From the NCBI RefSeq assembly GCF_014211915.1, contig NZ_CP060039.1, positions 2,294,001 to 2,358,000 of the forward strand: 64,000 nt of DNA. The letters are read 5' to 3'. This DNA is from Burkholderia cenocepacia (lineage in GTDB: Bacteria; Pseudomonadota; Gammaproteobacteria; Burkholderiales; Burkholderiaceae). The notes under the pieces are model-generated. The model was given only the letters and a program-made list of their open reading frames with translations, was not told the origin of the DNA and did no database searches. The translations under genes and the position numbers were made by a program. Below, piece by piece: positions 1 through 64,000 of the stretch; position 1 is the stretch's first letter; every line of letters starts with the position of its first letter.

Positions 1-2
1 AA

Positions 3-269
3 CAACGAACTGCCGCGCTTGCGGATGCTTTTGCTGCTCGCGCTGCCGCTGGCAGCCTGCAGCAGCGCGTCGACCAGCTTGTCGCCGCCGCCCGCCATCC
101 CGCCGCTGCCGCCGGAGGCCCGGCAACCGGCGACGCCCTCGATCTGCTTGCCGACGTGCTCGGCCGGGCTGACGAGCGCGCGGGCGAGCTGGCAGAATAC
201 GCTGACCGCGCCCGCATCGCCGGCCAGCAGTGCGAGCGCGACTACGACGCGCTGACGGCGCCGAAGTGA
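3..269 (+). CDS. Rz-like inner-membrane spanin (i-spanin), C-terminal part, cut by window edge
   Basis: The frame starting at base 3 is open from the window edge to a TGA at 267-269, so the 5' part lies outside. The visible 88 residues are Ala/Arg/Gln-rich and probably helical or coiled-coil, ending with LAEYADRARIAGQQCERDYD. That tail resembles the periplasmic end of phage Rz/DUF2514 lysis proteins. Spanins link the inner and outer membranes and break the outer membrane at lysis. The call is supported by a lipoprotein gene nested in another frame (next entry), the classic Rz/Rz1 arrangement. The family assignment is from pattern memory, not a search. Confidence 0.65.
   Translation, partial: QRTAALADAFAARAAAGSLQQRVDQLVAAARHPAAAAGGPATGDALDLLADVLGRADERAGELAEYADRARIAGQQCERDYDALTAPK
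25..255 (+). CDS. Rz1-like outer-membrane spanin lipoprotein nested inside the Rz gene
   Basis: A 76-residue frame lies entirely inside the Rz-like gene. A TTG at 19 and an ATG at 25 are possible starts; the ATG gives a compact leader. The leader is hydrophobic and ends in LPLAAC, a lipobox, so the mature protein would begin with a lipid-modified Cys. The region after it is proline-rich (PPPAIPPLPPE), as expected for Rz1 o-spanins, which partner Rz across the periplasm. The C-terminal half is Ser/Ala/Thr-rich and may be constrained by the overlapping gene. Part of the prophage lysis cassette; endolysin and holin would lie to the left. Confidence 0.65.
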   Translation: MLLLLALPLAACSSASTSLSPPPAIPPLPPEARQPATPSICLPTCSAGLTSARASWQNTLTAPASPASSASATTTR

Positions 270-294
270 AGGCGCTCAGGCGCTCGGTCGGGGG

Positions 295-684
295 CTAGTT
301 GAGCGGTTCGATGTAGAACCCGCGCGCCGTCAGATCCATCGTGATGTCGCTGAACGAGTCGAAAATGTCGTATCCGCATTCGACGTACGTCGTCATGGAA
401 TCGAACCGGAGTTCCTCGATATTGCGCTTCCACGTGAGCGGCAAGTCGGTCGAGTGCCCCGGATCGAAATGGATGACGCTCAGGTACGGCGGACGAATGC
501 CGCGAGGCGGATACTCTGTGCGTAGCACCAGCTCGACGTTCACGACGACATGGTGTTCCGGGATGCGGTCCGCGTAGCGCAGCAGGTACGCCCGCAGCGA
601 ATGGCCGTCCTTCCGGTCTTGCGCTGAGGCGAAGCCAAACCAGTCGTCGTCGGAATCGCTGAATTCTTCCGCAATTGTGCGCAT
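295..684 (-). CDS. Hypothetical prophage protein, 129 aa
   Basis: I do not recognise the family. The frame starts at ATG 682-684 with a strong GGAGG six bases upstream, which supports translation. The protein is acidic at its N-terminus (SDSDDDW), has no signal peptide or membrane segment, and looks like a small soluble domain rich in aromatic and beta-type residues. It faces the spanin genes and lies about 80 bases from the next minus-strand gene, so the two may be co-transcribed. Its place between the lysis genes and the attachment site is typical of prophage accessory genes. No function is proposed. Confidence 0.6.
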   Translation of the reverse strand: MRTIAEEFSDSDDDWFGFASAQDRKDGHSLRAYLLRYADRIPEHHVVVNVELVLRTEYPPRGIRPPYLSVIHFDPGHSTDLPLTWKRNIEELRFDSMTTYVECGYDIFDSFSDITMDLTARGFYIEPLN

Positions 685-767
685 ATCGGCCTCCAGTGCG
701 ACGAACGTTCAGAATGCCACAGGTGCGTCGCTATCGCGCGATCGTCCGAGCCCCGTAAAGCCCCGGA

Positions 768-1259
768 CTACCGCATCCCGGCCCGCCGCATCTCGTCGCG
801 CAGCAGATGCATCAGCCGATACAACTGGCCCTGCGCGCCGGCAAGGTCGCCTTTGTTCGCGACGTTCTTGTCGGTGTAGAGGTACCAGTCCTCGATGCGC
901 TCGAGTGACTTCCTCAGCGCACGGATTTCGAGGATTAACCACCGCACCTGAAGGTCCGTGTACTCGCGCCACAGAGTGCGCAGCTCGGCGTCGGTCGGTG
1001 CATCGAATTCGGGCACCTCCGGTCGCAGCTTGAATCGTGGATCCGTCAGAGGAACTCGGTTGCGATCGATCCTGGTCGCTTCGATCGGTGCGGATGTACC
1101 CAGGAACACCGACCGCGGGTCCTCGTCGATCCAGTGCTCAAATTCGCGTTTGGTGAGCTCGACCGGAGTCCTCTGGCGCGTCTTCTCGCCCTGGAATCCG
1201 TACTCCCAGATGTATGCCCACTGCGGCTTGATCACGGCTGCACCACTGTATAAAAACAC
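768..1259 (-). CDS. Hypothetical prophage protein, up to 163 aa, divergent from the SRAP gene
   Basis: Family not recognised. The longest frame begins with GTG at 1257-1259, inside a LexA box; a second in-frame GTG at 1233-1235 (residue 9) is equally plausible and would leave the box in the promoter. The C-terminal half is helical and charged (QVRWLILEIRALRKSLERIEDW, given here only as residues around 105-125), suggesting a coiled coil. There is no signal peptide. Its promoter must sit on or beside the CTGT-N8-ACAG site shared with the SRAP gene, so it may also respond to DNA damage. Confidence 0.55.
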   Translation of the reverse strand: MFLYSGAAVIKPQWAYIWEYGFQGEKTRQRTPVELTKREFEHWIDEDPRSVFLGTSAPIEATRIDRNRVPLTDPRFKLRPEVPEFDAPTDAELRTLWREYTDLQVRWLILEIRALRKSLERIEDWYLYTDKNVANKGDLAGAQGQLYRLMHLLRDEMRRAGMR

Positions 1260-1261
1260 AG
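1246..1261. promoter_or_regulatory. LexA (SOS) box between divergent prophage genes
   Basis: CTGTATAAAAACACAG matches CTGT-N8-ACAG exactly and is flanked by A on the left and T on the right, as in the extended consensus. It lies 50 bases upstream of the SRAP start and at the 5' end of the opposite gene. The same motif occurs twice before lexA in this window. Confidence 0.85.
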
Positions 1262-1311
1262 TGTATCCCGGAGTAAGATAGGGCCGTCAAGATCGAAAAT
1301 TGGGGACGGCG

Positions 1312-2019
1312 ATGTGCACGAACTACGTCGCGCCAGGCGAAGATCCGGGCCTGAGCGAGCTCAAGATCGACAACTTCCGCGATCTGTACCGCTGGACGCC
1401 GTGGAAGCCGGAGATCTACCAGGACTACGACGCGCCGATCGTCGGCTACGTCGACGGGCAGTTCAAGCCGTTGATCGCGGGCTTCGGCTTCGTGCCACGC
1501 GCAATCCAGAAGGAGCGGATTGAAGCGGCGAAGGCGGCCGGCAAGAAGCCGGACATCATGCGCACCGTGATGAATGTCCGGGACGACAACGTCGGGAAGT
1601 CGTCGTGGTTCGCACCCACCTGGCGCGCCGGTCGGCGCTGCCTGATCCCGGCCAAGTTCGTCGTCGAGCCGTCGTATCCGGAGGCATATCAAGATGAGAA
1701 GGGGGAATGGGTGGACGGGCCATGCGTATTGCAGCGCATCGGCGTGATCGATCGCCCGACGATGTGCGTCGCCGGCATCTGGCAAACGCTGCGGCGCCGC
1801 GATGGCACGGACGTCAATGCGATGGCGATGATTACCGTCAACGCCGATGGCCACCCGGTGATGTCGCGCATGCACAAGCCAGGCCATGAGAAACGGTCGG
1901 TCGTGATCCTGCGGCCGGATGACTGGGAGGAATGGCTCACGACGTCGAACGTCGAGGCCGCGCGCGCGATGCTGCAGTTATACCCGGCGGAGGACATGGC
2001 GGCGGAAGCTGCGGGCTGA
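1312..2019 (+). CDS. SRAP-family (YedK/HMCES-like) abasic-site shield protein
   Basis: SRAP proteins crosslink to abasic sites in single-stranded DNA through Cys2 after removal of Met1. I chose ATG 1312 because it gives MCTNY with Cys at position 2; the longer TTG start at 1300 would bury that Cys. Other landmarks are NVR at 88-90 (family NAR), RCLIPA at 109-114, Glu119 as the likely active-site acid in a motif diverged from GFYEW, and His181 or His188 near the end of the core. Length is 235 residues, normal for the family. The SOS box upstream predicts DNA-damage induction. It lies in the prophage end, and a broken copy of its 3' end recurs at 3003-3070. Confidence 0.88.
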   Translation: MCTNYVAPGEDPGLSELKIDNFRDLYRWTPWKPEIYQDYDAPIVGYVDGQFKPLIAGFGFVPRAIQKERIEAAKAAGKKPDIMRTVMNVRDDNVGKSSWFAPTWRAGRRCLIPAKFVVEPSYPEAYQDEKGEWVDGPCVLQRIGVIDRPTMCVAGIWQTLRRRDGTDVNAMAMITVNADGHPVMSRMHKPGHEKRSVVILRPDDWEEWLTTSNVEAARAMLQLYPAEDMAAEAAG

Positions 2020-2162
2020 ATATGGCGGTGCTTTCGGAGTTTTTCGAATTGACTGATGTAGATGGACGCGTGATATATTTGTTGGCGCCTGCGGTAAATT
2101 TTCCTTGATTTGTGTTTAATACTCAATATTGACTTTTATAATTATAAAATAAGGGGTTGGCG

Positions 2163-2930
2163 ATGCAGTCTGTTCCTGTATATAGGTTTTGGCAGTTCGG
2201 TACGACGGTCCGATATTTGCAGGATGTTCGCGAGGGATACAAAATTAAAGGTTCAGGGAATGTCTTAGTAAATGTTGATGCGCTGTTTTTGCGTTTGCGG
2301 GAATTGGAGTTGCGTGTAACAATCAATGCTGCCGATAAACTTGAGGAGTTTAGGAAGGAACTCGGAGAGTCGGATGATGATGTAGAAATGACTCAGGCGC
2401 AATCATCAAAATTAAGAAGCTTGATCTTTGAGTTACGTCGGACAATGGAGGCAGAGTTAAAGCTAATAAACGCCTACACAATATCGCCGAAGCGTCTTGA
2501 TGTTGCAAAGTTAACGGACGACATTGAGCATCTATTTGCCCCGGGAGTATATCAATCGCTCACTGATGTGGCTAAGTATGATATTTCCGAGGCCGGGCGG
2601 TGTATTGCATTTGAGCGCCCGACGGCAGCGGCATTTCATTTGATGCGTGCGACAGAAGAGGTTTTGAGGGGGTATTATTGTTTCTATGTTAGACGCAATC
2701 GCATTGATAAAATGCTGTGGTATCCGATGATTCAAGCGTTGCAACAGCATCGACGTGCAAAAGTTAATGATGTGTTGCATCGACAGTTGGATAATATCAG
2801 GGTGTCGTTTCGCAATCCGACTCAGCATCCGGATAAAATGTATGACATTCAAGAGGTTCAGGATTTATTTGGTCTATGTGTCGATGTGATTAATAGAATG
2901 CAAAAAATATGCCTCGCGAGTGGCAGTTAG
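2163..2930 (+). CDS. HEPN-like domain protein, candidate prophage defence/toxin gene
   Basis: A 255-residue protein from ATG 2163, preceded by AAGGGG at 2151-2156; an upstream TTG at 2157 is less likely. The N-terminal half (about 40-125) is helical and charged. The C-terminal half (about 135-250) is helical and contains RNPTQH at 217-222, an R-X4-H motif inside a helix pair, which is the signature of HEPN RNases. The preceding stretch around 155-175 (AAAFHLMRATEEVLRG) also looks like HEPN-type helices. The gene and its upstream region are visibly AT-rich against GC-rich neighbours, and it is the last gene before the attachment site. Function as an abortive-infection RNase is inference. Confidence 0.6.
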   Translation: MQSVPVYRFWQFGTTVRYLQDVREGYKIKGSGNVLVNVDALFLRLRELELRVTINAADKLEEFRKELGESDDDVEMTQAQSSKLRSLIFELRRTMEAELKLINAYTISPKRLDVAKLTDDIEHLFAPGVYQSLTDVAKYDISEAGRCIAFERPTAAAFHLMRATEEVLRGYYCFYVRRNRIDKMLWYPMIQALQQHRRAKVNDVLHRQLDNIRVSFRNPTQHPDKMYDIQEVQDLFGLCVDVINRMQKICLASGS

Positions 2931-3002
2931 GAGTCGAAGTGGTCGGCGCTGTTTCGCGTCGATGGGTAGCCCGTGAAGTTAGGCAGGGCGGCAGCTGCCA
3001 AG

Positions 3003-3070
3003 GCGGCGCGTGCAGTGCTGCAACTGTACCTGGTGAGGACATGGCGGCCGAGCCGGCGGCCGCCGAATGA
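3003..3070 (+). pseudogene. Broken second copy of the SRAP gene 3' end
   Basis: The bases encode AARAVLQLY followed, after a one-base deletion, by GEDMAAEPAAAE and TGA. This parallels the end of the SRAP gene (AARAMLQLYPAEDMAAEAAG). No start or upstream homology is obvious, so it is a remnant. Together with the intact copy it brackets the AT-rich HEPN gene. Confidence 0.65.
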
Positions 3071-3182
3071 GGCGAATTTCTCTGGAAGATGAGGGATTTT
3101 CGATACGTCAGACAAGGCTCTCACGATACCACATATTCCAATGTTTCCATCTAACCATATGAAATATAAGGAAAATGTATAA

Positions 3183-3230
3183 GGATTGTGATTCCTGTCG
3201 TCGTGGGTTCGAGTCCCATCAGCCACCCCA
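3183..3230 (+). other. Prophage attachment site: 3' part of tRNA-His
   Basis: The 48 bases contain the right part of a tRNA: the anticodon stem-loop GGATTGTGATTCC with GTG anticodon, variable loop, T arm GTGGG-TTCGAGT-CCCAT, the 3' acceptor strand CAGCCAC, discriminator C and CCA. Discriminator C and the GTG anticodon identify tRNA-His. The 5' half (acceptor and D arm) is absent; the DNA to the left is AT-rich prophage sequence. This is the footprint left when an element integrates into a tRNA 3' end, so the intact tRNA-His should lie at the other end of the prophage, beyond the window. Confidence 0.85.
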
Positions 3231-3242
3231 ACAAATTCAAGC

Positions 3243-3273
3243 AAAAAGCCCGGTTCAATGAACCGGGCTTTTT
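3243..3273 (+). terminator. Rho-independent terminator of the tRNA-His locus
   Basis: Perfect 15-base arms AAAAAGCCCGGTTCA and its complement around a single A, followed by T residues. It lies 12 bases after the CCA end and probably ended the original tRNA transcript. Confidence 0.85.
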
Positions 3274-3430
3274 GCTTTCTGGCATTTGGACACAGCCGTC
3301 GTGTGTCTTGGTCACGGCGTTTTTTAACGACGTGGCATCCCGGTATTCAACGAAACAACCGCGATGCCATTTCGGCCTTGCGCTTCAAAAGAGCGATTGC
3401 GTAAAGCGCGCTGCGCGACAGCAACATCAA

Positions 3431-3937
3431 GTGCATGTAAGGGGACACCCTCTGCACAAGAGAATCAAATGCAATGGCGAGGAATTCGACGGTTACGAAA
3501 TCATCGTCGAGTCCGTGCAGCCGGCGCCGGGCAGCATGTGGACGCCGAACGTTCTGGTTAGTAAAGACGGAATCGAGTCGCCGCGGCGATATGACTTCGA
3601 TACCGAATATCGGAAATCGGACGAAGCAACGAGGACGGGTGTCGAAGTCGGGCGCGTGTTCGTGCGTGGTATCGGCCGATACCACCGCTTGTCCGGCATC
3701 TGCAATGTGATGCCGAAGAAAGCCTGGGTCTGCTTCGTCTCGCGTTTCCGTTTCCTTGTCGTTGCGCCGACAACGTTCGTACCAGTTTGCCCGCATCGCT
3801 TCCTTTCCCGCCTAAGGTTCCCCTGCGCCGTGCCGTTATCTTTCCTGGACAGCCCTCGTGCCTCGAATGCTGATCCGTTTTCTTTGCCTGCTCGCGCCAA
3901 ACGCGGGCAGGCTTTTTTCGTTTACGCCCGTTCATAA
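3431..3937 (+). pseudogene. Possible DUF6566-like small protein or its remnant
   Basis: Within a stretch otherwise lacking genes, one frame reads EEFDGYEIIVESV, then WTPNVLVSKDGIES and VEVGRVFVRG, about 70 residues that resemble the short DUF6566-type proteins common in Burkholderia. There is no ATG; a GTG at 3431 is the only likely start and has no clear ribosome binding site. After the matching part the frame runs on into non-protein-like sequence to 3937. It may be a decayed gene. The family resemblance is from memory. Confidence 0.3.
3886..3918 (+). terminator. Rho-independent terminator
   Basis: GCCTGCTCGCG and CGCGGGCAGGC (one wobble pair) around CCAAA, then six T. No convincing gene ends just before it, which supports a decayed gene or small transcript upstream. 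Confidence 0.7.
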
Positions 3938-4052
3938 CCGACTGATTGGCGGAATCGAACAGAGGTTTGGCACAAACCGACAAAGCGCAACAGTCTTACA
4001 TGCGTGTAATGTGTGACCTTCCTCGTGCCCTCATGCTTTGCAGGGCCGTTCG

Positions 4053-4088
4053 ATCCCGACGACCGGAGAAGGTGTCGGGATTTTTTTT
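4053..4088 (+). terminator. Rho-independent terminator
   Basis: Arms ATCCCGAC and GTCGGGAT followed by eight T, about 115 bases before the acetyltransferase gene. The bases between 3938 and 4202 hold nothing else I can identify. Confidence 0.7.
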
Positions 4089-4202
4089 GCCCGCGCGACG
4101 ACCTCTCGACGACGAGCCCCTGCGAAATGCATCTCGCAAAGCACTGTATATTTTGCGACGACACATGTCGATCAAGAGAACCCGCAGAAGGAGTTGCAAC
4201 CG

Positions 4203-4718
4203 ATGCCGGACACCCGGACCACACTGCGCGCGGCCACGCCACACGACGCGAACCACATCGCTCGCCTGCACACGCTGAGCTGGCAAACCGCCTATAGCCA
4301 CATCCTTCCGGCCAGCTATCTGTCCGACGAGGTGCCGACGGAGCATGCGGTCCGGTGGCGCAAGTACTTCGATAGAAACGAGAACGAGTGGGGCTTCGTG
4401 CGGATTGCAGAGTCGAATGGCGAGCCGGTCGGCTTCGTCAGCGCCGAACGCCCCGTCGACCCGGCGCTTGGTGTGTTGCTCGACTGCCTGCACGTCCATC
4501 CTTCGCATCACGGTGGCGGCACGGGCAAGCGCATGATCGAAGCCGTTCGCGCGTGGGCCCGGTCGATCGGCGTGGACAAGGTCCATCTGCAGGTGCTGGA
4601 GGGCAACGTGCGTGCGATCGGGTTCTACGAACACAACGGCTGGCAATTGGCCGGTGTCGAAACCAGCCGCATCGGCCAGACGGAAGTCACCGACCGGATT
4701 TACGCGATCCGGGCTTGA
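4203..4718 (+). CDS. GNAT-family N-acetyltransferase
   Basis: A 171-residue protein from ATG 4203 with AAGGAG about nine bases upstream. It has the GNAT order: an N-terminal helix region (ARLHTLSWQTAY), central strands with GFVSAERP, the strand-loop LDCLHVHPSHHGGGTGKRM in which HHGGGTGKR is the pyrophosphate-binding Q/RxxGxG/A-type loop, and the C-terminal NVRAIGFYEHNGW motif. It transfers an acetyl group from acetyl-CoA to an amine; the substrate cannot be told. It stands alone, downstream of a terminator. Confidence 0.9.
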   Translation: MPDTRTTLRAATPHDANHIARLHTLSWQTAYSHILPASYLSDEVPTEHAVRWRKYFDRNENEWGFVRIAESNGEPVGFVSAERPVDPALGVLLDCLHVHPSHHGGGTGKRMIEAVRAWARSIGVDKVHLQVLEGNVRAIGFYEHNGWQLAGVETSRIGQTEVTDRIYAIRA

Positions 4719-4812
4719 ACGCTTGCCGACATCGACGCGAGCGACGGCAAGCGAGTGCGCCTGCGCCTGGCCGCAATGGAAGCGCCAGGTGAAAGCCGCC
4801 CGGACTTTGCCG

Positions 4813-5277
4813 TCACTCGCCGCAATACCGCACAAGCAAATCGGCTTCGGTCTCGTGGATTTCGACGGGCAAGATCGTCGCACCGGCATGCGCGAGATAG
4901 CGCGCGCGATGCTGGCCGTTACGGAACGATGCGACGCCGATTTTCGACAGGCCGGGAATGCCGAGCAATGTCCGCGTTCGCGTCTCGCGAAACGTGATGA
5001 ACGGCATGTCCGGAATTCGCTCCCGGTTCGGATCGAGGAATTCGCGAATGCCCGCGGCCTTTCCAGGCGCCCAGCACTGAACCGACGGCAGCACATAGTC
5101 GGTGGTGTCGCGGTCGGCGCAGGCCAGCAGTTTCTTCAGGTCGATCGTCACGACCCGATGTCGAGAGTCGTCGGACGAGAATACCCGCTTGAGGTGCGTG
5201 TAGGCATAGGGAGCGTGCCCGGGAAGCTGGACGATCCAGACATCTACGCCGCTTTGTCGTGCGTGAGCGAGCGTCAT
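4813..5277 (-). CDS. Plasmid fertility inhibition factor-like protein (tentative)
   Basis: The frame is open to 5499, but ATG 5275-5277 with AGAGGAAATC before it is the sensible start, giving 154 residues; the longer N-terminus looks like antisense noise. Features are GVDVWIVQLPGHAPYAY near the N-terminus, HRVVTIDLKKLLAC, and FRNGQHRARYLAHAGA near the C-terminus. I recall this pattern (HRVVTID at the front, NGxHRxxYLxxxGA at the end) from proteins labelled plasmid fertility inhibition factor (FiwA-like). The C-terminal motif also resembles ParB-type FxDGRHR loops. Cytoplasmic, no membrane segment. The role here is unknown. Confidence 0.6.
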   Translation of the reverse strand: MTLAHARQSGVDVWIVQLPGHAPYAYTHLKRVFSSDDSRHRVVTIDLKKLLACADRDTTDYVLPSVQCWAPGKAAGIREFLDPNRERIPDMPFITFRETRTRTLLGIPGLSKIGVASFRNGQHRARYLAHAGATILPVEIHETEADLLVRYCGE

Positions 5278-5563
5278 GATTTCCTCTGGTGGCGCAAGCG
5301 GTCTTTGTGATTCGAGTTTAGCAGCGCGATGACGGCTGCGGAGCAGGTCGATACCGGAAACAGGAAAACGGAGCGGCTGACGGCGCCATCGGAAGAGTGG
5401 AAAAAAGACGAGAGCGGTCATACGTCGACCGTTCATATCGACAATTCGCGAGAATATCGCGATAACGCCAGCGAGAATCGCACCCCGAGTGAAATTCACG
5501 CAAGATTCACACAGTGTCGCGAAGCACGTCTGGCGCGGGCATCATAAAAATTGAGAGGGCGGA

Positions 5564-5974
5564 TTGAGCGAAGAAGCCATGTCGTCGAAACTCGCGATCG
5601 AATATCTCGATTACCGTTTCACCGGGATGCTCGGAATCACGGAGTCCGGTCGTACCGTCGTTGTCGACAGGCAGCTCGAATCCGAGACGCGAAGCAAGAC
5701 GCTCGCATGGATCGTGTTCGATCGGTTTGTGGCGCGCAATGATTTCGCCGGTGAAGAAGACGCACGCGCAAGTATCGTCGCGTGGCTGGAGCGGCTTGCC
5801 AATCCGAGGCCCGTCGCATCGGCCGGGACTGCGAAGGCGAGCGCGGTGGCAACTGGGGCGGTGGCGACAGATTCGTCGACAGCCGGAATCGTCGGCGATG
5901 CCGCCATTGAAATCGTCAGCAATCTCGACTGGATCGCTTGGGTTCCCGACTGGTTTTGCAGTGGTTCGTCGTAG
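5564..5974 (+). CDS. Hypothetical protein, 136 aa
   Basis: Family not recognised. Start candidates are TTG 5564 (preceded by GAGAGGG) and ATG 5579 (preceded too closely by GAAGAAG). The first 85 residues look like a folded domain (KLAIEYLDYRF, VFDRFVARNDF, WLERLANP); the rest is Ala/Thr/Ser-rich and ends in aromatic residues (LDWIAWVPDWF). There is no signal peptide. It stands alone; the nearest neighbours face away or lie far off. Confidence 0.5.
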   Translation: MSEEAMSSKLAIEYLDYRFTGMLGITESGRTVVVDRQLESETRSKTLAWIVFDRFVARNDFAGEEDARASIVAWLERLANPRPVASAGTAKASAVATGAVATDSSTAGIVGDAAIEIVSNLDWIAWVPDWFCSGSS

Positions 5975-6604
5975 CGAAGAATGCGCGTTTTCGTGACGCA
6001 GATCATTGTGTGCGCGAAATTCTGCACAAAAAACGGAGTGGAAATCGCCTCGCGTGAAAAAATAGAATAATCCTGCTTTGACAATACTCGCGACTTACCG
6101 GAAACTGCGCCCGGGTCTGAAAATTCCACTTGAATTAATACAAAATAAAACGTCAGAAATGAAAAAAGAACGCTGTCGATGGCCGTCGCAATGACGACTG
6201 CCGCCGGCCGACAGGTTGTACTGCGATGCGGTCCCAAGACGGCGGATACGAAGAAACTCGCGACCGGTTCCTCGTCAACGATACCGACAGGCAGCGCGTC
6301 GGGCTTGAATCATGACGATATGCGCCGGGACGCGAGCATGCCGGTTGCCGTCACGTTGTCACTAAAGGGTGAGTTGCCGCACAGACCGTCGCGCGACCGG
6401 CGATCACAATTTGACCGGTTGACCGTTCTTCCCCGGCCCGGTCAACCATTTCCCCGCTCGCTCGCGCAGGAGCGGGGGCTTTTTGCCCCTCGACGCCGGA
6501 AGGTTGCGTCGGCGGAACCGGACAGGCGTTCGGCGGGCTGTGCGACGGCACTCGTTCGCACGCCGACATCCGTTCGCCCGATCCGTACGAATTGCTTTCC
6601 TCGT
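5975..6604. other. Non-coding stretch
   Basis: No frame here looks like protein. It includes an AT-rich segment near 6000-6165 with a TTGACA at 6078-6083 but no convincing -10, and the terminator listed at 6452-6485. Confidence 0.5.
6452..6485 (+). terminator. Rho-independent terminator
   Basis: CCCCGCTC and GAGCGGGG arms around ten bases, then GCTTTTT. No gene ends just upstream. Confidence 0.65.
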
Positions 6605-6693
6605 GCCTGAGCGAACCCTCAGGCCCATCGCCGGTTGTTGCCGGCGATGCCTTGATCCCGGCGGCGCGTAACAACGCTGCCGGGATGTTTTTT
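6605..6693 (+). ncRNA. Candidate structured RNA: three perfect hairpins ending in a terminator
   Basis: Three consecutive stems: GCCTGAG/CTCAGGC (6605-6624), ATCGCCGG/CCGGCGAT (6627-6648) and ATCCCGGCGGCG/CGCTGCCGGGAT (6655-6686, one mismatch), the last followed by GTTTTTT. This would suit a small RNA 3' half or a structured 3' UTR. I cannot point to a strong promoter, so the 5' end is unknown. Confidence 0.4.
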
Positions 6694-6741
6694 GCGTCGC
6701 ATGCGTGACGTCACATCACGCGCAACCGGCACGCACTCCGC

Positions 6742-7485
6742 TCAATCTGCCTGTTCGACGCTGGTTTCCCATCCGTCGTAGTTCCCGCCGAGCGCGCGTA
6801 CCTCGCGACTGAGCGCGACCGTATGGCGCGTGATGTCGGCGAGCGCGAGCGTGCCTTCGTGCGAAAACCGCACCGCCGACTTGCCGTCTTCGGTCGGCGC
6901 GACCGATTCGACCGGATAGCCTTTCGCTTCGGCCCAGTCCGCGAACTGGTGCGCGTCGCTCGGGTCGGGGAAGTATGCCCAGTGCATCACGCGCCGGCTC
7001 ACGTCCGGTGCGTCGCCTTGCTGCCGCAGCGCATCCAGCGTGCGCATGTCGCGCATGATCTGCCAGTCGTCGTCGGTCGGGTAGAGCGTCTGCCAGTATG
7101 TTGTCTTGTCCGGATCGTCCTGGTGGGCATACTGCAGCGCGTAGGTCGTCTGGTCGGCCAGCGAGTCGACGATTTCCGCGGCTGCCTCTTCGTCGAACGG
7201 CACGTAGAAAAGAAAATCCCGGTTGCCGTCGACGGTGATGCGGCCGACCTGCACGCCGCCTTTCGCGATGATCGCGGCGTCGAGCAGATCCTCGATCTTC
7301 GCGAGATCGGCGAATTCGTCGCCGGTCGGCAGCCCTTCAGGCGACGGATGCGCAAAGGGGATCCGCACGCTGAGCAGCGACGTGCGCGGATCGCCTTCGG
7401 CGATTTCCGCGAAGTCGTGGTTGAAGCTGATGAAAGCCTGATGGTCGCCCATTCTGGCAGGGAAGGTTCCCCAGGCGTCGCTCAT
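6742..7485 (-). CDS. DUF695 plus RraB-like two-domain protein
   Basis: A 247-residue protein from ATG 7483-7485 with GGGAG upstream; the open frame runs further but without protein character. Residues about 15-130 fit DUF695 (FISFNHDFAE, SVRIPFAHPSPEGLPTGDEF). Residues about 150-240 fit the regulator of ribonuclease activity B fold (RRVMHWAYFPDPSDAHQFAD, then GYPVESV). RraB in E. coli binds and inhibits RNase E; whether this fusion does so is inference. Cytoplasmic and acidic. It is divergent from the gene at 7676 across a 190-base promoter region. Confidence 0.8.
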   Translation of the reverse strand: MSDAWGTFPARMGDHQAFISFNHDFAEIAEGDPRTSLLSVRIPFAHPSPEGLPTGDEFADLAKIEDLLDAAIIAKGGVQVGRITVDGNRDFLFYVPFDEEAAAEIVDSLADQTTYALQYAHQDDPDKTTYWQTLYPTDDDWQIMRDMRTLDALRQQGDAPDVSRRVMHWAYFPDPSDAHQFADWAEAKGYPVESVAPTEDGKSAVRFSHEGTLALADITRHTVALSREVRALGGNYDGWETSVEQAD

Positions 7486-7675
7486 GTATTTCTCCCGTAC
7501 ACGATTGTCTGTTGACGGTTGCAAAGCGTCCCAATGTATCATCGAAAATCGCGTTGGCCGAAGCAGCGCACGCGATCGCAGGCCGTGCGCGCCGCGCGGG
7601 CGAGATCCGGGTTGGTCGCAGCGCGCCGCGCGCCGCATGCATGCGGCCGGCCGAAAAAATTCAAGGGAGATGCCG

Positions 7676-7984
7676 ATGTCGACGTTTGCGGTGAATGGTG
7701 TCCGAATCGATCCGCTCAGCGCGCGCGTGACGCACGTGCGCTGGGCGGCCGTGAACCCGGGCGATCGCTCGTGGGCGGCGACGCCCCGCGAGGCGCCGGT
7801 GGCGGACGTGGCGCGCGCGCTCGCGTCCGGTAACGATGTCCGCGCGATCTTCTCGGCGTCGGACACCACCGCAATCGGCCCCAGGCTGAAACGCGTGCTG
7901 TATCGCGATGCGTCCGAAGGCATCGAGCTCGACATCGATGCAACGAGCGAGTCGCGCACGCTGCGCGATCTGCCGCAGATCTGA
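7676..7984 (+). CDS. Hypothetical protein, 102 aa
   Basis: ATG 7676 is placed seven bases after AAGGGAGA; an ATG at 7670 overlaps that site. Sequence pattern: FAVNGVRID, VTHVRWAAV, then a helix VADVARALASGNDVRAIF and a C-terminal strand VLYRDASEGIELDI. The spread resembles small DUF3892-type proteins, but I am not sure. No signal peptide. About 40 bases separate it from the lipoprotein gene on the same strand. Confidence 0.6.
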   Translation: MSTFAVNGVRIDPLSARVTHVRWAAVNPGDRSWAATPREAPVADVARALASGNDVRAIFSASDTTAIGPRLKRVLYRDASEGIELDIDATSESRTLRDLPQI

Positions 7985-8024
7985 CTGCGGGCCGTTACTC
8001 AAAACGAATCGCGCGAGCGTACCC

Positions 8025-8273
8025 ATGATTCTCTCCAGATTCGCCATCGCCCCACTGGCATTTGCGCTCTGTCTGACGCTTGCCGCCTGCCAGACCGCGT
8101 CCGGGCCGGCGCCCGTGCAACCGTCGCCCGAGACCGCGTCGGCGACCGTTCCCGCCTCGTCGCCGCCGGCCGCGCCGATTCGCGGCATGGGCGTCGCACC
8201 TCGTCTGGCCGGGCAGAGCCACTGGGCCATCGGGCAATGCACGACCAACGGTACCGTCAAGGTATGCAATTGA
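8025..8273 (+). CDS. Small putative lipoprotein, 82 aa
   Basis: ATG 8025 opens a leader with a charged start (ILSRF), a hydrophobic core and the lipobox LTLAAC, so the mature chain begins at Cys22. The remainder is short, rich in Pro/Ala/Ser, and contains two further Cys near its end (GQCTTNGTVKVC). It would be anchored to a membrane facing the periplasm; Gln at +2 favours the outer membrane. The function is unknown. Confidence 0.65.
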   Translation: MILSRFAIAPLAFALCLTLAACQTASGPAPVQPSPETASATVPASSPPAAPIRGMGVAPRLAGQSHWAIGQCTTNGTVKVCN

Positions 8274-8376
8274 CCGACGTCGGCGCAATGGCGCGTGATT
8301 CGCGCCATCGGGATCGGCATCCCGACATCGTGCCCACATTGAGGAACCGACGGCCGTCGACACGAGCCCGCGTGAA

Positions 8377-8919
8377 ATGAACGACGCACACGAAATGACG
8401 GATTCCGGCTGGCACGTCGATCCGGTCGCGGGAACGGTCACCGGTTCGTTGCCGGTCACGCTGGCAGTCGACAGCCGGAGCCTGAAAAGCAGGGCGGCCG
8501 TGTGTGCAGGGCTCGCCGCGGCGACCTTGTGCGGTTATGTGGCCGCCCCGACGCTCTGGCCGGTGGCGGCGCTGGCCGTGTTGCTGGCGCTGGCCAGTGC
8601 CGCGTTGTTCGTCTCGTCGCGGCGCAAGCTCGCGCTGCAGGTCGACGAGACGGGCTTCCGGCTGATCGGCTCCGCGCGCGAAAAACCCGTCACGCCGTGG
8701 CGTGACGTCACTGAATTCCGGATCGTCAGCGTTGCCGGAAATCGTTACATCGGCTATCAGTTCTCCGCCCATTCGTCGCGCACGAAGGTGCCGGGCGGCG
8801 TGATGCTGCCGATCGCCCGGTTTGCCGATCTTCCGCTCGACGCGGTGGCCGCGTTGCTGGAAGCCTGCCGCCGTCAATTCTGCCAGCCGGACGAACCGGC
8901 CGACCGAACGGGCCGATGA
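8377..8919 (+). CDS. Putative membrane protein with PH-like domain, 180 aa
   Basis: Starts at ATG 8377. Residues about 40-80 form two hydrophobic segments (AAVCAGLAAATLCGYV and WPVAALAVLLALASAALFV) followed by positively charged SSRRK, an inside stop. The C-terminal part (about 85-165) has strands LALQVDETGFRLIG, PWRDVTEFRIV and a final helix DAVAALLEACRRQF, as in small bacterial PH-like domains fused to membrane anchors. Function is not known. It is followed by 160 bases before the VOC gene. Confidence 0.6.
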   Translation: MNDAHEMTDSGWHVDPVAGTVTGSLPVTLAVDSRSLKSRAAVCAGLAAATLCGYVAAPTLWPVAALAVLLALASAALFVSSRRKLALQVDETGFRLIGSAREKPVTPWRDVTEFRIVSVAGNRYIGYQFSAHSSRTKVPGGVMLPIARFADLPLDAVAALLEACRRQFCQPDEPADRTGR

Positions 8920-9079
8920 CGCCCGATGCGGCGTCCTGCGCCCCCATCAGTCAGGCGAACAAAAAAATCCTGGGCACCGTGTCGATTTCCGTCGGCGTCG
9001 TCCGTCGTAGCATCGGAGGCGTGCGCATCGCGCGTCCGTCCCGATTTTCGATACGACAACCGACTGAAGGAGCGACACC

Positions 9080-9553
9080 ATGCCCACGTCCGTCAAGCCG
9101 ATCCCGGAAGGGATGCGCACGCTGACCCCACATCTGATCTGTGCGGGTGCAACCGCGGCCATCGATTTCTACAAGCGCGCATTCAATGCGACCGAACAGT
9201 TTCGCCTCGCGATGCCCGACGGTCGGCTCGCGCATGCGTGCCTCGCGATTGGCGATTCGACGCTGATGCTGGTGGACGAAATGCCGGAGCACGGTGCGCT
9301 GGGGCCAAGGGCGCTGAAAGGCACGCCCGTCTGCCTGCATCTGTACGTGCCGGACACCGACGCGGCGATCGCGAAGGCGGTCGAAGCCGGCGCGACGGTC
9401 ACGATTCCGGCCGCCGACATGTTCTGGGGCGATCGTTACGGGCAGGTCGAGGATCCGTTCGGGCATCGCTGGTCGCTGGCGACGCATCAGCGCGACCTGA
9501 CACCCGAGCAGATCGCGGACGCAATGGCGAGCGCGCCGCCCTGCGGCAGTTGA
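9080..9553 (+). CDS. PhnB-like VOC (glyoxalase/bleomycin-resistance fold) protein
   Basis: A 157-residue protein from ATG 9080 with AAGGAG upstream. It shows the PhnB-type pattern: LTPHLICAGATAAIDFYKRAF at the start, the ALGDS-like LAIGDSTLMLVDE, YVPDTDAAIAKAVEAGA in the middle, and WGDRYGQVEDPFGHRWSLATH at the end, where Glu and His are the usual metal-binding residues of the VOC fold. The substrate is unknown for most members. It stands alone. Confidence 0.85.
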   Translation: MPTSVKPIPEGMRTLTPHLICAGATAAIDFYKRAFNATEQFRLAMPDGRLAHACLAIGDSTLMLVDEMPEHGALGPRALKGTPVCLHLYVPDTDAAIAKAVEAGATVTIPAADMFWGDRYGQVEDPFGHRWSLATHQRDLTPEQIADAMASAPPCGS

Positions 9554-9996
9554 ACCGGCGCGCCGGCCTGGCTCGTCCGCGGGCCATGCGCCGGCCGTCC
9601 TGCCGCGCGGCTTGTGTTCGTCCATCCGGCGATCGGCCGATGTTAGCCGGTCGGCGACGGTGCGATGGCGTGCGGGATCATCGGCAACATGCCCGACCGA
9701 GCCGCGTCGTCGGCCGGTTTCGGTGCGATTTGCGTGAGCCTTGTCTTGTCCCGTCGGCCAGGTTGGTCATGGTTCGTACGGCGAACAGTGTTGCGCATGG
9801 CTCGATGCGTCGCCTCGCTGCACGTCCCGCCGCGGCGGCGATCGGGTTCGTGAGCGTCGGTGAAGATGCGGTAAGAAGCGGGTGTCATCGGCCCGTGTTT
9901 CGTCTCGATGCGGAATCGGACGAGCGATACCTCAAGGTGCGCGTCGCCACGCCGTAAACAGGACGAGACCAATCATTCATCGCCTCCCATCGCACC
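9554..9996. other. Non-coding stretch
   Basis: I see no protein-like frame, terminator or clear promoter here. Confidence 0.4.
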
Positions 9997-10224
9997 ATGG
10001 TTCGAATTCTGTACGCGGGCTATCTCGCGTTTGCGCTGTATCTCATTTACCCGCTGGTTCAGAACACGCTGATGTTCAGCACCGATTGCGTGCGCAGCGT
10101 GCTGCCGATGGGTGACCAAGGCTCGTCGGCGAATTCGGCCAGCGGTGTGGGCGGGCACGCGAACCGCTGCGTGTCGAGCGCGCATGCCGGCGCAGCGACG
10201 GGGCGGGTGCCTGACATCCATTGA
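9997..10224 (+). CDS. Possible small membrane peptide, 75 aa
   Basis: ATG 9997 starts MVRILYAGYLAFALYLIYPL, a hydrophobic helix with a basic start, followed by a Ser/Gly/Ala-rich tail that does not look structured. There is no evident ribosome binding site. It could be a decayed gene that is real only in its first 35 residues. Confidence 0.3.
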   Translation: MVRILYAGYLAFALYLIYPLVQNTLMFSTDCVRSVLPMGDQGSSANSASGVGGHANRCVSSAHAGAATGRVPDIH

Positions 10225-10368
10225 ACGCGGCGTCGTCGCGCGTGACGGTCGCTTCGCGACGCGGCGCACTGGCCATTCGGCCGAATTGAACATCGCGCCA
10301 TGCTCGCCGATCATCTGCAACACGGTGACGCGAATGTGAGCGGTGGGGCGGCGAGCGCGTGCCGCGCG

Positions 10369-10992
10369 TCAGTAGCCGGAGCGGTACGGCGTGCCCTGGT
10401 CGAAGCGGCTTTGCCAGTGCGTGAGGTAGCGCGATGCGAGTTGCGGATTGTTCCAGACCACGACGACGTTCTCGGAATTGCGGCTGGCTGCCGACGCGCT
10501 GTAGTTGAACGAACCCGTTTCGACGTGCTCGGCGTCGATCACGAGGTACTTGTCGTGATGGATCGCATAGGCGTCGATCGTGCGCGTCGGAATGCCCGCG
10601 TTGACGAGCAGGTTCAGTGCCTGCTTGCTGTTCTTCGCGCGGTTGCCCTTGTCGTCGACGACCACCGCGACATTGACGCCGCGGCGTTTGGCGGCAAGCA
10701 ATGCACGCGTGACGGGCGGCGACGTGAACGAGTAGGCGGCAACCCGGATCGAGTTGCGCGCCGCGCCGATCGCTTTCAGTACGAGCGCCTCGGCGCCGCC
10801 GTCCGGCGAGAAAGCCGATTCGACGACCTGGGTCGCAGGTGCTTCGTGAGTGGGGGCTGGCAGCCATCGAGACACGAGATCGATCGCTTGCTGGAGCAGC
10901 GATTCGCTTTGCGTCTTGCCGAAGGCGGCGAACGGAGTGGCGAGCAGGGAAGCGGCGAGACAGGCGGCAGCGAGGCGATTGCGCGACAACAT
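10369..10992 (-). CDS. Secreted phospholipase D-family endonuclease (Nuc-like)
   Basis: ATG 10990-10992 gives 207 residues with a signal peptide of about 25 residues ending AAFGK; the longer frame upstream lacks sense. The mature part has one PLD/HKD active site: His146-x-Lys148-x4-Asp153 (HHDKYLVID), followed by GSFNYS at 160-165 and an Asn-rich segment ENVVVVWNN. Single-HKD proteins of this length (the Nuc type) act as dimers that cut nucleic acid without metal. Export to the periplasm suggests scavenging or degradation of incoming DNA; this is inference. It stands alone on the minus strand. Confidence 0.85.
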   Translation of the reverse strand: MLSRNRLAAACLAASLLATPFAAFGKTQSESLLQQAIDLVSRWLPAPTHEAPATQVVESAFSPDGGAEALVLKAIGAARNSIRVAAYSFTSPPVTRALLAAKRRGVNVAVVVDDKGNRAKNSKQALNLLVNAGIPTRTIDAYAIHHDKYLVIDAEHVETGSFNYSASAASRNSENVVVVWNNPQLASRYLTHWQSRFDQGTPYRSGY

Positions 10993-11336
10993 CTTGGACA
11001 GCGAATAATTTCGAGACAGCGGGCCGTGAGTGTAACGTACGCGTGGCGGCCCGGTCACGTGCGGATGCGAAGCGCTGGTCCACGCGATGATCGGCACGGG
11101 TGGAGAGGGTGACGCAAAGTTGCGTCATGCAGCCCGCGTGTGCGAGCGGGGCGATCGACGGATAGCAGATGGGGCCGCGATGGCATGCGATTGCGTTCGT
11201 CGTTGCAAGGCGCTTGCGTGGCAAGCAACGCGCGCGGCTCGGTTGGAGGGACCTGGACTCAATGCGGCCCATGGCCGAAGCGTATGTGCAGCGAGTGCGT
11301 CAGACAGTCATTCGCGAGCCGCGTGTAGCGCGTCCG
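10993..11336. other. Intergenic region upstream of the PLD gene
   Basis: No gene is supported. The region holds an 18-base palindrome at 11110-11127 and presumably the PLD promoter. Confidence 0.5.
11110..11127. promoter_or_regulatory. 18-base palindrome, possible operator
   Basis: TGACGCAA-AG-TTGCGTCA, arms perfect, about 120 bases upstream of the PLD start. No T run follows, so it is not a terminator. Confidence 0.4.
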
Positions 11337-11825
11337 TCAATCCCTGGCTGCAGGCGCCTCAGCCCCGTCGGACACGATCCACCCGGGCCCGGGCTCCGGC
11401 TGCACGTCGCGTGCGTCGAGTGGTTCGCCACAGGCCGAGCACACGGTCACCGCGTGCATCAGTTGCCCGCAGGTTCGGTGGCGCAATTGCACCGGCGGCC
11501 CCTGGCCGTCGTCCTTCCAGCGGTCGCCCCACGCCATGAGCGCGAGCAGGGCCGGGTAGAGGTCGAGCCCCTTTTCGGTCAGCCGGTATTCGAAGCGCGG
11601 CGGGCGCTCCTGGTACGCGCGCTTGACGAGCACGCCTTCGTCGACGAGTCGCGCCAGCCGTTCGGCCAGCACGTGGCGCGTCAGGCCAAGCTGGGTCTGG
11701 AACGCATCGAAGCGGCGGCAGCCGAGGAACGCGTTGCGCAGGATCAGCATGGTCCAGCGGTCACCGAGCACGGCGAGCGTGCGCGCGACCGAACAGTTCA
11801 GCGTGCCGATGTCATCCCATTTCAT
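11337..11825 (-). CDS. HxlR-family transcriptional regulator
   Basis: A 162-residue protein from ATG 11823-11825. Residues about 10-100 are the HxlR winged helix: CSVARTLAVLGDRWTMLILRN, then FDAFQTQLGLTRHVLAERLARL (recognition helix) and the wing RPPRFEYRLTEKGLDLYPAL. The C-terminus has CGQLMHAVTVCSACGEPL, a possible zinc knuckle not present in minimal HxlR proteins. It is divergent from the thioesterase gene, and two matching palindromes lie between them, so it probably represses both itself and the neighbour. Confidence 0.9.
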   Translation of the reverse strand: MKWDDIGTLNCSVARTLAVLGDRWTMLILRNAFLGCRRFDAFQTQLGLTRHVLAERLARLVDEGVLVKRAYQERPPRFEYRLTEKGLDLYPALLALMAWGDRWKDDGQGPPVQLRHRTCGQLMHAVTVCSACGEPLDARDVQPEPGPGWIVSDGAEAPAARD

Positions 11826-11882
11826 CGTCGAGTCTCTTGTCTCTTGCCTCTTGCGGCGGTCGTGCGGCGGTTCAGCGAAATA

Positions 11883-11905
11883 GCGGGTTCGATTATAGAA
11901 CCCGC
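11883..11905. promoter_or_regulatory. Operator-like palindrome 1 of the HxlR/thioesterase region
   Basis: GCGGGTTC-GATTATA-GAACCCGC, perfect 8-base arms with a 7-base centre. The centre read on the minus strand is TATAATC, a likely -10 of the HxlR gene, so bound protein would block that promoter. Confidence 0.65.
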
Positions 11906-11962
11906 CTTCGGTCGCAACGGGCGCGGCCGCGTTGACAACGGCCGGCATCGTTGACAATAATG

Positions 11963-11979
11963 AGTTCCAATTTAGAACT
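11963..11979. promoter_or_regulatory. Operator-like palindrome 2 of the HxlR/thioesterase region
   Basis: AGTTC-CAATTTA-GAACT shares the core GTTC-N7-GAAC with the site at 11883-11905; the centres are 77 bases apart. It follows TTGACA at 11951-11956, a likely -35 for the thioesterase gene. Confidence 0.65.
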
Positions 11980-12019
11980 TACTCGCGCGGCGACGCGCTT
12001 TCAACCCGGAGACAACCCG

Positions 12020-12457
12020 ATGAACCCGCTTTCCCTGTCTGGTCTCGATCTGCTGCGCGCCGCCGTGTCGGGCGACGCGCCCTTGGCATCGATTTCCGAG
12101 ACGATCCCGATGCGTCCGCTCGACGTCGAACTCGGTTACGTGAAGTTCTCGGCGCGGGCGGACGGTCGGCACCTGAATCCGCTGGGCGGCGTGCACGGCG
12201 GGTTCGCCGCGACGGTGCTCGATTCCGTCACCGGGTGCGCGGTGCATTCGATGCTCGACGCGGGCGTCGGTTACGGCACCGTCGATTTGCACGTGAAGAT
12301 GCTGCGGCCCGTGCCGCGCGACGTCGAGCTGATCGCGGAAGGGCGCGTGATTCACCTGTCGCGTTCGCTGGGTGTCGCGGAGGGCACGCTGAAGACGCCG
12401 GACGACAAGATCGTCGCGCATGCGTCGGCGACCTGCTTCATCCAGCGGCCGCAGTGA
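12020..12457 (+). CDS. PaaI-family hotdog thioesterase
   Basis: ATG 12020 (after CGGAGAC) gives 145 residues. The hotdog core is visible: LGYVKFSARADGRHLNPLGGVHGGFAATVLDSVTG contains N-x-x-G-x-x-HGG, where the Asn, the HGG turn and the Asp of LDS are the catalytic region of PaaI/YdiI-type thioesterases. Strands YGTVDLHVKMLRP and VIHLSRSLGVAEGTL follow. It would hydrolyse an aryl- or acyl-CoA in the cytoplasm. Control by the divergent HxlR protein is likely given the shared palindromes. Confidence 0.88.
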   Translation: MNPLSLSGLDLLRAAVSGDAPLASISETIPMRPLDVELGYVKFSARADGRHLNPLGGVHGGFAATVLDSVTGCAVHSMLDAGVGYGTVDLHVKMLRPVPRDVELIAEGRVIHLSRSLGVAEGTLKTPDDKIVAHASATCFIQRPQ

Positions 12458-12604
12458 CGGGAGGGGGCGACACCCCCGTCCGGGCGGGCGCGTGAGCGTG
12501 GGGAGCAGCGCCGAAGGCCGCTTGTAAGCGTGCGCGGGGCCCATCTGAAGCAGTGGCTTCAATGTGATAGCGTTCCTGCTTTCCACCGACGCGACAGGAA
12601 CAGC

Positions 12605-13657
12605 ATGGAATACCGCACACTCGGCGATTCGGGCATCGAGGTCAGCCTGATCGGTCTCGGCACGATGACGTGGGGCGAGCAGAATTCGGAGCGCGACGCG
12701 CACGAGCAGATCGACTACGCGCTCGGACACGGCGTGACGCTGATCGATGCCGCGGAGATGTATCCGGTGCCGCCGAAGCCCGACACGCAGGGCCGCACCG
12801 AGCAGTACATCGGCACCTGGATCGCGCAGCATCGCGCGCAGCGCGACCGCATCGTGCTCGCGACGAAAATCGCCGGGCCGGCGCGGCAGCCGCACAATCC
12901 GCGTCATATTCGCGGCGAGGGCAACCAGTTCGACCGCAAGAACCTGACCGAAGCGCTCGACGGCAGCCTCAAGCGCCTGCAGACCGACTACGTCGATCTC
13001 TACCAGCTGCATTGGCCCGATCGCAGCACGACCACCTTCGGCCGTCCCGCGTATCCGTGGGTCGACGACGCGTACACGGTGCCGATCGAGGAAACGCTCG
13101 GCGTGCTCGCGGAGTTCGTGAAGGCCGGCAAGGTGCGCGCGATCGGCGTGTCGAACGAAACGCCGTGGGGTGTCGCGCAGTTCCTGCGCGCGGCCGAGCG
13201 GCTCGGGCTGCCGCGCATCGCGAGCATCCAGAATCCGTACAGTCTGCTGAACCGCACGTTCGAGAACGGGCTGTCGGAGTTCACGCATCGCGACGGCGTC
13301 GGCCTGCTCGCGTATTCGCCGCTCGCATTCGGCTGGCTGTCGGGCAAGTACGAGAACGGCGCGCGTCCGGCCGGCGCGCGGATCACGCTGTTCGAGCGCT
13401 TCCAGCGCTACAGCAAGCCGCAGGCCGTCGAGGCGACGTCGCGTTACGTCGCGCTCGCGCAGCGTCACGGGCTGTCGCCCGCGCAACTGGCGCTCGCGTT
13501 CGTCAACAGCCGCCCGTTCGTGCGCAGCAACCTGGTCGGCGCGACGTCGCTCGAGCAGTTGAAGGAAAACATCGGCAGCGTCGACGTGACGCTGTCCGAC
13601 GAGATCCTCGCCGAGATCGACGCATTGCACGAACGGCAGCCGAACCCGGCGCCGTAA
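12605..13657 (+). CDS. Aldo/keto reductase, Tas-like
   Basis: ATG 12605 after AGGAAC gives 350 residues. The AKR tetrad is visible: Asp48 (LIDAAEMY), Tyr53, Lys88 (LATKIAG) and His136 (YQLHWPD). The insertion ARQPHNPRHIRGEGNQFDRKN after the Lys, and the total length, fit the E. coli Tas subgroup. The NADPH-binding end is SNLVGATSLEQLKENI. It reduces carbonyl compounds with NADPH; the physiological substrate is unknown. It stands alone, converging with the MHS transporter gene. Confidence 0.9.
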   Translation: MEYRTLGDSGIEVSLIGLGTMTWGEQNSERDAHEQIDYALGHGVTLIDAAEMYPVPPKPDTQGRTEQYIGTWIAQHRAQRDRIVLATKIAGPARQPHNPRHIRGEGNQFDRKNLTEALDGSLKRLQTDYVDLYQLHWPDRSTTTFGRPAYPWVDDAYTVPIEETLGVLAEFVKAGKVRAIGVSNETPWGVAQFLRAAERLGLPRIASIQNPYSLLNRTFENGLSEFTHRDGVGLLAYSPLAFGWLSGKYENGARPAGARITLFERFQRYSKPQAVEATSRYVALAQRHGLSPAQLALAFVNSRPFVRSNLVGATSLEQLKENIGSVDVTLSDEILAEIDALHERQPNPAP

Positions 13658-13745
13658 ACGGCGCGCGGCCCGCGCGGCAGCGATGCCGCGACGGGCCGAG
13701 TCGGGCGGTTTCGGCGGCAGCATCGTTGCGCCGTCGTTTCTCGCG

Positions 13746-15032
13746 TCAGCGCATTTTCAGCCGCGTGCGCGCGACGAACAGCGCGGCGAGGCTCAGCAGC
13801 GCACACCCCATCAGATAGAGCGCCGGCGACAGCCGGTTGCCGGTCGTGCTGATCAGCCAGGTGATGACGAACGGCGCGAAGCCGCCGAACAGCGTGACGC
13901 CGGTGTTGTAGCTGACGGCGAGCCCGGTGGCGCGGGTCTGCGACGGGAACAGTTCGGCCATCAGCGCCGGCAGCGCGCCGCAGTACATCGCCTTCAGCGC
14001 GCCGATCCAGACCAGTGCGGCGAGCATCGTCGCGAACGACGCGTGGCGCGTGAGCCAGGCGAACGTCGGCCACACGGTGAGGAGCATCAGCACGGCCGCG
14101 GCCGCCATCATGCGGATTCGCCCGGTGCTGTCGGACAGATGGCCGACGACCGGCGTGACGAGCGTCAGCACGAAGCCGGTCGCGAGCGTCGCCGCGAAAC
14201 CGGTCGATGCGGGCAGCCCGAGCTGCTTGATCGCGTAGGTCGGCATGTACAGGATCATGTAGTTGATCGCGGTCGAGATCACGAGCGCGCCGACCGACAG
14301 CAGCAGGCGCACCTTCTGGTCCGCGAATAGTTCGCGCACCGGCGCTTCGGAGCGCGCCTGCGTCTTGAACTCGACGCCTTCGTCGACGTAGCGGCGGATG
14401 TACAGCCCGACCGGGCCGATCGCGAGGCCGAACAGGAACGGCACGCGCCAGCCCCAGCTTTCGAGTTGCGCGGTGGTCAGCGTGGCCGTCAGCAGCGCGC
14501 CGAAGCCCGACGCGAGCAACGTCGCGAGGCCCTGGCTCGCGAACTGCCAGCTCGACATGAAGCCGCGCCGCTGCGGCGCGTGCTCGACGAGAAACGCGGT
14601 CGAACTCGCGAATTCGCCGCCGGCGGAAAAGCCCTGCATCAGCCGCGACAGCATGATCCCGAGCGGCGCGAGAATGCCGATCGATGCGTAGGTCGGCATC
14701 AGCGCGATCAGCAGCGTGCCGGCCATCATCATCGCGATCGACAGCAGCAGCGACGCCTTGCGGCCCGCGCGATCCGCGTACGCGCCGAGCACGAAGCCGC
14801 CGATCGGCCGGATCAGGTAGGACAGGCCGAACGTGCCGAGCGTCAGCATCAGCGACGTCGCTTCGCTCGTGGCGGGGAAGAACAGCTTGGCGATCGTGAC
14901 CGCGAAGAAGCCGTAGACGATCAGGTCGAACCATTCGAGTGCGTTGCCGATCGACGCCGCGAAGATGATGCGCCGGATCTTCGCGGCGCTGGGGCGCGCG
15001 GCGTCCTGCGAGGTCAGGGTGGTCGTATTCAT
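13746..15032 (-). CDS. MHS-family major facilitator transporter
   Basis: A 428-residue protein with about 12 predicted membrane helices. The metabolite:H+ symporter signature is clear: ASIGNALEWFDLIVYGFFA at the start, then GFVLGAYADRAGRKASLL in the loop between helices 2 and 3, LMQGFSAGGEFASS, and VGHLSDSTGRIRM in the second half. Family members import organic acids or betaine-like compounds. The next gene upstream on the same strand is an M20 peptidase, only 36 bases away, and a LysR gene diverges beyond it, so it most likely imports the substrate or product of that peptidase. Confidence 0.9.
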   Translation of the reverse strand: MNTTTLTSQDAARPSAAKIRRIIFAASIGNALEWFDLIVYGFFAVTIAKLFFPATSEATSLMLTLGTFGLSYLIRPIGGFVLGAYADRAGRKASLLLSIAMMMAGTLLIALMPTYASIGILAPLGIMLSRLMQGFSAGGEFASSTAFLVEHAPQRRGFMSSWQFASQGLATLLASGFGALLTATLTTAQLESWGWRVPFLFGLAIGPVGLYIRRYVDEGVEFKTQARSEAPVRELFADQKVRLLLSVGALVISTAINYMILYMPTYAIKQLGLPASTGFAATLATGFVLTLVTPVVGHLSDSTGRIRMMAAAAVLMLLTVWPTFAWLTRHASFATMLAALVWIGALKAMYCGALPALMAELFPSQTRATGLAVSYNTGVTLFGGFAPFVITWLISTTGNRLSPALYLMGCALLSLAALFVARTRLKMR

Positions 15033-15068
15033 CGTGTGTGCAGGTCCCGTGAAAAGGGGCGGAGCGCG

Positions 15069-16490
15069 TTACAGGGCGGCGCCGGCCGCGGCGGATGCCG
15101 CGCGGCGAACGGGCGGCGCGTCGTCGCCGAGATCCCAGAAGAGGCCGGCCATCATCTGCAGCCCCTCGCTGACGACGCTCGCGAGCAGGTGCTCGTCGGG
15201 CGCATGCTGCGAGCACGCCGGGTACGAGTGCGGCACCCACAGCGTCGGCAGCCCGAGCGTGTCGGCGAACACGTCGTTCGGCAGCGTGCCGCCGAGATTC
15301 GGCAGGATCGCGGGCTTCTTGCCGGTGGTGCGCGCGAGCGACGCGACGGCCCAGCGCACCCACGGATCGTCCGGCGGCACGCGCGTCGCCGGTGCGCCGC
15401 GCTCGACGTCGATCTCGACGTCGGCGAAGCCGTGCGCATCGAGGTGCGCGCGCAGGTGCGCCTGCAGCGCTTCCCAGTCGGTGCCGACGACGAAGCGCAA
15501 CTGGCAGTGCGCATACGCGGCGGGCGGGATCGCATTGACGGGATGCTCCGGATTGCCGGCCTTGAACGCGAGGATCTCGAACGTATTCCAGCCGAACACG
15601 CGCTCGGCCGCGGACAGGCCGGGCTCGCCCCAGTCGGCGTCGAGCGCCGGGTCGCCGGGGCCGCCGCCGACCGACAGATCGGCGAGCGCGTCGCGCACCG
15701 CGACCGGGATCGGCGGCGGGCGCAGCCCCGCGACGCGAATCGCGCCGCGCGCGTCGACGAGGCTCGCGAGCGCATGCGCGAGCACGATCGCCGGGTTGCG
15801 CAGCAGTCCGCCCCAGTTGCCGGAGTGATGCGCGCCGTCGCGGGCGCGCAGGCTCAGCTTGAAATTGACCGCACCGCGCGAGCCGAGGAATACCGTCGGG
15901 CGCGCGGCGGCGATGCGCGGGCCGTCGGACGCGATCAGCACGTCGGCCGCGAGCGCGTCGCGCTCCCGGCGGCACAGCGCGTCGAGGCCCGGCGAGCCGG
16001 TTTCCTCGCCCATCTCGATCAGCAGCTTCGCGTTGAAGCCGAGCCGGCCGCCGCGAGCGTGGAGCACGCTCGCCAGCGCGGCCAGGTTGATCGTGTGCTG
16101 GCCCTTGTTGTCGGCGCTGCCGCGGCCGTACCAGCGGTCGCCGTCGGCCGTCAGCGTCCACGGCGACAGCGGCGCGCGCCACTGCGCGTCGTAGCCGCGC
16201 ACGACGTCGCCGTGGCCGTAGATCAGCACGGTCGGCAGCGCGTCGTCTTCGTGGCGCGACGCGAGCAGGAACGGCCCGCCGCCGTCGACGGGGTTGTCGA
16301 CGATGCGCGACGCGAAACCGAGGCGGGCGGCCTCCGGCGCGATCTCGTCGGTCAGGTAGGCGCGCAGCGCGGCTTCGTTGCCGCGGTCCTGGCTTTCGGT
16401 GCGCAGGCCGACGCGGCGACTCAGGGTCGTGAAGAACGCACCGGACTCGAACTGGTTCAGCGCGTGCTGGATGGCGGCGGTACGGCTCAA
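15069..16490 (-). CDS. M20-family metallopeptidase (ArgE/DapE/carnosinase-like)
   Basis: Starts at TTG 16488-16490, seven bases after GAGGAG; the longer frame upstream overlaps the LysR gene and lacks sense. 473 residues. Zinc ligands appear in the usual order: His in YGHGDVV, Asp in GRGSADNKGQ, the catalytic Glu pair in IEMGEETGSPG, a further Asp (SDGPR) and His near the end in CSQHAPDE. The central lid domain is inserted after TVFLGSRGAVNFKL. These enzymes release amino acids from dipeptides or N-acyl amino acids. It forms an operon with the MHS transporter. Confidence 0.9.
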   Translation of the reverse strand: MSRTAAIQHALNQFESGAFFTTLSRRVGLRTESQDRGNEAALRAYLTDEIAPEAARLGFASRIVDNPVDGGGPFLLASRHEDDALPTVLIYGHGDVVRGYDAQWRAPLSPWTLTADGDRWYGRGSADNKGQHTINLAALASVLHARGGRLGFNAKLLIEMGEETGSPGLDALCRRERDALAADVLIASDGPRIAAARPTVFLGSRGAVNFKLSLRARDGAHHSGNWGGLLRNPAIVLAHALASLVDARGAIRVAGLRPPPIPVAVRDALADLSVGGGPGDPALDADWGEPGLSAAERVFGWNTFEILAFKAGNPEHPVNAIPPAAYAHCQLRFVVGTDWEALQAHLRAHLDAHGFADVEIDVERGAPATRVPPDDPWVRWAVASLARTTGKKPAILPNLGGTLPNDVFADTLGLPTLWVPHSYPACSQHAPDEHLLASVVSEGLQMMAGLFWDLGDDAPPVRRAASAAAGAAL

Positions 16491-16653
16491 ATCGGGTCTC
16501 CTCGGTCGGGTTCGCCGTGCGCGGGCCGCGCAGGCAACGTGAAGTGCGATCGATTCTAGAAAGCCGGTTTTTTTGTCACAATGATCGAATTTCGAACCTT
16601 TCTTTGCCGAAAAGGCAAAGCAGCGCGGCCGGATGCGGCGCGGAGACACGACG

Positions 16654-17607
16654 ATGGCGGCTTTCCTGCACGGCCTGGCATTGCGGTATTTCGTCGAGGT
16701 GGCGCGTACCGGCTCGATCAGCGACGCGTCCGTGCGGCTGCACGTGGCCGTGTCGGCGATCAGCCGCCAGATCGCGAAGCTGGAGAGCGAGCTCGGCGCG
16801 CCGCTGTTCGAGCGCCGGCCGCGCGGGATGGCGTTGTCGGAGGCTGGCGAGCGATTGCTGGCGTTCGCGCAGCGCAGCCTGCTGGAGGCCGAGCACGTGA
16901 TGAAGGACATCGGCGGGCTCGACGCGCTGCACGGCAGCCTGCTGAAGATCGCGTGCTCGGAAGGGTTCGCGATCGATTTCCTGCCCGGCGTGCTCGCGAG
17001 CTTCAAGGCGCGCCACCCGGGCGTCGATTTCATCGTGTGGGTCGTGTCGCCAGCGGACGCGACCCGGCGCGTGCGCGACGGCGATGCAGACATCGCGTTG
17101 ACCTTCAGCCTCGCGCCGGAGAAGGGCGTGCGTGTCGACCACACCGAGCGCGCGCCGGTCTTTGCGCTGGTCCGCCACGATCACCCGCTCGCGGCGCGCG
17201 ACGCGGTGTCGCTTGCCGATGTCGCGCGGTACGCGCATGTGCTGCCCGAGGCCGGCACGACGGTGCGCCAGCTGATCGACATCGCGTGCGCGCTCGACGG
17301 GCTGCTGCTCGAGCCCGAGCTGACGAGCAACAACACCGCGGCGATGTACGGCTACGCGCGGCGCACGGGCGCGGTGATGTTCACGGGGCTGCTGTCGGTG
17401 CGCGACCGTGCCGATGCGGACGGCTTCGTCGTCGTGCCCATGACGAACCCGCAACTGCGCGAACGCAGCATCCAGGTGCAGACGATGGCGGGGCGCGATC
17501 TGCCCGCGTCGGTACGCGCATTTCGCGACCACCTGATCGACGCGATGCAGGCCGCCTCGCCGCCGCCGACCGCCGCGCGAGGCTCGGGACGCCGGCCCGT
17601 GAGATAA
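16654..17607 (+). CDS. LysR-family regulator of the M20/MHS operon
   Basis: ATG 16654 follows GGAG by nine bases; an ATG at 16633 is less well placed. The 317-residue protein has the N-terminal winged helix (LRYFVEVARTGSISDAS, then VAVSAISRQIAKLESELG) and a C-terminal effector domain from about 90. It is divergent from the peptidase gene with 160 bases between start codons, the classic LysR layout, so it likely activates the peptidase-transporter operon in response to its substrate. Confidence 0.9.
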   Translation: MAAFLHGLALRYFVEVARTGSISDASVRLHVAVSAISRQIAKLESELGAPLFERRPRGMALSEAGERLLAFAQRSLLEAEHVMKDIGGLDALHGSLLKIACSEGFAIDFLPGVLASFKARHPGVDFIVWVVSPADATRRVRDGDADIALTFSLAPEKGVRVDHTERAPVFALVRHDHPLAARDAVSLADVARYAHVLPEAGTTVRQLIDIACALDGLLLEPELTSNNTAAMYGYARRTGAVMFTGLLSVRDRADADGFVVVPMTNPQLRERSIQVQTMAGRDLPASVRAFRDHLIDAMQAASPPPTAARGSGRRPVR

Positions 17608-17671
17608 TCGTCAATCCGCCTTCCGTGCCCATGCGGCTCCTCGAGCCGCATCGCCCCTGTTCGACGCCAAA

Positions 17672-18802
17672 TTGAAGAACCTGATTGTCACCCTCGATCG
17701 CGCCGGCGAGTTCGACGAGATCATCGACGTGCGCACGCCGCTCGAGTTCGCCGAGGACCATATCCCCGGCGCGCTGAACGCGCCCGTGCTCAGCAACGAA
17801 GAGCGCGTGCTCGTCGGTACGATGTACCGGCAGGTGTCGCCGTACGAGGCGACGCGTGTCGGCGCGGCAATCGTCGCACGCAACATCGCGCGCCATCTCG
17901 ACACGACGTTCGCCGACCGGCCGCGCAACTGGCGGCCGCTGATCTACTGCTGGCGCGGCGGCAAGCGCTCAGGCTCGATGACGACCTGGTTCAACCTGAT
18001 CGGCTGGAAGGCGCGCCAGCTCGACGGTGGCTACAAGGCGTACCGCCAGTCGGTATGCGCGACGCTCGACTCGCTGCCGACACGCTTTCGCTACATCGCG
18101 CTCGTCGGCCATACGGGCTGCGGCAAGACGCGCCTGCTGAACGCGCTGCGCGACGTGGGTGCGCAGACGCTCGATCTGGAAGCGCTCGCGTGCCATCGTG
18201 GCTCGCTGCTCGGCGCGCTGCCGGGCAAGCCGCAACCGGCGCAGAAGGGGTTCGATTCGGGGCTCGTGGAGGCGCTCGGGCGTTTCGACCCTCAATGGCC
18301 GGTATTCGTGGAGTCGGAAAGCCGCAGGATCGGGCTCGTGCAGCTGCCGATCGCGCTGATCGAAGCGTTTCACGCGGGCCCATGGGTGCAGGTCGAAGCG
18401 GCCCACGACGAGCGGATCGCGTTCCTGCTCGACGATTACGCGCACCTGTTCGACGAGCCGGATGCGTTCAAGGCACAGCTTCATCGGCTGATCGGCCTGC
18501 ACAGCCGCGAAGAGGTGACGCGCTGGAAGGGGCTGATCGATGCCGGCGCGCGGGCCGATTTGTTCGCCGAACTGATCGACAGGCATTACGATCCCGCCTA
18601 CGCGCGCACTTACCGCGCGACGTACAACAAGCCGAACCGGGCGCTGACCTTCACGTTCCGGCCCAACGCGGCCGACGTGCGCGATCAGGCGCGCCTGCTG
18701 CTGGCCGAACTTGCGCAAGCCGGGTTGCCCGCATCGGCCGCGCTCGCCGCCGGCACGACATCCGAAACCGACAAAGATCCATCAACGACCACCACACGAT
18801 GA
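17672..18802 (+). CDS. selU: tRNA 2-selenouridine synthase (SelU/MnmH)
   Basis: SelU replaces sulfur of 2-thiouridine at the wobble position of tRNAs for Lys, Glu and Gln with selenium from selenophosphate, via a geranylated intermediate. The 376-residue protein starts at TTG 17672, with no better in-frame ATG. The N-terminal rhodanese domain carries IIDVRTPLEFAEDHIPGALN and the catalytic Cys93 in IYCWRGGKRSGSM; the C-terminal P-loop domain carries GHTGCGKT at 146-153. Both are diagnostic. Its TGA overlaps the ATG of the permease gene, so the two are translationally coupled. Confidence 0.93.
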   Translation: MKNLIVTLDRAGEFDEIIDVRTPLEFAEDHIPGALNAPVLSNEERVLVGTMYRQVSPYEATRVGAAIVARNIARHLDTTFADRPRNWRPLIYCWRGGKRSGSMTTWFNLIGWKARQLDGGYKAYRQSVCATLDSLPTRFRYIALVGHTGCGKTRLLNALRDVGAQTLDLEALACHRGSLLGALPGKPQPAQKGFDSGLVEALGRFDPQWPVFVESESRRIGLVQLPIALIEAFHAGPWVQVEAAHDERIAFLLDDYAHLFDEPDAFKAQLHRLIGLHSREEVTRWKGLIDAGARADLFAELIDRHYDPAYARTYRATYNKPNRALTFTFRPNAADVRDQARLLLAELAQAGLPASAALAAGTTSETDKDPSTTTTR

Positions 18803-19857
18803 CGACCACACGCACTCAACCGAATCCGGCCCTCGGCTGGATGACCTTCCTGCTGATCGCGGTCGCGGGACTGTTCTATGTGAAATGGTTCCCGTACTAC
18901 AACAAGGCGTTCGTTGCCGCCGAGCACCATTCGATCGGCCAGTCGATCCTGATGGGCACGTCGGCAGCCGCGCCCGAGCCGTCGCTGAAGGCGGCGCTCG
19001 ACTACGCGTGGGCATACGGCAAGGCGATCTGGCAGGCGATGGTGCTCGGCCTGCTGCTCGGCTCGGCCGTACAGGCGCTGCTGCCCGCGCACTGGGTGGC
19101 GCGCGTGCTCGGCCGCACGGGGTTCGGCAGCGTCGCCGCGGGCGGGCTGCTGTCGCTGCCCGGGATGATGTGCACGTGCTGCGCGGCGCCGGTCGTCGCG
19201 GGCCTGCGGGCGCGCCACGCGTCGCCGGGCGGCGCGGTCGCGTTCTGGCTCGGCAACACGGTGCTGAACCCGGCGGCGCTGGTGTTCATGGGCTTCGTAC
19301 TCGGCTGGCACTGGAGCGCGCTGCGCCTCGTGCTCGGCATCGCGATGGTGTTCGGGATCGGCTACCTGCTGAACCGCATCGCGCGTCCCGAAGACCGCAG
19401 CATCGACGATGCGCAGCTTGCCGCGCTGGCAGCCGAGCAGGCCGCGGCCGGCAATCCGTTCGTCCGCTGGATGAAGCTGCTCGCGCGCATGGCCGTGCGG
19501 CTCGTGCCCGAATACATCGTGCTGGTGCTGCTGCTCGGCGCCGCGCGCGCGTGGCTGTTCCCGCATATCGGCCCGGACATCGGCAATCACCTCGGCTGGA
19601 TCGTCGCATTCGCGGTCGCGGGCATGCTGTTCGTGATCCCGACGGCCGGCGAGGTGCCGATCATCCAGGCGATGCTGTCGCTCGGCATGGGCGTCGGTCC
19701 GGCCGCCGCGCTGCTGATGACGCTGCCGCCGATCAGCGTGCCGTCGCTGGCGATGCTCGCGCGTTCGTTCAAGCCTTACATGCTGGCGATCGTCGCGACG
19801 CTCGTCGTCGTATTCGGGATCGTGAGCGGCTTGCTCGCGATCGCGTTCGGGTTCTGA
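18799..19857 (+). CDS. DUF318/ArsP-like permease coupled to selU
   Basis: ATG 18799 overlaps the selU stop (ATGA). The 352-residue protein has about 8-10 membrane segments. The family motif is clear twice: PGMMCTCCAAPVVAGLRARHASPG followed by FWLGNTVLNPA, and in the second half FVIPTAGEVPIIQAML. The CTCC cluster in a membrane helix recalls ArsP, which exports trivalent organoarsenicals, and related permeases. With selU in front, a role in selenium or sulfur compound transport is attractive, but this is inference from position only. Confidence 0.8.
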   Translation: MTTTRTQPNPALGWMTFLLIAVAGLFYVKWFPYYNKAFVAAEHHSIGQSILMGTSAAAPEPSLKAALDYAWAYGKAIWQAMVLGLLLGSAVQALLPAHWVARVLGRTGFGSVAAGGLLSLPGMMCTCCAAPVVAGLRARHASPGGAVAFWLGNTVLNPAALVFMGFVLGWHWSALRLVLGIAMVFGIGYLLNRIARPEDRSIDDAQLAALAAEQAAAGNPFVRWMKLLARMAVRLVPEYIVLVLLLGAARAWLFPHIGPDIGNHLGWIVAFAVAGMLFVIPTAGEVPIIQAMLSLGMGVGPAAALLMTLPPISVPSLAMLARSFKPYMLAIVATLVVVFGIVSGLLAIAFGF

Positions 19858-19963
19858 CAACGCGGGCGACACGCCGGCCCGGCGCAATCGTCGCATTCGT
19901 ATTCATCCGGCGCCGCCGCTTCACGTGTGCGGCGCCCTTTACAAGAAGCAAACAGGAAAACGC

Positions 19964-20386
19964 ATGACCCAACCGAAGATTCATCCTCGACTCGAAAAGG
20001 CGCTGACGCGCGGCGATCTCGCGATCCGCCAGGCCAATTCCGCGCGGGCGACTGCCGTGCTGCAAGCACTCGGCACGATGATCATCGAGGCCTCCGCAAC
20101 GATCGGTGTCGAGGCCAGCATCGACATTCCGCAAGGCGATCGCATTTACGATCCGGTCAACGGACTGTGGCCGCAGAAGATGCTGGTGTCGTTCGACGGC
20201 CCCGTGGACGAAGCCGACAAGGAAGAACTGCGCACGGTCTATCTGGTGGCCGACGATCCGGGCACGCAGTTCCGTGTGGAATGGCATCGCGCGGACGGCA
20301 AGCTCGGCCGCCAGGAAGGCGGTCCGCTCGCGACCGTCGCGTTCCTGACCGACGTCGAAATTCCGTGGAGCGACGACGACGAGTAA
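19964..20386 (+). CDS. Hypothetical protein, 140 aa
   Basis: ATG 19964 after AGGAAAA. Soluble, with an N-terminal helix (LEKALTRGDLAIRQAN), middle strands (MLVSFDGPVDEADKEELRTV) and an acidic tail ending PWSDDDE. I do not recognise the family. It lies 106 bases after the permease on the same strand, so it could belong to the selU transcript, and converges on the NodJ-like gene. Confidence 0.6.
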   Translation: MTQPKIHPRLEKALTRGDLAIRQANSARATAVLQALGTMIIEASATIGVEASIDIPQGDRIYDPVNGLWPQKMLVSFDGPVDEADKEELRTVYLVADDPGTQFRVEWHRADGKLGRQEGGPLATVAFLTDVEIPWSDDDE

Positions 20387-20430
20387 CGTCGTCGCATGAA
20401 GCCGGCGCCCGGTGTCCGGCGCGCCGGCCG

Positions 20431-21264
20431 TCAGCGCATCATCCGCCGCCGGAACAGCCACGCGGACAGCAGGAATCCGCCGATCGCATAGCCGGCGAGC
20501 ACCGCGACGTGCAGCGCGATGTCGGTCGCCGGCCGGCCGAGCATCGCGGGCCGGATCAGTTCGACCGCATTCGCGAGCGGCAGCGCCTGCGCCGCGTGCT
20601 GCGCAATCGGCGGCAACTGCGTGATCGGGAAGAACACGCCCGACAGCAGCAGCATCGGCGTCAGCACGAGCGTCTGATAGAACATGAAGAAATCGTAGGA
20701 CGGTGCGAGCGCCGTGACGATCATCGCGATGCTGGCGAACGCGAGGCCGGCCAGCGCGATCACCGGCAGCGCGGCCAGCATCGACGGAAACTGCGCATAG
20801 CCGAGCCCGCCCGCGACGAGCATGATCGCGCCGCCCGACAGCAGCGCCTTGCTGGCCGCCCACACGATCTCGCCGAGCACGATGTCGCCGAGAGCGAGCG
20901 GCGTATGCATGATCGCTTCCCACGTGCGCTGCACGTGCATCCGCGAGAATCCCGAATACATCGACTCGAAGCTCGCGGACATCATCACGCTCGAGCCGAC
21001 CGTGCCGGCCGCGAGGAACGCGATATACGACACGCCGTCGACATGGCCGAGCATCAGCCCGAGCCCGAAACCCAGCCCGAACAGATAGATCATCGGATCG
21101 GCGAGATTGCCGAACATCGACGCGAGCGCGAGCTTGCGCCACACGAGATAGTTGCGCCGCCAGACGGCGACCCAGTTGCTTGCGTTCGCCGGCATCGCGA
21201 TCGCGAAGCGCGACTCGCGCGGCGGGGCCGACGGCGTGGTGGCGGAATAGTTGCGAACGTCCAT
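20431..21264 (-). CDS. ABC-2 type permease, NodJ-like
   Basis: 277 residues, six predicted membrane helices, starting at ATG 21262-21264. The NodJ/ABC-2 pattern is visible: [31 protein letters not shown] at the start, then [17 protein letters not shown], and the conserved FLFSGVFFPI-like segment [18 protein letters not shown] near the end. It pairs with the ATPase gene six bases upstream. NodIJ proteins export lipo-oligosaccharides in rhizobia; in Burkholderia the pair is widespread and its cargo is not settled, so the name indicates family only. Confidence 0.85.
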
Positions 21265-21270
21265 GGTCGA

Positions 21271-22185
21271 TCAGTCCTGCATCTCGCGGCCCGTGAGCCG
21301 CAGGAACACATCCTCCAGATTGGCCGGGCGGTGCAGATAGCGCAACCCCGGGCGGCCCTTGAGTCGTGCGGTGAGCGGTTCGGGATCGATCACATAGCAG
21401 AACAGTGTCTCGCCGCTGATCTCGGTGTGCTTCGCGAATGCCGACAATTCGTCGCGCAGCGCGGCCGGATCGGGCCCGTAGATCTCGATCACGTCGCAGC
21501 CGATCTCCGATTCGATCAGGGCGTGCGGCGCGCCTTCGGCGATCTTGCGGCCTTCCTCGATCACGCACAGCCGATCGCACAGGCGCTCGGCTTCCTCCAT
21601 GAAATGCGTGGTGATCAGGATTGTCTTGCCGCGCGCGAGCAGCGAACGCAGCCGTTCCCACATCAGGTGCCGCGCCTGCGGATCGAGGCCGGTCGTGGGC
21701 TCGTCGAGCACCAGCACATCGGGATCGTTGACGAGCGCGCGGGCGAGCGTGAGGCGGCGTTTCATGCCGCCCGACAACTCGCCGACCTTCGCATCGGCCT
21801 TGTTTTCCAGCTTCGCGAATTCGAGTAGCGACGGGACGAGCGCGCGGGCCGCCTGCGCCGACATCCCGAAATAGCGGCTGAACACGAGCAGGTTCTCGCG
21901 CACGGTGAAGTCGGGGTCGAGGTTGTCGAACTGCGGAACGACGCCGACCCGCCGGCGGGCATGTCGCGCACGCGATGGAATCGGTTCGCCGCACAGCGCA
22001 ATGGTGCCTGCATCGGGATGCGCGAGGCCGAGCAGCATCTTCAGCGTCGTGGTCTTGCCGGCGCCGTTCGGCCCGAGCAGGCCATAGCATTCGCCGACCT
22101 TCACGTTGAAGGACAGACCATTGACGACGAGCTTGTCGCCATAGCGCTTTTCGACATTGCGGAAATCGATCGGTGCGACGGACAT
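21271..22185 (-). CDS. ABC transporter ATP-binding protein, NodI-like
   Basis: 304 residues. Walker [10 protein letters not shown] near 38-46, the NodI-typical [15 protein letters not shown]-loop, signature [15 protein letters not shown], Walker [15 protein letters not shown] and the switch His in [11 protein letters not shown]. The C-terminal 80 residues ([16 protein letters not shown] onward, ending [13 protein letters not shown]) form the drug/NodI-type tail. It supplies energy to the membrane protein encoded six bases downstream. Together they make a two-gene exporter operon. Confidence 0.9.
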
Positions 22186-22516
22186 GGGCGTGTTGTCGTT
22201 TCAAGCGGGCGCATTCTGCTGCCCGGTGTGTGGCCGGTTTGCGAACGGATCGGGCGCAGGGGTGTCACACGAGCATGACCGAAGCGCACGACGCCGGCGC
22301 GCGGTGGCCCGCTGGAGGTCGAGCGGGCCATTCTAGTGCATTGGCCGCATCGCTTCAGGGCATGTCTGCCCGGTGTGATGCAATTGCGCACCGATCGTGC
22401 GCCGCATCATCGCGCACGCGCCGTGCGGGGCGAATCAGCGTTTTCCATCCCTTGCGTCTTGAATTGCGGCGCACCATGATGAATGCGTAGGCTCGTTGTC
22501 GCGATAGGGAGGCTTC
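22186..22516. other. Divergent intergenic region between nodI-like and usp genes
   Basis: No gene is supported. The region must contain both promoters, but I see no clear operator. Confidence 0.4.
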
Positions 22517-23014
22517 ATGGCTAGCTACAACAAGATTTTGCTGTGTTACGACGGCACGCTCGAAGGGCGCAAGGCGCTGCGTTACGGGGCCAATCTCGCA
22601 ATGGACCTGAAGGCCGAAACGCATTTGCTGTCGGTCGTCGACATGCGTTCGAGCATTGCGCAAAGTGCAGGTTTGCTGACCGATGTCGCATGCGGACGCT
22701 TCGAGGAAACGGCGCGCGAAATCCTGCAGGAAGGCGTGAACTGGCTGCGCGAGCGCGGCGTGCAGGCCGAAGGCCATTTCGCATTCGGTTATCCGATCGA
22801 CGAAATCGCGAATCTCGCATCGGAGCTGAAGGTCGACCTCGTCGTCGTCGGCCACCGGTGCCGCAGCGGATTGTCGAGATGGTGGATGGGGTCGGGCAAT
22901 ACGCAACTGCTCGATCGCGTGAACTGCAGCATCCTGGTGGCGTGTTCGTCGGCGGAAGAGCAGAAGGCCGAAATCGCGCGCGAGCGTGAAGCGGCTACGG
23001 CGAACGGCAAATGA
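22517..23014 (+). CDS. Universal stress protein (UspA family), ATP-binding type
   Basis: 165 residues from ATG 22517 with GGGAGG upstream. One Usp domain: KILLCYDGTLEGRKALRYG at the start (Asp in the ATP pocket), then LVVVGHRCRSGLSRWWMGSGNTQLLDRVNCSILVA containing G-2x-G-9x-G-(S/N), the ATP-binding loop. A charged tail of about 25 residues follows. Such proteins are induced in stationary phase or hypoxia. It stands alone. Confidence 0.9.
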   Translation: MASYNKILLCYDGTLEGRKALRYGANLAMDLKAETHLLSVVDMRSSIAQSAGLLTDVACGRFEETAREILQEGVNWLRERGVQAEGHFAFGYPIDEIANLASELKVDLVVVGHRCRSGLSRWWMGSGNTQLLDRVNCSILVACSSAEEQKAEIAREREAATANGK

Positions 23015-23101
23015 TCTAAAGGCTCGATGACTGCCCGACCGGCGATGCGGGCCGGTCAGGCGGCGCGCTGCATCAGCAGTGCGGGCATCGAACGCGGCCT
23101 G

Positions 23102-23824
23102 CTATGCATGCAGGTCGATCCCGGACAATTTCCACGAAAACAGCCCGAAGCGGTGGAAAATCGCCGCATAGCGCGTGCCGTCGGCACTGCGCTGGTATGT
23201 CACGACGAATTCGTCGATATTTCGGTAGCCCGCGCTGGTTTGCTGCTGGTGCGGCGCTTGGGTTGCTTCGCTCGGGCTGGCCGGTGCGGCAGGCACGGGT
23301 GCCGGCGACGATGCCGCCGGAACGGCCGGATTGCTGCCCGGTACGGCAGCACTTGCCGGCGCCGGATTGGCGGCGGGCGGCGCGGCAGGTGTGTTGCCGG
23401 GGGCATTCCCCGCCGGCGGCTGATTCGACCACTCTGGCGGACGCTCGCCCGGATTGCCGCGCGGCGGCAATCCGCTCATCAGCGCAGCGACGCCTTCCGG
23501 GGTCGCGTAAGCATCGACCAGCGGGCCGATCAGCGCGGACCCGATCAGTGCGCCGATCACCGCGAACGGATTGTCCTTCTTCACTGCGTCGATCCGGCGC
23601 ATCAACTCTTCCGTGACCTGCTGCTTCAGGCTGATGCGCAGCGACGGAAAGTCGACATACTCGCTGATCGCCTGCGCGTCGCGCGCATCGATCGCCGATT
23701 TCAGGCGACCGAGCGCGACATACGGCGACGCGTATGCATAGCCGAGCGTCGCAAGGACGGCGACGACCAGCGCGACGATCAGGAGGGGCTTGAGTCGCCA
23801 TGCGCGGCGCGACGATCCAGTCAC
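23102..23824 (-). CDS. DUF2939-family membrane-anchored protein
   Basis: GTG 23822-23824 preceded by GGAGG at short spacing gives 240 residues; the longer frame upstream overlaps the next gene. One N-terminal membrane anchor (LKPLLIVALVVAVLATLGYAYA), then the DUF2939 pattern SPYVALGRLKSAIDARDAQAISEYVDFPSLR. About residues 130-195 are a long Pro/Ala/Asn linker, and the C-terminus returns to folded sequence (IDEFVVTYQRSADGTRYAAIFHR). Likely periplasmic. It is the third minus-strand gene after lexA and may share its transcript. Function unknown. Confidence 0.8.
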   Translation of the reverse strand: MTGSSRRAWRLKPLLIVALVVAVLATLGYAYASPYVALGRLKSAIDARDAQAISEYVDFPSLRISLKQQVTEELMRRIDAVKKDNPFAVIGALIGSALIGPLVDAYATPEGVAALMSGLPPRGNPGERPPEWSNQPPAGNAPGNTPAAPPAANPAPASAAVPGSNPAVPAASSPAPVPAAPASPSEATQAPHQQQTSAGYRNIDEFVVTYQRSADGTRYAAIFHRFGLFSWKLSGIDLHA

Positions 23825-23853
23825 GTTGCCTCCGGTGCGGGAAGGTTCCGCAA

Positions 23854-24189
23854 TCAGAGACCGCCCGGCGTGGCCGATCGTTCCTCTGCGATGCAGCGAT
23901 CGATCATCCGGCACACGGCATCGATCGTGCCCACCATGATCAGGCGCGACCGGCCGTGATAGACACGCACCGGCGCGCGGCGCGCGGGCTCCGCGTGATT
24001 GAGACCGGCGTTCAGCGATACCCGCGCGAACGCGGGGAGCGCTGACGGCAGCAGGGAGGCCTGCCGTTCGACTGCGACTTCTTCTTGCACAGGCGCCGCC
24101 GCGGACAGCGGTGCGCAGGGCGTGCGGCCGCGCAGATGACGCAGGCGACCGAATTGACGGAAAGGCAGCAGGCGGGCAAGGCGTTCCAT
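23854..24189 (-). CDS. Small protein downstream of lexA, 111 aa
   Basis: ATG 24187-24189 with AGGAGA seven bases before it, 25 bases after the lexA stop, so co-transcription with lexA under the SOS boxes is likely. The sequence is Arg/Ala/Pro-rich for about 60 residues, then VYHGRSRLIMVGTIDAVCRMIDRCIAEE, which looks like a folded end. Family not recognised. Its place recalls the cell-division inhibitors or other SOS genes that follow lexA in some proteobacteria, but I see no SulA motif. Confidence 0.6.
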   Translation of the reverse strand: MERLARLLPFRQFGRLRHLRGRTPCAPLSAAAPVQEEVAVERQASLLPSALPAFARVSLNAGLNHAEPARRAPVRVYHGRSRLIMVGTIDAVCRMIDRCIAEERSATPGGL

Positions 24190-24214
24190 GATGTTCTCCT
24201 GGAGAGACGGAATG

Positions 24215-24862
24215 TCAGAGTTCGCCCGAGCGGATCAGCCCGACGGCGATGCCTTCCAGCGCGAAATCCGCGCTGCCGGCCTTGACGAAGATGTTTTCGT
24301 AATCCGGGTTCTCCGCGATCAGCTCGAGGCCGCCGGGCCGGCGCATCAGCCGCTTGACCGTGACGTCGTCGCCCAGACGCGCGACGATGATCTGGCCGTC
24401 CTTCGCTTCCGTGCGCTTCTGCACGGCGAGGAGGTCGCCGTCGAGAATGCCGGCGTCGCGCATCGACAGGCCGCGCACCTTCAACAGGTAGTCGGGCTTG
24501 CTGGTGAACAGCGCGGGATCGCACGCGTAGTGCTGCGAGATGTGTTCCTGCGCAAGGATCGGGCTACCGGCCGCGACGCGGCCGACGAGCGGCAGCGACA
24601 GTTGCATCAGGCCGGCATGCGGCAGCGTGAACTGGTGCGGGGCGTCGTCGATGCCGAGCAGCCGGATACCGCGCGATGCGCCGGCGGCCAGCTCGATCAC
24701 GCCCTTGCGAGCCAGCGCGCGCAGGTGCTCCTCGGCCGCATTCGGCGAGCTGAAGCCCAGTTCGGCCGCGATCTCGGCACGGGTGGGCGGGAATCCGGAG
24801 CGCTCGATCGCGCGACGGATCAAGTCGAACACTTGCTGCTGACGGGCGGTGAGTTTGGTCAT
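24215..24862 (-). CDS. lexA: LexA repressor
   Basis: 215 residues. N-terminal winged helix [20 protein letters not shown] and [24 protein letters not shown]-terminal S24 peptidase: self-cleavage between Ala98 and Gly99 (VAAGSP), nucleophile Ser133 (RGLSMRD) and Lys170 (VTVKRL). It represses SOS genes until RecA-ssDNA filaments trigger autocleavage. Two LexA boxes lie immediately upstream, showing autoregulation, and the same motif controls the prophage SRAP gene in this window. Confidence 0.97.
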
Positions 24863-24869
24863 GGCTCAA

Positions 24870-24885
24870 CTGTATGGATAGACAG
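24870..24885. promoter_or_regulatory. LexA box, lexA-proximal
   Basis: CTGTATGGATAGACAG, CTGT-N8-ACAG, only 8 bases before the lexA start codon. Confidence 0.9.
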
Positions 24886-24889
24886 TGAG

Positions 24890-24905
24890 CTGTATTTTTA
24901 TACAG
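24890..24905. promoter_or_regulatory. LexA box, lexA-distal
   Basis: CTGTATTTTTATACAG, CTGT-N8-ACAG, centred 20 bases (two helical turns) from the proximal box, so both dimers would bind the same DNA face. Confidence 0.92.
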
Positions 24906-25034
24906 TACTTGGCGAATTTCAAGTGTTACTTGAGGTTCGACGCGATCGCGGCGGTTCCGGCGCGATTTCGCGACGCCCTGACGCCGGTTCGTCCGCCGCA
25001 ACCGTCCATCCCGTCTGCGTTAGCACTTTTGAGT

Positions 25035-25063
25035 ATTAAAAAATAAGGAACGATTATTTTTAA
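25035..25063. promoter_or_regulatory. AT-rich inverted repeat before the sulfate operon, candidate CysB site
   Basis: ATTAAAAAATAA and TTATTTTTAAT (one bulged base) around GGAACGA, about 65 bases before the sbp start. CysB sites are AT-rich with poorly defined half-sites, and cysB itself is the last gene of the operon. Confidence 0.45.
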
Positions 25064-25126
25064 TCATGTAACCCGTTCGATAGACTGGCCCGACATCGCA
25101 ATACCGACAACACTGGAGAACCAAGG

Positions 25127-26164
25127 ATGGCGAAGCGCAATACGGGGCTGGTGGGCGGAGCGGGCCGCCTGATCGCAACACTCGCGCTGGGCGCGGCGGC
25201 GGCGCTGGGCGTCGCGACGCATGCCCAGGCCGATACGACCTTCCTGAACGTGTCGTACGACCCGACGCGCGAGCTGTATCAGGATTTCAACCAGGCGTTC
25301 GGCAAGGAGTGGAAGGCGAAGACGGGCGAAACCGTCAACTTCAAGCAGTCGCACGGCGGCTCGGGCGCGCAGGCGCGCTCGGTGCTCGACGGCCTGCAGG
25401 CCGACGTCGTCACGCTGGCGCTGGCGTACGACATCGACGCGCTCGCGAACAAGGGGCTCGTGAACAAGGATTGGCAGAAGCGCCTGCCCGACAACGCATC
25501 GCCGTACACGTCGACGATCGTGTTCCTGGTGCGCAAGGGCAACCCGAAGGGGATCAAGGACTGGGACGACCTGACCAAGCCGGGCATCTCGATCGTCACG
25601 CCGAACCCGAAGACCTCGGGCGGCGCACGCTGGAACTACCTGGCCGCATGGGCCTACGCGCAGCACAAGCCGGGCGGCAACGAGCAGACGGCGAAGGAAT
25701 TCGTCACGAAGCTCTACAAGAACGCAGGCGTGCTCGATTCGGGCGCGCGGGGCGCGACGACGAGCTTCGTGCAGCGCGGGATCGGCGACGTGCTGATCGC
25801 CTGGGAAAACGAGGCGTTCCTGTCGGTCAAGGAATTCGGCACCGACAAGTTCGAGATCGTCGTGCCGTCGGTGAGCATCCTGGCCGAGCCGCCCGTCGCG
25901 GTGGTCGACAAGGTGGTCGACAAGAAGGGCACGCGCAAGCTGGCCGAGGCCTACCTGAACTACCTGTACAGCCCGCAGGGCCAGGAAATCGCGGCGCGCA
26001 ACTACTACCGGCCGCGTTCGAAGAACGTGCCGGCGGAGCTGACCAAGCAGTTCCCGAAGCTGAAGCTGTACACGGTCGACGACACGTTCGGCGGCTGGAC
26101 GAATGCGCAGAAGACGCATTTCGCGGACGGCGGCGTGTTCGATTCGATCTACAAGCCGCAGTAA
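25127..26164 (+). CDS. sbp: Periplasmic sulfate/thiosulfate-binding protein
   Basis: 345 residues with a signal peptide cleaved near ATHAQA-DT. The mature protein carries family signatures: [16 protein letters not shown] at its start, [14 protein letters not shown] (sulfate-binding loop), and [14 protein letters not shown] further on. It binds sulfate and hands it to CysT/CysW. It is the first gene of sbp-cysT-cysW-cysA-cysB. Whether to call it CysP or Sbp cannot be decided here; the symbol follows the common Burkholderia usage. Confidence 0.95.
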
Positions 26165-26287
26165 CGCCATAACGACAAGCGGCGCGCCACGACAGCGCGC
26201 CGCACCCCCGACGGGCCGCCGGCGCGATTCACTGCGCCGGCGTTTGCGTCGGACCCGTGAGCAGCATCGACCCAGCAAGAGCATCCG

Positions 26288-27184
26288 ATGACGACGTACA
26301 CCTTTCGCAAGCCGAGCGCGCTGCCCGGTTTCGGCGTGACACTCGGCATCACGGTGGCCTATTTGAGCCTCGTGGTGCTGATTCCGCTCGCCGCCACGTT
26401 CCTGAAGACCGCGACGCTGTCGTGGGACCAGTTCGTCACCGCCGTCACGTCGCCGCGCGTGCTCGCGTCGTACCGGCTGACGTTCTCGGCCGCGCTCGGC
26501 GGCGCGCTGATCAATGCCGTGTTCGGCTTCCTCGTCGCATGGGTGCTGGTGCGCTACACGTTCCCGTTCAAGCGTCTCGTCGACGCGGTCGTCGACCTGC
26601 CGTTCGCGCTGCCGACGTCGGTGGCCGGCATCTCGCTCGCGGCCGTCTACGCGACCAACGGCTGGGTCGGCCAGTATCTGGCGCCGCTCGGCATCAAGAT
26701 CGCGTTCACGCCGGCCGGCGTGCTGGTCGCGCTGACCTTCATCGGGCTGCCGTTCGTCGTGCGCACCGTGCAGCCGGTGCTCGAGGATTTCGAGCGCGAG
26801 CAGGAAGAAGCCGCCGCGTGCCTCGGCGCGTCGCGCTGGCTGACGTTCCGCCGCGTCGTGCTGCCGGCCGTGCTGCCGGCGCTGCTCACCGGTTTCGCGC
26901 TCGCGTTCGCGCGCGCGCTCGGCGAATACGGCTCGGTGATCTTCATCGCCGGCAACGTGCCGATGAAATCCGAGATCACGTCGCTGCTGATCATCACGAA
27001 GCTCGAGCAGTACGACTACGCGGGCGCGACCGCGCTGGCGGTCGTGATGCTGGTCGTGTCGTTCCTGATGCTGCTGCTGATCAACACGCTGCAGTGGTAT
27101 CTGCAGCGTCGTACGAGCAAGGGCGCGAGCGGTCCGGCGCCCGCCACCATCACCGCCGCTGCTGCCGCCGCAGGAGGCCAGTAA
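26288..27184 (+). CDS. cysT: Sulfate ABC transporter permease CysT (CysU)
   Basis: 298 residues, about six membrane helices. Features: [36 protein letters not shown], and the EAA loop [25 protein letters not shown] that contacts the ATPase. Forms the membrane channel with CysW. The TAA overlaps the cysW start by one base, indicating coupled translation. Confidence 0.95.
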
Positions 27185-28128
27185 TGACCCAGGAGGCCAC
27201 CGTCGTGCTGAAAACCCCGTCGCCGGCCGCGCGTACCGCGAAGCGGCTCGACCCCGTCAGCGAGTCGCGCGTCGTGCGCTGGCTGCTCACGGGCATCGCG
27301 CTGGCGTTCCTCGCGTTCTTCCTCGTCGTGCCGCTCGCCGCGGTGTTCGTCGAGGCGCTGCGCAAGGGCATCGGCTTCTATCTTGAATCACTGGCCGATC
27401 CCGACGCGTGGTCGGCGATCAAGCTGACGCTGACCGTCGCCGTGATCGCCGTGCCGCTGAACCTCGTGTTCGGCGTGTGCGCATCGTGGGCGATCGCGAA
27501 GTTCGAATTCCGCGGCAAGGCGCTGCTGACGACGCTGATCGACCTGCCGTTCTCGGTGTCGCCGGTGATCTCGGGCCTCGTGTACGTGCTGCTGTTCGGT
27601 GCGCAGGGCTGGTTCGGGCCGTGGCTGCAGGATCACGACGTGCAGATCATCTTCGCGGTGCCGGGCATCGTGCTCGCGACGATCTTCGTCACGTTCCCGT
27701 TCGTCGCGCGCGAGCTGATCCCGCTGATGCAGGCGCAAGGCACCGACGAGGAAGAAGCCGCGCGCGTGCTCGGCGCGTCGGGCTGGCAGATCTTCCGCCG
27801 CGTGACGCTGCCGAACGTGAAGTGGGGCCTGCTGTACGGCGTGATCCTGTGCAATGCGCGCGCGATGGGCGAGTTCGGCGCGGTATCGGTCGTGTCCGGC
27901 CACATCCGCGGCGTGACCGACACGATGCCGCTGCACGTGGAGATCCTGTACAACGAATACAACTTCGCGGCGGCGTTCGCGGTGGCGTCGGTGCTGGCGC
28001 TGCTTGCGCTCGTCACGCTCGCGCTGAAGCTGATCGCCGAGCGTCATCTGGCGGCCGAACTGGCCGACGCGCACGACGCCGTTCCCGCACATGCCGGCCC
28101 TGTCGGCGCCGTTTCGTCGAAATCGTAA
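27184..28128 (+). CDS. cysW: Sulfate ABC transporter permease CysW
   Basis: 314 residues. The family pattern is [20 protein letters not shown] in the middle and the EAA loop [27 protein letters not shown]. The N-terminus carries about 30 extra residues before the first helix, and a hydrophilic tail ([14 protein letters not shown]) follows the last. Overlaps cysT by one base; cysA begins 13 bases later. Confidence 0.95.
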
Positions 28129-28141
28129 AGAGGCAACCAGA

Positions 28142-29200
28142 ATGGGTATCACCGTCCGTAACCTTCAGAAGCGCTTCGGCGATTTCACGGCGCTCGACAA
28201 CGTCTCGCTCGACTTCCCGCCCGGCGAACTGGTCGCGCTGCTCGGGCCGTCCGGCTGCGGCAAGACCACGCTGTTGCGCGTGATCGCGGGCCTCGAGCAC
28301 GCGGACGCCGGCCAGGTCGTGCTGCAGGGGCTCGACGTCGCGTCGGTCGGCGCGCGCGATCGCCAGGTCGGCTTCGTGTTCCAGCACTACGCGCTGTTCC
28401 GCCACATGACGGTGTTCGAGAACGTCGCGTTCGGGCTGCGCGTGAAGCCGCGCCGCGAGCGGCCGTCGGAAGCCGCGATTCGCGAGAAGGTGCACGAACT
28501 GCTCAAGCTCGTGCAGCTCGACTGGCTCGCGCAGCGCTATCCGTCCGAGCTGTCGGGCGGCCAGCGCCAGCGCATCGCGCTCGCCCGCGCGCTCGCGGTC
28601 GAGCCGAAGGTGCTGTTGCTCGACGAACCGTTCGGCGCGCTCGACGCGAAGGTCCGCAAGGAGCTGCGCGGCTGGCTGCGTCGCCTGCACGACGACCTGC
28701 ACATCTCGACGATCTTCGTCACGCACGACCAGGAAGAGGCGCTCGAAGTGGCCGATCGCATCGTCGTGCTCAATCGCGGCCACGTCGAGCAGGTCGGCAG
28801 CCCGCAGGACGTCTACGATCATCCGCAAAGCGCGTTCGTGTACGAGTTCCTCGGTGCGGCGAACCGGTTGCCGGGTACGGTCGCCGGGCGCGGCTTCGTC
28901 GCCGAGGGCGCGGCTGCGCCGATCGAGGTCGACGCCGATTTCGCGGGCCCCGCGAACGCGTACGTCCGGCCGCACGATCTGCAGCTGTGGCCGGCGGGCG
29001 AAGGGCATCGCGACGGCATCGCGGTGGACGTGCGGCGCGTGATTCCGCTCGGCGGTTCGGTGCGGGTGGAGCTCGAGGCGCGCGCGGGCGGCGCGCTCGA
29101 GGCGGAACTCGATCGCGACGCATGGCGGGCGCTGTCGCTGCAGGTCGGCGACGGCGCAACGGCCGTGCCGCGCGCCGTGCGGGTATTTCCCGCGCGTTGA
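28142..29200 (+). CDS. cysA: Sulfate ABC transporter ATP-binding protein CysA
   Basis: 352 residues. Walker [10 protein letters not shown] (about 36-44), signature [15 protein letters not shown], Walker [21 protein letters not shown] and switch His ([15 protein letters not shown]). The C-terminal 110 residues form the TOBE-like regulatory domain ([12 protein letters not shown]). It powers sulfate and thiosulfate uptake through CysT/CysW. An AGAGG site precedes the start. Confidence 0.96.
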
Positions 29201-29275
29201 CGAGACAAAGCAGGGCAGAGGGCGGGTTTCGCTCCGATTGAACAATCAAACAACGACAGCCTAAGAGGCATACCC

Positions 29276-30202
29276 ATGAATTTTCAGCAATTGCGGTTCG
29301 TGCGCGAAGCGGTGCGCCAGAACATGAACCTGACGGAAGTCGCGAACGTGCTGTACACGTCGCAGTCGGGCGTGTCGAAACAGATCAAGGATCTGGAAGA
29401 TGAGCTGGGCGTCGACATCTTCATTCGGCGCGGCAAGCGGCTGACGGGGCTCACGGAGCCCGGCAAGGCGGTGCACCAGCTGATCGAGCGGATGCTGCTC
29501 GACGCCGAGAACCTGCGCCGCGTCGCGCGCCAGTTCGCCGATCAGGACAGCGGCCATCTCGTCGTCGCGACGACGCACACGCAGGCGCGCTACGCGTTGC
29601 CGAAGGTGATCCGGCAGTTCACCGACGTGTTCCCGAAGGTGCATCTCGCGCTGCGCCAGGGCAGCCCGCAGCAGATCGCGCAGATGATCCTGAACGGCGA
29701 GGCCGATCTGGGCATCTCGACCGAGGCGCTCGACCGCTATCCGGACATCGTGACGTTCCCGTGCTATTCGTGGCACCACACGGTCGTCGTGCCGAAGGGC
29801 CATCCGCTCGTCGGCCGCGCGAACCTGACGCTCGAGGAAATCGCCGAGTACCCGATCATCACGTACGACCAGGACTTCACGGGCCGCTCGCACATCGACC
29901 AGGCGTTCACGCAGGCGGGCGCCGTGCCCGACGTCGTGCTGACCGCGATCGACGCGGACGTGATCAAGACTTACGTCGAACTCGGGATGGGGATCGGCGT
30001 GGTCGCGGCGATGGCTTACGATCCGCAGCGCGACACGGGGCTCGTCGCGCTCGATACGCAACACCTGTTCGAGGCGAGCACGACGCGGGTCGGGCTGCGC
30101 AAGGGTGCGTTCCTGCGTGCGTATGCGTACCGACTGATCGAAATGTTCGCGCCGCACCTGAACGAAGCGGAAATCGCGGGGCTGTTGCGCGAAGCCGTTT
30201 GA
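29276..30202 (+). CDS. cysB: CysB, LysR-family regulator of sulfur assimilation
   Basis: 308 residues. N-terminal MNFQQLRFVREAVRQNMNLT and TSQSGVSKQIKDLEDELG are the CysB-type DNA-binding helices. The effector domain has TTHTQARYALPKVI, where Thr100-Thr102 region contacts acetylserine or sulfate in CysB, and ALDRYPD. It activates sulfate uptake and cysteine synthesis under sulfur limitation. Lying 75 bases after cysA, it is probably part of the operon it controls. Burkholderia also has the paralogue SsuR; gene context favours CysB. Confidence 0.93.
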   Translation: MNFQQLRFVREAVRQNMNLTEVANVLYTSQSGVSKQIKDLEDELGVDIFIRRGKRLTGLTEPGKAVHQLIERMLLDAENLRRVARQFADQDSGHLVVATTHTQARYALPKVIRQFTDVFPKVHLALRQGSPQQIAQMILNGEADLGISTEALDRYPDIVTFPCYSWHHTVVVPKGHPLVGRANLTLEEIAEYPIITYDQDFTGRSHIDQAFTQAGAVPDVVLTAIDADVIKTYVELGMGIGVVAAMAYDPQRDTGLVALDTQHLFEASTTRVGLRKGAFLRAYAYRLIEMFAPHLNEAEIAGLLREAV

Positions 30203-30862
30203 CCGGTGTACTTCGCGCGCCGTCCGGGCCATTGCCGCGGATGGCGCGACTTGCAGCACGTGTGCGTTGCCGCATACGGCACCGGGCGGCGGCAGGGGAT
30301 TGCCGCCATCACGGCTGAAGCATCCGCCGAGCGATAACACGCAAGGTGCGTCGCGTCAGGTGACGATCGCCGATGTTTTCAGCCAACAGAAAAACAAGAA
30401 CAACCTGCGACGCCGAACCTCGGCGCGAAACGCACAATCGGCAGTCGTCCTCGTTCACAAGGCTGCGCGTTCAAATCACCGGTTCCGTCACAGTCGACGA
30501 CATATCGCGACGGCGAACGAGGCCGGGCTTCGTGCCGATCGTCGACGCGATCACGCTATCCGGCACGACCCGCTCATCACCGGCAAGCCTGCTACGAAGC
30601 ACTTCGACGATCCGCCGTCGGCGTTGCGAGTGTCGTATTTGCGCGTCGTGAAGCGCGCTCGCGCGCTCCGAATAAACCCTTAAATATTGATCAGACAGGT
30701 TGCGCGCCGAAGCGAATCGGTACAGCATAGCCTTCACTCCGCCGGCGTCCCGCCGGCGGTGGCGCGTCGACGACAGCACGCGCCAGGCAGTCGGCCGTCT
30801 GCCTCGCTTCCATTCCGTGGTACCGACAGCAGCATCGATGGCCATTGCCCGGGTAGTGTGGC
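30203..30862. other. Non-coding stretch between cysB and rbsB
   Basis: About 660 bases without a protein-like frame. A GC hairpin at 30288-30307 lacks a T run. The right part must contain the rbs promoter. I see nothing else to report. Confidence 0.4.
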
Positions 30863-30874
30863 GCAAACGTTTGC
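30863..30874. promoter_or_regulatory. LacI-family operator before rbsB
   Basis: GCAAACGTTTGC is a perfect 12-base palindrome with the central CG typical of LacI/RbsR/PurR sites. It lies 62 bases before the rbsB start, and the operon encodes a LacI-family regulator. Confidence 0.82.
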
Positions 30875-30935
30875 TCACATTAAAACAACAGTCGAATAAC
30901 AATCCGGCCTTCGGGCCAGTCGCCAGGAGATGTGT

Positions 30936-31886
30936 ATGAATGTCCGCTTTCGCCGTCGCTTCCTGACCGCCGCGCTCGCCGCCGTCGCGGTGGCCGCCGC
31001 ACCGGCCGTCCACGCGCAATCCGCGGCCAAGCCGAAGGTCGCGCTCGTGATGAAGTCGCTCGCCAACGAGTTCTTCCTGACCATGGAAACGGGCGCGAAG
31101 GAATACCAGAAACACAACGCGAACCAGTTCGACCTGATCACCAACGGCATCAAGGACGAGACCGACACCGCGAACCAGATCCGCATCGTCGAGCAGATGA
31201 TCGTCTCGAAGGTCGATGCGATCGTGCTCGCGCCGGCCGATTCGAAGGCGCTCGTGCCGGTCGTGAAGAAGGCCGTGGACGCCGGCATCGTCGTCGTGAA
31301 CATCGACAACCGGCTCGATCCCGACGTGCTGAAGTCGAAGAACCTGAACGTGCCGTTCGTCGGCCCGGACAATCGCAAAGGCGCGCGCAAGATCGGCGAT
31401 TACCTCGCGAAGCGGCTGAAGGCGGGCGACCAGGTCGGCATCGTCGAAGGCGTGTCGACGACGACCAACGCGCAGCAGCGCACGGCCGGCTTCCAGGACG
31501 CGATGAAGGCGGGCGGGATGAAGGTCGTGTCGGTGCAGTCGGGCGAATGGGAGATCGACAAGGGCAATGCGGTGGCCGCCGCGATGCTCAACGAATACCC
31601 GAACCTGAAGGCGCTGCTGTGCGGCAACGACAACATGGCAATCGGCGCCGTGTCGGCCGTGCGCGCAGCCGGCAAGCAGGGCAAGGTGCTCGTGGTCGGC
31701 TACGACAACATCAACGCGATCAAGCCGATGCTGAAGGACGGCCGCGTGCTCGCGACCGCCGACCAGTACGCGGCGAAGCAGGCCGTGTTCGGCATCGACA
31801 CCGCGCTCAAGGCGATCGCCGAGCATCGCAAGCAGGCCGACATGTCCGGCGTGGTCGAGACGCCGGTGGATCTCGTGACGAAGTAA
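30936..31886 (+). CDS. rbsB: Ribose-type ABC transporter substrate-binding protein RbsB
   Basis: ATG 30936 follows AGGAGA; an ATG at 30930 lies within that site. 316 residues with a signal peptide cleaved near VHAQS. The periplasmic sugar-binding fold is plain: KVALVMKSLANEFFLTMETGAKE at the start, then LAPADSKALVPVVKKAVDAGI, and CGNDNMAIGAVSAVRAAGK. It binds a pentose, most likely ribose since rbsK completes the operon. Confidence 0.92.
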   Translation: MNVRFRRRFLTAALAAVAVAAAPAVHAQSAAKPKVALVMKSLANEFFLTMETGAKEYQKHNANQFDLITNGIKDETDTANQIRIVEQMIVSKVDAIVLAPADSKALVPVVKKAVDAGIVVVNIDNRLDPDVLKSKNLNVPFVGPDNRKGARKIGDYLAKRLKAGDQVGIVEGVSTTTNAQQRTAGFQDAMKAGGMKVVSVQSGEWEIDKGNAVAAAMLNEYPNLKALLCGNDNMAIGAVSAVRAAGKQGKVLVVGYDNINAIKPMLKDGRVLATADQYAAKQAVFGIDTALKAIAEHRKQADMSGVVETPVDLVTK

Positions 31887-32031
31887 CGCCGCACCGGTCC
31901 GGCCGCCGCCCTCAAGAATCCGGCGCGGCGGCCGTTATCCGGTGTGAGCGCGATCACGGCCACTGCATGCACATGCACTAGTGAGCGTCATACCCGCGCG
32001 CCCCGTGCGCGCGGCCGCAACCAGGATCGCG

Positions 32032-33645
32032 ATGGAACCGACCTTCCAACCCTCCCGTTCAGCCCATCCCGTGCTGTCCGTATCCGGCATCGGCAAGACC
32101 TATGCCGAACCCGTGCTCGCCGACGTCACGCTGACGCTCGACGCGGGCCAGGCGCTCGCGCTGACGGGCGAGAACGGCGCCGGCAAGAGCACGTTGTCGA
32201 AAATCATCGGCGGGCTCGTCGACCCGACCACCGGCACGATGCAACTCGGCGGCGAGGCGTACGCGCCGGCGAGCCGCACGCAGGCCGAGGCGCTCGGCGT
32301 GCGCATGGTGATGCAGGAGCTGAACCTGCTGCCGACGCTGAGCGTCGCCGAAAACCTGTTCCTGAACCGCCTGCCGCGGCGCTTCGGGATCATCGATCGC
32401 GCGCGGCTGCGCGACGACGCGCGTGCCGCGATGGCGCAGGTCGGGCTCGATGCGGTCGATCCCGATACGCCGGTCGGCGCGCTCGGCATCGGCCATCAGC
32501 AGATGGTCGAGATCGCGCGCAACCTGATCGGCGACTGCCGCGTGCTGATTCTCGACGAACCGACCGCGATGCTGACCGCGCGCGAAGTCGAGCTGCTGTT
32601 CGAGCAGATCGACCGGCTGAAGGCGCGCGGCGTCGCGATTGTCTACATCTCGCACCGGCTCGAAGAGCTCGCGCGCGTCGCCGAGCGCGTCGCGGTGCTG
32701 CGCGACGGCCGGCTCGTGCACGCGGGGGACATGGCGGCGACGACGTCCGACGGGCTCGTCACGCTGATGGTCGGGCGCGAGGTCGGCGAACACATCGATC
32801 TCGGCGAGCGCCGCTTCGGCGCGCCGCGGCTCGCGGTCTCGGGCCTCACGCGCGGCACGGCGGTGCGCGACGTGTCGCTCGAGGTGCGCGCGGGCGAGAT
32901 CTTCGGCATCTCGGGGCTGATCGGCGCGGGACGCACCGAACTGCTGCGGCTGATCTACGGCGCCGATACGCCGGATGCCGGAACGATCGCGGTCGGCCAG
33001 CCGCTGAAGCCGGCGCGCATCGCGTCGCCGGTCGACGCGGTGAAGCTCGGCATCGCGCTGATCACCGAGGATCGCAAGGGCGAAGGGCTGCTGCTGTCGC
33101 AGTCGATCACCGCGAACGTGTCGCTCGGCCAGCTCGACCGGCTCGCGCGCGGCGGCATCGTCGATGCCGCACGCGAAACGGCGCTCGCCGAGCAGCAGAT
33201 CGATGCGCTGCGAATCCGTACGCACGGGGCGGCACAGCCCGTCGGCGAACTGTCGGGCGGCAACCAGCAGAAGGTCGTGATCGGCCGCTGGCTTGCGCGC
33301 GACATGGGCGTGCTGCTGTTCGACGAGCCGACGCGCGGGATCGACGTCGGCGCCAAATTCGAGATCTACACTTTGATGGGCGCGCTCGCGCGCGAAGGCC
33401 GCGCGCTGGTGGTCGTATCGAGCGACCTGCGCGAGCTGATGCTGATCTGCGACCGGATCGGCGTGATGTCGGCCGGGCGCATGACCGCCGTATTCGAGCG
33501 CGGCAACTGGACCCAGGATGCGCTGCTGGCCGCGGCGTTCGCCGGCTTCGGCCGCGAGACGCCGGCGGCCGCCATGCAGCATCCGGACGCGGGGCAGGCG
33601 CGCGGCGCCGCTCCGGGCACTTCGACGACAGGACCACAGCAATGA
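32032..33645 (+). CDS. rbsA: Ribose ABC transporter ATP-binding protein RbsA
   Basis: ATG 32032 with AGGA upstream is preferred over the in-frame GTG at 31981, giving 537 residues. Two ABC domains: the first with GENGAGKSTL and DEPTAMLTAREVELLF, the second with a degenerate Walker A (GLIGAGRTELLR) and LSGGNQQKVVIGRWL then DEPTRGIDVGAKFEIY. This duplicated layout is the RbsA/MglA class. The last 35 residues are an unusual Ala/Gly/Pro-rich tail. Its stop overlaps the rbsC start (ATGA). Confidence 0.93.
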   Translation: MEPTFQPSRSAHPVLSVSGIGKTYAEPVLADVTLTLDAGQALALTGENGAGKSTLSKIIGGLVDPTTGTMQLGGEAYAPASRTQAEALGVRMVMQELNLLPTLSVAENLFLNRLPRRFGIIDRARLRDDARAAMAQVGLDAVDPDTPVGALGIGHQQMVEIARNLIGDCRVLILDEPTAMLTAREVELLFEQIDRLKARGVAIVYISHRLEELARVAERVAVLRDGRLVHAGDMAATTSDGLVTLMVGREVGEHIDLGERRFGAPRLAVSGLTRGTAVRDVSLEVRAGEIFGISGLIGAGRTELLRLIYGADTPDAGTIAVGQPLKPARIASPVDAVKLGIALITEDRKGEGLLLSQSITANVSLGQLDRLARGGIVDAARETALAEQQIDALRIRTHGAAQPVGELSGGNQQKVVIGRWLARDMGVLLFDEPTRGIDVGAKFEIYTLMGALAREGRALVVVSSDLRELMLICDRIGVMSAGRMTAVFERGNWTQDALLAAAFAGFGRETPAAAMQHPDAGQARGAAPGTSTTGPQQ

Positions 33646-34661
33646 CCCAGCCTCCCGTATCCCCGACCGACGCAGGCGCGCAGCAGGACGTGACGGGGCG
33701 CCGCGCGCGCACGCTGTCCGGCACGCGGCTCGGCCTGTCGAACTATCTCGGGCTGGCCGGCGCGCTGGCCGCGATGATCGCGCTGTTCTCGGTGCTGAGC
33801 TCGCATTTCCTGACCTACGACACGTTCAGCACGATCGCGAACCAGATTCCCGATCTCGTCGTGATGTCGGTCGGGATGACCTTCGTGCTGATCATCGCCG
33901 GGATCGACCTGTCGGTCGGCTCGGTGCTCGCGCTCGCCGCGTCGATGGTCAGCGTCGCCGCGCTGAAATGGCAGTGGGGGCCGCTGCCGGCCGCGCTGAT
34001 CGGGATCGCGGTCGCGACCGCGACGGGCGCGCTGACGGGCGCGGTCACGGTGGGCTGGCGGATTCCGTCGTTCATCGTGTCGCTCGGCGTGCTGGAGGCC
34101 GCGCGCGGCCTCGCGTACCAGCTGACGAATTCGCGCACCGCGTATATCGGCGACGCGTTCGATTTCCTGTCGAACCCGATCGCGCTGGGCATTTCGCCGG
34201 CGTTCCTGATCGCGGTCGCGGTGATGATCGCGGCCCAGTTCGTGCTCACGCGCACGGTGTTCGGGCGCTATCTGGTCGGGATCGGCACGAACGAGGAAGC
34301 GGTGCGACTTGCAGGGGTTAACCCGAGGCCGTATAAAATCCTCGTATTCGCGCTGATGGGCGCGCTCGCGGGGCTCGCGTCGCTGTTCCAGATTTCGCGG
34401 CTCGAGGCGGCCGATCCGAACGCGGGTGCGGGCCTCGAGCTGCAGGTGATCGCCGCCGTCGTGATCGGCGGCACGAGCCTGATGGGCGGGCGCGGCTCGG
34501 TGATCAGCACGTTCTTCGGCGTGTTGATCATCTCCGTGCTGGCCGCGGGGCTGGCGCAGATCGGGGCGAACGAGCCGACGAAGCGGATCATCACGGGTGC
34601 GGTGATCGTGGTGGCGGTCGTGCTCGATACGTATCGCAGCCGGCGCACGCGCGTGCGGTAA
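33642..34661 (+). CDS. rbsC: Ribose ABC transporter permease RbsC
   Basis: 339 residues; the first 30 are hydrophilic, then 8-10 membrane helices. Signatures are GMTFVLIIAGIDLSVGSVLALAA and LGVLEAARGLAYQLTN, and GGTSLMGGRGSVISTFFGV near the end. Translationally coupled to rbsA by a 4-base overlap. It forms the sugar channel. Confidence 0.93.
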   Translation: MTQPPVSPTDAGAQQDVTGRRARTLSGTRLGLSNYLGLAGALAAMIALFSVLSSHFLTYDTFSTIANQIPDLVVMSVGMTFVLIIAGIDLSVGSVLALAASMVSVAALKWQWGPLPAALIGIAVATATGALTGAVTVGWRIPSFIVSLGVLEAARGLAYQLTNSRTAYIGDAFDFLSNPIALGISPAFLIAVAVMIAAQFVLTRTVFGRYLVGIGTNEEAVRLAGVNPRPYKILVFALMGALAGLASLFQISRLEAADPNAGAGLELQVIAAVVIGGTSLMGGRGSVISTFFGVLIISVLAAGLAQIGANEPTKRIITGAVIVVAVVLDTYRSRRTRVR

Positions 34662-34696
34662 AAAGACAGACAGAACAGACCAGAGAGAAACGGGAA

Positions 34697-35728
34697 ATGG
34701 CGACGATCAAGGATGTGGCGGCCATGGCGGGCGTGTCGTTTACGACCGTCTCGCACGTGGTGAACAATTCGCGGCCGGTGTCCGCGGATGTGCGTGCGAA
34801 GGTCGAGGGCGCGATCCGCGAGCTGAATTACGTGCCGTCGGCCGTGGCGCGCTCGCTGAAGGCGCGCGCGACGGCGACGATCGGCCTCGTCGTGCCGAAC
34901 AGCACGAATCCGTACTTCGCCGAGCTTGCGCGCGGCATCGAGGATCAGTGCGCGGCCAACGGCTATTGCGTGTTCTTCTGCAATTCGGACGACGATCCCG
35001 TGAAGCAGCGCAACTACCTGCGCGTGTTGCAGGAAAAGCGCATCGACGGGCTGATCGTCGCGTCGGCGGGCGAGGACGCGGTGCTCGCGCAGACGCTCGC
35101 GGATATCCATGCGCCGCTCGTCGTGGTCGACCGCAACATCGAGGGGCTCGCGGCCGATCTCGTGCAGATCGACCACGAGCGCGGCGCGTATCTCGCGACG
35201 CGCCACCTGCTCGAACTCGGGCACGCGAAGATCGGCTGCATCACGGGGCCGACCGACACCGCCGTCAGCGCGATGCGCGTGCACGGCTTCATCCGCGCGA
35301 TGGCCGAACGCGGCGTCGACATCGTGCCGGGCGCGATCGCCGAAAGCGATTTCTCGTGCCTGGGCGGTTATCACGCGGCGTCGCGGCTGTTCGAATCGGT
35401 GCGGCCGAGCGCGATTTTCGCGGGCAACGACCTGATGGGCGTCGGCGCGCTGCGCGCGGCGGCCGAGCGCGGGATGCGCGTACCCGACGACTGCTCGATC
35501 ATCGGCTTCGACGACATCGAATTTTCCCGCTACACGTATCCGGCGCTGTCGACGGTCGGCCAGTCGGTGCGCGCGCTCGGCGAAATGGCCGCGCAGACGC
35601 TGATCGAACGGATCGGCGGCGGTTCGAGCGCCGTGCCGAGCCGCCGTCGCGTCGTGTCGCCGCGCCTCGTGCTGCGCGAATCGACGGCCATCTACCGTGA
35701 GCCGGCCGCGCCGGCCGCTCGCGCATGA
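34697..35728 (+). CDS. rbsR: LacI-family ribose repressor RbsR
   Basis: 343 residues. LacI-type helix-turn-helix ATIKDVAAMAGVSFTTVSHVVNN and hinge VPSAVARSLKARAT, followed by a periplasmic-binding-like domain with PNSTNPYFAELARGIED and GFDDIEFSRYTYPALSTV. It should bind the palindrome before rbsB and release it on ribose binding. It sits inside the operon and overlaps rbsK by four bases. Confidence 0.92.
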   Translation: MATIKDVAAMAGVSFTTVSHVVNNSRPVSADVRAKVEGAIRELNYVPSAVARSLKARATATIGLVVPNSTNPYFAELARGIEDQCAANGYCVFFCNSDDDPVKQRNYLRVLQEKRIDGLIVASAGEDAVLAQTLADIHAPLVVVDRNIEGLAADLVQIDHERGAYLATRHLLELGHAKIGCITGPTDTAVSAMRVHGFIRAMAERGVDIVPGAIAESDFSCLGGYHAASRLFESVRPSAIFAGNDLMGVGALRAAAERGMRVPDDCSIIGFDDIEFSRYTYPALSTVGQSVRALGEMAAQTLIERIGGGSSAVPSRRRVVSPRLVLRESTAIYREPAAPAARA

Positions 35729-36660
35729 CGGCGACCGTAACGGGCGCCGGCCGCGTGACGGTGGTCGGGAGCCTCAACATGGATCTCGTCGTGCGGGCGC
35801 CGCGGCTGCCGCTGCCGGGCGAAACGCTCGCCGGGCACGCCTTCGCGCAGGCCGCGGGCGGCAAGGGCGGCAACCAGGCCGTCGCCGCCGCCCGGCTCGG
35901 CGCGCAGGTCGCGATGATCGGCTGCGTCGGCGCGGATGCGCACGGCGCGGCACTGCGCGCGGGCCTCGAGGCCGAGGGCATCGACTGCGCGGGGCTCGCG
36001 ACGAGCGCGTCGGCGTCGACCGGCGTCGCGCTGATCGTCGTCGACGATGGGAGCCAGAACGCGATCGTGATCGTCGCGGGCGGCAACGGCGAGGTCACGA
36101 CCGACACGATCGCGCGGCACGAGGCCGCGCTGGCGGCGGCCGACGTGCTGATCTGCCAGCTCGAGACGCCGCCGGACACGGTGTTCGCGGCACTGTCGGC
36201 CGGACGCCGGCTGGGTCGCACGGTGGTGCTCAATCCGGCTCCGGCCGTCGCACCGCTGCCGGACGGCTGGCTGCCGCTCGTCGATTACCTGATCCCGAAC
36301 GAGGTCGAGGCGGCCGCGCTGACGGGGCTGCGCGTGCGCGATCCGGCAGAAGCCGAAGCCGCCGCGCGGGCGCTCCAGGCCCGCGGCGCGCGCAACGTGC
36401 TGGTGACGCTCGGCGCACGCGGCGTGCTCGCGTTGACGGCCGACGGCACCGCGCGGCACTATCCGGCGCCGGCCGTGCAGGCGGTCGACACGACGGCTGC
36501 CGGCGACACCTTCATCGGCGGCTTTTCCGCACGGCTCGCGGCCGGCGCGGACGTCGACACGGCCATCCGCTTCGCGCAACGCGCGGCGGCGCTGTCGGTC
36601 ACGCGCGCGGGCGCTCAGCCGTCGATTCCGACGCGCTCCGAACTGGCCGATCAGGCCTGA
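35725..36660 (+). CDS. rbsK: Ribokinase RbsK
   Basis: 311 residues. PfkB-family signatures: VVGSLNMDLVVRAPRLPLPGE at the start with GGKGGNQAVAAARLG, and the C-terminal DTTAAGDTFIGGFSARLA containing the catalytic Asp and the anion-hole GAGD. Phosphorylates ribose to ribose 5-phosphate, completing uptake and entry to the pentose phosphate pathway. No rbsD mutarotase gene is present. Confidence 0.93.
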   Translation: MTATVTGAGRVTVVGSLNMDLVVRAPRLPLPGETLAGHAFAQAAGGKGGNQAVAAARLGAQVAMIGCVGADAHGAALRAGLEAEGIDCAGLATSASASTGVALIVVDDGSQNAIVIVAGGNGEVTTDTIARHEAALAAADVLICQLETPPDTVFAALSAGRRLGRTVVLNPAPAVAPLPDGWLPLVDYLIPNEVEAAALTGLRVRDPAEAEAAARALQARGARNVLVTLGARGVLALTADGTARHYPAPAVQAVDTTAAGDTFIGGFSARLAAGADVDTAIRFAQRAAALSVTRAGAQPSIPTRSELADQA

Positions 36661-36745
36661 CCCCAGGATCGCGGTTCCGTCTCGTGGCCGGTTCGTCGCA
36701 CGAAACGGCCGGCCGCACCTCGCCGGCCGCACCTGCCTGAACCTG

Positions 36746-36772
36746 CCGGTGCCTCGCCGGTCTTTTTTCTTC
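36746..36772 (+). terminator. Probable terminator of the rbs operon
   Basis: An imperfect CCGG-based hairpin followed by six T, about 90 bases after rbsK. The stem is weak. Confidence 0.45.
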
Positions 36773-36823
36773 CGTTGTCGAACTGGCCCGAATTTACGCC
36801 ATTTTGTTCAGTGATTTGTAATG

Positions 36824-36855
36824 TTCAGACTAATAATTCGAAAAAATGGTCTGAA
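36824..36855. promoter_or_regulatory. Inverted repeat upstream of the chemoreceptor gene
   Basis: TTCAGAC and GTCTGAA separated by 18 AT-rich bases, about 100 bases before the start. Possible operator; no known protein assigned. Confidence 0.35.
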
Positions 36856-36955
36856 ATCCGTCAAGTTGTGCGTTGCGCGGTCGTAAATAAATCAAGCGAA
36901 GCAATGCTTCGAGCCAACGGGCCCGGCCCGTTCATGACGACGCAACACAGGATGG

Positions 36956-38722
36956 ATGATGGTGTTCAGGAACCTGACGATTCGTGCGCGCATCGGTTTG
37001 ACGATGGCGTTTCTGGCGGTACTGCTGGGTGTCACCGGCGTGCTCGGTCTGTACGGGATGACGCGTGCGAACGATTCGACGCGCGAGATTTTCACGAACC
37101 AGATGCCGAGCGCGGTCAACGTGGCGATGGCGGAAATGTTCGCCGCGCGCGAGCGCCTCGCACTCGACCGTGCGGCGCTGCTGGCCGGCACGCCGGACTC
37201 GGCGGCGGCCATCGAGCGCAGCCGCGCGATGCGGGCACAATCGGACGCCTGGTGGCAGAAATACCTTGCGCTGCCGCGCGACGCCGACGAGGACCGGCTC
37301 GCACAGGACGTCGCCGCCCGGCGCAAGGTGCTGCAGGACAGTTGCGATGCGTTCGCGAGTGCGGTCGGGGCGGGCGATCACGACCGGATCGGCGGCGGCG
37401 CGAAGCAGCTTCAGGCGCGCTATACCGAACTCGCCACGGCCGGTGAAGCGCTGCGCAGCTTCCAGTTCACCAATGCGCAGGCGCGCTTCGATCAGGCGGA
37501 ATCGGTATTCGAGACGATGCGCGTGCTGTCGATCGTGGTGCTGCTGGCCGGGATCGGCGCAGCGGTGCTGTCGTGGCTGACGCTGAGCCGCGCGATCGGC
37601 CGCCCGATCGCCGACGCGCTGTCGCATTTCGACGCGATTGCCGCAGGCGACTTGCGCCGGCCGATCGTCGTCGACCGGCGCGACGAGATGGGCCAGATGC
37701 TGGAAGGCCTCGCGAGGATGCAGCGCGGGCTCGTCGACACGGTGCGCACCGTGCGCGGCGGCAGCGAGTCGATCGCGACCGCGGCCCGCCAGATCGCGGC
37801 CGGCAACACCGACCTGTCGTCGCGCACCGAGGAACAGGCTGCCGCGCTGCAGGAAACCGCGTCGAGCATGGAGCAACTGACGGGCACGGTGAAGCAGAAT
37901 GCCGACAATGCGCGCCAGGCAAGCTCGCTGGCCGCGAATGCGTCCGACATTGCAAACAAGGGCAATACGGTGGTCGGCCATGTGGTCGGCACGATGGGCG
38001 AAATCAACGACAGCTCGGCCAAAATCGCCGACATCATCGCGATCATCGAGGGAATCGCGTTCCAGACCAACATTCTTGCGCTGAATGCGGCCGTCGAAGC
38101 CGCGCGGGCGGGCGAGGAAGGCCGCGGCTTCGCGGTGGTCGCCGGCGAAGTGCGCAGCCTCGCGCAGCGTTCGTCGAGCGCGGCGAAGGAAATCAAGGCG
38201 CTGATCGACGCGTCGGTGGAGCGTATCCGGACGGGCTCGACGCTGGTCGACGAAGCCGGGCGCACGATGAGCGACGTGATCGGCGCGGTCCAGCGCGTGA
38301 CGGACATCATGGGCGAGATCGCGGCGGCGTCCGAGGAGCAGAGCAGCGGGATCGACCAGGTGGCGCGCGCGGTCGCGCAGATGGACGAGGTCACGCAGCA
38401 GAATGCCGCGCTCGTCGAGGAAGCCGCGGCCGCCGCGCAGTCGCTCGAGGAACAGGCGGCCCGCCTGCGCGAAACGGCGGCGGTATTCCAGCTCGACGAC
38501 GAAGCAGCACGCGCGGGCACCGTCGTTGCGGTGGCGCGTCATGCGCCGCGTGCGCCTTCCGCGCCGGCTGCGGCGCCCGCAGCACCGGCTGCCGCGCGCG
38601 TCGAACGCGACGCCGCGCCGAAACGCGCACCAGTTGCGACGCCGGCGCGCAAGCCCGCCGCCGTATCGGCCGCCCCCGCGCCGGTAGCCGCGACCGCCGG
38701 CGACGACTGGGAGACGTTCTGA
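36956..38722 (+). CDS. Methyl-accepting chemotaxis protein
   Basis: 588 residues: a first membrane helix (about 8-32), a periplasmic four-helix (4HB/TarH-type) domain to about 180, a second helix ([19 protein letters not shown]), a HAMP domain, then the signalling domain with the invariant tip [33 protein letters not shown]. After an Ala/Pro-rich linker it ends in DDWETF, which matches the WETF-type pentapeptide that tethers CheR and CheB. The ligand is unknown. Start is ATG 36956 or the adjacent ATG 36959. Confidence 0.94.
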
Positions 38723-38760
38723 TCCGCAGGCACTGCGTATCTATCCCCATTTGGTGACGA

Positions 38761-38792
38761 ACGACGCCCGCGATTAGCGGGCGTCGTCGTTT
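38761..38792 (+). terminator. Rho-independent terminator of the chemoreceptor gene
   Basis: ACGACGCCCGC and GCGGGCGTCGT around GATTA, followed by CGTTT. Confidence 0.8.
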
Positions 38793-39264
38793 CAGCGATG
38801 GACGAAATGTGACAGCGCGGACGATCGATCGTGCGTCGTCACCTGCGCCGCGCACCGACGCATACGCGGCGACGCTGCGTGCACGTCACGTTCCCGCGTT
38901 CGTCGTACGGGTATGTCCGTAAGGGACTGCGAAAAAAATTTGTAACGGTGCACGCGGCGTGTCATCGCACGCGACCGCTCGAACGTATAGGGATGAGGGG
39001 AGGAAGTGGCGACGTCGGAGGTGTCCAACGCACGAGACGTTTCGATGTTCGACGAGACGCGGCGGATGCAGTTTCTGCGGCTCGGGAGGTCGATTGTAAA
39101 ACGACGAAATGCGTTGTCCAAGCGGTGTTGTCGAGAATGACGAACTTCATACGAAGAGTTCGTGAAAAAAAATAAGAAAGGGTTTAGGATGAATTCGAAC
39201 GCGCTTGCTTCTGCGCAGTCATACGAAGGCAGGCACGTCTTCAGACTCAGGCGAGGGAGGTAGC
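38793..39264. other. Long upstream region of prkA
   Basis: About 470 bases without a protein-like frame, AT-richer towards 39160-39190. It should hold the prkA promoter. I looked for a sigma-54 GG-N10-GC element, since the E. coli homologues yeaGH use one, and did not find a convincing match. GGGAGG precedes the prkA start. Confidence 0.4.
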
Positions 39265-41187
39265 ATGGATATTTACAGCAGCTTCGCGAACCGCTTCGAA
39301 AAAACGCGAGAGGAAGAGCTCTCGCTGGAGGAGTATCTCGCGCTCTGCAAGAACGATCCATCCGCGTACGCGACGGCGGGTGAACGCATGCTGGAAGCAA
39401 TCGGGGAACCTGAACAGATCGATACCCGCAACGACCCGCGCCTGTCGCGGATCTTCGCGAACAAGGTCATCAAGGTATATCCGGCATTCCGTGAGTTCTA
39501 CGGAATGGAGGAGGTGATCGAGCAGGTGGTCGCATATTTCCGCCACGCTGCGCAAGGTCTTGAAGAGAAGAAGCAGATCCTCTATCTGCTGGGCCCGGTG
39601 GGCGGCGGCAAGTCGTCGATCGCCGAGCGCCTGAAGCAACTGATGGAGCGCGTGCCGTTCTATTCGCTGAAGGGCTCGCCCGTCAACGAATCGCCGCTCG
39701 GGCTGTTCGACTACGACGAGGATGGTCCGATCCTCGAGGAACAGTACGGCATTCCGCGCCGCTACCTGAAGAGCATCCTGAGTCCGTGGGCCGTCAAGCG
39801 CCTGCACGAATACAACGGCGACATCCGCCAGTTCCGCGTGGTGCGCCGCTTTCCGTCGATCCTGCGGCAGGTCGGCATCGCGAAGACGGAGCCGGGCGAC
39901 GAGAACAATCAGGACATCTCGTCGCTGGTCGGCAAGGTCGATATCCGCAAGCTCGAACAGTATGCGCAGGACGATGCCGACGCATACAGCTACTCGGGCG
40001 GCCTGTGCCTGGCGAACCAGGGCCTGCTCGAATTCGTCGAAATGTTCAAGGCGCCGATCAAGGTGCTGCACCCGCTGCTGACCGCCACGCAGGAAGGCAA
40101 CTTCAAGGGCACCGAAGGTTTCGGCGCGATTCCGTTCGACGGCGTGATTCTCGCGCACTCGAACGAGTCGGAGTGGAAGGCGTTCCGCAACAACCGCAAC
40201 AACGAGGCACTGCTCGACCGGATCTTCGTCGTGAAGGTGCCGTACTGCCTGCGCGTATCGGAAGAGATCAAGATCTACGAGAAACTGATCCGCAATTCGT
40301 CGCTCGCCGAGGCCGTGTGCGCGCCGGGCACGCTGAAGATGATGTCGCAGTTCTCGGTGCTGTCGCGTCTGCACGAGCCGGAGAATTCGAGCCTGTTCTC
40401 GAAGATGCAGGTGTACGACGGCGAAAACCTGAAGGACACCGATCCGAAGGCGAAGTCGTACCAGGAGTATCGCGACTACGCGGGCGTGGACGAAGGGATG
40501 ACCGGCGTGTCGACCCGCTTCGCGTTCAAGATCCTGTCGCGCGTGTTCAACTTCGATACGAGCGAGGTCGCGGCGAACCCTGTGCACCTGATGTACGTGC
40601 TCGAACAGCAGATCGAACGCGAGCAGTTCCCGCCGGAAACCGAGCAGAAGTACCTGTCGTTCGTGAAGGACGTGCTCGCGTCGCGGTACGCGGAGTTCAT
40701 CGGCAAGGAGATCCAGACCGCGTATCTCGAGTCGTATTCGGAATACGGGCAGAACATCTTCGATCGCTACGTCACGTATGCGGACTTCTGGATCCAGGAT
40801 CAGGAATTCCGCGATCACGATACCGGCGAGAGCTTCGATCGCGCCGCGCTGAACGCGGAGCTGGAGAAGATCGAGAAGCCGGCCGGAATCAGCAATCCGA
40901 AGGATTTCCGCAACGAGATCGTGAACTTCGTGTTGCGCGCACGGGCGGCGAACGCCGGCAAGAACCCCGTGTGGACGAGCTACGAGAAATTGCGGGTCGT
41001 GATCGAGAAGAAGATGTTCTCGAATACCGAGGAACTGTTGCCGGTCATTTCGTTCAACGCGAAGGGTTCGGCGGAGGAGCAGCGCAAGCATGAGGACTTT
41101 GTGAACCGGATGGTCGCGAAGGGCTATACGCCGAAGCAGGTGAGGCTCCTTTGCGACTGGTACCTGCGCGTGCGCAAGTCGTCATGA
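39265..41187 (+). CDS. prkA: PrkA-family serine protein kinase (YeaG)
   Basis: 640 residues, exactly the usual family length. N-terminal AAA-type domain with Walker A LLGPVGGGKSS (about 109-119) and motifs such as YSLKGSPVNESPLGLFD; the C-terminal region is the PrkA kinase-like domain. E. coli YeaG acts with YeaH in nitrogen starvation and stationary phase; B. subtilis PrkA influences sporulation and has been reported as an ATP-dependent protease. The next two genes are the YeaH and SpoVR partners that co-occur with it. Confidence 0.95.
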   Translation: MDIYSSFANRFEKTREEELSLEEYLALCKNDPSAYATAGERMLEAIGEPEQIDTRNDPRLSRIFANKVIKVYPAFREFYGMEEVIEQVVAYFRHAAQGLEEKKQILYLLGPVGGGKSSIAERLKQLMERVPFYSLKGSPVNESPLGLFDYDEDGPILEEQYGIPRRYLKSILSPWAVKRLHEYNGDIRQFRVVRRFPSILRQVGIAKTEPGDENNQDISSLVGKVDIRKLEQYAQDDADAYSYSGGLCLANQGLLEFVEMFKAPIKVLHPLLTATQEGNFKGTEGFGAIPFDGVILAHSNESEWKAFRNNRNNEALLDRIFVVKVPYCLRVSEEIKIYEKLIRNSSLAEAVCAPGTLKMMSQFSVLSRLHEPENSSLFSKMQVYDGENLKDTDPKAKSYQEYRDYAGVDEGMTGVSTRFAFKILSRVFNFDTSEVAANPVHLMYVLEQQIEREQFPPETEQKYLSFVKDVLASRYAEFIGKEIQTAYLESYSEYGQNIFDRYVTYADFWIQDQEFRDHDTGESFDRAALNAELEKIEKPAGISNPKDFRNEIVNFVLRARAANAGKNPVWTSYEKLRVVIEKKMFSNTEELLPVISFNAKGSAEEQRKHEDFVNRMVAKGYTPKQVRLLCDWYLRVRKSS

Positions 41188-41312
41188 CACGCGCGGTATC
41201 GCGCCCGTACGGCGAGTCCGTACGGGTGCTTTCAGAGGCGCCGCCCGCATGACGGCAGACGGCATGCGCGGCGAGTGCCCCGGCAGATCGACTTTCGAGC
41301 GGGAGACCGGGA

Positions 41313-42581
41313 GTGCTTCATCAAATCATCGACCGCAGGCTGGCCGGCAAGAACAAGAGCATCGCCAATCGCGAACGCTTTCTGCGTCGCGTCAAGAACT
41401 ACATTCGTCGTGCCGTGTCCGACGCGGTGCGCGACCGTAGCATCAAGGATATCCAGAGCACGCAGAGCATCACGATCCCGCGCAAGGACATCGCGGAGCC
41501 GAATTTCCGGCACGCGCCGGGCGGGCGTCGTGAGTACGTGCACCCCGGCAACGAGGACTACGTGCGCGGCGACAAGATCCCGCGCCCGCAGGGCGGCTCG
41601 GGCGGCGGCGGCAGTCAGGCGAGCAACGAGGGCGAAGGGCAGGACGACTTCGTGTTCGAGCTGTCGCGCGACGAGTTCATGCAGTATTTTTTCGACGATC
41701 TCGAACTGCCGCGCCTCGTGAAGACGCACCTGCTGACGGTGCCGAGCTGGAAGAACGTGCGCGCGGGCTGGTCGGCGGAAGGCACGCCGAACAACATCGA
41801 CGTCGTACGTTCGCTGCGCAGCGCGCTCGGCCGGCGCATCGCGCTCGGCTCGCCGCTCGTCAACGAGCTGCGCGAGCTCGAGGCCCAGCTCGAAGCGCTG
41901 AAGAGCGACCCCGAGGACCGCCGCGCGGAAATCGCGACGCTCGAGGCCGAGATTCATCACCTGAAAGGGCGTATCTGGCGGATTCCGTTCATCGATCCGT
42001 TCGACCTGCGCTACATCAACCGCGTGAAGCAGCCGCAACCGTCGAGCCAGGCCGTGATGTTCTGCCTGATGGACGTGTCGGGCTCGATGGACGAGCAGCG
42101 CAAGGACCTCGCGAAGCGCTTCTTCATCCTGCTTTACCTGTTCCTCAAGCGCAACTACGAGCGCATCGAAGTGGTGTTCATTCGCCACCACACGCGGGCC
42201 GAGGAAGTCGACGAGGACACCTTCTTCCATTCGACCGAAAGCGGCGGCACGGTGGTGTCGAGCGCGCTCGAACTGATGCGCAAGGTGATGGACGAGCGCT
42301 ACTCGCCGACCGAGTGGAACATCTACGGCGCGCAGGCGTCCGACGGCGACAACTGGACTGACGATTCGCCCAAGTGTCGCAAAATCCTGGAAGAGGATAT
42401 CCTCACCAAGACGCGTTACTTCGCGTATATCCAGGTCGCGCCGGAAGAGCAGAATCTGTGGCTGGAATACGCGCAACTGGCCTTGTCGCAACCGCATCTC
42501 GCGATGAAAAAAGTGGAATCGGCTGCGGACATTTACCCGGTGTTTCGCGAATTGTTCGAAAAGCAGGTGGAAATGTCATGA
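41313..42581 (+). CDS. YeaH/DUF444 protein, von Willebrand A-like
   Basis: 422 residues from GTG 41313. After a basic N-terminus and a Gly/Ser linker (GGSGGGGSQ, about 94-102), the C-terminal half holds a VWA-type fold with the metal site DVSGS at 254-258. Also typical are FIRHHTRAEEVDEDTFF and GGTVVSSALELM. YeaH is the binding partner of the PrkA kinase. Its TGA overlaps the longest SpoVR start by four bases. Confidence 0.93.
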   Translation: MLHQIIDRRLAGKNKSIANRERFLRRVKNYIRRAVSDAVRDRSIKDIQSTQSITIPRKDIAEPNFRHAPGGRREYVHPGNEDYVRGDKIPRPQGGSGGGGSQASNEGEGQDDFVFELSRDEFMQYFFDDLELPRLVKTHLLTVPSWKNVRAGWSAEGTPNNIDVVRSLRSALGRRIALGSPLVNELRELEAQLEALKSDPEDRRAEIATLEAEIHHLKGRIWRIPFIDPFDLRYINRVKQPQPSSQAVMFCLMDVSGSMDEQRKDLAKRFFILLYLFLKRNYERIEVVFIRHHTRAEEVDEDTFFHSTESGGTVVSSALELMRKVMDERYSPTEWNIYGAQASDGDNWTDDSPKCRKILEEDILTKTRYFAYIQVAPEEQNLWLEYAQLALSQPHLAMKKVESAADIYPVFRELFEKQVEMS

Positions 42582-44254
42582 CGACCCGCCATCTGCACAA
42601 CGAGTCGCGCGGCTACGCGCCGCGCCCTTCCGGCGACGACACGGCCGGCCCTGCCGCACCGCAGCAACGCGGGCAGGCCGAACCGCCGCCGGCCGCCGAC
42701 TTGCCCGGTTCCGGGCAAAAGGAAGCGCGTATGAACGTTGCCGAACGCAAGCCGTTGCCGTGCCCGTCCGACTGGACGTTCGAATTGCTCGAGGAATACG
42801 ACACGCACATCTCGCAGGTCGCCGAACAATACGAGCTCGACATCTACCCGATCCAGCTCGAACTGATCAGCGCCGAGCAGATGATGGATGCGTATGCGTC
42901 GGTCGGGATGCCCGTCAACTACCGTCACTGGTCGTTCGGCAAGCACTTTCTCGCGACCGAGAAGAGCTATCGTCGCGGCCAGATGGGCCTGGCCTACGAA
43001 ATCGTCATCAATTCGAATCCGTGCATCGCGTATCTGATGGAAGAGAACACGATGACGATGCAGGCGCTCGTCATCGCACACGCGGCGTACGGGCACAACT
43101 CGTTCTTCAAGGGCAACTACCTGTTCCGGCTGTGGACCGACGCGCACGCGATCATTGACTACCTCGTGTACGCGAAGAACTACGTCGCGGAATGCGAGGA
43201 GCGCTACGGCCTCGATCGCGTCGAGGAACTGCTCGACTCGTGCCATGCGTTGATGAACTACGGCGTCGACCGCTACAAGCGGCCGCAGAAACCGTCGCTG
43301 TCGAAGGAAGCGGCGCTGCGGCGCGAGCGTGAGGCGTACCTGCAATCGCAGGTGAACGAACTGTGGCGCACGCTGCCGGGCAAGAAGCCCGAGTTGACGG
43401 AGGAGCAGGACGACCGCTATCCGTCCGAGCCGCAGGAGAACCTGCTGTATTTCGCGGAGAAGAATGCGCCGCTGCTCGAACCGTGGGAGCGGGAAGTGAT
43501 CCGCATCGTGCGCAAGATCGGCCAGTATTTCTATCCGCAGCGGCAGACGCAGGTGATGAACGAAGGCTGGGCGACGTTCTGGCACTACACGCTGCTCAAT
43601 ACGCTGTACAACCAGGGGAAGCTGGAAGACGGCTTCATGATGGAGTTCCTGCACTCGCACAGCAACGTGGTCTACCAGCCGCCCGTCACGAAGCCGTATT
43701 ACAGCGGGATCAACCCGTATGCGCTCGGTTTCTCGATGATGAGCGACATCCGAAGGATCTGCGAAGCGCCGACGGAGGAGGACTACAAGTGGTTTCCGGA
43801 GATCGCGGGCACGCCGTGGCTGCCGGCGATGCACTACGCGATGCGCAACTTCAAGGACGAGAGCTTCATCGCGCAGTACCTGTCGCCGAACCTGATTCGC
43901 GAGATGCGGCTCTTCTCGGTGCTCGACGACGACATGCGCGATTCGCTCGAGGTATCGGCGATCCACGACGATTCCGGCTACCAGTACGTGCGGCAGGCGT
44001 TGTCGCGGCAGTACGACATCCATCACCGCGAGCCGAACATCCAGGTGTGGGCCGTCAACACGCGCGGCGACCGCAGTCTCACGCTGCGCCACTTCATGAC
44101 CGACAACCGCCACCTGTCGAACGACAGCGAGGAAGTGCTCAAGCACATGGCGCGGCTCTGGCAGTTCGACGTGTACCTGGAAAGCGTCGACGAGGCCGGC
44201 ACCGTGCGCAAGCGCTACGAGTGCCGCTACGTGCCGCCCGAAGTGCGCTTGTGA
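42578..44254 (+). CDS. SpoVR-family protein (YcgB-like)
   Basis: The longest frame starts at ATG 42578, overlapping the YeaH stop and preceded by AGGTGG; it gives 558 residues. A second ATG at 42731 has a strong AAAGGAAG and gives 507 residues, close to E. coli YcgB. The extra 51 residues are Pro/Ala/Gly-rich, so the shorter form may be the main product. Family motifs include HWSFGKHFLATEKSYRRGQMG, NEGWATFWHY and HSNVVYQP. SpoVR is needed for B. subtilis spore cortex; in non-sporulating bacteria its role with PrkA/YeaH is unclear. Confidence 0.92.
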   Translation: MTTRHLHNESRGYAPRPSGDDTAGPAAPQQRGQAEPPPAADLPGSGQKEARMNVAERKPLPCPSDWTFELLEEYDTHISQVAEQYELDIYPIQLELISAEQMMDAYASVGMPVNYRHWSFGKHFLATEKSYRRGQMGLAYEIVINSNPCIAYLMEENTMTMQALVIAHAAYGHNSFFKGNYLFRLWTDAHAIIDYLVYAKNYVAECEERYGLDRVEELLDSCHALMNYGVDRYKRPQKPSLSKEAALRREREAYLQSQVNELWRTLPGKKPELTEEQDDRYPSEPQENLLYFAEKNAPLLEPWEREVIRIVRKIGQYFYPQRQTQVMNEGWATFWHYTLLNTLYNQGKLEDGFMMEFLHSHSNVVYQPPVTKPYYSGINPYALGFSMMSDIRRICEAPTEEDYKWFPEIAGTPWLPAMHYAMRNFKDESFIAQYLSPNLIREMRLFSVLDDDMRDSLEVSAIHDDSGYQYVRQALSRQYDIHHREPNIQVWAVNTRGDRSLTLRHFMTDNRHLSNDSEEVLKHMARLWQFDVYLESVDEAGTVRKRYECRYVPPEVRL

Positions 44255-44283
44255 TCGCCGCACGCCGGAAATGTTTGCATCGG

Positions 44284-44308
44284 ACGCCAGCCTGCGGGCT
44301 GGCGTTTT
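44284..44308 (+). terminator. Rho-independent terminator of the prkA-yeaH-spoVR operon
   Basis: ACGCCAGCC and GGCTGGCGT arms around a short loop, followed by TTTT. Confidence 0.82.
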
Positions 44309-44488
44309 CATATGACGAACGCGCGCCGGGAGAAAAATTTTCTACATCGGGACGAACCCGGAGCGCTTGTTACTTTACATTTCGCTAAAATCCCGTAGCG
44401 CCGTGCGCCGGAACCGGTGCCACGTGCGACCGCACGCGGCGGCCCCGGCCGTCTCGCCCAGAAAGCACTAAAAGGAACAGACCAACCC

Positions 44489-45793
44489 ATGGACGTCCAG
44501 ACCGACCAAGCTGCGCTGTCCGCGCATGACACCCGGCGGCGCGTGTTCGCCATCGTCGGCGCCTCATCGGGCAACCTCGTCGAGTGGTTCGACTTCTACA
44601 TCTACTCGTTCTGCGCGCTGTACTTCGCGCCGGCATTCTTCCCGAGCGGCAACACGACGACGCAGCTGCTGAACACGGCCGGCGTGTTCGCGGCCGGCTT
44701 CCTGATGCGTCCGATCGGCGGCTGGCTGTTCGGACGCATTGCCGACCGTCACGGCCGTCGCGCGGCGATGATGATCTCGGTGCTGATGATGTGCGGCGGG
44801 TCGCTCGTGATCGCGGTGCTGCCGACCTATGCGCAGATCGGTGCGCTCGCGCCGGCGCTGCTGCTGGTCGCGCGCCTGTTCCAGGGCCTGTCGGTGGGCG
44901 GCGAATACGGGACGAGCGCGACCTACATGAGTGAAGTGGCGCTGAAGGGCCGTCGCGGCTTCTTCGCGTCGTTCCAGTACGTGACGCTGATCGGCGGCCA
45001 GCTGTGCGCGCTGCTGGTGCTCGTGATCCTGCAGCAGACGCTGTCGGCCGGCGAACTGAAAGCGTGGGGCTGGCGCATTCCGTTCGTGGTCGGCGCGGCG
45101 GCCGCGCTGATTTCGCTGTACCTGCGCAAATCGCTCGACGAGACGTCGACGAGCGCATCGCGCGACAAGAAGGACGCCGGCACGATCCGCGGCGTGTGGC
45201 AGCACAAGGGCGCGTTCTTCACGGTGGTCGGCTTCACGGCCGGCGGCTCGCTGATCTTCTACACGTTCACGACGTACATGCAGAAGTACCTCGTGAACAC
45301 CGCCGGCATGCACGCGAAGACGGCCAGCAACGTGATGACCGTCGCGCTGCTCGTCTACATGCTGATGCAGCCGGTGTTCGGCGCGCTGTCGGACAAGATC
45401 GGCCGCCGCACGTCGATGATCCTGTTCGGTTCGTTCGCGGTGATCGGCACGGTGCCGCTGATGCATGCGCTGAAGGGCGTGACGAGCCCGGTGGCCGCGT
45501 TCGTGCTGATCACGGTTGCGCTGGCGATCGTCAGCTTCTACACGTCGATCAGCGGCCTGATCAAGGCCGAGATGTTCCCGCCGGAAGTGCGCGCGATGGG
45601 CGTGGGCCTGTCGTATGCGGTCGCGAACGCGATCTTCGGCGGCTCGGCCGAGTACGTCGCGCTGTGGTTCAAGTCGATCGGCAGCGAGGAAACCTTCTAC
45701 TGGTACGTGACCGTGCTGTGCGCGATCTCGTTGATCGTGTCGTGGCGGATGCGCGATCCGAGCAAGGAAGGGTACCTGCGCCACGAGCCGTGA
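44489..45793 (+). CDS. MHS-family MFS transporter, KgtP-like (alpha-ketoglutarate permease type)
   Basis: 434 residues from ATG 44489, about 12 membrane helices. MHS signatures: [62 protein letters not shown], and [15 protein letters not shown]. The N-terminal [13 protein letters not shown] and the [13 protein letters not shown] loop are closest to KgtP. Likely a proton symporter for a dicarboxylate such as 2-oxoglutarate. AAAAGGA lies 11 bases before the start. Confidence 0.9.
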
Positions 45794-45827
45794 TCGGCCG
45801 CGCGTGGCGCGTACTCGCATCATGACG

Positions 45828-45858
45828 AACGTCCCGCCGGTTGGCGGGACGTTTTTTT
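45828..45858 (+). terminator. Rho-independent terminator of the MHS transporter gene
   Basis: AACGTCCCGCC and GGCGGGACGTT around a short loop, followed by seven T in all. Confidence 0.88.
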
Positions 45859-45929
45859 GCGGCGTGCGATGACGTGCGCGGCGGCATCCATTGTTCGACC
45901 CGCGAAGTGCCGGCATGAGCGCGCCGCGT

Positions 45930-45941
45930 CATATCGATATG
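45930..45941. promoter_or_regulatory. 12-base palindrome upstream of the small RNA promoter
   Basis: CATATCGATATG, ending 12 bases before the -35 of the candidate small RNA. Possible operator. Confidence 0.4.
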
Positions 45942-45953
45942 GAAATCGATTCG

Positions 45954-45982
45954 TTGTCCGTGGCGGGCGATTTCCTTAATCT
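45954..45982 (+). promoter_or_regulatory. Sigma-70 type promoter of candidate small RNA
   Basis: TTGTCC (45954-45959), 17-base spacer, TAATCT (45977-45982). Predicted transcription start near 45989. Confidence 0.5.
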
Positions 45983-45988
45983 GACTGC

Positions 45989-46053
45989 GTAGTTCGTGTG
46001 ACACCTCCTTGACTGGGATTCGCGCCCGCTGCTTGCAGCGGGCGTCTTTTTTT
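45989..46053 (+). ncRNA. Candidate small RNA with anti-Shine-Dalgarno segment
   Basis: About 65 nt from a predicted start to a perfect terminator: CGCCCGCTGC/GCAGCGGGCG arms at 46023-46044, then TC and seven T (46047-46053). The unpaired 5' part contains CACCTCCTTGA at 46002-46012, matching the 3' end of 16S rRNA and therefore complementary to ribosome binding sites. A promoter sits at the right distance and no protein-coding frame is present. The long U tail fits an Hfq-bound RNA. Not a known named RNA to me. Confidence 0.55.
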
Positions 46054-46249
46054 GCGCGGCGACAATGCGTGCCCGCAGCCCGCCTGCCTCATCACGAAAC
46101 CCGCAGAGCAAAGCACCATTTGTTGGTTCGGATTCGCCGCACGCGCTGATACGTTAGCGGCTTCGCGGCGACACACTCCGTCGCGATGTTCTTCGAACCG
46201 TGCCGCCGCGCGATCCGCGGCGACCTCCATAACAAATCAGGTCGTGCTC

Positions 46250-47065
46250 ATGAAAATCAACACGCTCGCTACGTGGCTCGTCGGGGTCGCGCTCGTTACC
46301 GCAGGCACCGTCGCCCATGCGGACCGTCTCGACGACATCAAGAAGGCCGGGGTGCTGCGCGTCGCGACGTTCGACAGCAATCCGCCGTTCGGTTATGTCG
46401 ACGCGAAAAGCAACCACATCGTCGGTCTCGACGTCGATTACGCGAAAGCGCTCGCCGACAAGCTCGGCGTGAAGCTGCAGCTGCAACCGACCAACCCCGC
46501 GAACCGTATCCCGTTCCTGACCTCCGGCAAGGTCGACCTCGTGCTCGCGAACTTCACGATCACCGACGAGCGCGCGAAACAGGTCGACTTCAGCATCCCG
46601 TATTTCTCGTCGGGCCAGCAATTTCTCGCGAAGAAGGGCGTGCTGAAATCGGCCGACCAGCTGAACGGCCTGCGCGTCGGTGCGGACAAGGGCACGACCA
46701 ACGAGATCACGCTGCGCGAGAAATTCCCGAAGGCGACGATCGTCGCGTACGACGACACGCCGTTCGCGTTCGCCGCGCTGCGCGCCGGCAACGTGCAGGC
46801 CATCACGCAGGACGGCCCGAAGCTGATCGGCCTGCTCGCGAACGTGCCCGACAAGCAGAACTACGAGATCCCGGCGTTCACGATCTCGAACGACTACATG
46901 GGCGTCGGTGTGCCGAAGGGCGAGACGCGCCTGCTCGGCTTCGTCAACGACACGCTGAAGGGGCTCGAGGCGAACGGCCGCGCGACGCAGATCTACGACG
47001 CATGGTTCGGGCCGACGACGAAAACGCCGCTCACGCGCATTTTCCGGATCGGCGACAAGACCTGA
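46250..47065 (+). CDS. Amino-acid ABC transporter periplasmic binding protein
   Basis: 271 residues with a signal peptide cleaved near VAHAD. SBP family 3 pattern: RLDDIKKAGVLRVATFDSNPPFGYVDAKS, LDVDYAKALADKLGV, DLVLANFTITDERAKQVDFSIPYF and LRVGADKGTTNEITLREKFP. It most resembles glutamate/aspartate or cysteine binding proteins; the ligand is not certain. It is followed by two permease genes. Confidence 0.9.
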   Translation: MKINTLATWLVGVALVTAGTVAHADRLDDIKKAGVLRVATFDSNPPFGYVDAKSNHIVGLDVDYAKALADKLGVKLQLQPTNPANRIPFLTSGKVDLVLANFTITDERAKQVDFSIPYFSSGQQFLAKKGVLKSADQLNGLRVGADKGTTNEITLREKFPKATIVAYDDTPFAFAALRAGNVQAITQDGPKLIGLLANVPDKQNYEIPAFTISNDYMGVGVPKGETRLLGFVNDTLKGLEANGRATQIYDAWFGPTTKTPLTRIFRIGDKT

Positions 47066-47159
47066 TCGCTGCCGCACGCGCGCCGCGTTTGGCCGGGACT
47101 TCGGCCGCGCGGCGCTTTTCGTTTTCATCCGACCGCGCGCGTCGTGCGCGCTCCTCAGC

Positions 47160-47882
47160 ATGCTCGGGTTGGCTCCCAAATATCTGTCCTGGCTCTGGCA
47201 GGGCTTCCTGCTGACACTCGGCCTCGCGGCCGCGTCGGCCGTCGCCGCGACCGTCGGCGGGCTGCTGCTCGCCGTGATGCGGCATGCGCGCGGCAAGGCG
47301 CCGCGCGCGGCAGCCGCCGCGTACGTCGTCGCGTTCCGCAACACGCCGCTGCTCGTGCAGTTGCTGTTCTGGTATTTCGGTGTCGCGTCGTTGCTGCCCG
47401 AAACGTGGATCGCATGGCTCAATGCGCGCCATGCGGTGAGCGTGGGCCCGTTCACGCCCGCGTGGCCGTCGTTCGAATTCGTGGCGGGCTGGGTCGGCCT
47501 GAGCGCCTATACGGCTGCCTTCGTCGCCGAGGAATGCGAAGCCGGCCTGCGCGGCGTGCGGCGCGCGCAACACGATGCGGCGGCCGCGCTCGGCCTCACG
47601 CCGATGCAGTCGCTGCGCTACGTGGTACTGCCGCAGGCCGTGCGCATCGCGCTGCCGCCGCTGTTCGGCCAATACATGAATCTCGTGAAGAACTCGTCGC
47701 TCGCGATGGCGATCGGCGTCGCCGAGCTGTCGTATGCGTCGCGGCAGGTCGAGACGGAGACGTTCCAGACGTTCGCCGCGTTCGGCGTCGCGACCTTGCT
47801 GTACATCGCGGCGGTGGCCGCGATCGAGGCCGGTGCGTATGCGGCCACGCAATGGCGCGACCGGCTAGGAGCGGGGCGCTGA
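47160..47882 (+). CDS. Amino-acid ABC transporter permease (GltJ/HisQ type)
   Basis: 240 residues, five to six membrane helices. Family motifs: AYVVAFRNTPLLVQLLFWYFG and the EAA loop HDAAAALGLTPMQSLRYVVLPQAVRIALPPL. GltJ-type proteins share the insertion around SLLPETWIAWLNA. It pairs with the next permease, which starts two bases after its stop. Confidence 0.92.
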   Translation: MLGLAPKYLSWLWQGFLLTLGLAAASAVAATVGGLLLAVMRHARGKAPRAAAAAYVVAFRNTPLLVQLLFWYFGVASLLPETWIAWLNARHAVSVGPFTPAWPSFEFVAGWVGLSAYTAAFVAEECEAGLRGVRRAQHDAAAALGLTPMQSLRYVVLPQAVRIALPPLFGQYMNLVKNSSLAMAIGVAELSYASRQVETETFQTFAAFGVATLLYIAAVAAIEAGAYAATQWRDRLGAGR

Positions 47883-47884
47883 CG

Positions 47885-48610
47885 ATGGACCTTTCGCTGC
47901 TGCTTTCGAATCTGCCGTACCTGCTCGTCGGCGCGTTTCCGGACGGCCCGCTCGGCGGCGCCGCGCTGTCGCTGGTGCTGGCGCTTGCATCCGCGATCGC
48001 GTCGGCCGTGCTCGGCGTGGCGCTCGGCGTCGCGATGGCGCTGGCGCGCGGCCCGGCGCGCGTGCTGCTGCTCGCGTTCATCGGCTTCTTTCGCGCGATT
48101 CCGGTGCTGATGCTGATCTTCTGGACGTATTTCCTGATGCCCGTGCTGTTGCACATGAACGTGCCGGGGCTCGCGACGGTCGTGTGCGCGCTGGCGCTGA
48201 TCGGCGGCGCGTATCTCGCGCATGCGGTGCATGCGGGGATCGTCGCGGCGGGCGACGGTCAATGGCAGGCCGGGCTGTCGCTCGGGCTCACGCGCTGGCA
48301 GACGGTGCGCTACGTGTTGCTGCCGCAGGCGATCCGGATCATGACGCCGTCGTTCGTCAACCAGTGGGTCGCGCTCGTGAAGGACACGTCGCTCGCGTAT
48401 ATCGTCGGCGTGCCGGAGCTGTCGTTCGTCGCGACGCAGGTGAACAACCGGCTGATGGTGTATCCGGCGCCGATCTTCCTGTTCGTCGCGCTGATCTATC
48501 TGGTGCTGTGCACGTCGCTCGATGGAGGGGCGCGGTGGTTGCTGTCGCGGGGGCCGCGCACGCAACGTGCGGCGCAGGCGACGGCCGAACGCACGGAACC
48601 CGCGCGGTAA
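47885..48610 (+). CDS. Amino-acid ABC transporter permease (GltK/HisM type)
   Basis: 241 residues. FIGFFRAIPVLMLIFWTYFLMP and the EAA loop GDGQWQAGLSLGLTRWQTVRYVLLPQAIRIMTP. Forms a heterodimer with the permease upstream. No ATP-binding gene follows: the next gene is on the opposite strand, so the ATPase must be encoded elsewhere or shared. Confidence 0.92.
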   Translation: MDLSLLLSNLPYLLVGAFPDGPLGGAALSLVLALASAIASAVLGVALGVAMALARGPARVLLLAFIGFFRAIPVLMLIFWTYFLMPVLLHMNVPGLATVVCALALIGGAYLAHAVHAGIVAAGDGQWQAGLSLGLTRWQTVRYVLLPQAIRIMTPSFVNQWVALVKDTSLAYIVGVPELSFVATQVNNRLMVYPAPIFLFVALIYLVLCTSLDGGARWLLSRGPRTQRAAQATAERTEPAR

Positions 48611-48772
48611 CGGTGGGCCGGCGAGCACGCGTGCGAGGCGTGCGCGCGCTTCGGTGATGAGGATGGATGATGTGCGACCATCCGCAGCGGGTCGCGTCGC
48701 CGTTATTCGAGCGGCGACGCGCGCGGTGGTGCCGATGAGGCTGAGATGCCCGGACGCTTCAGTCCGTCAGCG

Positions 48773-50047
48773 TCAGGACGCGCTGTAGTGCGTATCGAAC
48801 ACCGCACGCAGCGTCGACGGGCCGGTCGCGAAATCGCCCCACAGCGGGCCGTCGTTCTGCGCGAACGCGAACGGCGTGGTGCTGATCGACGCGAGGCGCA
48901 AGCGCCATTGCGCGGCTTCCTGGCGGAACGCGGTGAGCTGCATGTCCGACAGCGCCGTCTGCGCGCTGGCCAGCGTGACGAGCGGGTCGACCGGATCGTT
49001 CGCGACCCGCACCTCGAAATGCAGGTGCGGGCCGGTTGCCGCGCCCGTCATCCCGACCGAGCCGATACGTTGCCCCTGCTTCACCGTTTCGCCGGTCTTG
49101 AGCCCGCGAGCGAACGCGGACAGGTGCGCGTAGTAGGTCGAATAGCCATCCGCATGATCGACGATCACATAGCGGCCGTAGCCGCCCGGATCGGTGCCGA
49201 CGAACGACACGACGCCGTCGGCCGCCGCATCGACCGGCGTGCCGCTCGGCGCGGCGAGATCGACGCCCGTATGAAACGCCATCGCCTGCGACAGCGGATG
49301 GATGCGCTCGCCGAAGAACGAACTGATGCGCGTCCACTTGACCGGCATCGTGAATGCGGCGGCTTCGAGCGGCGAGCCGTCGAGCGCGTAGTACGCACCG
49401 TGCTCGGCGCCCGGCGCGCGGAACCAGATCGCGCCGAACGTGCGGCCGGCGACGCGCAGCTCGAGCGCGGTGAGGCGCGGCGTGCCGTCGTTCGTGTCGA
49501 ACGCGACGCGGTAATAGTCGCCGCGCTGCGCACTCGCGCGCATCGCGACCTTGCCGGTGACGAGATCGCCGAGCTGGATGCGCACTTCGGGCGGCACGTC
49601 GAGACGGTTCAGCGTATCGGACAGCGTGAGTTCGATGTCGCCCGCGCGCATGCCTTGCTGGTGGTCGGGCGCCGCGAACTGAAACAGGCTCGCGTAGCCG
49701 AGCATGTCGTTGCGATGCGCGCTGAGCGGCGCGAACAGGCCGGGCTGCAGGTTGCGATCGTTGCGATCGAGGTGTTCGTTGCGCTCGCCGATCGTGCGGG
49801 CGAGCTCGCTCGTCACGAAATGCTGCGCGGTGGGAAACGGTGTATCGGACAGCACGCGCTGCGGCAGCGCGGCCGTGCCCGAGTCGACGGCGCCCGGCAG
49901 TTGCGACACGGCCGGCAGCGCGGCGGCGAGGCCGAATGCGGCGAGGGCACCGAGCACGGCGGCCGGCACGAGCGTGCGCACGACGCGCTGCGCGCGACCG
50001 GGTGCGACGGCATCAGGGGTTGCGACGGACTTGACCAAGGTGTCCAC
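48773..50047 (-). CDS. M23-family peptidoglycan endopeptidase
   Basis: 424 residues from GTG 50045-50047. An N-terminal membrane anchor or uncleaved signal (VVRTLVPAAVLGALAAFGLAA, about 22-45) leads to a periplasmic part: an OapA/LysM-like spacer domain (about 95-215) and the LytM domain. Zinc ligands are complete: His259 and Asp263 (HTGVD), His308, and His341-x-His343 (GPHLHFEV), so it should be an active endopeptidase rather than an EnvC/NlpD-like activator. It stands alone and is preceded by a structured RNA region on the same strand. Confidence 0.92.
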   Translation of the reverse strand: MDTLVKSVATPDAVAPGRAQRVVRTLVPAAVLGALAAFGLAAALPAVSQLPGAVDSGTAALPQRVLSDTPFPTAQHFVTSELARTIGERNEHLDRNDRNLQPGLFAPLSAHRNDMLGYASLFQFAAPDHQQGMRAGDIELTLSDTLNRLDVPPEVRIQLGDLVTGKVAMRASAQRGDYYRVAFDTNDGTPRLTALELRVAGRTFGAIWFRAPGAEHGAYYALDGSPLEAAAFTMPVKWTRISSFFGERIHPLSQAMAFHTGVDLAAPSGTPVDAAADGVVSFVGTDPGGYGRYVIVDHADGYSTYYAHLSAFARGLKTGETVKQGQRIGSVGMTGAATGPHLHFEVRVANDPVDPLVTLASAQTALSDMQLTAFRQEAAQWRLRLASISTTPFAFAQNDGPLWGDFATGPSTLRAVFDTHYSAS

Positions 50048-50131
50048 ATCCAGGAAAGCGGTTCAAAGGGGTGTGGGCGGGGGCCGCCGGCGGCACACCG
50101 TCAAACGGCGACGGGGCGGGCGGCGGGCGTG

Positions 50132-50263
50132 CAACAAAACAGGCCCCGCCAGGGGCCTGTGTCGTTTCCGTTCGACCCAACCTGCGGGGCAGTGCCCGCT
50201 TCGAACGGCGGCGTGCATACCGGGTCGAACCCGGTTATCACGAAGACGCTAAAGAAAGATGAC
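50132..50263 (-). ncRNA. Candidate structured RNA or attenuator leader upstream of the M23 gene
   Basis: On the minus strand a promoter-like TTAACG-N16-TAGACT (50297-50270) leads into three stems: ACCGGGT/ACCCGGT (50219-50235); an outer stem pairing 50168-50175 with 50201-50208 (CCGTTCGA/TCGAACGG) enclosing GCGGG/CCCGC (50184-50199); and a terminator ACAGGCCCC/GGGGCCTGT (50139-50160) followed on this strand by TTTTGTT. It is either a small RNA or an attenuated leader 85 bases before the M23 start. Confidence 0.5.
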
Positions 50264-50376
50264 AGCGTCAGTCTACCGATGTTCCGCGAAACGTTAAAAA
50301 TTTTAAAGAGGGTCAGCTCATTCGTTTCGCAGTGCGGTAAGTCGGGTTAAATCAGCATTTGTTACGACGATTCTCG

Positions 50377-51024
50377 TCAGTCCGGCAATTTTTGCGCGCG
50401 TCGGCGCAGCGCGGCGGAGGTGCGCACGGCGTCGAAGCCGGCGTCGAGCATCGCCTCGGCGTCGTTCCACAGGTTGCCGCGCAGCCGGTTGGTCCAGATC
50501 ATCGACGCGAACACGCCTTCGAGCAGCGACACGAGATAGACGGCGGCCAGGTGCACGTCGAGATCGGCGGCGACCTCGCCGGCGGCGATCGCACGACGCA
50601 GCAGCGCTTTCGTGATCCGCAGCATCTGCAGCTCGAGCAGCATGCGGCGCCGCTGTAGCGCGCCGTTTTCCTCGCTCTGCTCGCACTTCGTATAGAGAAT
50701 CACGAGCACGCGCTGCATCGGGCCCGGCTCGCCGCATTCCTGCAGGTAGTGCGATGCGGCGCGCCGCAGTGTCGCGAACGGCGGCAGGCCGTCGCCCGCG
50801 TCGAACCCTTCCGACGTGCGCGCGAACGCGCGGTCGCACATCGCCAGACACACTTCCATCTTGTTGCGGTAGTGGCCGTAGACGGCGCCGCGCGACATCC
50901 CGGCGGCCTCGGCGAGGTCCGCCATCGCGGTTTGCGCGACGCCTCTTTCGAGCAGGACGAGCTCGGCGGCGTCGAGGATCCGGTGCTTGATGGCGAGCGA
51001 TTCTTCCCGGGTCTTGCGGGCCAT
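50377..51024 (-). CDS. amrR: TetR-family repressor of the RND pump (AmrR-like)
   Basis: 215 residues. AcrR-type helix-turn-helix: IKHRILDAAELVLLERGVAQTAMADLAEAAGMSRGAVYGHYRNKMEV fits the TetR N-terminus (shown here as residues about 12-58). The C-terminal ligand domain has the AcrR-like LVSLLEGVFASMIW. It diverges from the pump operon, and a 20-base palindrome lies in the pump promoter. Gene order equals amrR-amrAB-oprA of B. pseudomallei. Mutants of such repressors overexpress the pump. Confidence 0.9.
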   Translation of the reverse strand: MARKTREESLAIKHRILDAAELVLLERGVAQTAMADLAEAAGMSRGAVYGHYRNKMEVCLAMCDRAFARTSEGFDAGDGLPPFATLRRAASHYLQECGEPGPMQRVLVILYTKCEQSEENGALQRRRMLLELQMLRITKALLRRAIAAGEVAADLDVHLAAVYLVSLLEGVFASMIWTNRLRGNLWNDAEAMLDAGFDAVRTSAALRRRAQKLPD

Positions 51025-51047
51025 GTCGTGAAATTCCTTACAGTTCG

Positions 51048-51067
51048 CTGTCGTTTTATTGAGACAG
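51048..51067. promoter_or_regulatory. Short inverted repeat near the amrR start
   Basis: CTGTC and GACAG separated by ten bases, 24 bases upstream of the amrR start codon; possible second operator for autoregulation. Confidence 0.3.
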
Positions 51068-51097
51068 TGTGTCAGCCGGATTGAAAGCGCGTGTATT

Positions 51098-51117
51098 TAA
51101 TCAGTCGTGACTGATTA
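51098..51117. promoter_or_regulatory. Operator palindrome in the amrAB promoter
   Basis: TAATCAGTCGTGACTGATTA is a perfect 20-base palindrome. TATAAT, a consensus -10, begins at its last two bases (51116-51121), so repressor binding would occlude the promoter. Size and position fit a TetR/AcrR operator. Confidence 0.82.
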
Positions 51118-51175
51118 TAATCGGCCACCCTGAGCCGCCGCATTGTATCGGCGGTGAATGATCCGAGGTCAGAAC

Positions 51176-52378
51176 ATGAATAACAAACGCACCCTGTGGC
51201 GCCGCACGCGGCTGGCGCCGTTCGCGCTCGCGGCCCTGTTGGCCGTGGCCGGATGTGGAAAGGGCGACAAGGATGCCGCGCCGGAGACCGCGAAGCAGGC
51301 CACCGTCGTGACGGTGCGCCCGACGGCCGTGCCGATGACCGTCGAACTGCCGGGCCGGCTCGACGCCTACCGGCAGGCGGAAGTCCGCGCGCGGGTCGCG
51401 GGCATCGTCACCGCACGCACCTACGAGGAAGGCCAGGAAGTGAAGCAGGGCGCGGTGCTGTTCCGCATCGATCCCGCGCCGCTGAAGGCCGCACGCGACG
51501 CCGCGCAGGGCGCGCTCGCGAAGGCGCAGGCCGCCGCGCTCGCGGCGACCGACAAGCGCCGCCGTTACGACGATCTCGTGCGCGACCGCGCGGTGAGCGA
51601 GCGCGACCATACCGAAGCCGTCGCGGCCGATACGCAGGCGAAGGCCGAGGTTGCATCCGCGAAGGCCGAGCTCGCGCGCGCGCAGTTGCAGCTCGATTAC
51701 GCGACCGTCACCGCGCCAATCGCGGGCCGCGCACGGCGCGCGCTCGTGACCGAGGGCGCGCTCGTCGGCCAGGACCAGGCGACGCCGCTCACGACCGTCG
51801 AGCAGCTCGATCCGATCTACGTGAACTTCTCGCAGCCGGCCGCCGACGTCGACGCCTTGCGTCGCGCGGTGAAGAGCGGGCGCGCGACGGGCATCGCGCA
51901 GCACGACGTCGCGGTGACGCTGCTGCGCGCCGACGGCACCGCGTATCCGCTGAAGGGCAAGCTGCTGTTCAGCGATCTCGCGGTCGATCCGACCACCGAT
52001 ACCGTCGCGATGCGCGCGCTGTTCCCCAATCCGGAGCGCGAGCTGCTGCCGGGCGCGTACGTCCGGATCGCGCTCGACACGGCGGTCGACCAGCGGGCGA
52101 TCCTGGTGCCGCGCGACGCGCTGCTGCGCACCGCCGACCGGACGTCGGTGCGCGTCGTCGGCGCGAACGGCAAGGTCAAGGACGTCGAGGTCACGGCCGA
52201 CCAGATGAGCGGCCGTGACTGGCGCATCACGCGCGGCCTCGCGGGCGGCGAGCGCGTGATCGTCGACGACGTCGCGCAGTTCGCGCCCGATACGGCCGTC
52301 AAGCCCGTCGAAAAAGCGCCGCCGTCGAAGGCGGCGCCGGCAGCGGCCGCTTCGCAGGCGGCCGCCCGTCAAACCTGA
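51176..52378 (+). CDS. amrA: RND pump periplasmic adaptor (AmrA-like)
   Basis: 400 residues from ATG 51176 (GAGG eight bases upstream). Lipoprotein signal with lipobox AVAGC. Then the membrane-fusion fold: lipoyl half ELPGRLDAYRQAEVRARVAGIV, an alpha-hairpin around 100-165, the second lipoyl half VTAPIAGRARRALVTEGALV, a beta-barrel and a Ala/Lys-rich tail. It joins the RND protein to the outer-membrane channel. In B. pseudomallei this pump exports aminoglycosides and macrolides; B. cenocepacia has the counterpart usually called RND-3. Confidence 0.92.
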   Translation: MNNKRTLWRRTRLAPFALAALLAVAGCGKGDKDAAPETAKQATVVTVRPTAVPMTVELPGRLDAYRQAEVRARVAGIVTARTYEEGQEVKQGAVLFRIDPAPLKAARDAAQGALAKAQAAALAATDKRRRYDDLVRDRAVSERDHTEAVAADTQAKAEVASAKAELARAQLQLDYATVTAPIAGRARRALVTEGALVGQDQATPLTTVEQLDPIYVNFSQPAADVDALRRAVKSGRATGIAQHDVAVTLLRADGTAYPLKGKLLFSDLAVDPTTDTVAMRALFPNPERELLPGAYVRIALDTAVDQRAILVPRDALLRTADRTSVRVVGANGKVKDVEVTADQMSGRDWRITRGLAGGERVIVDDVAQFAPDTAVKPVEKAPPSKAAPAAAASQAAARQT

Positions 52379-52393
52379 CCGGTTCAAACCAAC

Positions 52394-55300
52394 ATGGCAC
52401 GTTTCTTCATCGATCGCCCCGTCTTCGCGTGGGTGATCGCCATCTTCATCATGCTGGGCGGCCTGTTCGCGATCCGCGCGCTGCCCGTCGCGCAGTACCC
52501 GGACATCGCGCCGCCCGTCGTCAGCATCTATGCGACGTATCCGGGCGCGTCCGCGCAAGTCGTCGAGGAATCGGTGACCGCGCTGATCGAGCGCGAGATG
52601 AACGGCGCGCCGGGGCTGCTGTATACGTCCGCGACGAGCAGCGCGGGGGCTGCGTCGCTGTACCTGACGTTCAAGCAGGGCGTGAACGCCGATCTCGCGG
52701 CCGTCGAAGTGCAGAACCGGCTGAAGACGGTCGATGCGCGCCTGCCTGAGCCGGTGCGCCGCGACGGCATCCAGGTCGAGAAGGCCGCCGACAACATCCA
52801 GCTCGTCGTGTCGCTGACCTCCGACGACGGCCGGATGACCGACGTGCAGCTCGGCGAATACGCGTCGGCGAACGTGGTGCAGGCGCTGCGCCGCGTCGAG
52901 GGTGTCGGCAAGGTGCAGTTCTGGGGCGCCGAATATGCGATGCGGATCTGGCCCGACCCGGTGAAGCTGGCCGGGCACGGCCTCACCGCGTCGGACATCG
53001 CATCGGCCGTGCGTGCGCACAACGCGCGCGTGACGATCGGCGACATCGGCCGCAGCGCGGTGCCGGACAGCGCGCCGATCGCGGCGACGGTGTTCGCGGA
53101 CGCGCCGCTGAAGACGCCGGCCGATTTCGGGGCGATCGCGCTGCGTGCGCAACCCGACGGCTCCGCATTGTTCCTGCGCGACGTCGCGCGCATCGAGTTC
53201 GGCGGCAACGATTACAACTATCCGTCGTACGTGAACGGCAAGGTCGCGACCGGGATGGGCATCAAGCTCGCGCCGGGCTCGAACGCGGTGTCCACCGAGA
53301 AGCGCGTGCGCGCGACGATGGACGAGCTGTCCAGGTACTTCCCGCCCGGCGTGAAATACCAGATCCCGTACGAGACGTCGTCGTTCGTGCGCGTGTCGAT
53401 GAACAAGGTCGTCACGACGCTGATCGAGGCCGGCGTGCTGGTGTTCCTCGTGATGTTCCTGTTCATGCAGAACCTGCGCGCGACGCTGATTCCGACGCTC
53501 GTCGTGCCGGTCGCGCTCGCGGGCACGTTCGGCGTGATGTATGCGGCCGGCTTCTCGATCAACGTGCTGACGATGTTCGGGATGGTGCTCGCGATCGGCA
53601 TCCTCGTCGACGACGCGATCGTCGTCGTCGAGAACGTCGAGCGGCTGATGGTCGAGGAAGGGCTCGCACCGTACGACGCGACCGTCAAGGCGATGAAACA
53701 GATCAGCGGCGCGATCGTCGGGATCACCGTGGTGCTGACGTCGGTGTTCGTGCCGATGGCGTTCTTCGGCGGCGCGGTGGGCAACATCTACCGGCAGTTC
53801 GCGCTGTCGCTCGCGGTGTCGATCGGCTTCTCGGCGTTCCTCGCGCTGTCGCTGACGCCCGCGCTGTGCGCGACGCTGCTCAAGCCGGTGTCGGGCGACC
53901 ATCACGAGAAGCGCGGCTTCTTCGGCGGGTTCAACCGCTTCGTCGCGCGGGCGACGCAGCGCTACGCGACGCGGGTCGGCGCGATGCTGAAGAAGCCGGT
54001 GCGCTGGCTCGTCGTGTACGGCGCGCTGACCGCGGCGGCCGCGCTGATGCTCACGCAACTGCCGACCGCGTTCCTGCCGGACGAGGACCAGGGCAACTTC
54101 ATGGTGATGGTGATTCGCCCGCAAGGCACGCCGCTCGCGGAGACGATGCAGAGCGTGCGCGCGGTCGAGTCGGCCATCCGTCGCGACGAGCCGACCGCCT
54201 ATACGTATGCGCTCGGCGGCTTCAACCTGTACGGCGAAGGGCCGAACGGCGGGATGATCTTCGTCACGCTGAAGAACTGGAAGGAACGCAAGGCCACGCG
54301 CGATCACGTGCAGTCGATCGTCGCGCGCATCAACGAGCGCTTCGCGGGCACGCCGAACACGACGGTGTTCGCGATGAACTCGCCGGCGCTGCCCGATCTC
54401 GGTTCGTCGAGCGGCTTCGACTTCCGGCTGCAGAACCGCGGCGGGCTCGATTACGCGACGTTCAGCGCCGCGCGCGAGCAACTGCTCGCGGCGGGCGGCA
54501 AGGATCGCGCGCTCACCGACCTGATGTTCGCGGGCACGCAGGACGCGCCGCAACTGAAGCTCGACATCGATCGCGCGAAGGCGTCCGCGCTCGGCGTGTC
54601 GATGGACGAGATCAACACGACGCTCGCGGTGATGTTCGGCTCCGACTATATCGGCGACTTCATGCACGGCACGCAGGTGCGGCGCGTGATGGTGCAGGCC
54701 GACGGGCGGCACCGGCTTGATCCGGACGACGTGAAGAAGCTGCGCGCGCGCAACGCGCGCGGCGAGATGGTGCCGCTCGCGGCGTTCACGACGCTGCACT
54801 GGACGCTCGGGCCGCCGCAACTCACGCGCTACAACGGTTATCCGTCGTTCACGATCAACGGCTCGGCCGCGGCCGGCCACAGCAGCGGCGAGGCGATGAG
54901 CGCGATCGAGCGGATCGCCGCGAAGCTGCCGGCCGGCATCGGCTATGCGTGGTCGGGGCAGTCGTTCGAGGAGCGGCTGTCGGGCGCGCAGGCGCCGATG
55001 CTGTTCGCGCTGTCGGTGCTCGTCGTGTTCCTCGCGCTCGCGGCGCTCTACGAGAGCTGGTCGATTCCGTTCGCGGTGATGCTGGTCGTCCCGCTCGGCG
55101 TGATCGGCGCGGTGCTCGGCGTGACGCTGCGGATGATGCCGAACGACATCTATTTCAAGGTGGGACTGATCGCGACGATCGGGCTGTCCGCGAAGAACGC
55201 GATCCTGATCGTCGAGGTCGCGAAGGACCTCGTCGCGCAGCGCATGTCGCTCGTCGACGCGGCTCTCGAGGCCGCGCGCCTGCGGCTGCGGCCGATCGTG

Positions 55301-55534
55301 ATGACGTCGCTCGCGTTCGGCGTCGGCGTGCTGCCGCTGGCGTTCGCGTCGGGCGCCGCGTCCGGCGCGCAGATGGCGATCGGCACCGGCGTGCTCGGCG
55401 GCGTGATCACGGCGACCGTGCTCGCGGTGTTCCTCGTCCCGCTGTTTTTCGTGATCGTCGGCCGCCTGTTCGACGTCGGCCCACGCCGGCGCGGCGGGGC
55501 GCAGCCGACGACGATGGAGGGTTCGCAACCATGA
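52394..55534 (+). CDS. amrB: RND-family multidrug efflux transporter (AmrB-like)
   Basis: 1046 residues, HAE1 class. First helix FIDRPVFAWVIAIFIMLGG, the second-repeat helices, the proton-relay Asp pair in FGMVLAIGILVDDAIVVVENVE, and the conserved NPALCATLLKP-like LTPALCATLLKP. Two large periplasmic loops form the drug-binding porter. A trimer that exchanges protons for drugs. It starts 15 bases after amrA and overlaps oprA by four bases. Confidence 0.95.
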   Translation: MARFFIDRPVFAWVIAIFIMLGGLFAIRALPVAQYPDIAPPVVSIYATYPGASAQVVEESVTALIEREMNGAPGLLYTSATSSAGAASLYLTFKQGVNADLAAVEVQNRLKTVDARLPEPVRRDGIQVEKAADNIQLVVSLTSDDGRMTDVQLGEYASANVVQALRRVEGVGKVQFWGAEYAMRIWPDPVKLAGHGLTASDIASAVRAHNARVTIGDIGRSAVPDSAPIAATVFADAPLKTPADFGAIALRAQPDGSALFLRDVARIEFGGNDYNYPSYVNGKVATGMGIKLAPGSNAVSTEKRVRATMDELSRYFPPGVKYQIPYETSSFVRVSMNKVVTTLIEAGVLVFLVMFLFMQNLRATLIPTLVVPVALAGTFGVMYAAGFSINVLTMFGMVLAIGILVDDAIVVVENVERLMVEEGLAPYDATVKAMKQISGAIVGITVVLTSVFVPMAFFGGAVGNIYRQFALSLAVSIGFSAFLALSLTPALCATLLKPVSGDHHEKRGFFGGFNRFVARATQRYATRVGAMLKKPVRWLVVYGALTAAAALMLTQLPTAFLPDEDQGNFMVMVIRPQGTPLAETMQSVRAVESAIRRDEPTAYTYALGGFNLYGEGPNGGMIFVTLKNWKERKATRDHVQSIVARINERFAGTPNTTVFAMNSPALPDLGSSSGFDFRLQNRGGLDYATFSAAREQLLAAGGKDRALTDLMFAGTQDAPQLKLDIDRAKASALGVSMDEINTTLAVMFGSDYIGDFMHGTQVRRVMVQADGRHRLDPDDVKKLRARNARGEMVPLAAFTTLHWTLGPPQLTRYNGYPSFTINGSAAAGHSSGEAMSAIERIAAKLPAGIGYAWSGQSFEERLSGAQAPMLFALSVLVVFLALAALYESWSIPFAVMLVVPLGVIGAVLGVTLRMMPNDIYFKVGLIATIGLSAKNAILIVEVAKDLVAQRMSLVDAALEAARLRLRPIVMTSLAFGVGVLPLAFASGAASGAQMAIGTGVLGGVITATVLAVFLVPLFFVIVGRLFDVGPRRRGGAQPTTMEGSQP

Positions 55535-56994
55535 TGTTTGCGCTGAATGCACGTGGCGCGCTGAGGGTACCGCTCGCGCTGGCCGCCGCGCTCGCGCTCG
55601 CCGGGTGTTCGCTCGCGCCGCGGTACGAGCGCCCGGCCGCGCCGGTGCCGGCGACCTATGCGCCGGTCGACGGCGGCACGACGCCGGCCGCCGAACCGGC
55701 CATCGCGCAGGATGCCGCGCTGCTCGACGACTGGCATGCGTATTTCACCGATCCGGCGCTTCAGGCGTGGATCGACGCGGCGCTCGCGAACAACCGCGAC
55801 CTGCGGATCGCCGCCGGCCGGCTCGAGGAAGCGCGTGCGCTGTACGGCGTGCAGCGCGCGGACCGGATGCCGTCGGTCGATGCGAATCTCGGCTATGAGC
55901 GCGCGCGCCAGTACGACCCGGTCGTGCGCGAAAGCGCGATCAGCGGGCTGTATCGCGCGGGTGTCGGCGTCAGCGCGTACGAGCTCGACCTGTTCGGCCG
56001 CGTGCGCAGCCTGTCCGATGCGGCGCTCGCCGACTATTTCGCGACGGCCGATGCGCAGCGCACGGTCCGCATCGGCGTGATCGCCGAAGTGGCGGGCGCG
56101 TACGTTTCCGAACGATCGTTGCATGAGCAACTGGCGCTCGCCCAGCGCACGCTCGATGCGCGCGAGCGGATGGCCGCGCTCACGCAACGCCGCTATGCCG
56201 CCGGCACGAGCGACGCGATCGAGCTGCGCTCGGCCGACATGCTGGTGGCGTCCGCGCGCGCGTCGCAGGCCGCGCTGCAGCGCGAGCATGCGCAGGCCGT
56301 CCGCGCGTTGCAACTGCTGGCGGGCGATTTCGCGCGCAACGTGCCGGACGACGCGACCGCGCTCGATTCGCTGTCGATCGCGCCCGTGGCGCCGGGTGCG
56401 CCGAGCCAGTTGCTCGAACGGCGGCCGGACATCCGGCAGGCCGAGGCACGGCTGAAGGCCGCGAACGCGAACATCGGCGCGGCGCGCGCGGCGTTCTTCC
56501 CGCGCATCGCGCTGACGACCGACTACGGCTCGGTGAGCGACGCGTTCTCGAACCTGTTCGCGGCCGGCACGAGCGTATGGACGTTCGCACCGCGCATCAC
56601 GCTGCCGATCTTCGCGGGCGGACGCAATCGCGCGAACCTCGACGTCGCGCACGCGCGCAAGGACATTGCGGTCGCCGAATACGAGAAGGCGGTGCAGACC
56701 GCGTTTCGCGAAGTGGCCGATGCGTTCGCCGCGCGCGACTGGATCGACCGGCAACTGGTCGCGCAGCAGGACGTGTATGCGGCGGACGGCGCGCGGCTGA
56801 AGCTCGCGGAGCGTCGTTATGCGGGCGGTGTCGCGACCTATCTCGAGCTGCTCGACGCGCAGCGCAGCACGTACGAGTCGGGGCAGGAGCTGATCCGGCT
56901 CAGGCAGCTCAGGCTCGCGAATGCGATCGCGCTGTATCGCGCGCTCGGCGGCGGCTGGGCGCCGGCCACGGCGGAGGCCGCGGCTTCCGCGTGA
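55531..56994 (+). CDS. oprA: Outer-membrane efflux lipoprotein (OprA/OprM-like)
   Basis: 487 residues, starting at the first of two adjacent ATGs (55531) after GGAGG. Lipobox LALAGC; then NodT-type duplicated OEP domains: LQAWIDAALANNRDLRIAAGRLEEARA, YELDLFGRVRSLSDAAL, RRPDIRQAEARLKAANANIGAARAAFFPRI and GVATYLELLDAQRSTY. It forms the TolC-like exit channel of the AmrAB pump. The AmrB stop overlaps its start (ATGATG context), so the three genes form one operon. Confidence 0.93.
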   Translation: MMFALNARGALRVPLALAAALALAGCSLAPRYERPAAPVPATYAPVDGGTTPAAEPAIAQDAALLDDWHAYFTDPALQAWIDAALANNRDLRIAAGRLEEARALYGVQRADRMPSVDANLGYERARQYDPVVRESAISGLYRAGVGVSAYELDLFGRVRSLSDAALADYFATADAQRTVRIGVIAEVAGAYVSERSLHEQLALAQRTLDARERMAALTQRRYAAGTSDAIELRSADMLVASARASQAALQREHAQAVRALQLLAGDFARNVPDDATALDSLSIAPVAPGAPSQLLERRPDIRQAEARLKAANANIGAARAAFFPRIALTTDYGSVSDAFSNLFAAGTSVWTFAPRITLPIFAGGRNRANLDVAHARKDIAVAEYEKAVQTAFREVADAFAARDWIDRQLVAQQDVYAADGARLKLAERRYAGGVATYLELLDAQRSTYESGQELIRLRQLRLANAIALYRALGGGWAPATAEAAASA

Positions 56995-57701
56995 CGGGCG
57001 ATGCGTCGCCCGACGCCGCGGCGTGTCGGGTGGCATGACGGCGGTCGCGCGCGTCGACGTGCGGCCGCCGCTTCGACGGGGCATGCTGCCCGTCGTACCG
57101 CCGATCGTCATCGGCGCTTTCTTTCGCTGTTCAGCACATCCGCTCGTCGCGTTCCCATCCAGCAGCACCGCGAAAGGGTGGCTTTCGCCGCACCCGCATC
57201 CACATCCGCAAACCGATCGTGCCGCCCGTCGGCGCTAACGTGTGCCGCACTTCTTCCGCTTTTTCATCTCGCCCGATCCGGCATGTCAGCCGCGTTCCAG
57301 AGGCCGCGCATGCATAGCTGCAATTGACGATCCAATTAATCAATGTATTGGAATTAATGGCGGCGGCAAAATGTCGCGGTAAAACGTTTGTATGCTTTCG
57401 CAATCGTTTGCGCGATAAACCCGTATCGCATGAATGTCGCCGTTCATTTCGTGTCAGTTGAAAATGAATCGATGCTCACGTTGTAATCGGACAACGATGG
57501 CGGCATTGGACAATATTTTGTCTTTTGAGAGGCAGGGCTGCGCAAGCCAATACCGGCAAGGGAGAGCGGGGCGGTGGCGATTATCGGCAAGAAATTCCCT
57601 TAATCTTCAATTGGTTCCGAAAAATAAAAAAGGACTGCGGATAAAAATTCCGTGATTGAAAATTAAAAGGAAGGAATGGGGTTTTAGAGGGCTGAATCGA
57701 A
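56995..57701. other. Non-coding stretch between the pump and fimbrial operons
   Basis: About 700 bases. 57330-57700 is visibly AT-richer than the flanks. It has an inverted repeat CCAAT-N10-ATTGG at 57332-57351. No frame looks like protein; a 73-codon frame at 57434-57655 has no family features. The fimbrial promoter is probably in the right part. Confidence 0.45.
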
Positions 57702-57725
57702 CATTGTCAGAATCATTTGACAATG
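57702..57725. promoter_or_regulatory. Inverted repeat upstream of the fimbrial operon
   Basis: CATTGTCA-GAATCATT-TGACAATG, perfect 8-base arms with an 8-base spacer, 123 bases before the fimA start. Likely an operator; too short and alone to be an invertible switch. Confidence 0.5.
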
Positions 57726-57847
57726 ATTTACAGAAATCTTTCACGGTTATCTCGATAATGCCGCCTCGTGTCGGACGGGGCCACCATGCGCTGCCGTTTG
57801 TGTCCGCCACGTCGTCCATTCCAATCGCACTCCTTACGGGAAACGTC

Positions 57848-58360
57848 ATGAAAAAATCCATCCTGTCCGCCGTCGCACTCGCGGCCCTGTCCACCTCGGC
57901 CTTCGCAGCGGGCACCGGCACGATCAACTTCACGGGCGAGATCGTCGCGGGCGCATGCGGCATCGACTCGAACTCGGTCAACCAGACCGTGCAGCTCGGC
58001 AAGGTGCCGACCAACAAGTTCAAGCAAGCCGGCGACAAGTCGGACCCGGTGTCGTTCGACATCAAGCTGACCGACTGCGACACCAGCATCGCGCAGAACG
58101 CGTACTTCACGTTCACGGGCACGTCGAGCGCCGGCCAGCCGAAGCTGCTCGCCACGATAGGTTCGGCCACCAACGTCGGCATCCGCCTGCAAGCCGCGTC
58201 GGGCGAATACCTCGACAACGGCGCCGAGCAGAAGGCCCCGACGCTGCTGCAGAACGGCACGAACACCGCGCGCTTCGCCGCGATGTACGAAGCGACGGCA
58301 GCCGGCGTGACGCCGGGTACCGCCGACGGCGTCGCGAACTTCACGGTCCGCTACCAGTAA
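57848..58360 (+). CDS. fimA: Type 1 fimbrial major subunit (FimA-like)
   Basis: 170 residues from ATG 57848. Signal peptide cleaved near AFA-AGTG. The pilin fold is clear: GTINFTGEIVAGACGIDSNS with the first Cys, VSFDIKLTDCDTS with the second Cys (disulfide), and the C-terminal donor-strand-acceptor end TADGVANFTVRYQ with the penultimate Tyr. Polymerises on the cell surface through the chaperone-usher route. The long in-frame extension back to 57656 is not used. It is separated from the usher gene by a strong hairpin. Confidence 0.93.
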   Translation: MKKSILSAVALAALSTSAFAAGTGTINFTGEIVAGACGIDSNSVNQTVQLGKVPTNKFKQAGDKSDPVSFDIKLTDCDTSIAQNAYFTFTGTSSAGQPKLLATIGSATNVGIRLQAASGEYLDNGAEQKAPTLLQNGTNTARFAAMYEATAAGVTPGTADGVANFTVRYQ

Positions 58361-58371
58361 GCGTCCGTACC

Positions 58372-58400
58372 GGAGGAGGGATGCGTGCATCCCTTCCTCC
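58372..58400 (+). terminator. Intercistronic hairpin between fimA and the usher gene
   Basis: GGAGGaGGGATGC/GCATCCCtTCCTCC stem with a 2-base loop, followed by a pyrimidine-rich but not pure T stretch. Likely a partial terminator or mRNA stabiliser that keeps fimA expression above the usher. Confidence 0.65.
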
Positions 58401-58449
58401 TGCCTCTTTCCTCCCGTTTTCCTTCTTCCTGGACTCCCGGTAGCGCCGC

Positions 58450-60936
58450 GTGCGAATCAGACATTCCTTCCTTTGCGTCTCCGTGCTGGTCGTCGGCAGC
58501 CAGAGCCAGGCGACGGAATTCAATTCGTCGTTCCTCGACATCGACGGAACGAGCAACGTCGATCTGTCGCAGTTCTCGCAGCCGGACTTCACGTTGCCCG
58601 GCGAGTACATGCTCGACGTGCAGGTCAACGACCTGTTCTACGGGCTGCAAGCGATCGAGTTCATCGCGCTCGACGCATCGGGCGCGGGCAAGCCGTGCCT
58701 GCGGCCGGAACTCGTCGCGCAGTTCGGGCTGAAGCCATCGCTCGCGAAGGACCTGCCGCGCTTCCAGGGCGGGCGGTGCGTCGATCTCGGCGCGATCGAG
58801 GGCGCGACCGTGCGCTACCTGAAAAGCGACGGGCGGCTCAAGATCACGATTCCGCAGGCCGCGCTCGAGTTCACCGATTCGACCTACCTGCCGCCGTCGC
58901 GCTGGTCCGAAGGCATTCCGGGTGCGATGCTCGACTATCGCGTGATCGCGAACACGAATCGCAACTTCGGGGCGGGCGGCGGGCAGACGAATTCGATCCA
59001 GGCCTACGGGACGATCGGCGCGAACTGGGATGCGTGGCGTTTTCGCGGCGACTACCAGGCGCAATCGAACGTGGGCAACACGGCGTACGCGGACCGCACG
59101 TTCCGCTTCAGCCGGCTTTATGCGTTTCGCGCGCTGCCGTCGATCCAGTCGACGGTGACGTTCGGCGACGACTACCTGACCTCCGACATCTTCGACACGT
59201 TCGCGCTGACGGGCGCGTCGATCCGCAGCGACGACCGCATGCTGCCGCCGTCGCTGCGCGGCTATGCGCCGCTGATCTCGGGTGTCGCGCGCACCAACGC
59301 GACCGTGACCGTGTCGCAGGCCGGCCGCGTGCTGTACGTGACGCGCGTGTCGCCGGGCGCGTTCGCGCTGCAGAACATCAACACGAGCGTGCAGGGCACG
59401 CTCGACGTGGCGGTCGAGGAAGAAGACGGCAGCGTGCAGCGCTTCCAGGTGACGACGGCCGCCGTGCCGTTCCTCGCCCGCACCGGCCAGTTGCGCTACA
59501 AGGCGGCGGTCGGCAAGCCGCGCCTGTTCGGTGGCGGCGGCATCACGCCGTTCTTCGGCTTCGGCGAAATCGCGTACGGCCTGCCGTTCGACATCACCGC
59601 CTATGGCGGCTTCATCGCCGCGTCGGGCTACACGTCGGTCGCGCTCGGCGTCGGTCGCGATTTCGGCGCGTTCGGCGCAGTGTCGGCCGATGTCACGCAC
59701 GCGCGGGCGAAGCTGTGGTGGAGCGGCGCGACGCGCAACGGCAACTCGTACCGCATCAACTATTCGAAGCACTTCGACGGGCTCGATGCCGACGTGCGCT
59801 TCTTCGGCTACCGCTTCTCCGAGCGCGAATATACGAACTTCGCGCAGTTCTCCGGCGACCCGACGTCATACGGCCTCGCCAACAGCAAGCAGCGCTATTC
59901 GGCGACGATGTCGAAGCGCTTCGGCGACACGTCGACCTATTTCTCGTACGACCAGACGACCTACTGGGCGCGTTCGTCCGAGCAGCGGGTCGGCCTGACG
60001 CTCACGCGTGCGTTCTCGATCGGCACGCTGCGCAACCTGAACGTCAGCGTGTCGGCATTCCGCACGCAGAGCGCGGGCGCGAGCGGTAACCAGTTCTCGG
60101 TCACCGCGACGCTGCCGATCGGCGGCCGCCACACCGTCACGTCGAACCTGACGACGGGCAACGGCAGCACCAGCGCGAACGCCGGCTACATCTACGACGA
60201 TTCGGCCGGCCGCACCTATCAGGTCAACGCGGGCGCGACCGACGGCCGCGCGTCGGCGAACGCGAGCTTCCGCCAGCGCACGTCGGCGTACCAGCTCAAC
60301 GCACAGGCGTCGACGCTCGCCAATGCGTATGCGGCCGCGTCGCTCGAAGTCGACGGCTCGTTCGTCGCGACGCAGTACGGCGTGTCCGCGCACGCGAACG
60401 GCAATGCGGGCGATACGCGGCTGCTGGTGTCGACCGACGGCGTGCCCGACGTGCCGCTGTCCGGCACGCTCACGCACACCGATTCGCGCGGCTACGCGGT
60501 GCTCGACGGCATCTCGCCGTACAACGTGTACGACGCGACCGTCAACGTCGAGAAGCTGCCGCTCGAAGTGCAGGTGACGAACCCGATCCAGCGCATGGTG
60601 CTGACCGACGGCGCGATCGGCTTCGTGAAGTTCTCCGCCGCGCGCGGCAGCAACCTGTACCTGACGCTGACCGATGCGGCCGGCAAGCCGCTGCCGTTCG
60701 GCGCGTCGGTGCAGGACGCGGCGAACGGCAAGGAACTCGGCATCGTCGGCGAGAGCGGTGCGGCGTTCCTGACCCAGGTTCAGCCGAAATCCACGCTGGC
60801 GGTGCGGGCGGGCGAACGGACGCTCTGCACGGTCGACGCACTGCCGAACCAGCTTCAACTCGAAGGCACGCCGATCCCGGTGACGTGCCAGCCGCCCGGC
60901 GAGTCGCATGCAGCGGCCGCGCGGGGCGAACGATGA
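58450..60936 (+). CDS. fimD: Fimbrial outer-membrane usher (FimD/PapC family)
   Basis: 828 residues from GTG 58450. Short signal peptide, then the periplasmic N domain (FNSSFLDIDGTSNVDLSQFSQ), the pore with plug (YAPLISGVARTNATVTVSQ marks the plug start), and C-terminal domains (SRGYAVLDGISPYN, VRAGERTLCTVD). It assembles and exports pilin subunits. GTG start and no obvious strong ribosome site suggest low expression. The chaperone gene starts 16 bases later. Confidence 0.93.
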   Translation: MRIRHSFLCVSVLVVGSQSQATEFNSSFLDIDGTSNVDLSQFSQPDFTLPGEYMLDVQVNDLFYGLQAIEFIALDASGAGKPCLRPELVAQFGLKPSLAKDLPRFQGGRCVDLGAIEGATVRYLKSDGRLKITIPQAALEFTDSTYLPPSRWSEGIPGAMLDYRVIANTNRNFGAGGGQTNSIQAYGTIGANWDAWRFRGDYQAQSNVGNTAYADRTFRFSRLYAFRALPSIQSTVTFGDDYLTSDIFDTFALTGASIRSDDRMLPPSLRGYAPLISGVARTNATVTVSQAGRVLYVTRVSPGAFALQNINTSVQGTLDVAVEEEDGSVQRFQVTTAAVPFLARTGQLRYKAAVGKPRLFGGGGITPFFGFGEIAYGLPFDITAYGGFIAASGYTSVALGVGRDFGAFGAVSADVTHARAKLWWSGATRNGNSYRINYSKHFDGLDADVRFFGYRFSEREYTNFAQFSGDPTSYGLANSKQRYSATMSKRFGDTSTYFSYDQTTYWARSSEQRVGLTLTRAFSIGTLRNLNVSVSAFRTQSAGASGNQFSVTATLPIGGRHTVTSNLTTGNGSTSANAGYIYDDSAGRTYQVNAGATDGRASANASFRQRTSAYQLNAQASTLANAYAAASLEVDGSFVATQYGVSAHANGNAGDTRLLVSTDGVPDVPLSGTLTHTDSRGYAVLDGISPYNVYDATVNVEKLPLEVQVTNPIQRMVLTDGAIGFVKFSAARGSNLYLTLTDAAGKPLPFGASVQDAANGKELGIVGESGAAFLTQVQPKSTLAVRAGERTLCTVDALPNQLQLEGTPIPVTCQPPGESHAAAARGER

Positions 60937-60952
60937 TTTCACGGACCCAGCG

Positions 60953-61699
60953 ATGAAGCATTCCTTTTCCCTTTCCTCCCCGCGGCGCGCGCTGTGCGCG
61001 TTCGCGACCGTCGGTGCGCTGCTTGCCGGCGCCGCCCATGCGGCGATCGTGCCCGATCGCACGCGCGTGATCTTCAACGAAGGCGAACAGGCCGCGATCG
61101 TGACGATCACCAACAAGAGCACGACGTATCCGTATCTCGTGCAGTCGTGGCTCGAAGATGCGAACGGCAACAAGATCACGTCGCCGCTGATGGTCGTGCC
61201 GCCGCTGCAGCGGGTCGAGGCGAACGAGCGCAACGTGCTGCGGATCGCGAAGCTGCCCGGTACGCAACTGCCGGCCGATCGCGAAACGGTGTTCTACCTG
61301 AACATCCGCGAAGTGCCGCCGAAGACGGATACGCCGAACACGCTGCAGATCGCGCTGCACACGCAGATGAAGCTGTTCTACCGGCCGAAGGCGGTGCAGC
61401 CCGCGCGCGACGAGGACTGGACGCTGCCGATGACGCTGCGGGTGGATGCGGCCGCGCACAAGCTGGTGTTCGACAATCCGACGCCTTACCACGTGACGGT
61501 GGTCGACGTGAGCGCGGGCGCGCAGAAGACGCCGGTGCCGATCGAGCCGGTCATGGTGAGCCCGATGAGCACGGCCGACGTGCCGTTCAAGGCCGCGACG
61601 CCGTCGACGCTGTTCGTCACGCACATCGACGACTACGGCGGCCAGGTGGCGGTCGAGTATGCGTGCGAGGCCGGTGCGTGCAAGAGCGTGAAGAAATGA
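60953..61699 (+). CDS. fimC: Periplasmic fimbrial chaperone (FimC/PapD family)
   Basis: 248 residues from ATG 60953. Signal peptide ending AHAA. PapD landmarks: PDRTRVIFNEGEQAAIVTITN (Arg of the active cleft), YLVQSWLED, then PLQRVEANERNVLRI, YLNIREVPPK, and TQMKLFYRP with the Lys of the cleft. The second domain ends with a Cys-containing tail. It folds subunits by donor-strand complementation. Its TGA overlaps the adhesin start by four bases. Confidence 0.93.
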   Translation: MKHSFSLSSPRRALCAFATVGALLAGAAHAAIVPDRTRVIFNEGEQAAIVTITNKSTTYPYLVQSWLEDANGNKITSPLMVVPPLQRVEANERNVLRIAKLPGTQLPADRETVFYLNIREVPPKTDTPNTLQIALHTQMKLFYRPKAVQPARDEDWTLPMTLRVDAAAHKLVFDNPTPYHVTVVDVSAGAQKTPVPIEPVMVSPMSTADVPFKAATPSTLFVTHIDDYGGQVAVEYACEAGACKSVKK

Positions 61700-62721
61700 G
61701 CGGGGCCGCGAGACAACGCAACGCACCGCTCGCGGCGTGGCTGCGCTGGGTCGTCCTGGCGATGCTGCTCGCGGCGGTTCAGCCCGCGTGGGCGCTGCGC
61801 TGCCTGACCAACAGCGGCGCGACCTCGTTGACCGAGCCGATCGGCGGCGTGGCGTCGTATCCGACCGATGCGCCGGACGGCTACGTGATCTGGGTGTCGC
61901 CGGTACGCACGACGTCGGGGTATTGCTACAAGGACCTGGGTGACGCCGGCAGCCTGAAGGTCGTCGACAACATTTACTTCTATGCGAATCCGAATCGCAC
62001 GGACCCCGCCGCATGGGGGCTCGAGATCGGCATCCGCTACAAGGGCGTCGATTATTTCGACAAGACCAGTAATCGCGGCGGCGGGGTGTTTACCGGATAT
62101 TCGGTGCCGCCGTGCAGCAGGTACGACTTCGACCGCGGGCGTTGCCAGCGGACGAGCATCAGCATCGACTATCAGGTCGTCGTGCGCAAAAGAGGCAACT
62201 GGGTCCAGCCGCCGAGCGATATCTATACGGTGTTCCAGTTCGACGGCGAGTTCGGGCTGAATGCGTTCGGCACGAGCTTCCAGTACCGTCTGAGCGGCCT
62301 GCGCAACCTCAAGCCGACGCCGTGCTTCGTCGACGTGCTCGTGACGCCCGAACCGGGCATCGTCAATTTCGGGCAGGTGCAGGCGGTCGGCAACGGCTTC
62401 CTGCCGGCGGTGCCGCGCAAGCGCTTTTCGCTGTCGCTGACCAAGAAGTGCAACGTCGCGGTGCGGGTGGACGGGTACTTCGAAACGAGCTATCCGGTTC
62501 AAAACGGCTTGCTGGTTCCCGCGAAGGACAGCAATTTCGGTATCGGCATCGAGGACAGCCAGGGCAAGGCGATTCCGTTCAACGAACAGTTCAACCTCGC
62601 GCAATTCCCGTCCAACGTCATGAACCAGAGCGTATTGATGGACGCGGTGCTGAAGTCGTTCGGGCCGCCGAAGATCGGCCGGTTCGACGCGACGGCGACG
62701 ATCCGCTTGTTCATCTATTGA
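61696..62721 (+). CDS. Fimbrial tip adhesin (FimH-like, two-domain)
   Basis: 341 residues. Signal peptide ending AWA. About residues 35-205 form a Cys-containing N-terminal domain (RCLTNSGATS, YCYKDLGDA, SVPPCSRYDF, GRCQRTSIS) suited to receptor binding; about 210-341 is a pilin domain beginning PCFVDVLVTPEPGIVNFGQV and ending GRFDATATIRLFIY, which accepts a donor strand. Translationally coupled to the chaperone. The receptor is unknown. Confidence 0.85.
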   Translation: MSGAARQRNAPLAAWLRWVVLAMLLAAVQPAWALRCLTNSGATSLTEPIGGVASYPTDAPDGYVIWVSPVRTTSGYCYKDLGDAGSLKVVDNIYFYANPNRTDPAAWGLEIGIRYKGVDYFDKTSNRGGGVFTGYSVPPCSRYDFDRGRCQRTSISIDYQVVVRKRGNWVQPPSDIYTVFQFDGEFGLNAFGTSFQYRLSGLRNLKPTPCFVDVLVTPEPGIVNFGQVQAVGNGFLPAVPRKRFSLSLTKKCNVAVRVDGYFETSYPVQNGLLVPAKDSNFGIGIEDSQGKAIPFNEQFNLAQFPSNVMNQSVLMDAVLKSFGPPKIGRFDATATIRLFIY

Positions 62722-62897
62722 TATCGAGGGCGATGCCCGGGCCACATCCATCCGCGTGGCCCGCCATCCGGGGAACGGATGGCGCGGCGTGTTCGCGAAA
62801 GCAGGATCGGCTTCCACCGGCACCGGCCTGACGCTCGCGACGCCGTGCGCGTGAATCCCGATACGGCGGCATCCGCGCAATTCGAGCCGCCAAAACG

Positions 62898-62924
62898 AAA
62901 AAAGCGCCGGCGTGCCGGCGCTTT
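62898..62924. terminator. Bidirectional terminator
   Basis: AAAGCGCCGGC and GCCGGCGCTTT around GT. On the minus strand it is followed by six T, ending the small His-rich gene; on the plus strand it can end the fimbrial operon. Confidence 0.8.
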
Positions 62925-62945
62925 CCCGCGTCTGCCGCGCGATGC

Positions 62946-63083
62946 TCAACGCACCCAGTGGCACACCCGGTGATGGTGATGCTCGAAGTGACACACGCGG
63001 TGCGGATGCGCTTCGGCGATGGCCGGCACGAGCACGGCAGCGGCCACGGCGGCGGCGGTGAGGGTTTTCAGTAGCGTCTTCAT
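62946..63083 (-). CDS. Tiny secreted His/Cys-rich protein, 45 aa
   Basis: ATG 63081-63083 preceded by AGGACC. Residues 1-25 are a signal peptide (MKTLLKTLTAAAVAAAVLVP then AIAEA). The mature 20 residues hold a twofold repeat, HPHRVCHFE and HHHHRVCHW, with eight His and two Cys. This suggests a metal-binding periplasmic peptide, or a small exported inhibitor. It is followed by a terminator and lies next to a small lipoprotein on the same strand. Not a family I can name. Confidence 0.65.
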   Translation of the reverse strand: MKTLLKTLTAAAVAAAVLVPAIAEAHPHRVCHFEHHHHRVCHWVR

Positions 63084-63129
63084 GTCGAGGTCCTGTCGTT
63101 CAATGATGGATCAAGGGTGCGCAGCGGCA

Positions 63130-63357
63130 TCACCACTGCGGCCGGGGTTCGTCGCGGCGATCGTCGCGGCGGTCGTCACGCGGGCCGGCATGCCGGGCTT
63201 CCCAGTCGCGGCGCTCCCAGTAGCGATTTCCGTCCCAGTAACGATCGCCATGCCAGCCAATCGTGACTTCGGCCGGGCCAGGGTAGGCGACGCAGCCGGT
63301 GAGCATCACGCTCGACAGCGCGCCCGCCATGACGGCGGATAACACGATGGATTTCAT
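63130..63357 (-). CDS. Small putative lipoprotein, 75 aa
   Basis: ATG 63355-63357 after GGGAGA; the longer frame is not used. Lipoprotein signal with lipobox MLTGC, then VAYPGPAEVTIGWHGDRYWDGNRYWERRDW and a charged tail of Asp/Arg pairs. The WxGDRYWDGxRYW pattern recalls YXWD-type small envelope proteins of beta-proteobacteria. Lipid-anchored, probably at the outer membrane. It is divergent from the sigma-factor gene. Function unknown. Confidence 0.75.
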   Translation of the reverse strand: MKSIVLSAVMAGALSSVMLTGCVAYPGPAEVTIGWHGDRYWDGNRYWERRDWEARHAGPRDDRRDDRRDEPRPQW

Positions 63358-63591
63358 GTTGTTCTCCCTTGGAAACGGCAAGTCGATCGTACGAGCCCCC
63401 GAAATTTCACGTGGTAAGAAGTTGCTACCGCCGATGACACGTGCAAGCCCGTCGTCAGCAGCGTGAAAGCCTGCGTCGGCGAAGTGAAGGCAGTGCGCGC
63501 GGCCCGGACGCGTACGCGTCCGCCCGGGCAACGATTCCGGCAATTGTTCAGACAAATCCCGACAACCGAAAGGGGCATCCTGTAATCAGAT

Positions 63592-63606
63592 TGAGAATGA
63601 TTTGCG
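63592..63606. promoter_or_regulatory. Candidate Fur box before the sigma factor gene
   Basis: TGAGAAT-G-ATTTGCG matches the 7-1-7 Fur pattern TGATAAT-N-ATTATCA at about ten of fourteen positions, 45 bases before the start codon. OrbS of B. cenocepacia is known to be Fur-repressed. Confidence 0.5.
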
Positions 63607-63650
63607 TTTACGTTAGATTGCGCTATCTCGGAATTTGACGGAGCAGATCG

Positions 63651-64000
63651 ATGGCCATGGCGGAAGTGCTCGACCGACCGGCGGCGGCAGCGGCAAACCC
63701 GTTTCTCGGCAGTTATCCGGACCTGCCGCCGCGCGCCGCGCCGCGTGCGCGCCGGGCGTCCCAGCCCGCTGCGCAGGGCGCGCTGCTCGACGTGCTGATC
63801 TCGCATCGCGCGATGCTGGTCAACGTCGCGCGCGGCTTCGTCGGCTGCGCGAGCCGTGCGGAAGACGTCGTGCACGACGTGTTCGTGAAGCTCGTCGAAT
63901 TCCCGAACCAGGACGCGGTGCGCCAGCCGGTCGCGTACGTGACGCGGATGGTGCGCAATGCGTCGATCGACGCGTGCCGCCGGCAAAGCCTCGAAAACGT
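63651..64000 (+). CDS. orbS: ECF sigma factor, PvdS/OrbS-like (5' part; runs off the window)
   Basis: Open from ATG 63651 (GGAG seven bases upstream; a second ATG at 63657) to the window end, 116 residues seen. After a Pro/Ala-rich lead of about 45 residues the sigma-2 region begins: LISHRAMLVNVARGFVGCASRAEDVVHDVFVKLVE, then YVTRMVRNASIDACRRQSLEN. This matches the iron-starvation sigma factors (PvdS, OrbS), including GCASRAEDVVHD. In the cepacia complex OrbS drives ornibactin genes, which would follow to the right. Confidence 0.82.
   Translation, partial: MAMAEVLDRPAAAAANPFLGSYPDLPPRAAPRARRASQPAAQGALLDVLISHRAMLVNVARGFVGCASRAEDVVHDVFVKLVEFPNQDAVRQPVAYVTRMVRNASIDACRRQSLEN

Follow-up and report, generated by a model that had tools for sequence, protein, structure and literature searches.

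The question raised by this locus is whether a stretch of about 65 bp between two transporter genes is a gene of its own and, if it is, to what it is related and on what it might act. It lies in a window of 64,000 nucleotides, the whole stretch of DNA analysed, which is C1:2294001-2358000 of the 7.6-Mb genome of Burkholderia cenocepacia, and it is very probably the gene for a small regulatory RNA. The first-pass annotation had named the parts of such a gene, namely a promoter TTGTCC-N17-TAATCT, a 12-base palindrome, an anti-Shine-Dalgarno (anti-SD) seed, and a terminator with seven T, and all of them were located in the sequence. The promoter, the CACCTCCTTGA segment, and the terminator with its seven T fall within 45954-46053 on the plus strand. 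The features of the locus and its neighbours are as follows.

44489..45793, plus strand: MFS metabolite/H+ symporter of the PRK10406 family, the upstream neighbour (profile match)
45880..45918, plus strand: apparent relic GGIHCSTREVPA* (12 residues) of a PAD_porph deiminase C-terminus (translation matched by eye to the protein at L154, a locus in another genome)
45930..45941, no strand: 12-bp palindrome CATATCGATATG, a candidate regulator site just 5' of the promoter (sequence)
45941..45953, plus strand: conserved element in the interval from the palindrome to the -35 box, GGAAATCGATTCG here (50-copy comparison)
45954..45959, plus strand: -35 box TTGTCC (TTG kept in 50/50 copies)
45977..45982, plus strand: -10 box TAATCT (TAnnCT kept in 48/50 copies)
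45989..46053, plus strand: predicted sRNA of about 65 nt (promoter, terminator, conserved block)
45989..46020, plus strand: near-invariant segment GTAGTTCGTGTGACACCTCCTTGACTGGGATT (identical in 47/50 copies)
46002..46012, plus strand: anti-SD seed CACCTCCTTGA (first nine bases are CACCTCCTT)
46006..46018, plus strand: weak 4-bp hairpin TCCT/GGGA, 46006-46009 with 46015-46018 (predicted folds)
46022..46053, plus strand: intrinsic terminator, stem 46022-46045 and U-tract (T7) 46047-46053 (terminator scan)
46250..47065, plus strand: substrate-binding protein (SBP) of an amino-acid-type ABC transporter (SBP_bac_3), the downstream neighbour (Pfam match above cut-off; NCBIfam amino-acid models match below their cut-offs)

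The predicted start of the RNA, 45989, is the seventh base 3' of the -10 box. By manual count 7 of the 12 hexamer positions in the promoter agree with the sigma-70 consensus, and a consensus scan at its cut-off reported the terminator and not the promoter, so the promoter call depends on conservation: all 50 copies keep TTG, 48 keep TAnnCT, and the spacer length is kept. The terminator stem had been described as a perfect 10 bp. It does have 10 pairs on manual counting, 9 of them Watson-Crick and one G.U, so that perfect is too strong a word. An own promoter and an intrinsic terminator with a U-tract (U7 here) are what one expects of an Hfq-dependent trans-acting sRNA. Nowhere in the window does an Rfam family attain its gathering score. 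The nine bases CACCTCCTT of the seed are part of a tail, CTGGATCACCTCCTTTCC, that occurs 6 times in the genome and that we take to be the 3' end of 16S rRNA; on that reading the seed repeats nine bases of the 16S 3' end, as had been proposed.

Blastn matches the block in 59 of 61 genomes sampled from the genus Burkholderia, and the two genomes missing a match are G032, which is 82%-complete, and G043, which is also missing a strong covariance-model match. The search gave 61 long matches (two genomes with two) and three short ones, and 50 of the 61 long matches, from 48 genomes, were aligned and examined. In these 50 copies the core has 29 of 33 columns invariant, at a mean identity of 0.99. 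Mean column identity is 0.57 in the upstream flank, 0.90 in the palindrome region, 0.87 in the -35 box, 0.68 in the promoter spacer, 0.90 in the -10 box, and 0.49 in the downstream flank. The spacer is 17 nt long in 48 copies and 18 nt in 2. The palindrome half-sites [CG]ATA-N4-TAT[CG] are kept in 41 of 50 copies, the full palindrome in 26, and the 45941..45953 element reads GAAATGCTTGG in the most divergent copies. An invariant core set against a drifting spacer and drifting flanks indicates that the block is a conserved unit under selection, beyond what chance would give. The annotation had asked whether promoter, seed and terminator are conserved and would have given up the idea had conservation been limited to the terminator. 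All three are kept, and this spread of conservation, in 59 of 61 genomes and over 29 of 33 core columns, supports its main claim of an independent sRNA gene with an anti-SD segment.

The segment 45989-46020 differs in only 3 of the 50 copies, L051, L062 and L063, and the -10 pattern TAnnCT is lost only in the latter two, which are second copies in their genomes. With a broken -10 box, changes in the core, and a better-preserved copy about 10 kb away, L062 and L063 look like decaying duplicates. Two copies about 10 kb apart occur in three genomes, at L154 (G316), L062 (G056) and L063 (G049), and at L154 the interval separating the copies also holds a chaperone-usher fimbrial cluster.

To look further out, a covariance model of 34 sequences (R1) was run on 299 genomes of the family, noting that runs on more than 40 genomes use stricter filters and lose some weak matches. 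Among the matches listed, 40 of 41 same-genus genomes score at least 87.7 bits, and there is no strong match outside the genus, the best listed being 35.7 bits. A 29-base core pattern matched exactly in 37 stretches of named species genomes, all Burkholderia. Hence the sRNA appears to be confined to the genus Burkholderia as far as seen. Of 17 loci with weak R1 matches, 11 are members of the Rfam family RF02278 above that family's own cut-off, three of them from same-genus genomes. Another weak match, L152 in another genus (29.9 bits), is by eye the reverse complement of an SD and ATG gene start and was taken as chance.

The neighbours bear on whether the block could instead be a cis-acting 5' leader whose attenuator controls the transporter operon downstream of it, a reading that would dispense with action in trans and that we regard as highly unlikely. 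The SBP gene is on the same strand, 197 nt 3' of the T-run, and in 15 of 50 copies it is the closest of the tested genes inside 320 nt, as the leader reading would have it; in the other 35, however, the nearest tested gene within that distance is another (15) or there is none (20), and the sequence 3' of the terminator is unconserved at its mean identity of 0.49. With six genes tested in the 50 copies, the nearest upstream gene within 320 nt is the MFS gene in 25 and a PAD_porph deiminase-family gene in 16, with 9 copies having none; on the downstream side SBP comes first in 15, an Abhydrolase_6 alpha/beta hydrolase (whole or in part) in 14 and a permease in 1, and 20 copies have none. That the block survives rearrangement on both sides argues for a function of its own and against a role as leader or 3'-UTR. 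The apparent relic upstream of the palindrome is too short to show in tblastn, and a PAD_porph deiminase-family gene is what adjoins the sRNA upstream in other species.

It is also conceivable that there is no RNA on the plus strand at all, and that the block is the start region of a small protein on the minus strand (AAGGAGG-N6-ACG...) or a DNA-binding site, which we consider very improbable. The minus strand does read AAGGAGGTGTCACACGAACTAC, an SD with the near-start codon ACG at good spacing, and in 44 of 50 copies another minus frame, from a GTG overlapping the SD, is stop-free over the 94 nt that were checked. Yet ATG, GTG and TTG are absent at SD spacing, and translation from the ACG would run into a stop within the checked region in 23 of 50 copies. 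All codon positions of the core are equally invariant, and the supposed coding part falls on the variable promoter spacer, in which residues are freely exchanged and a 1-nt insertion is seen in 2 of 50 copies. The sequence upstream of the supposed start is unconserved, and the T-run sits 3' of the stem on the plus strand.

The fold of the predicted RNA is of interest for how exposed the seed is. About 34 unpaired bases had been proposed ahead of the terminator. The weak hairpin 46006-46009/46015-46018 is predicted in two folds and missing from one centroid, and four bases of the seed have an unpaired probability of only 0.22-0.40, making the seed partly paired, so the proposal is right only in part. 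Taken whole, the RNA has only a moderate advantage in folding over shuffled sequences (z -1.75 and -2.14). Of the 11 pairs in the consensus fold, 2 are preserved by changes on both sides, both in the terminator; the four pairs of the first helix never vary, so covariation is uninformative on the hairpin.

As for relatives, the annotation had drawn a parallel to alphaproteobacterial RNAs and knew of no named one here. A nearer one exists, since the closest known family is the betaproteobacterial RF02278 (Betaproteobacteria_toxic_sRNA, the double-hairpin RNAs), which has four members in the same genome and is published in Burkholderia (PMC5688073, in the part available). The RF02278 model scores the locus at 29.7 bits, below its gathering cut-off of 50 bits. 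At E up to 0.01 it matches the locus with 26.7-32.6 bits in 21 of 21 genus genomes, which are one near-invariant locus and hence not independent matches, and 1 of 14 control genomes is also matched; at a loose E up to 10, 13 of 14 control genomes have matches. The same genome has, besides its four members above the cut-off, other weak matches of similar score, so the score alone is insufficient. B. cenocepacia J2315 is likewise reported to have four, namely ncS03, ncS05, ncS27 and ncS62 (PMC4603805 and PMC5688073, both as far as their available text goes).

The likenesses to these RNAs are in size, in the CU-rich anti-SD segment, in having an own promoter, in genus and genome, and in a GGATT-type motif 5' of a GC-rich terminator with U-tract. 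The differences are that the sRNA has one CU-rich site where RF02278 has two, that it carries an extra invariant 5' segment, GUAGUUCGUGUG, and that its strong matches, among the matches listed, are only in the genus Burkholderia. The CU-rich site 5' of hairpin 1 is the missing one and only the loop-side site remains, and hairpin 1 is reduced here to the weak 4-bp helix, with longer stems in the folds of L140 and L032. That helix may be a remnant or an analogue of hairpin 1, to judge from the predicted folds. The locus thus falls short of RF02278 in three respects (the cut-off, the two hairpins, and the second CU-rich site), which makes it a variant or relative and not a member. As the sequences compare, the first CU-rich site and the hairpin-1 stem appear to have been replaced by GUAGUUCGUGUG, and the loop-side anti-SD segment (ACACCUCCUUGA) and the terminator to have been kept.

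It has then to be asked whether the likeness reflects descent. A trans-acting anti-SD sRNA might have arisen by convergence, unrelated to RF02278, with the likeness coming from the anti-SD motif and a generic terminator. We consider this unlikely, although it does account for the sub-threshold score, for the missing stable hairpin-1 stem, and for the first 12 bases, which have no evident RF02278 counterpart. Weak matches are also unspecific, as two further families match the locus below their cut-offs and more weakly than RF02278, namely the alphaproteobacterial BjrC1505 (RF02356; 25.7 bits, cut-off 50, 140-position model) and the Burkholderia anti-hemB RNA (RF02837; 20.5 bits, cut-off 49.5, 81-position model). 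Against convergence stands the bridge RNA L140, from another genus of the family, which scores 49.4 bits with RF02278, has the RF02278 5' half and the identical 12-base loop ACACCTCCTTGA, and has TGACACCTCCTTGAC and TGGGA in common with the sRNA. The RF02278 and R1 models also each find the other's sequences, R1 finding one of the four RF02278 members of this genome at 28.5 bits (E = 5e-4). L148 scores 40.9 bits with RF02278, and L139, L144, L151 and L152, where no RF02278 match is found up to E 0.1, were left out as bridges.

The remaining point against convergence is in the upstream region. L035 is a second sub-threshold RF02278-like RNA of the same genome (42.5 bits; C2:1775336-1775404, minus strand; 1501-1569 minus within L035), which blastn matches in 41 of 41 genus genomes. 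Its upstream element is similar to the one here and in register with it. Over the 28 nt before the TTG the window copy agrees with L035 at 16 positions, a value reached by 5 of 20000 mononucleotide shuffles, and agreement ranges from 14 to 20 over the 50 copies. The best copy, L047, which is thereby a picked case, agrees at 20 of 28 (0 of 20000 shuffles), and for both it and the window copy other offsets give at most 10 agreements. A genome search with an upstream pattern made from L035 and the divergent copies found L035 as its only exact match (reversed control 0) and two one-mismatch sites on C3, the sRNA locus itself being outside the pattern. With L140, the reciprocal model matches, and the L035 upstream element favouring common descent, the sRNA is best read, on these sequence comparisons, as a divergent, single-site, uncatalogued relative of RF02278. 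There is in addition a weak RF02278-like candidate at L036 1501-1565 (C2:2003291-2003355), with 32.4 bits, a TCGTCTCCTCC start, and a terminator-like end.

The annotation had offered the neighbouring transporter genes or many mRNAs as possible targets. Duplexes with the neighbours are weak, at -13.2 kcal/mol for MFS, -17.2 for SBP and -12.6 for the permease, where the best of 17 window starts gives -28.3, and the neighbours vary among species, so the transporters are not favoured as targets. As for action on many mRNAs, conservation goes far beyond an SD-like seed, yet the conserved flanks bring no excess of strong start-region duplexes. Of 531 starts called in an 864-kb sample, the 316 with an SD gave 42 duplexes at or below -25 kcal/mol, versus a mean of 52.6 (sd 16.7) for 60 controls in which the seed was kept and the flanks were shuffled, 46 of which were at or above the real value; the starts were called with a crude ORF rule, and among the top 20 several look mis-called. 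The invariant flanks would then serve something else, which could be a small number of targets paired over a long stretch, contacts with proteins, or a partner other than an mRNA.

Pattern searches of the genome led to no target claim. The extended complement GTCAAGGAGGTGTCA with up to 2 mismatches has 4 sites, the locus itself with 0 mismatches and three with two, versus six for the reversed control. TCAAGGAGG-N4-9-ATG has 8 sites versus 3 in the control, the starts sharing no theme by eye. AAGGAGGTGTCACATGAA with up to 3 mismatches has 5 sites versus 0 in the control, these being the locus itself, a 121-aa MerR_1 protein present in two copies, an MFS_1 transporter, and a protein of the phage-baseplate-hub type that is cut by the end of its locus.

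The 32-base invariant segment is far longer than masking of an SD needs. It could be that the RNA copies the 16S 3' end together with a start-codon arm, in which the anti-SD (CACCUCCUU) and a 6-nt spacer would be followed by CGU opposite AUG by G.U wobble, with pairing onward in register. Such an RNA would address a single essential target as invariant as itself, or would act directly on the translation machinery, for instance by serving as decoy to a factor that binds the 16S tail, as opposed to being a generic multi-target repressor. The missing excess of start-region duplexes fits such a narrow or non-mRNA partner; even so, we rate this as quite unlikely.

We think it likely instead that the locus is an independent sRNA gene of about 65 nt on the plus strand with its own promoter and terminator, a divergent single-site relative of RF02278, most likely acting in trans. 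Building on sequence, conservation, synteny, and the likeness to RF02278, the RNA would be transcribed from its own sigma-70-type promoter, end at its own terminator, and be bound by Hfq at the U-tract. The anti-SD segment would pair in trans with purine-rich ribosome-binding sites and lower translation for a limited set of mRNAs, presumably those whose flanking bases also match. Weighing against this are the RF02278 score well under the cut-off, a promoter weak by consensus, the lack of duplex excess, and the partly paired seed. By analogy with described RNAs, Hfq-assisted masking of ribosome-binding sites in trans is the likely mode of action.

Of these, Bordetella pertussis S17 (S17S) is, by its available description, an RNA of 67 nt that is bound by Hfq, has an invariant CU-rich 5' part, and represses by pairing at a ribosome-binding site; S17 represses BP2158 by pairing, with compensatory mutations as proof, and S17S is described as similar to the RF02278 RNA bdhR1 (PMC11722255). 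It differs in being processed from a 190-nt precursor, where the sRNA here appears to start at its own promoter. The Neisseria NmsR RNAs, likened by description as discussed in PMC5688073, also have CU-rich stretches complementary to ribosome-binding sites, but they are a tandem pair with two CU-rich sites each. The accessible part of the same paper places 55-80% of the predicted interactions of double-hairpin RNAs at starts and reports that overexpression of ncS27 slows growth, with growth effects also for its antisense (PMC5688073). S17S reportedly showed no toxicity in exponentially growing E. coli (PMC11722255, in part), so toxicity would be no general trait of such RNAs.

With this locus the RF02278-like regulators of a Burkholderia genome gain an uncatalogued RNA that hardly changes, and L035 is a second. 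The two suggest that relatives are missed in the published figure of three to five double-hairpin RNAs per Burkholderia genome, as given in the part of PMC5688073 available, and that the Rfam cut-off hides single-site and short-hairpin variants. The near-invariant 32-base segment, next to a drifting promoter spacer, gives a handle on the constraints of anti-SD RNAs beyond the seed.

The open PMC literature, in which the sequence itself was also sought as text, gave no paper that we recognised as describing the locus. Further along the window, at 51158-56994, lies a multidrug RND efflux operon with an outer-membrane subunit of NodT type; PRK09578 and PRK09577 are matched above cut-off by its adaptor and permease. 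Because this pump looks like RND-3, the J2315 ortholog of the sRNA should presumably lie near BCAL1674, in a gap of replicon 1 between 1.18 and 2.54 Mb. BCAL1674 is named as RND-3 in the available part of PMC10175445, and the accessible Table 1 of PMC5688073 has no RNA on replicon 1 between those positions. The supplementary Table S2 of the latter paper is described there as holding 41 terminator-bearing short transcripts (PMC5688073), and the sRNA may be among them, detected without being discussed.
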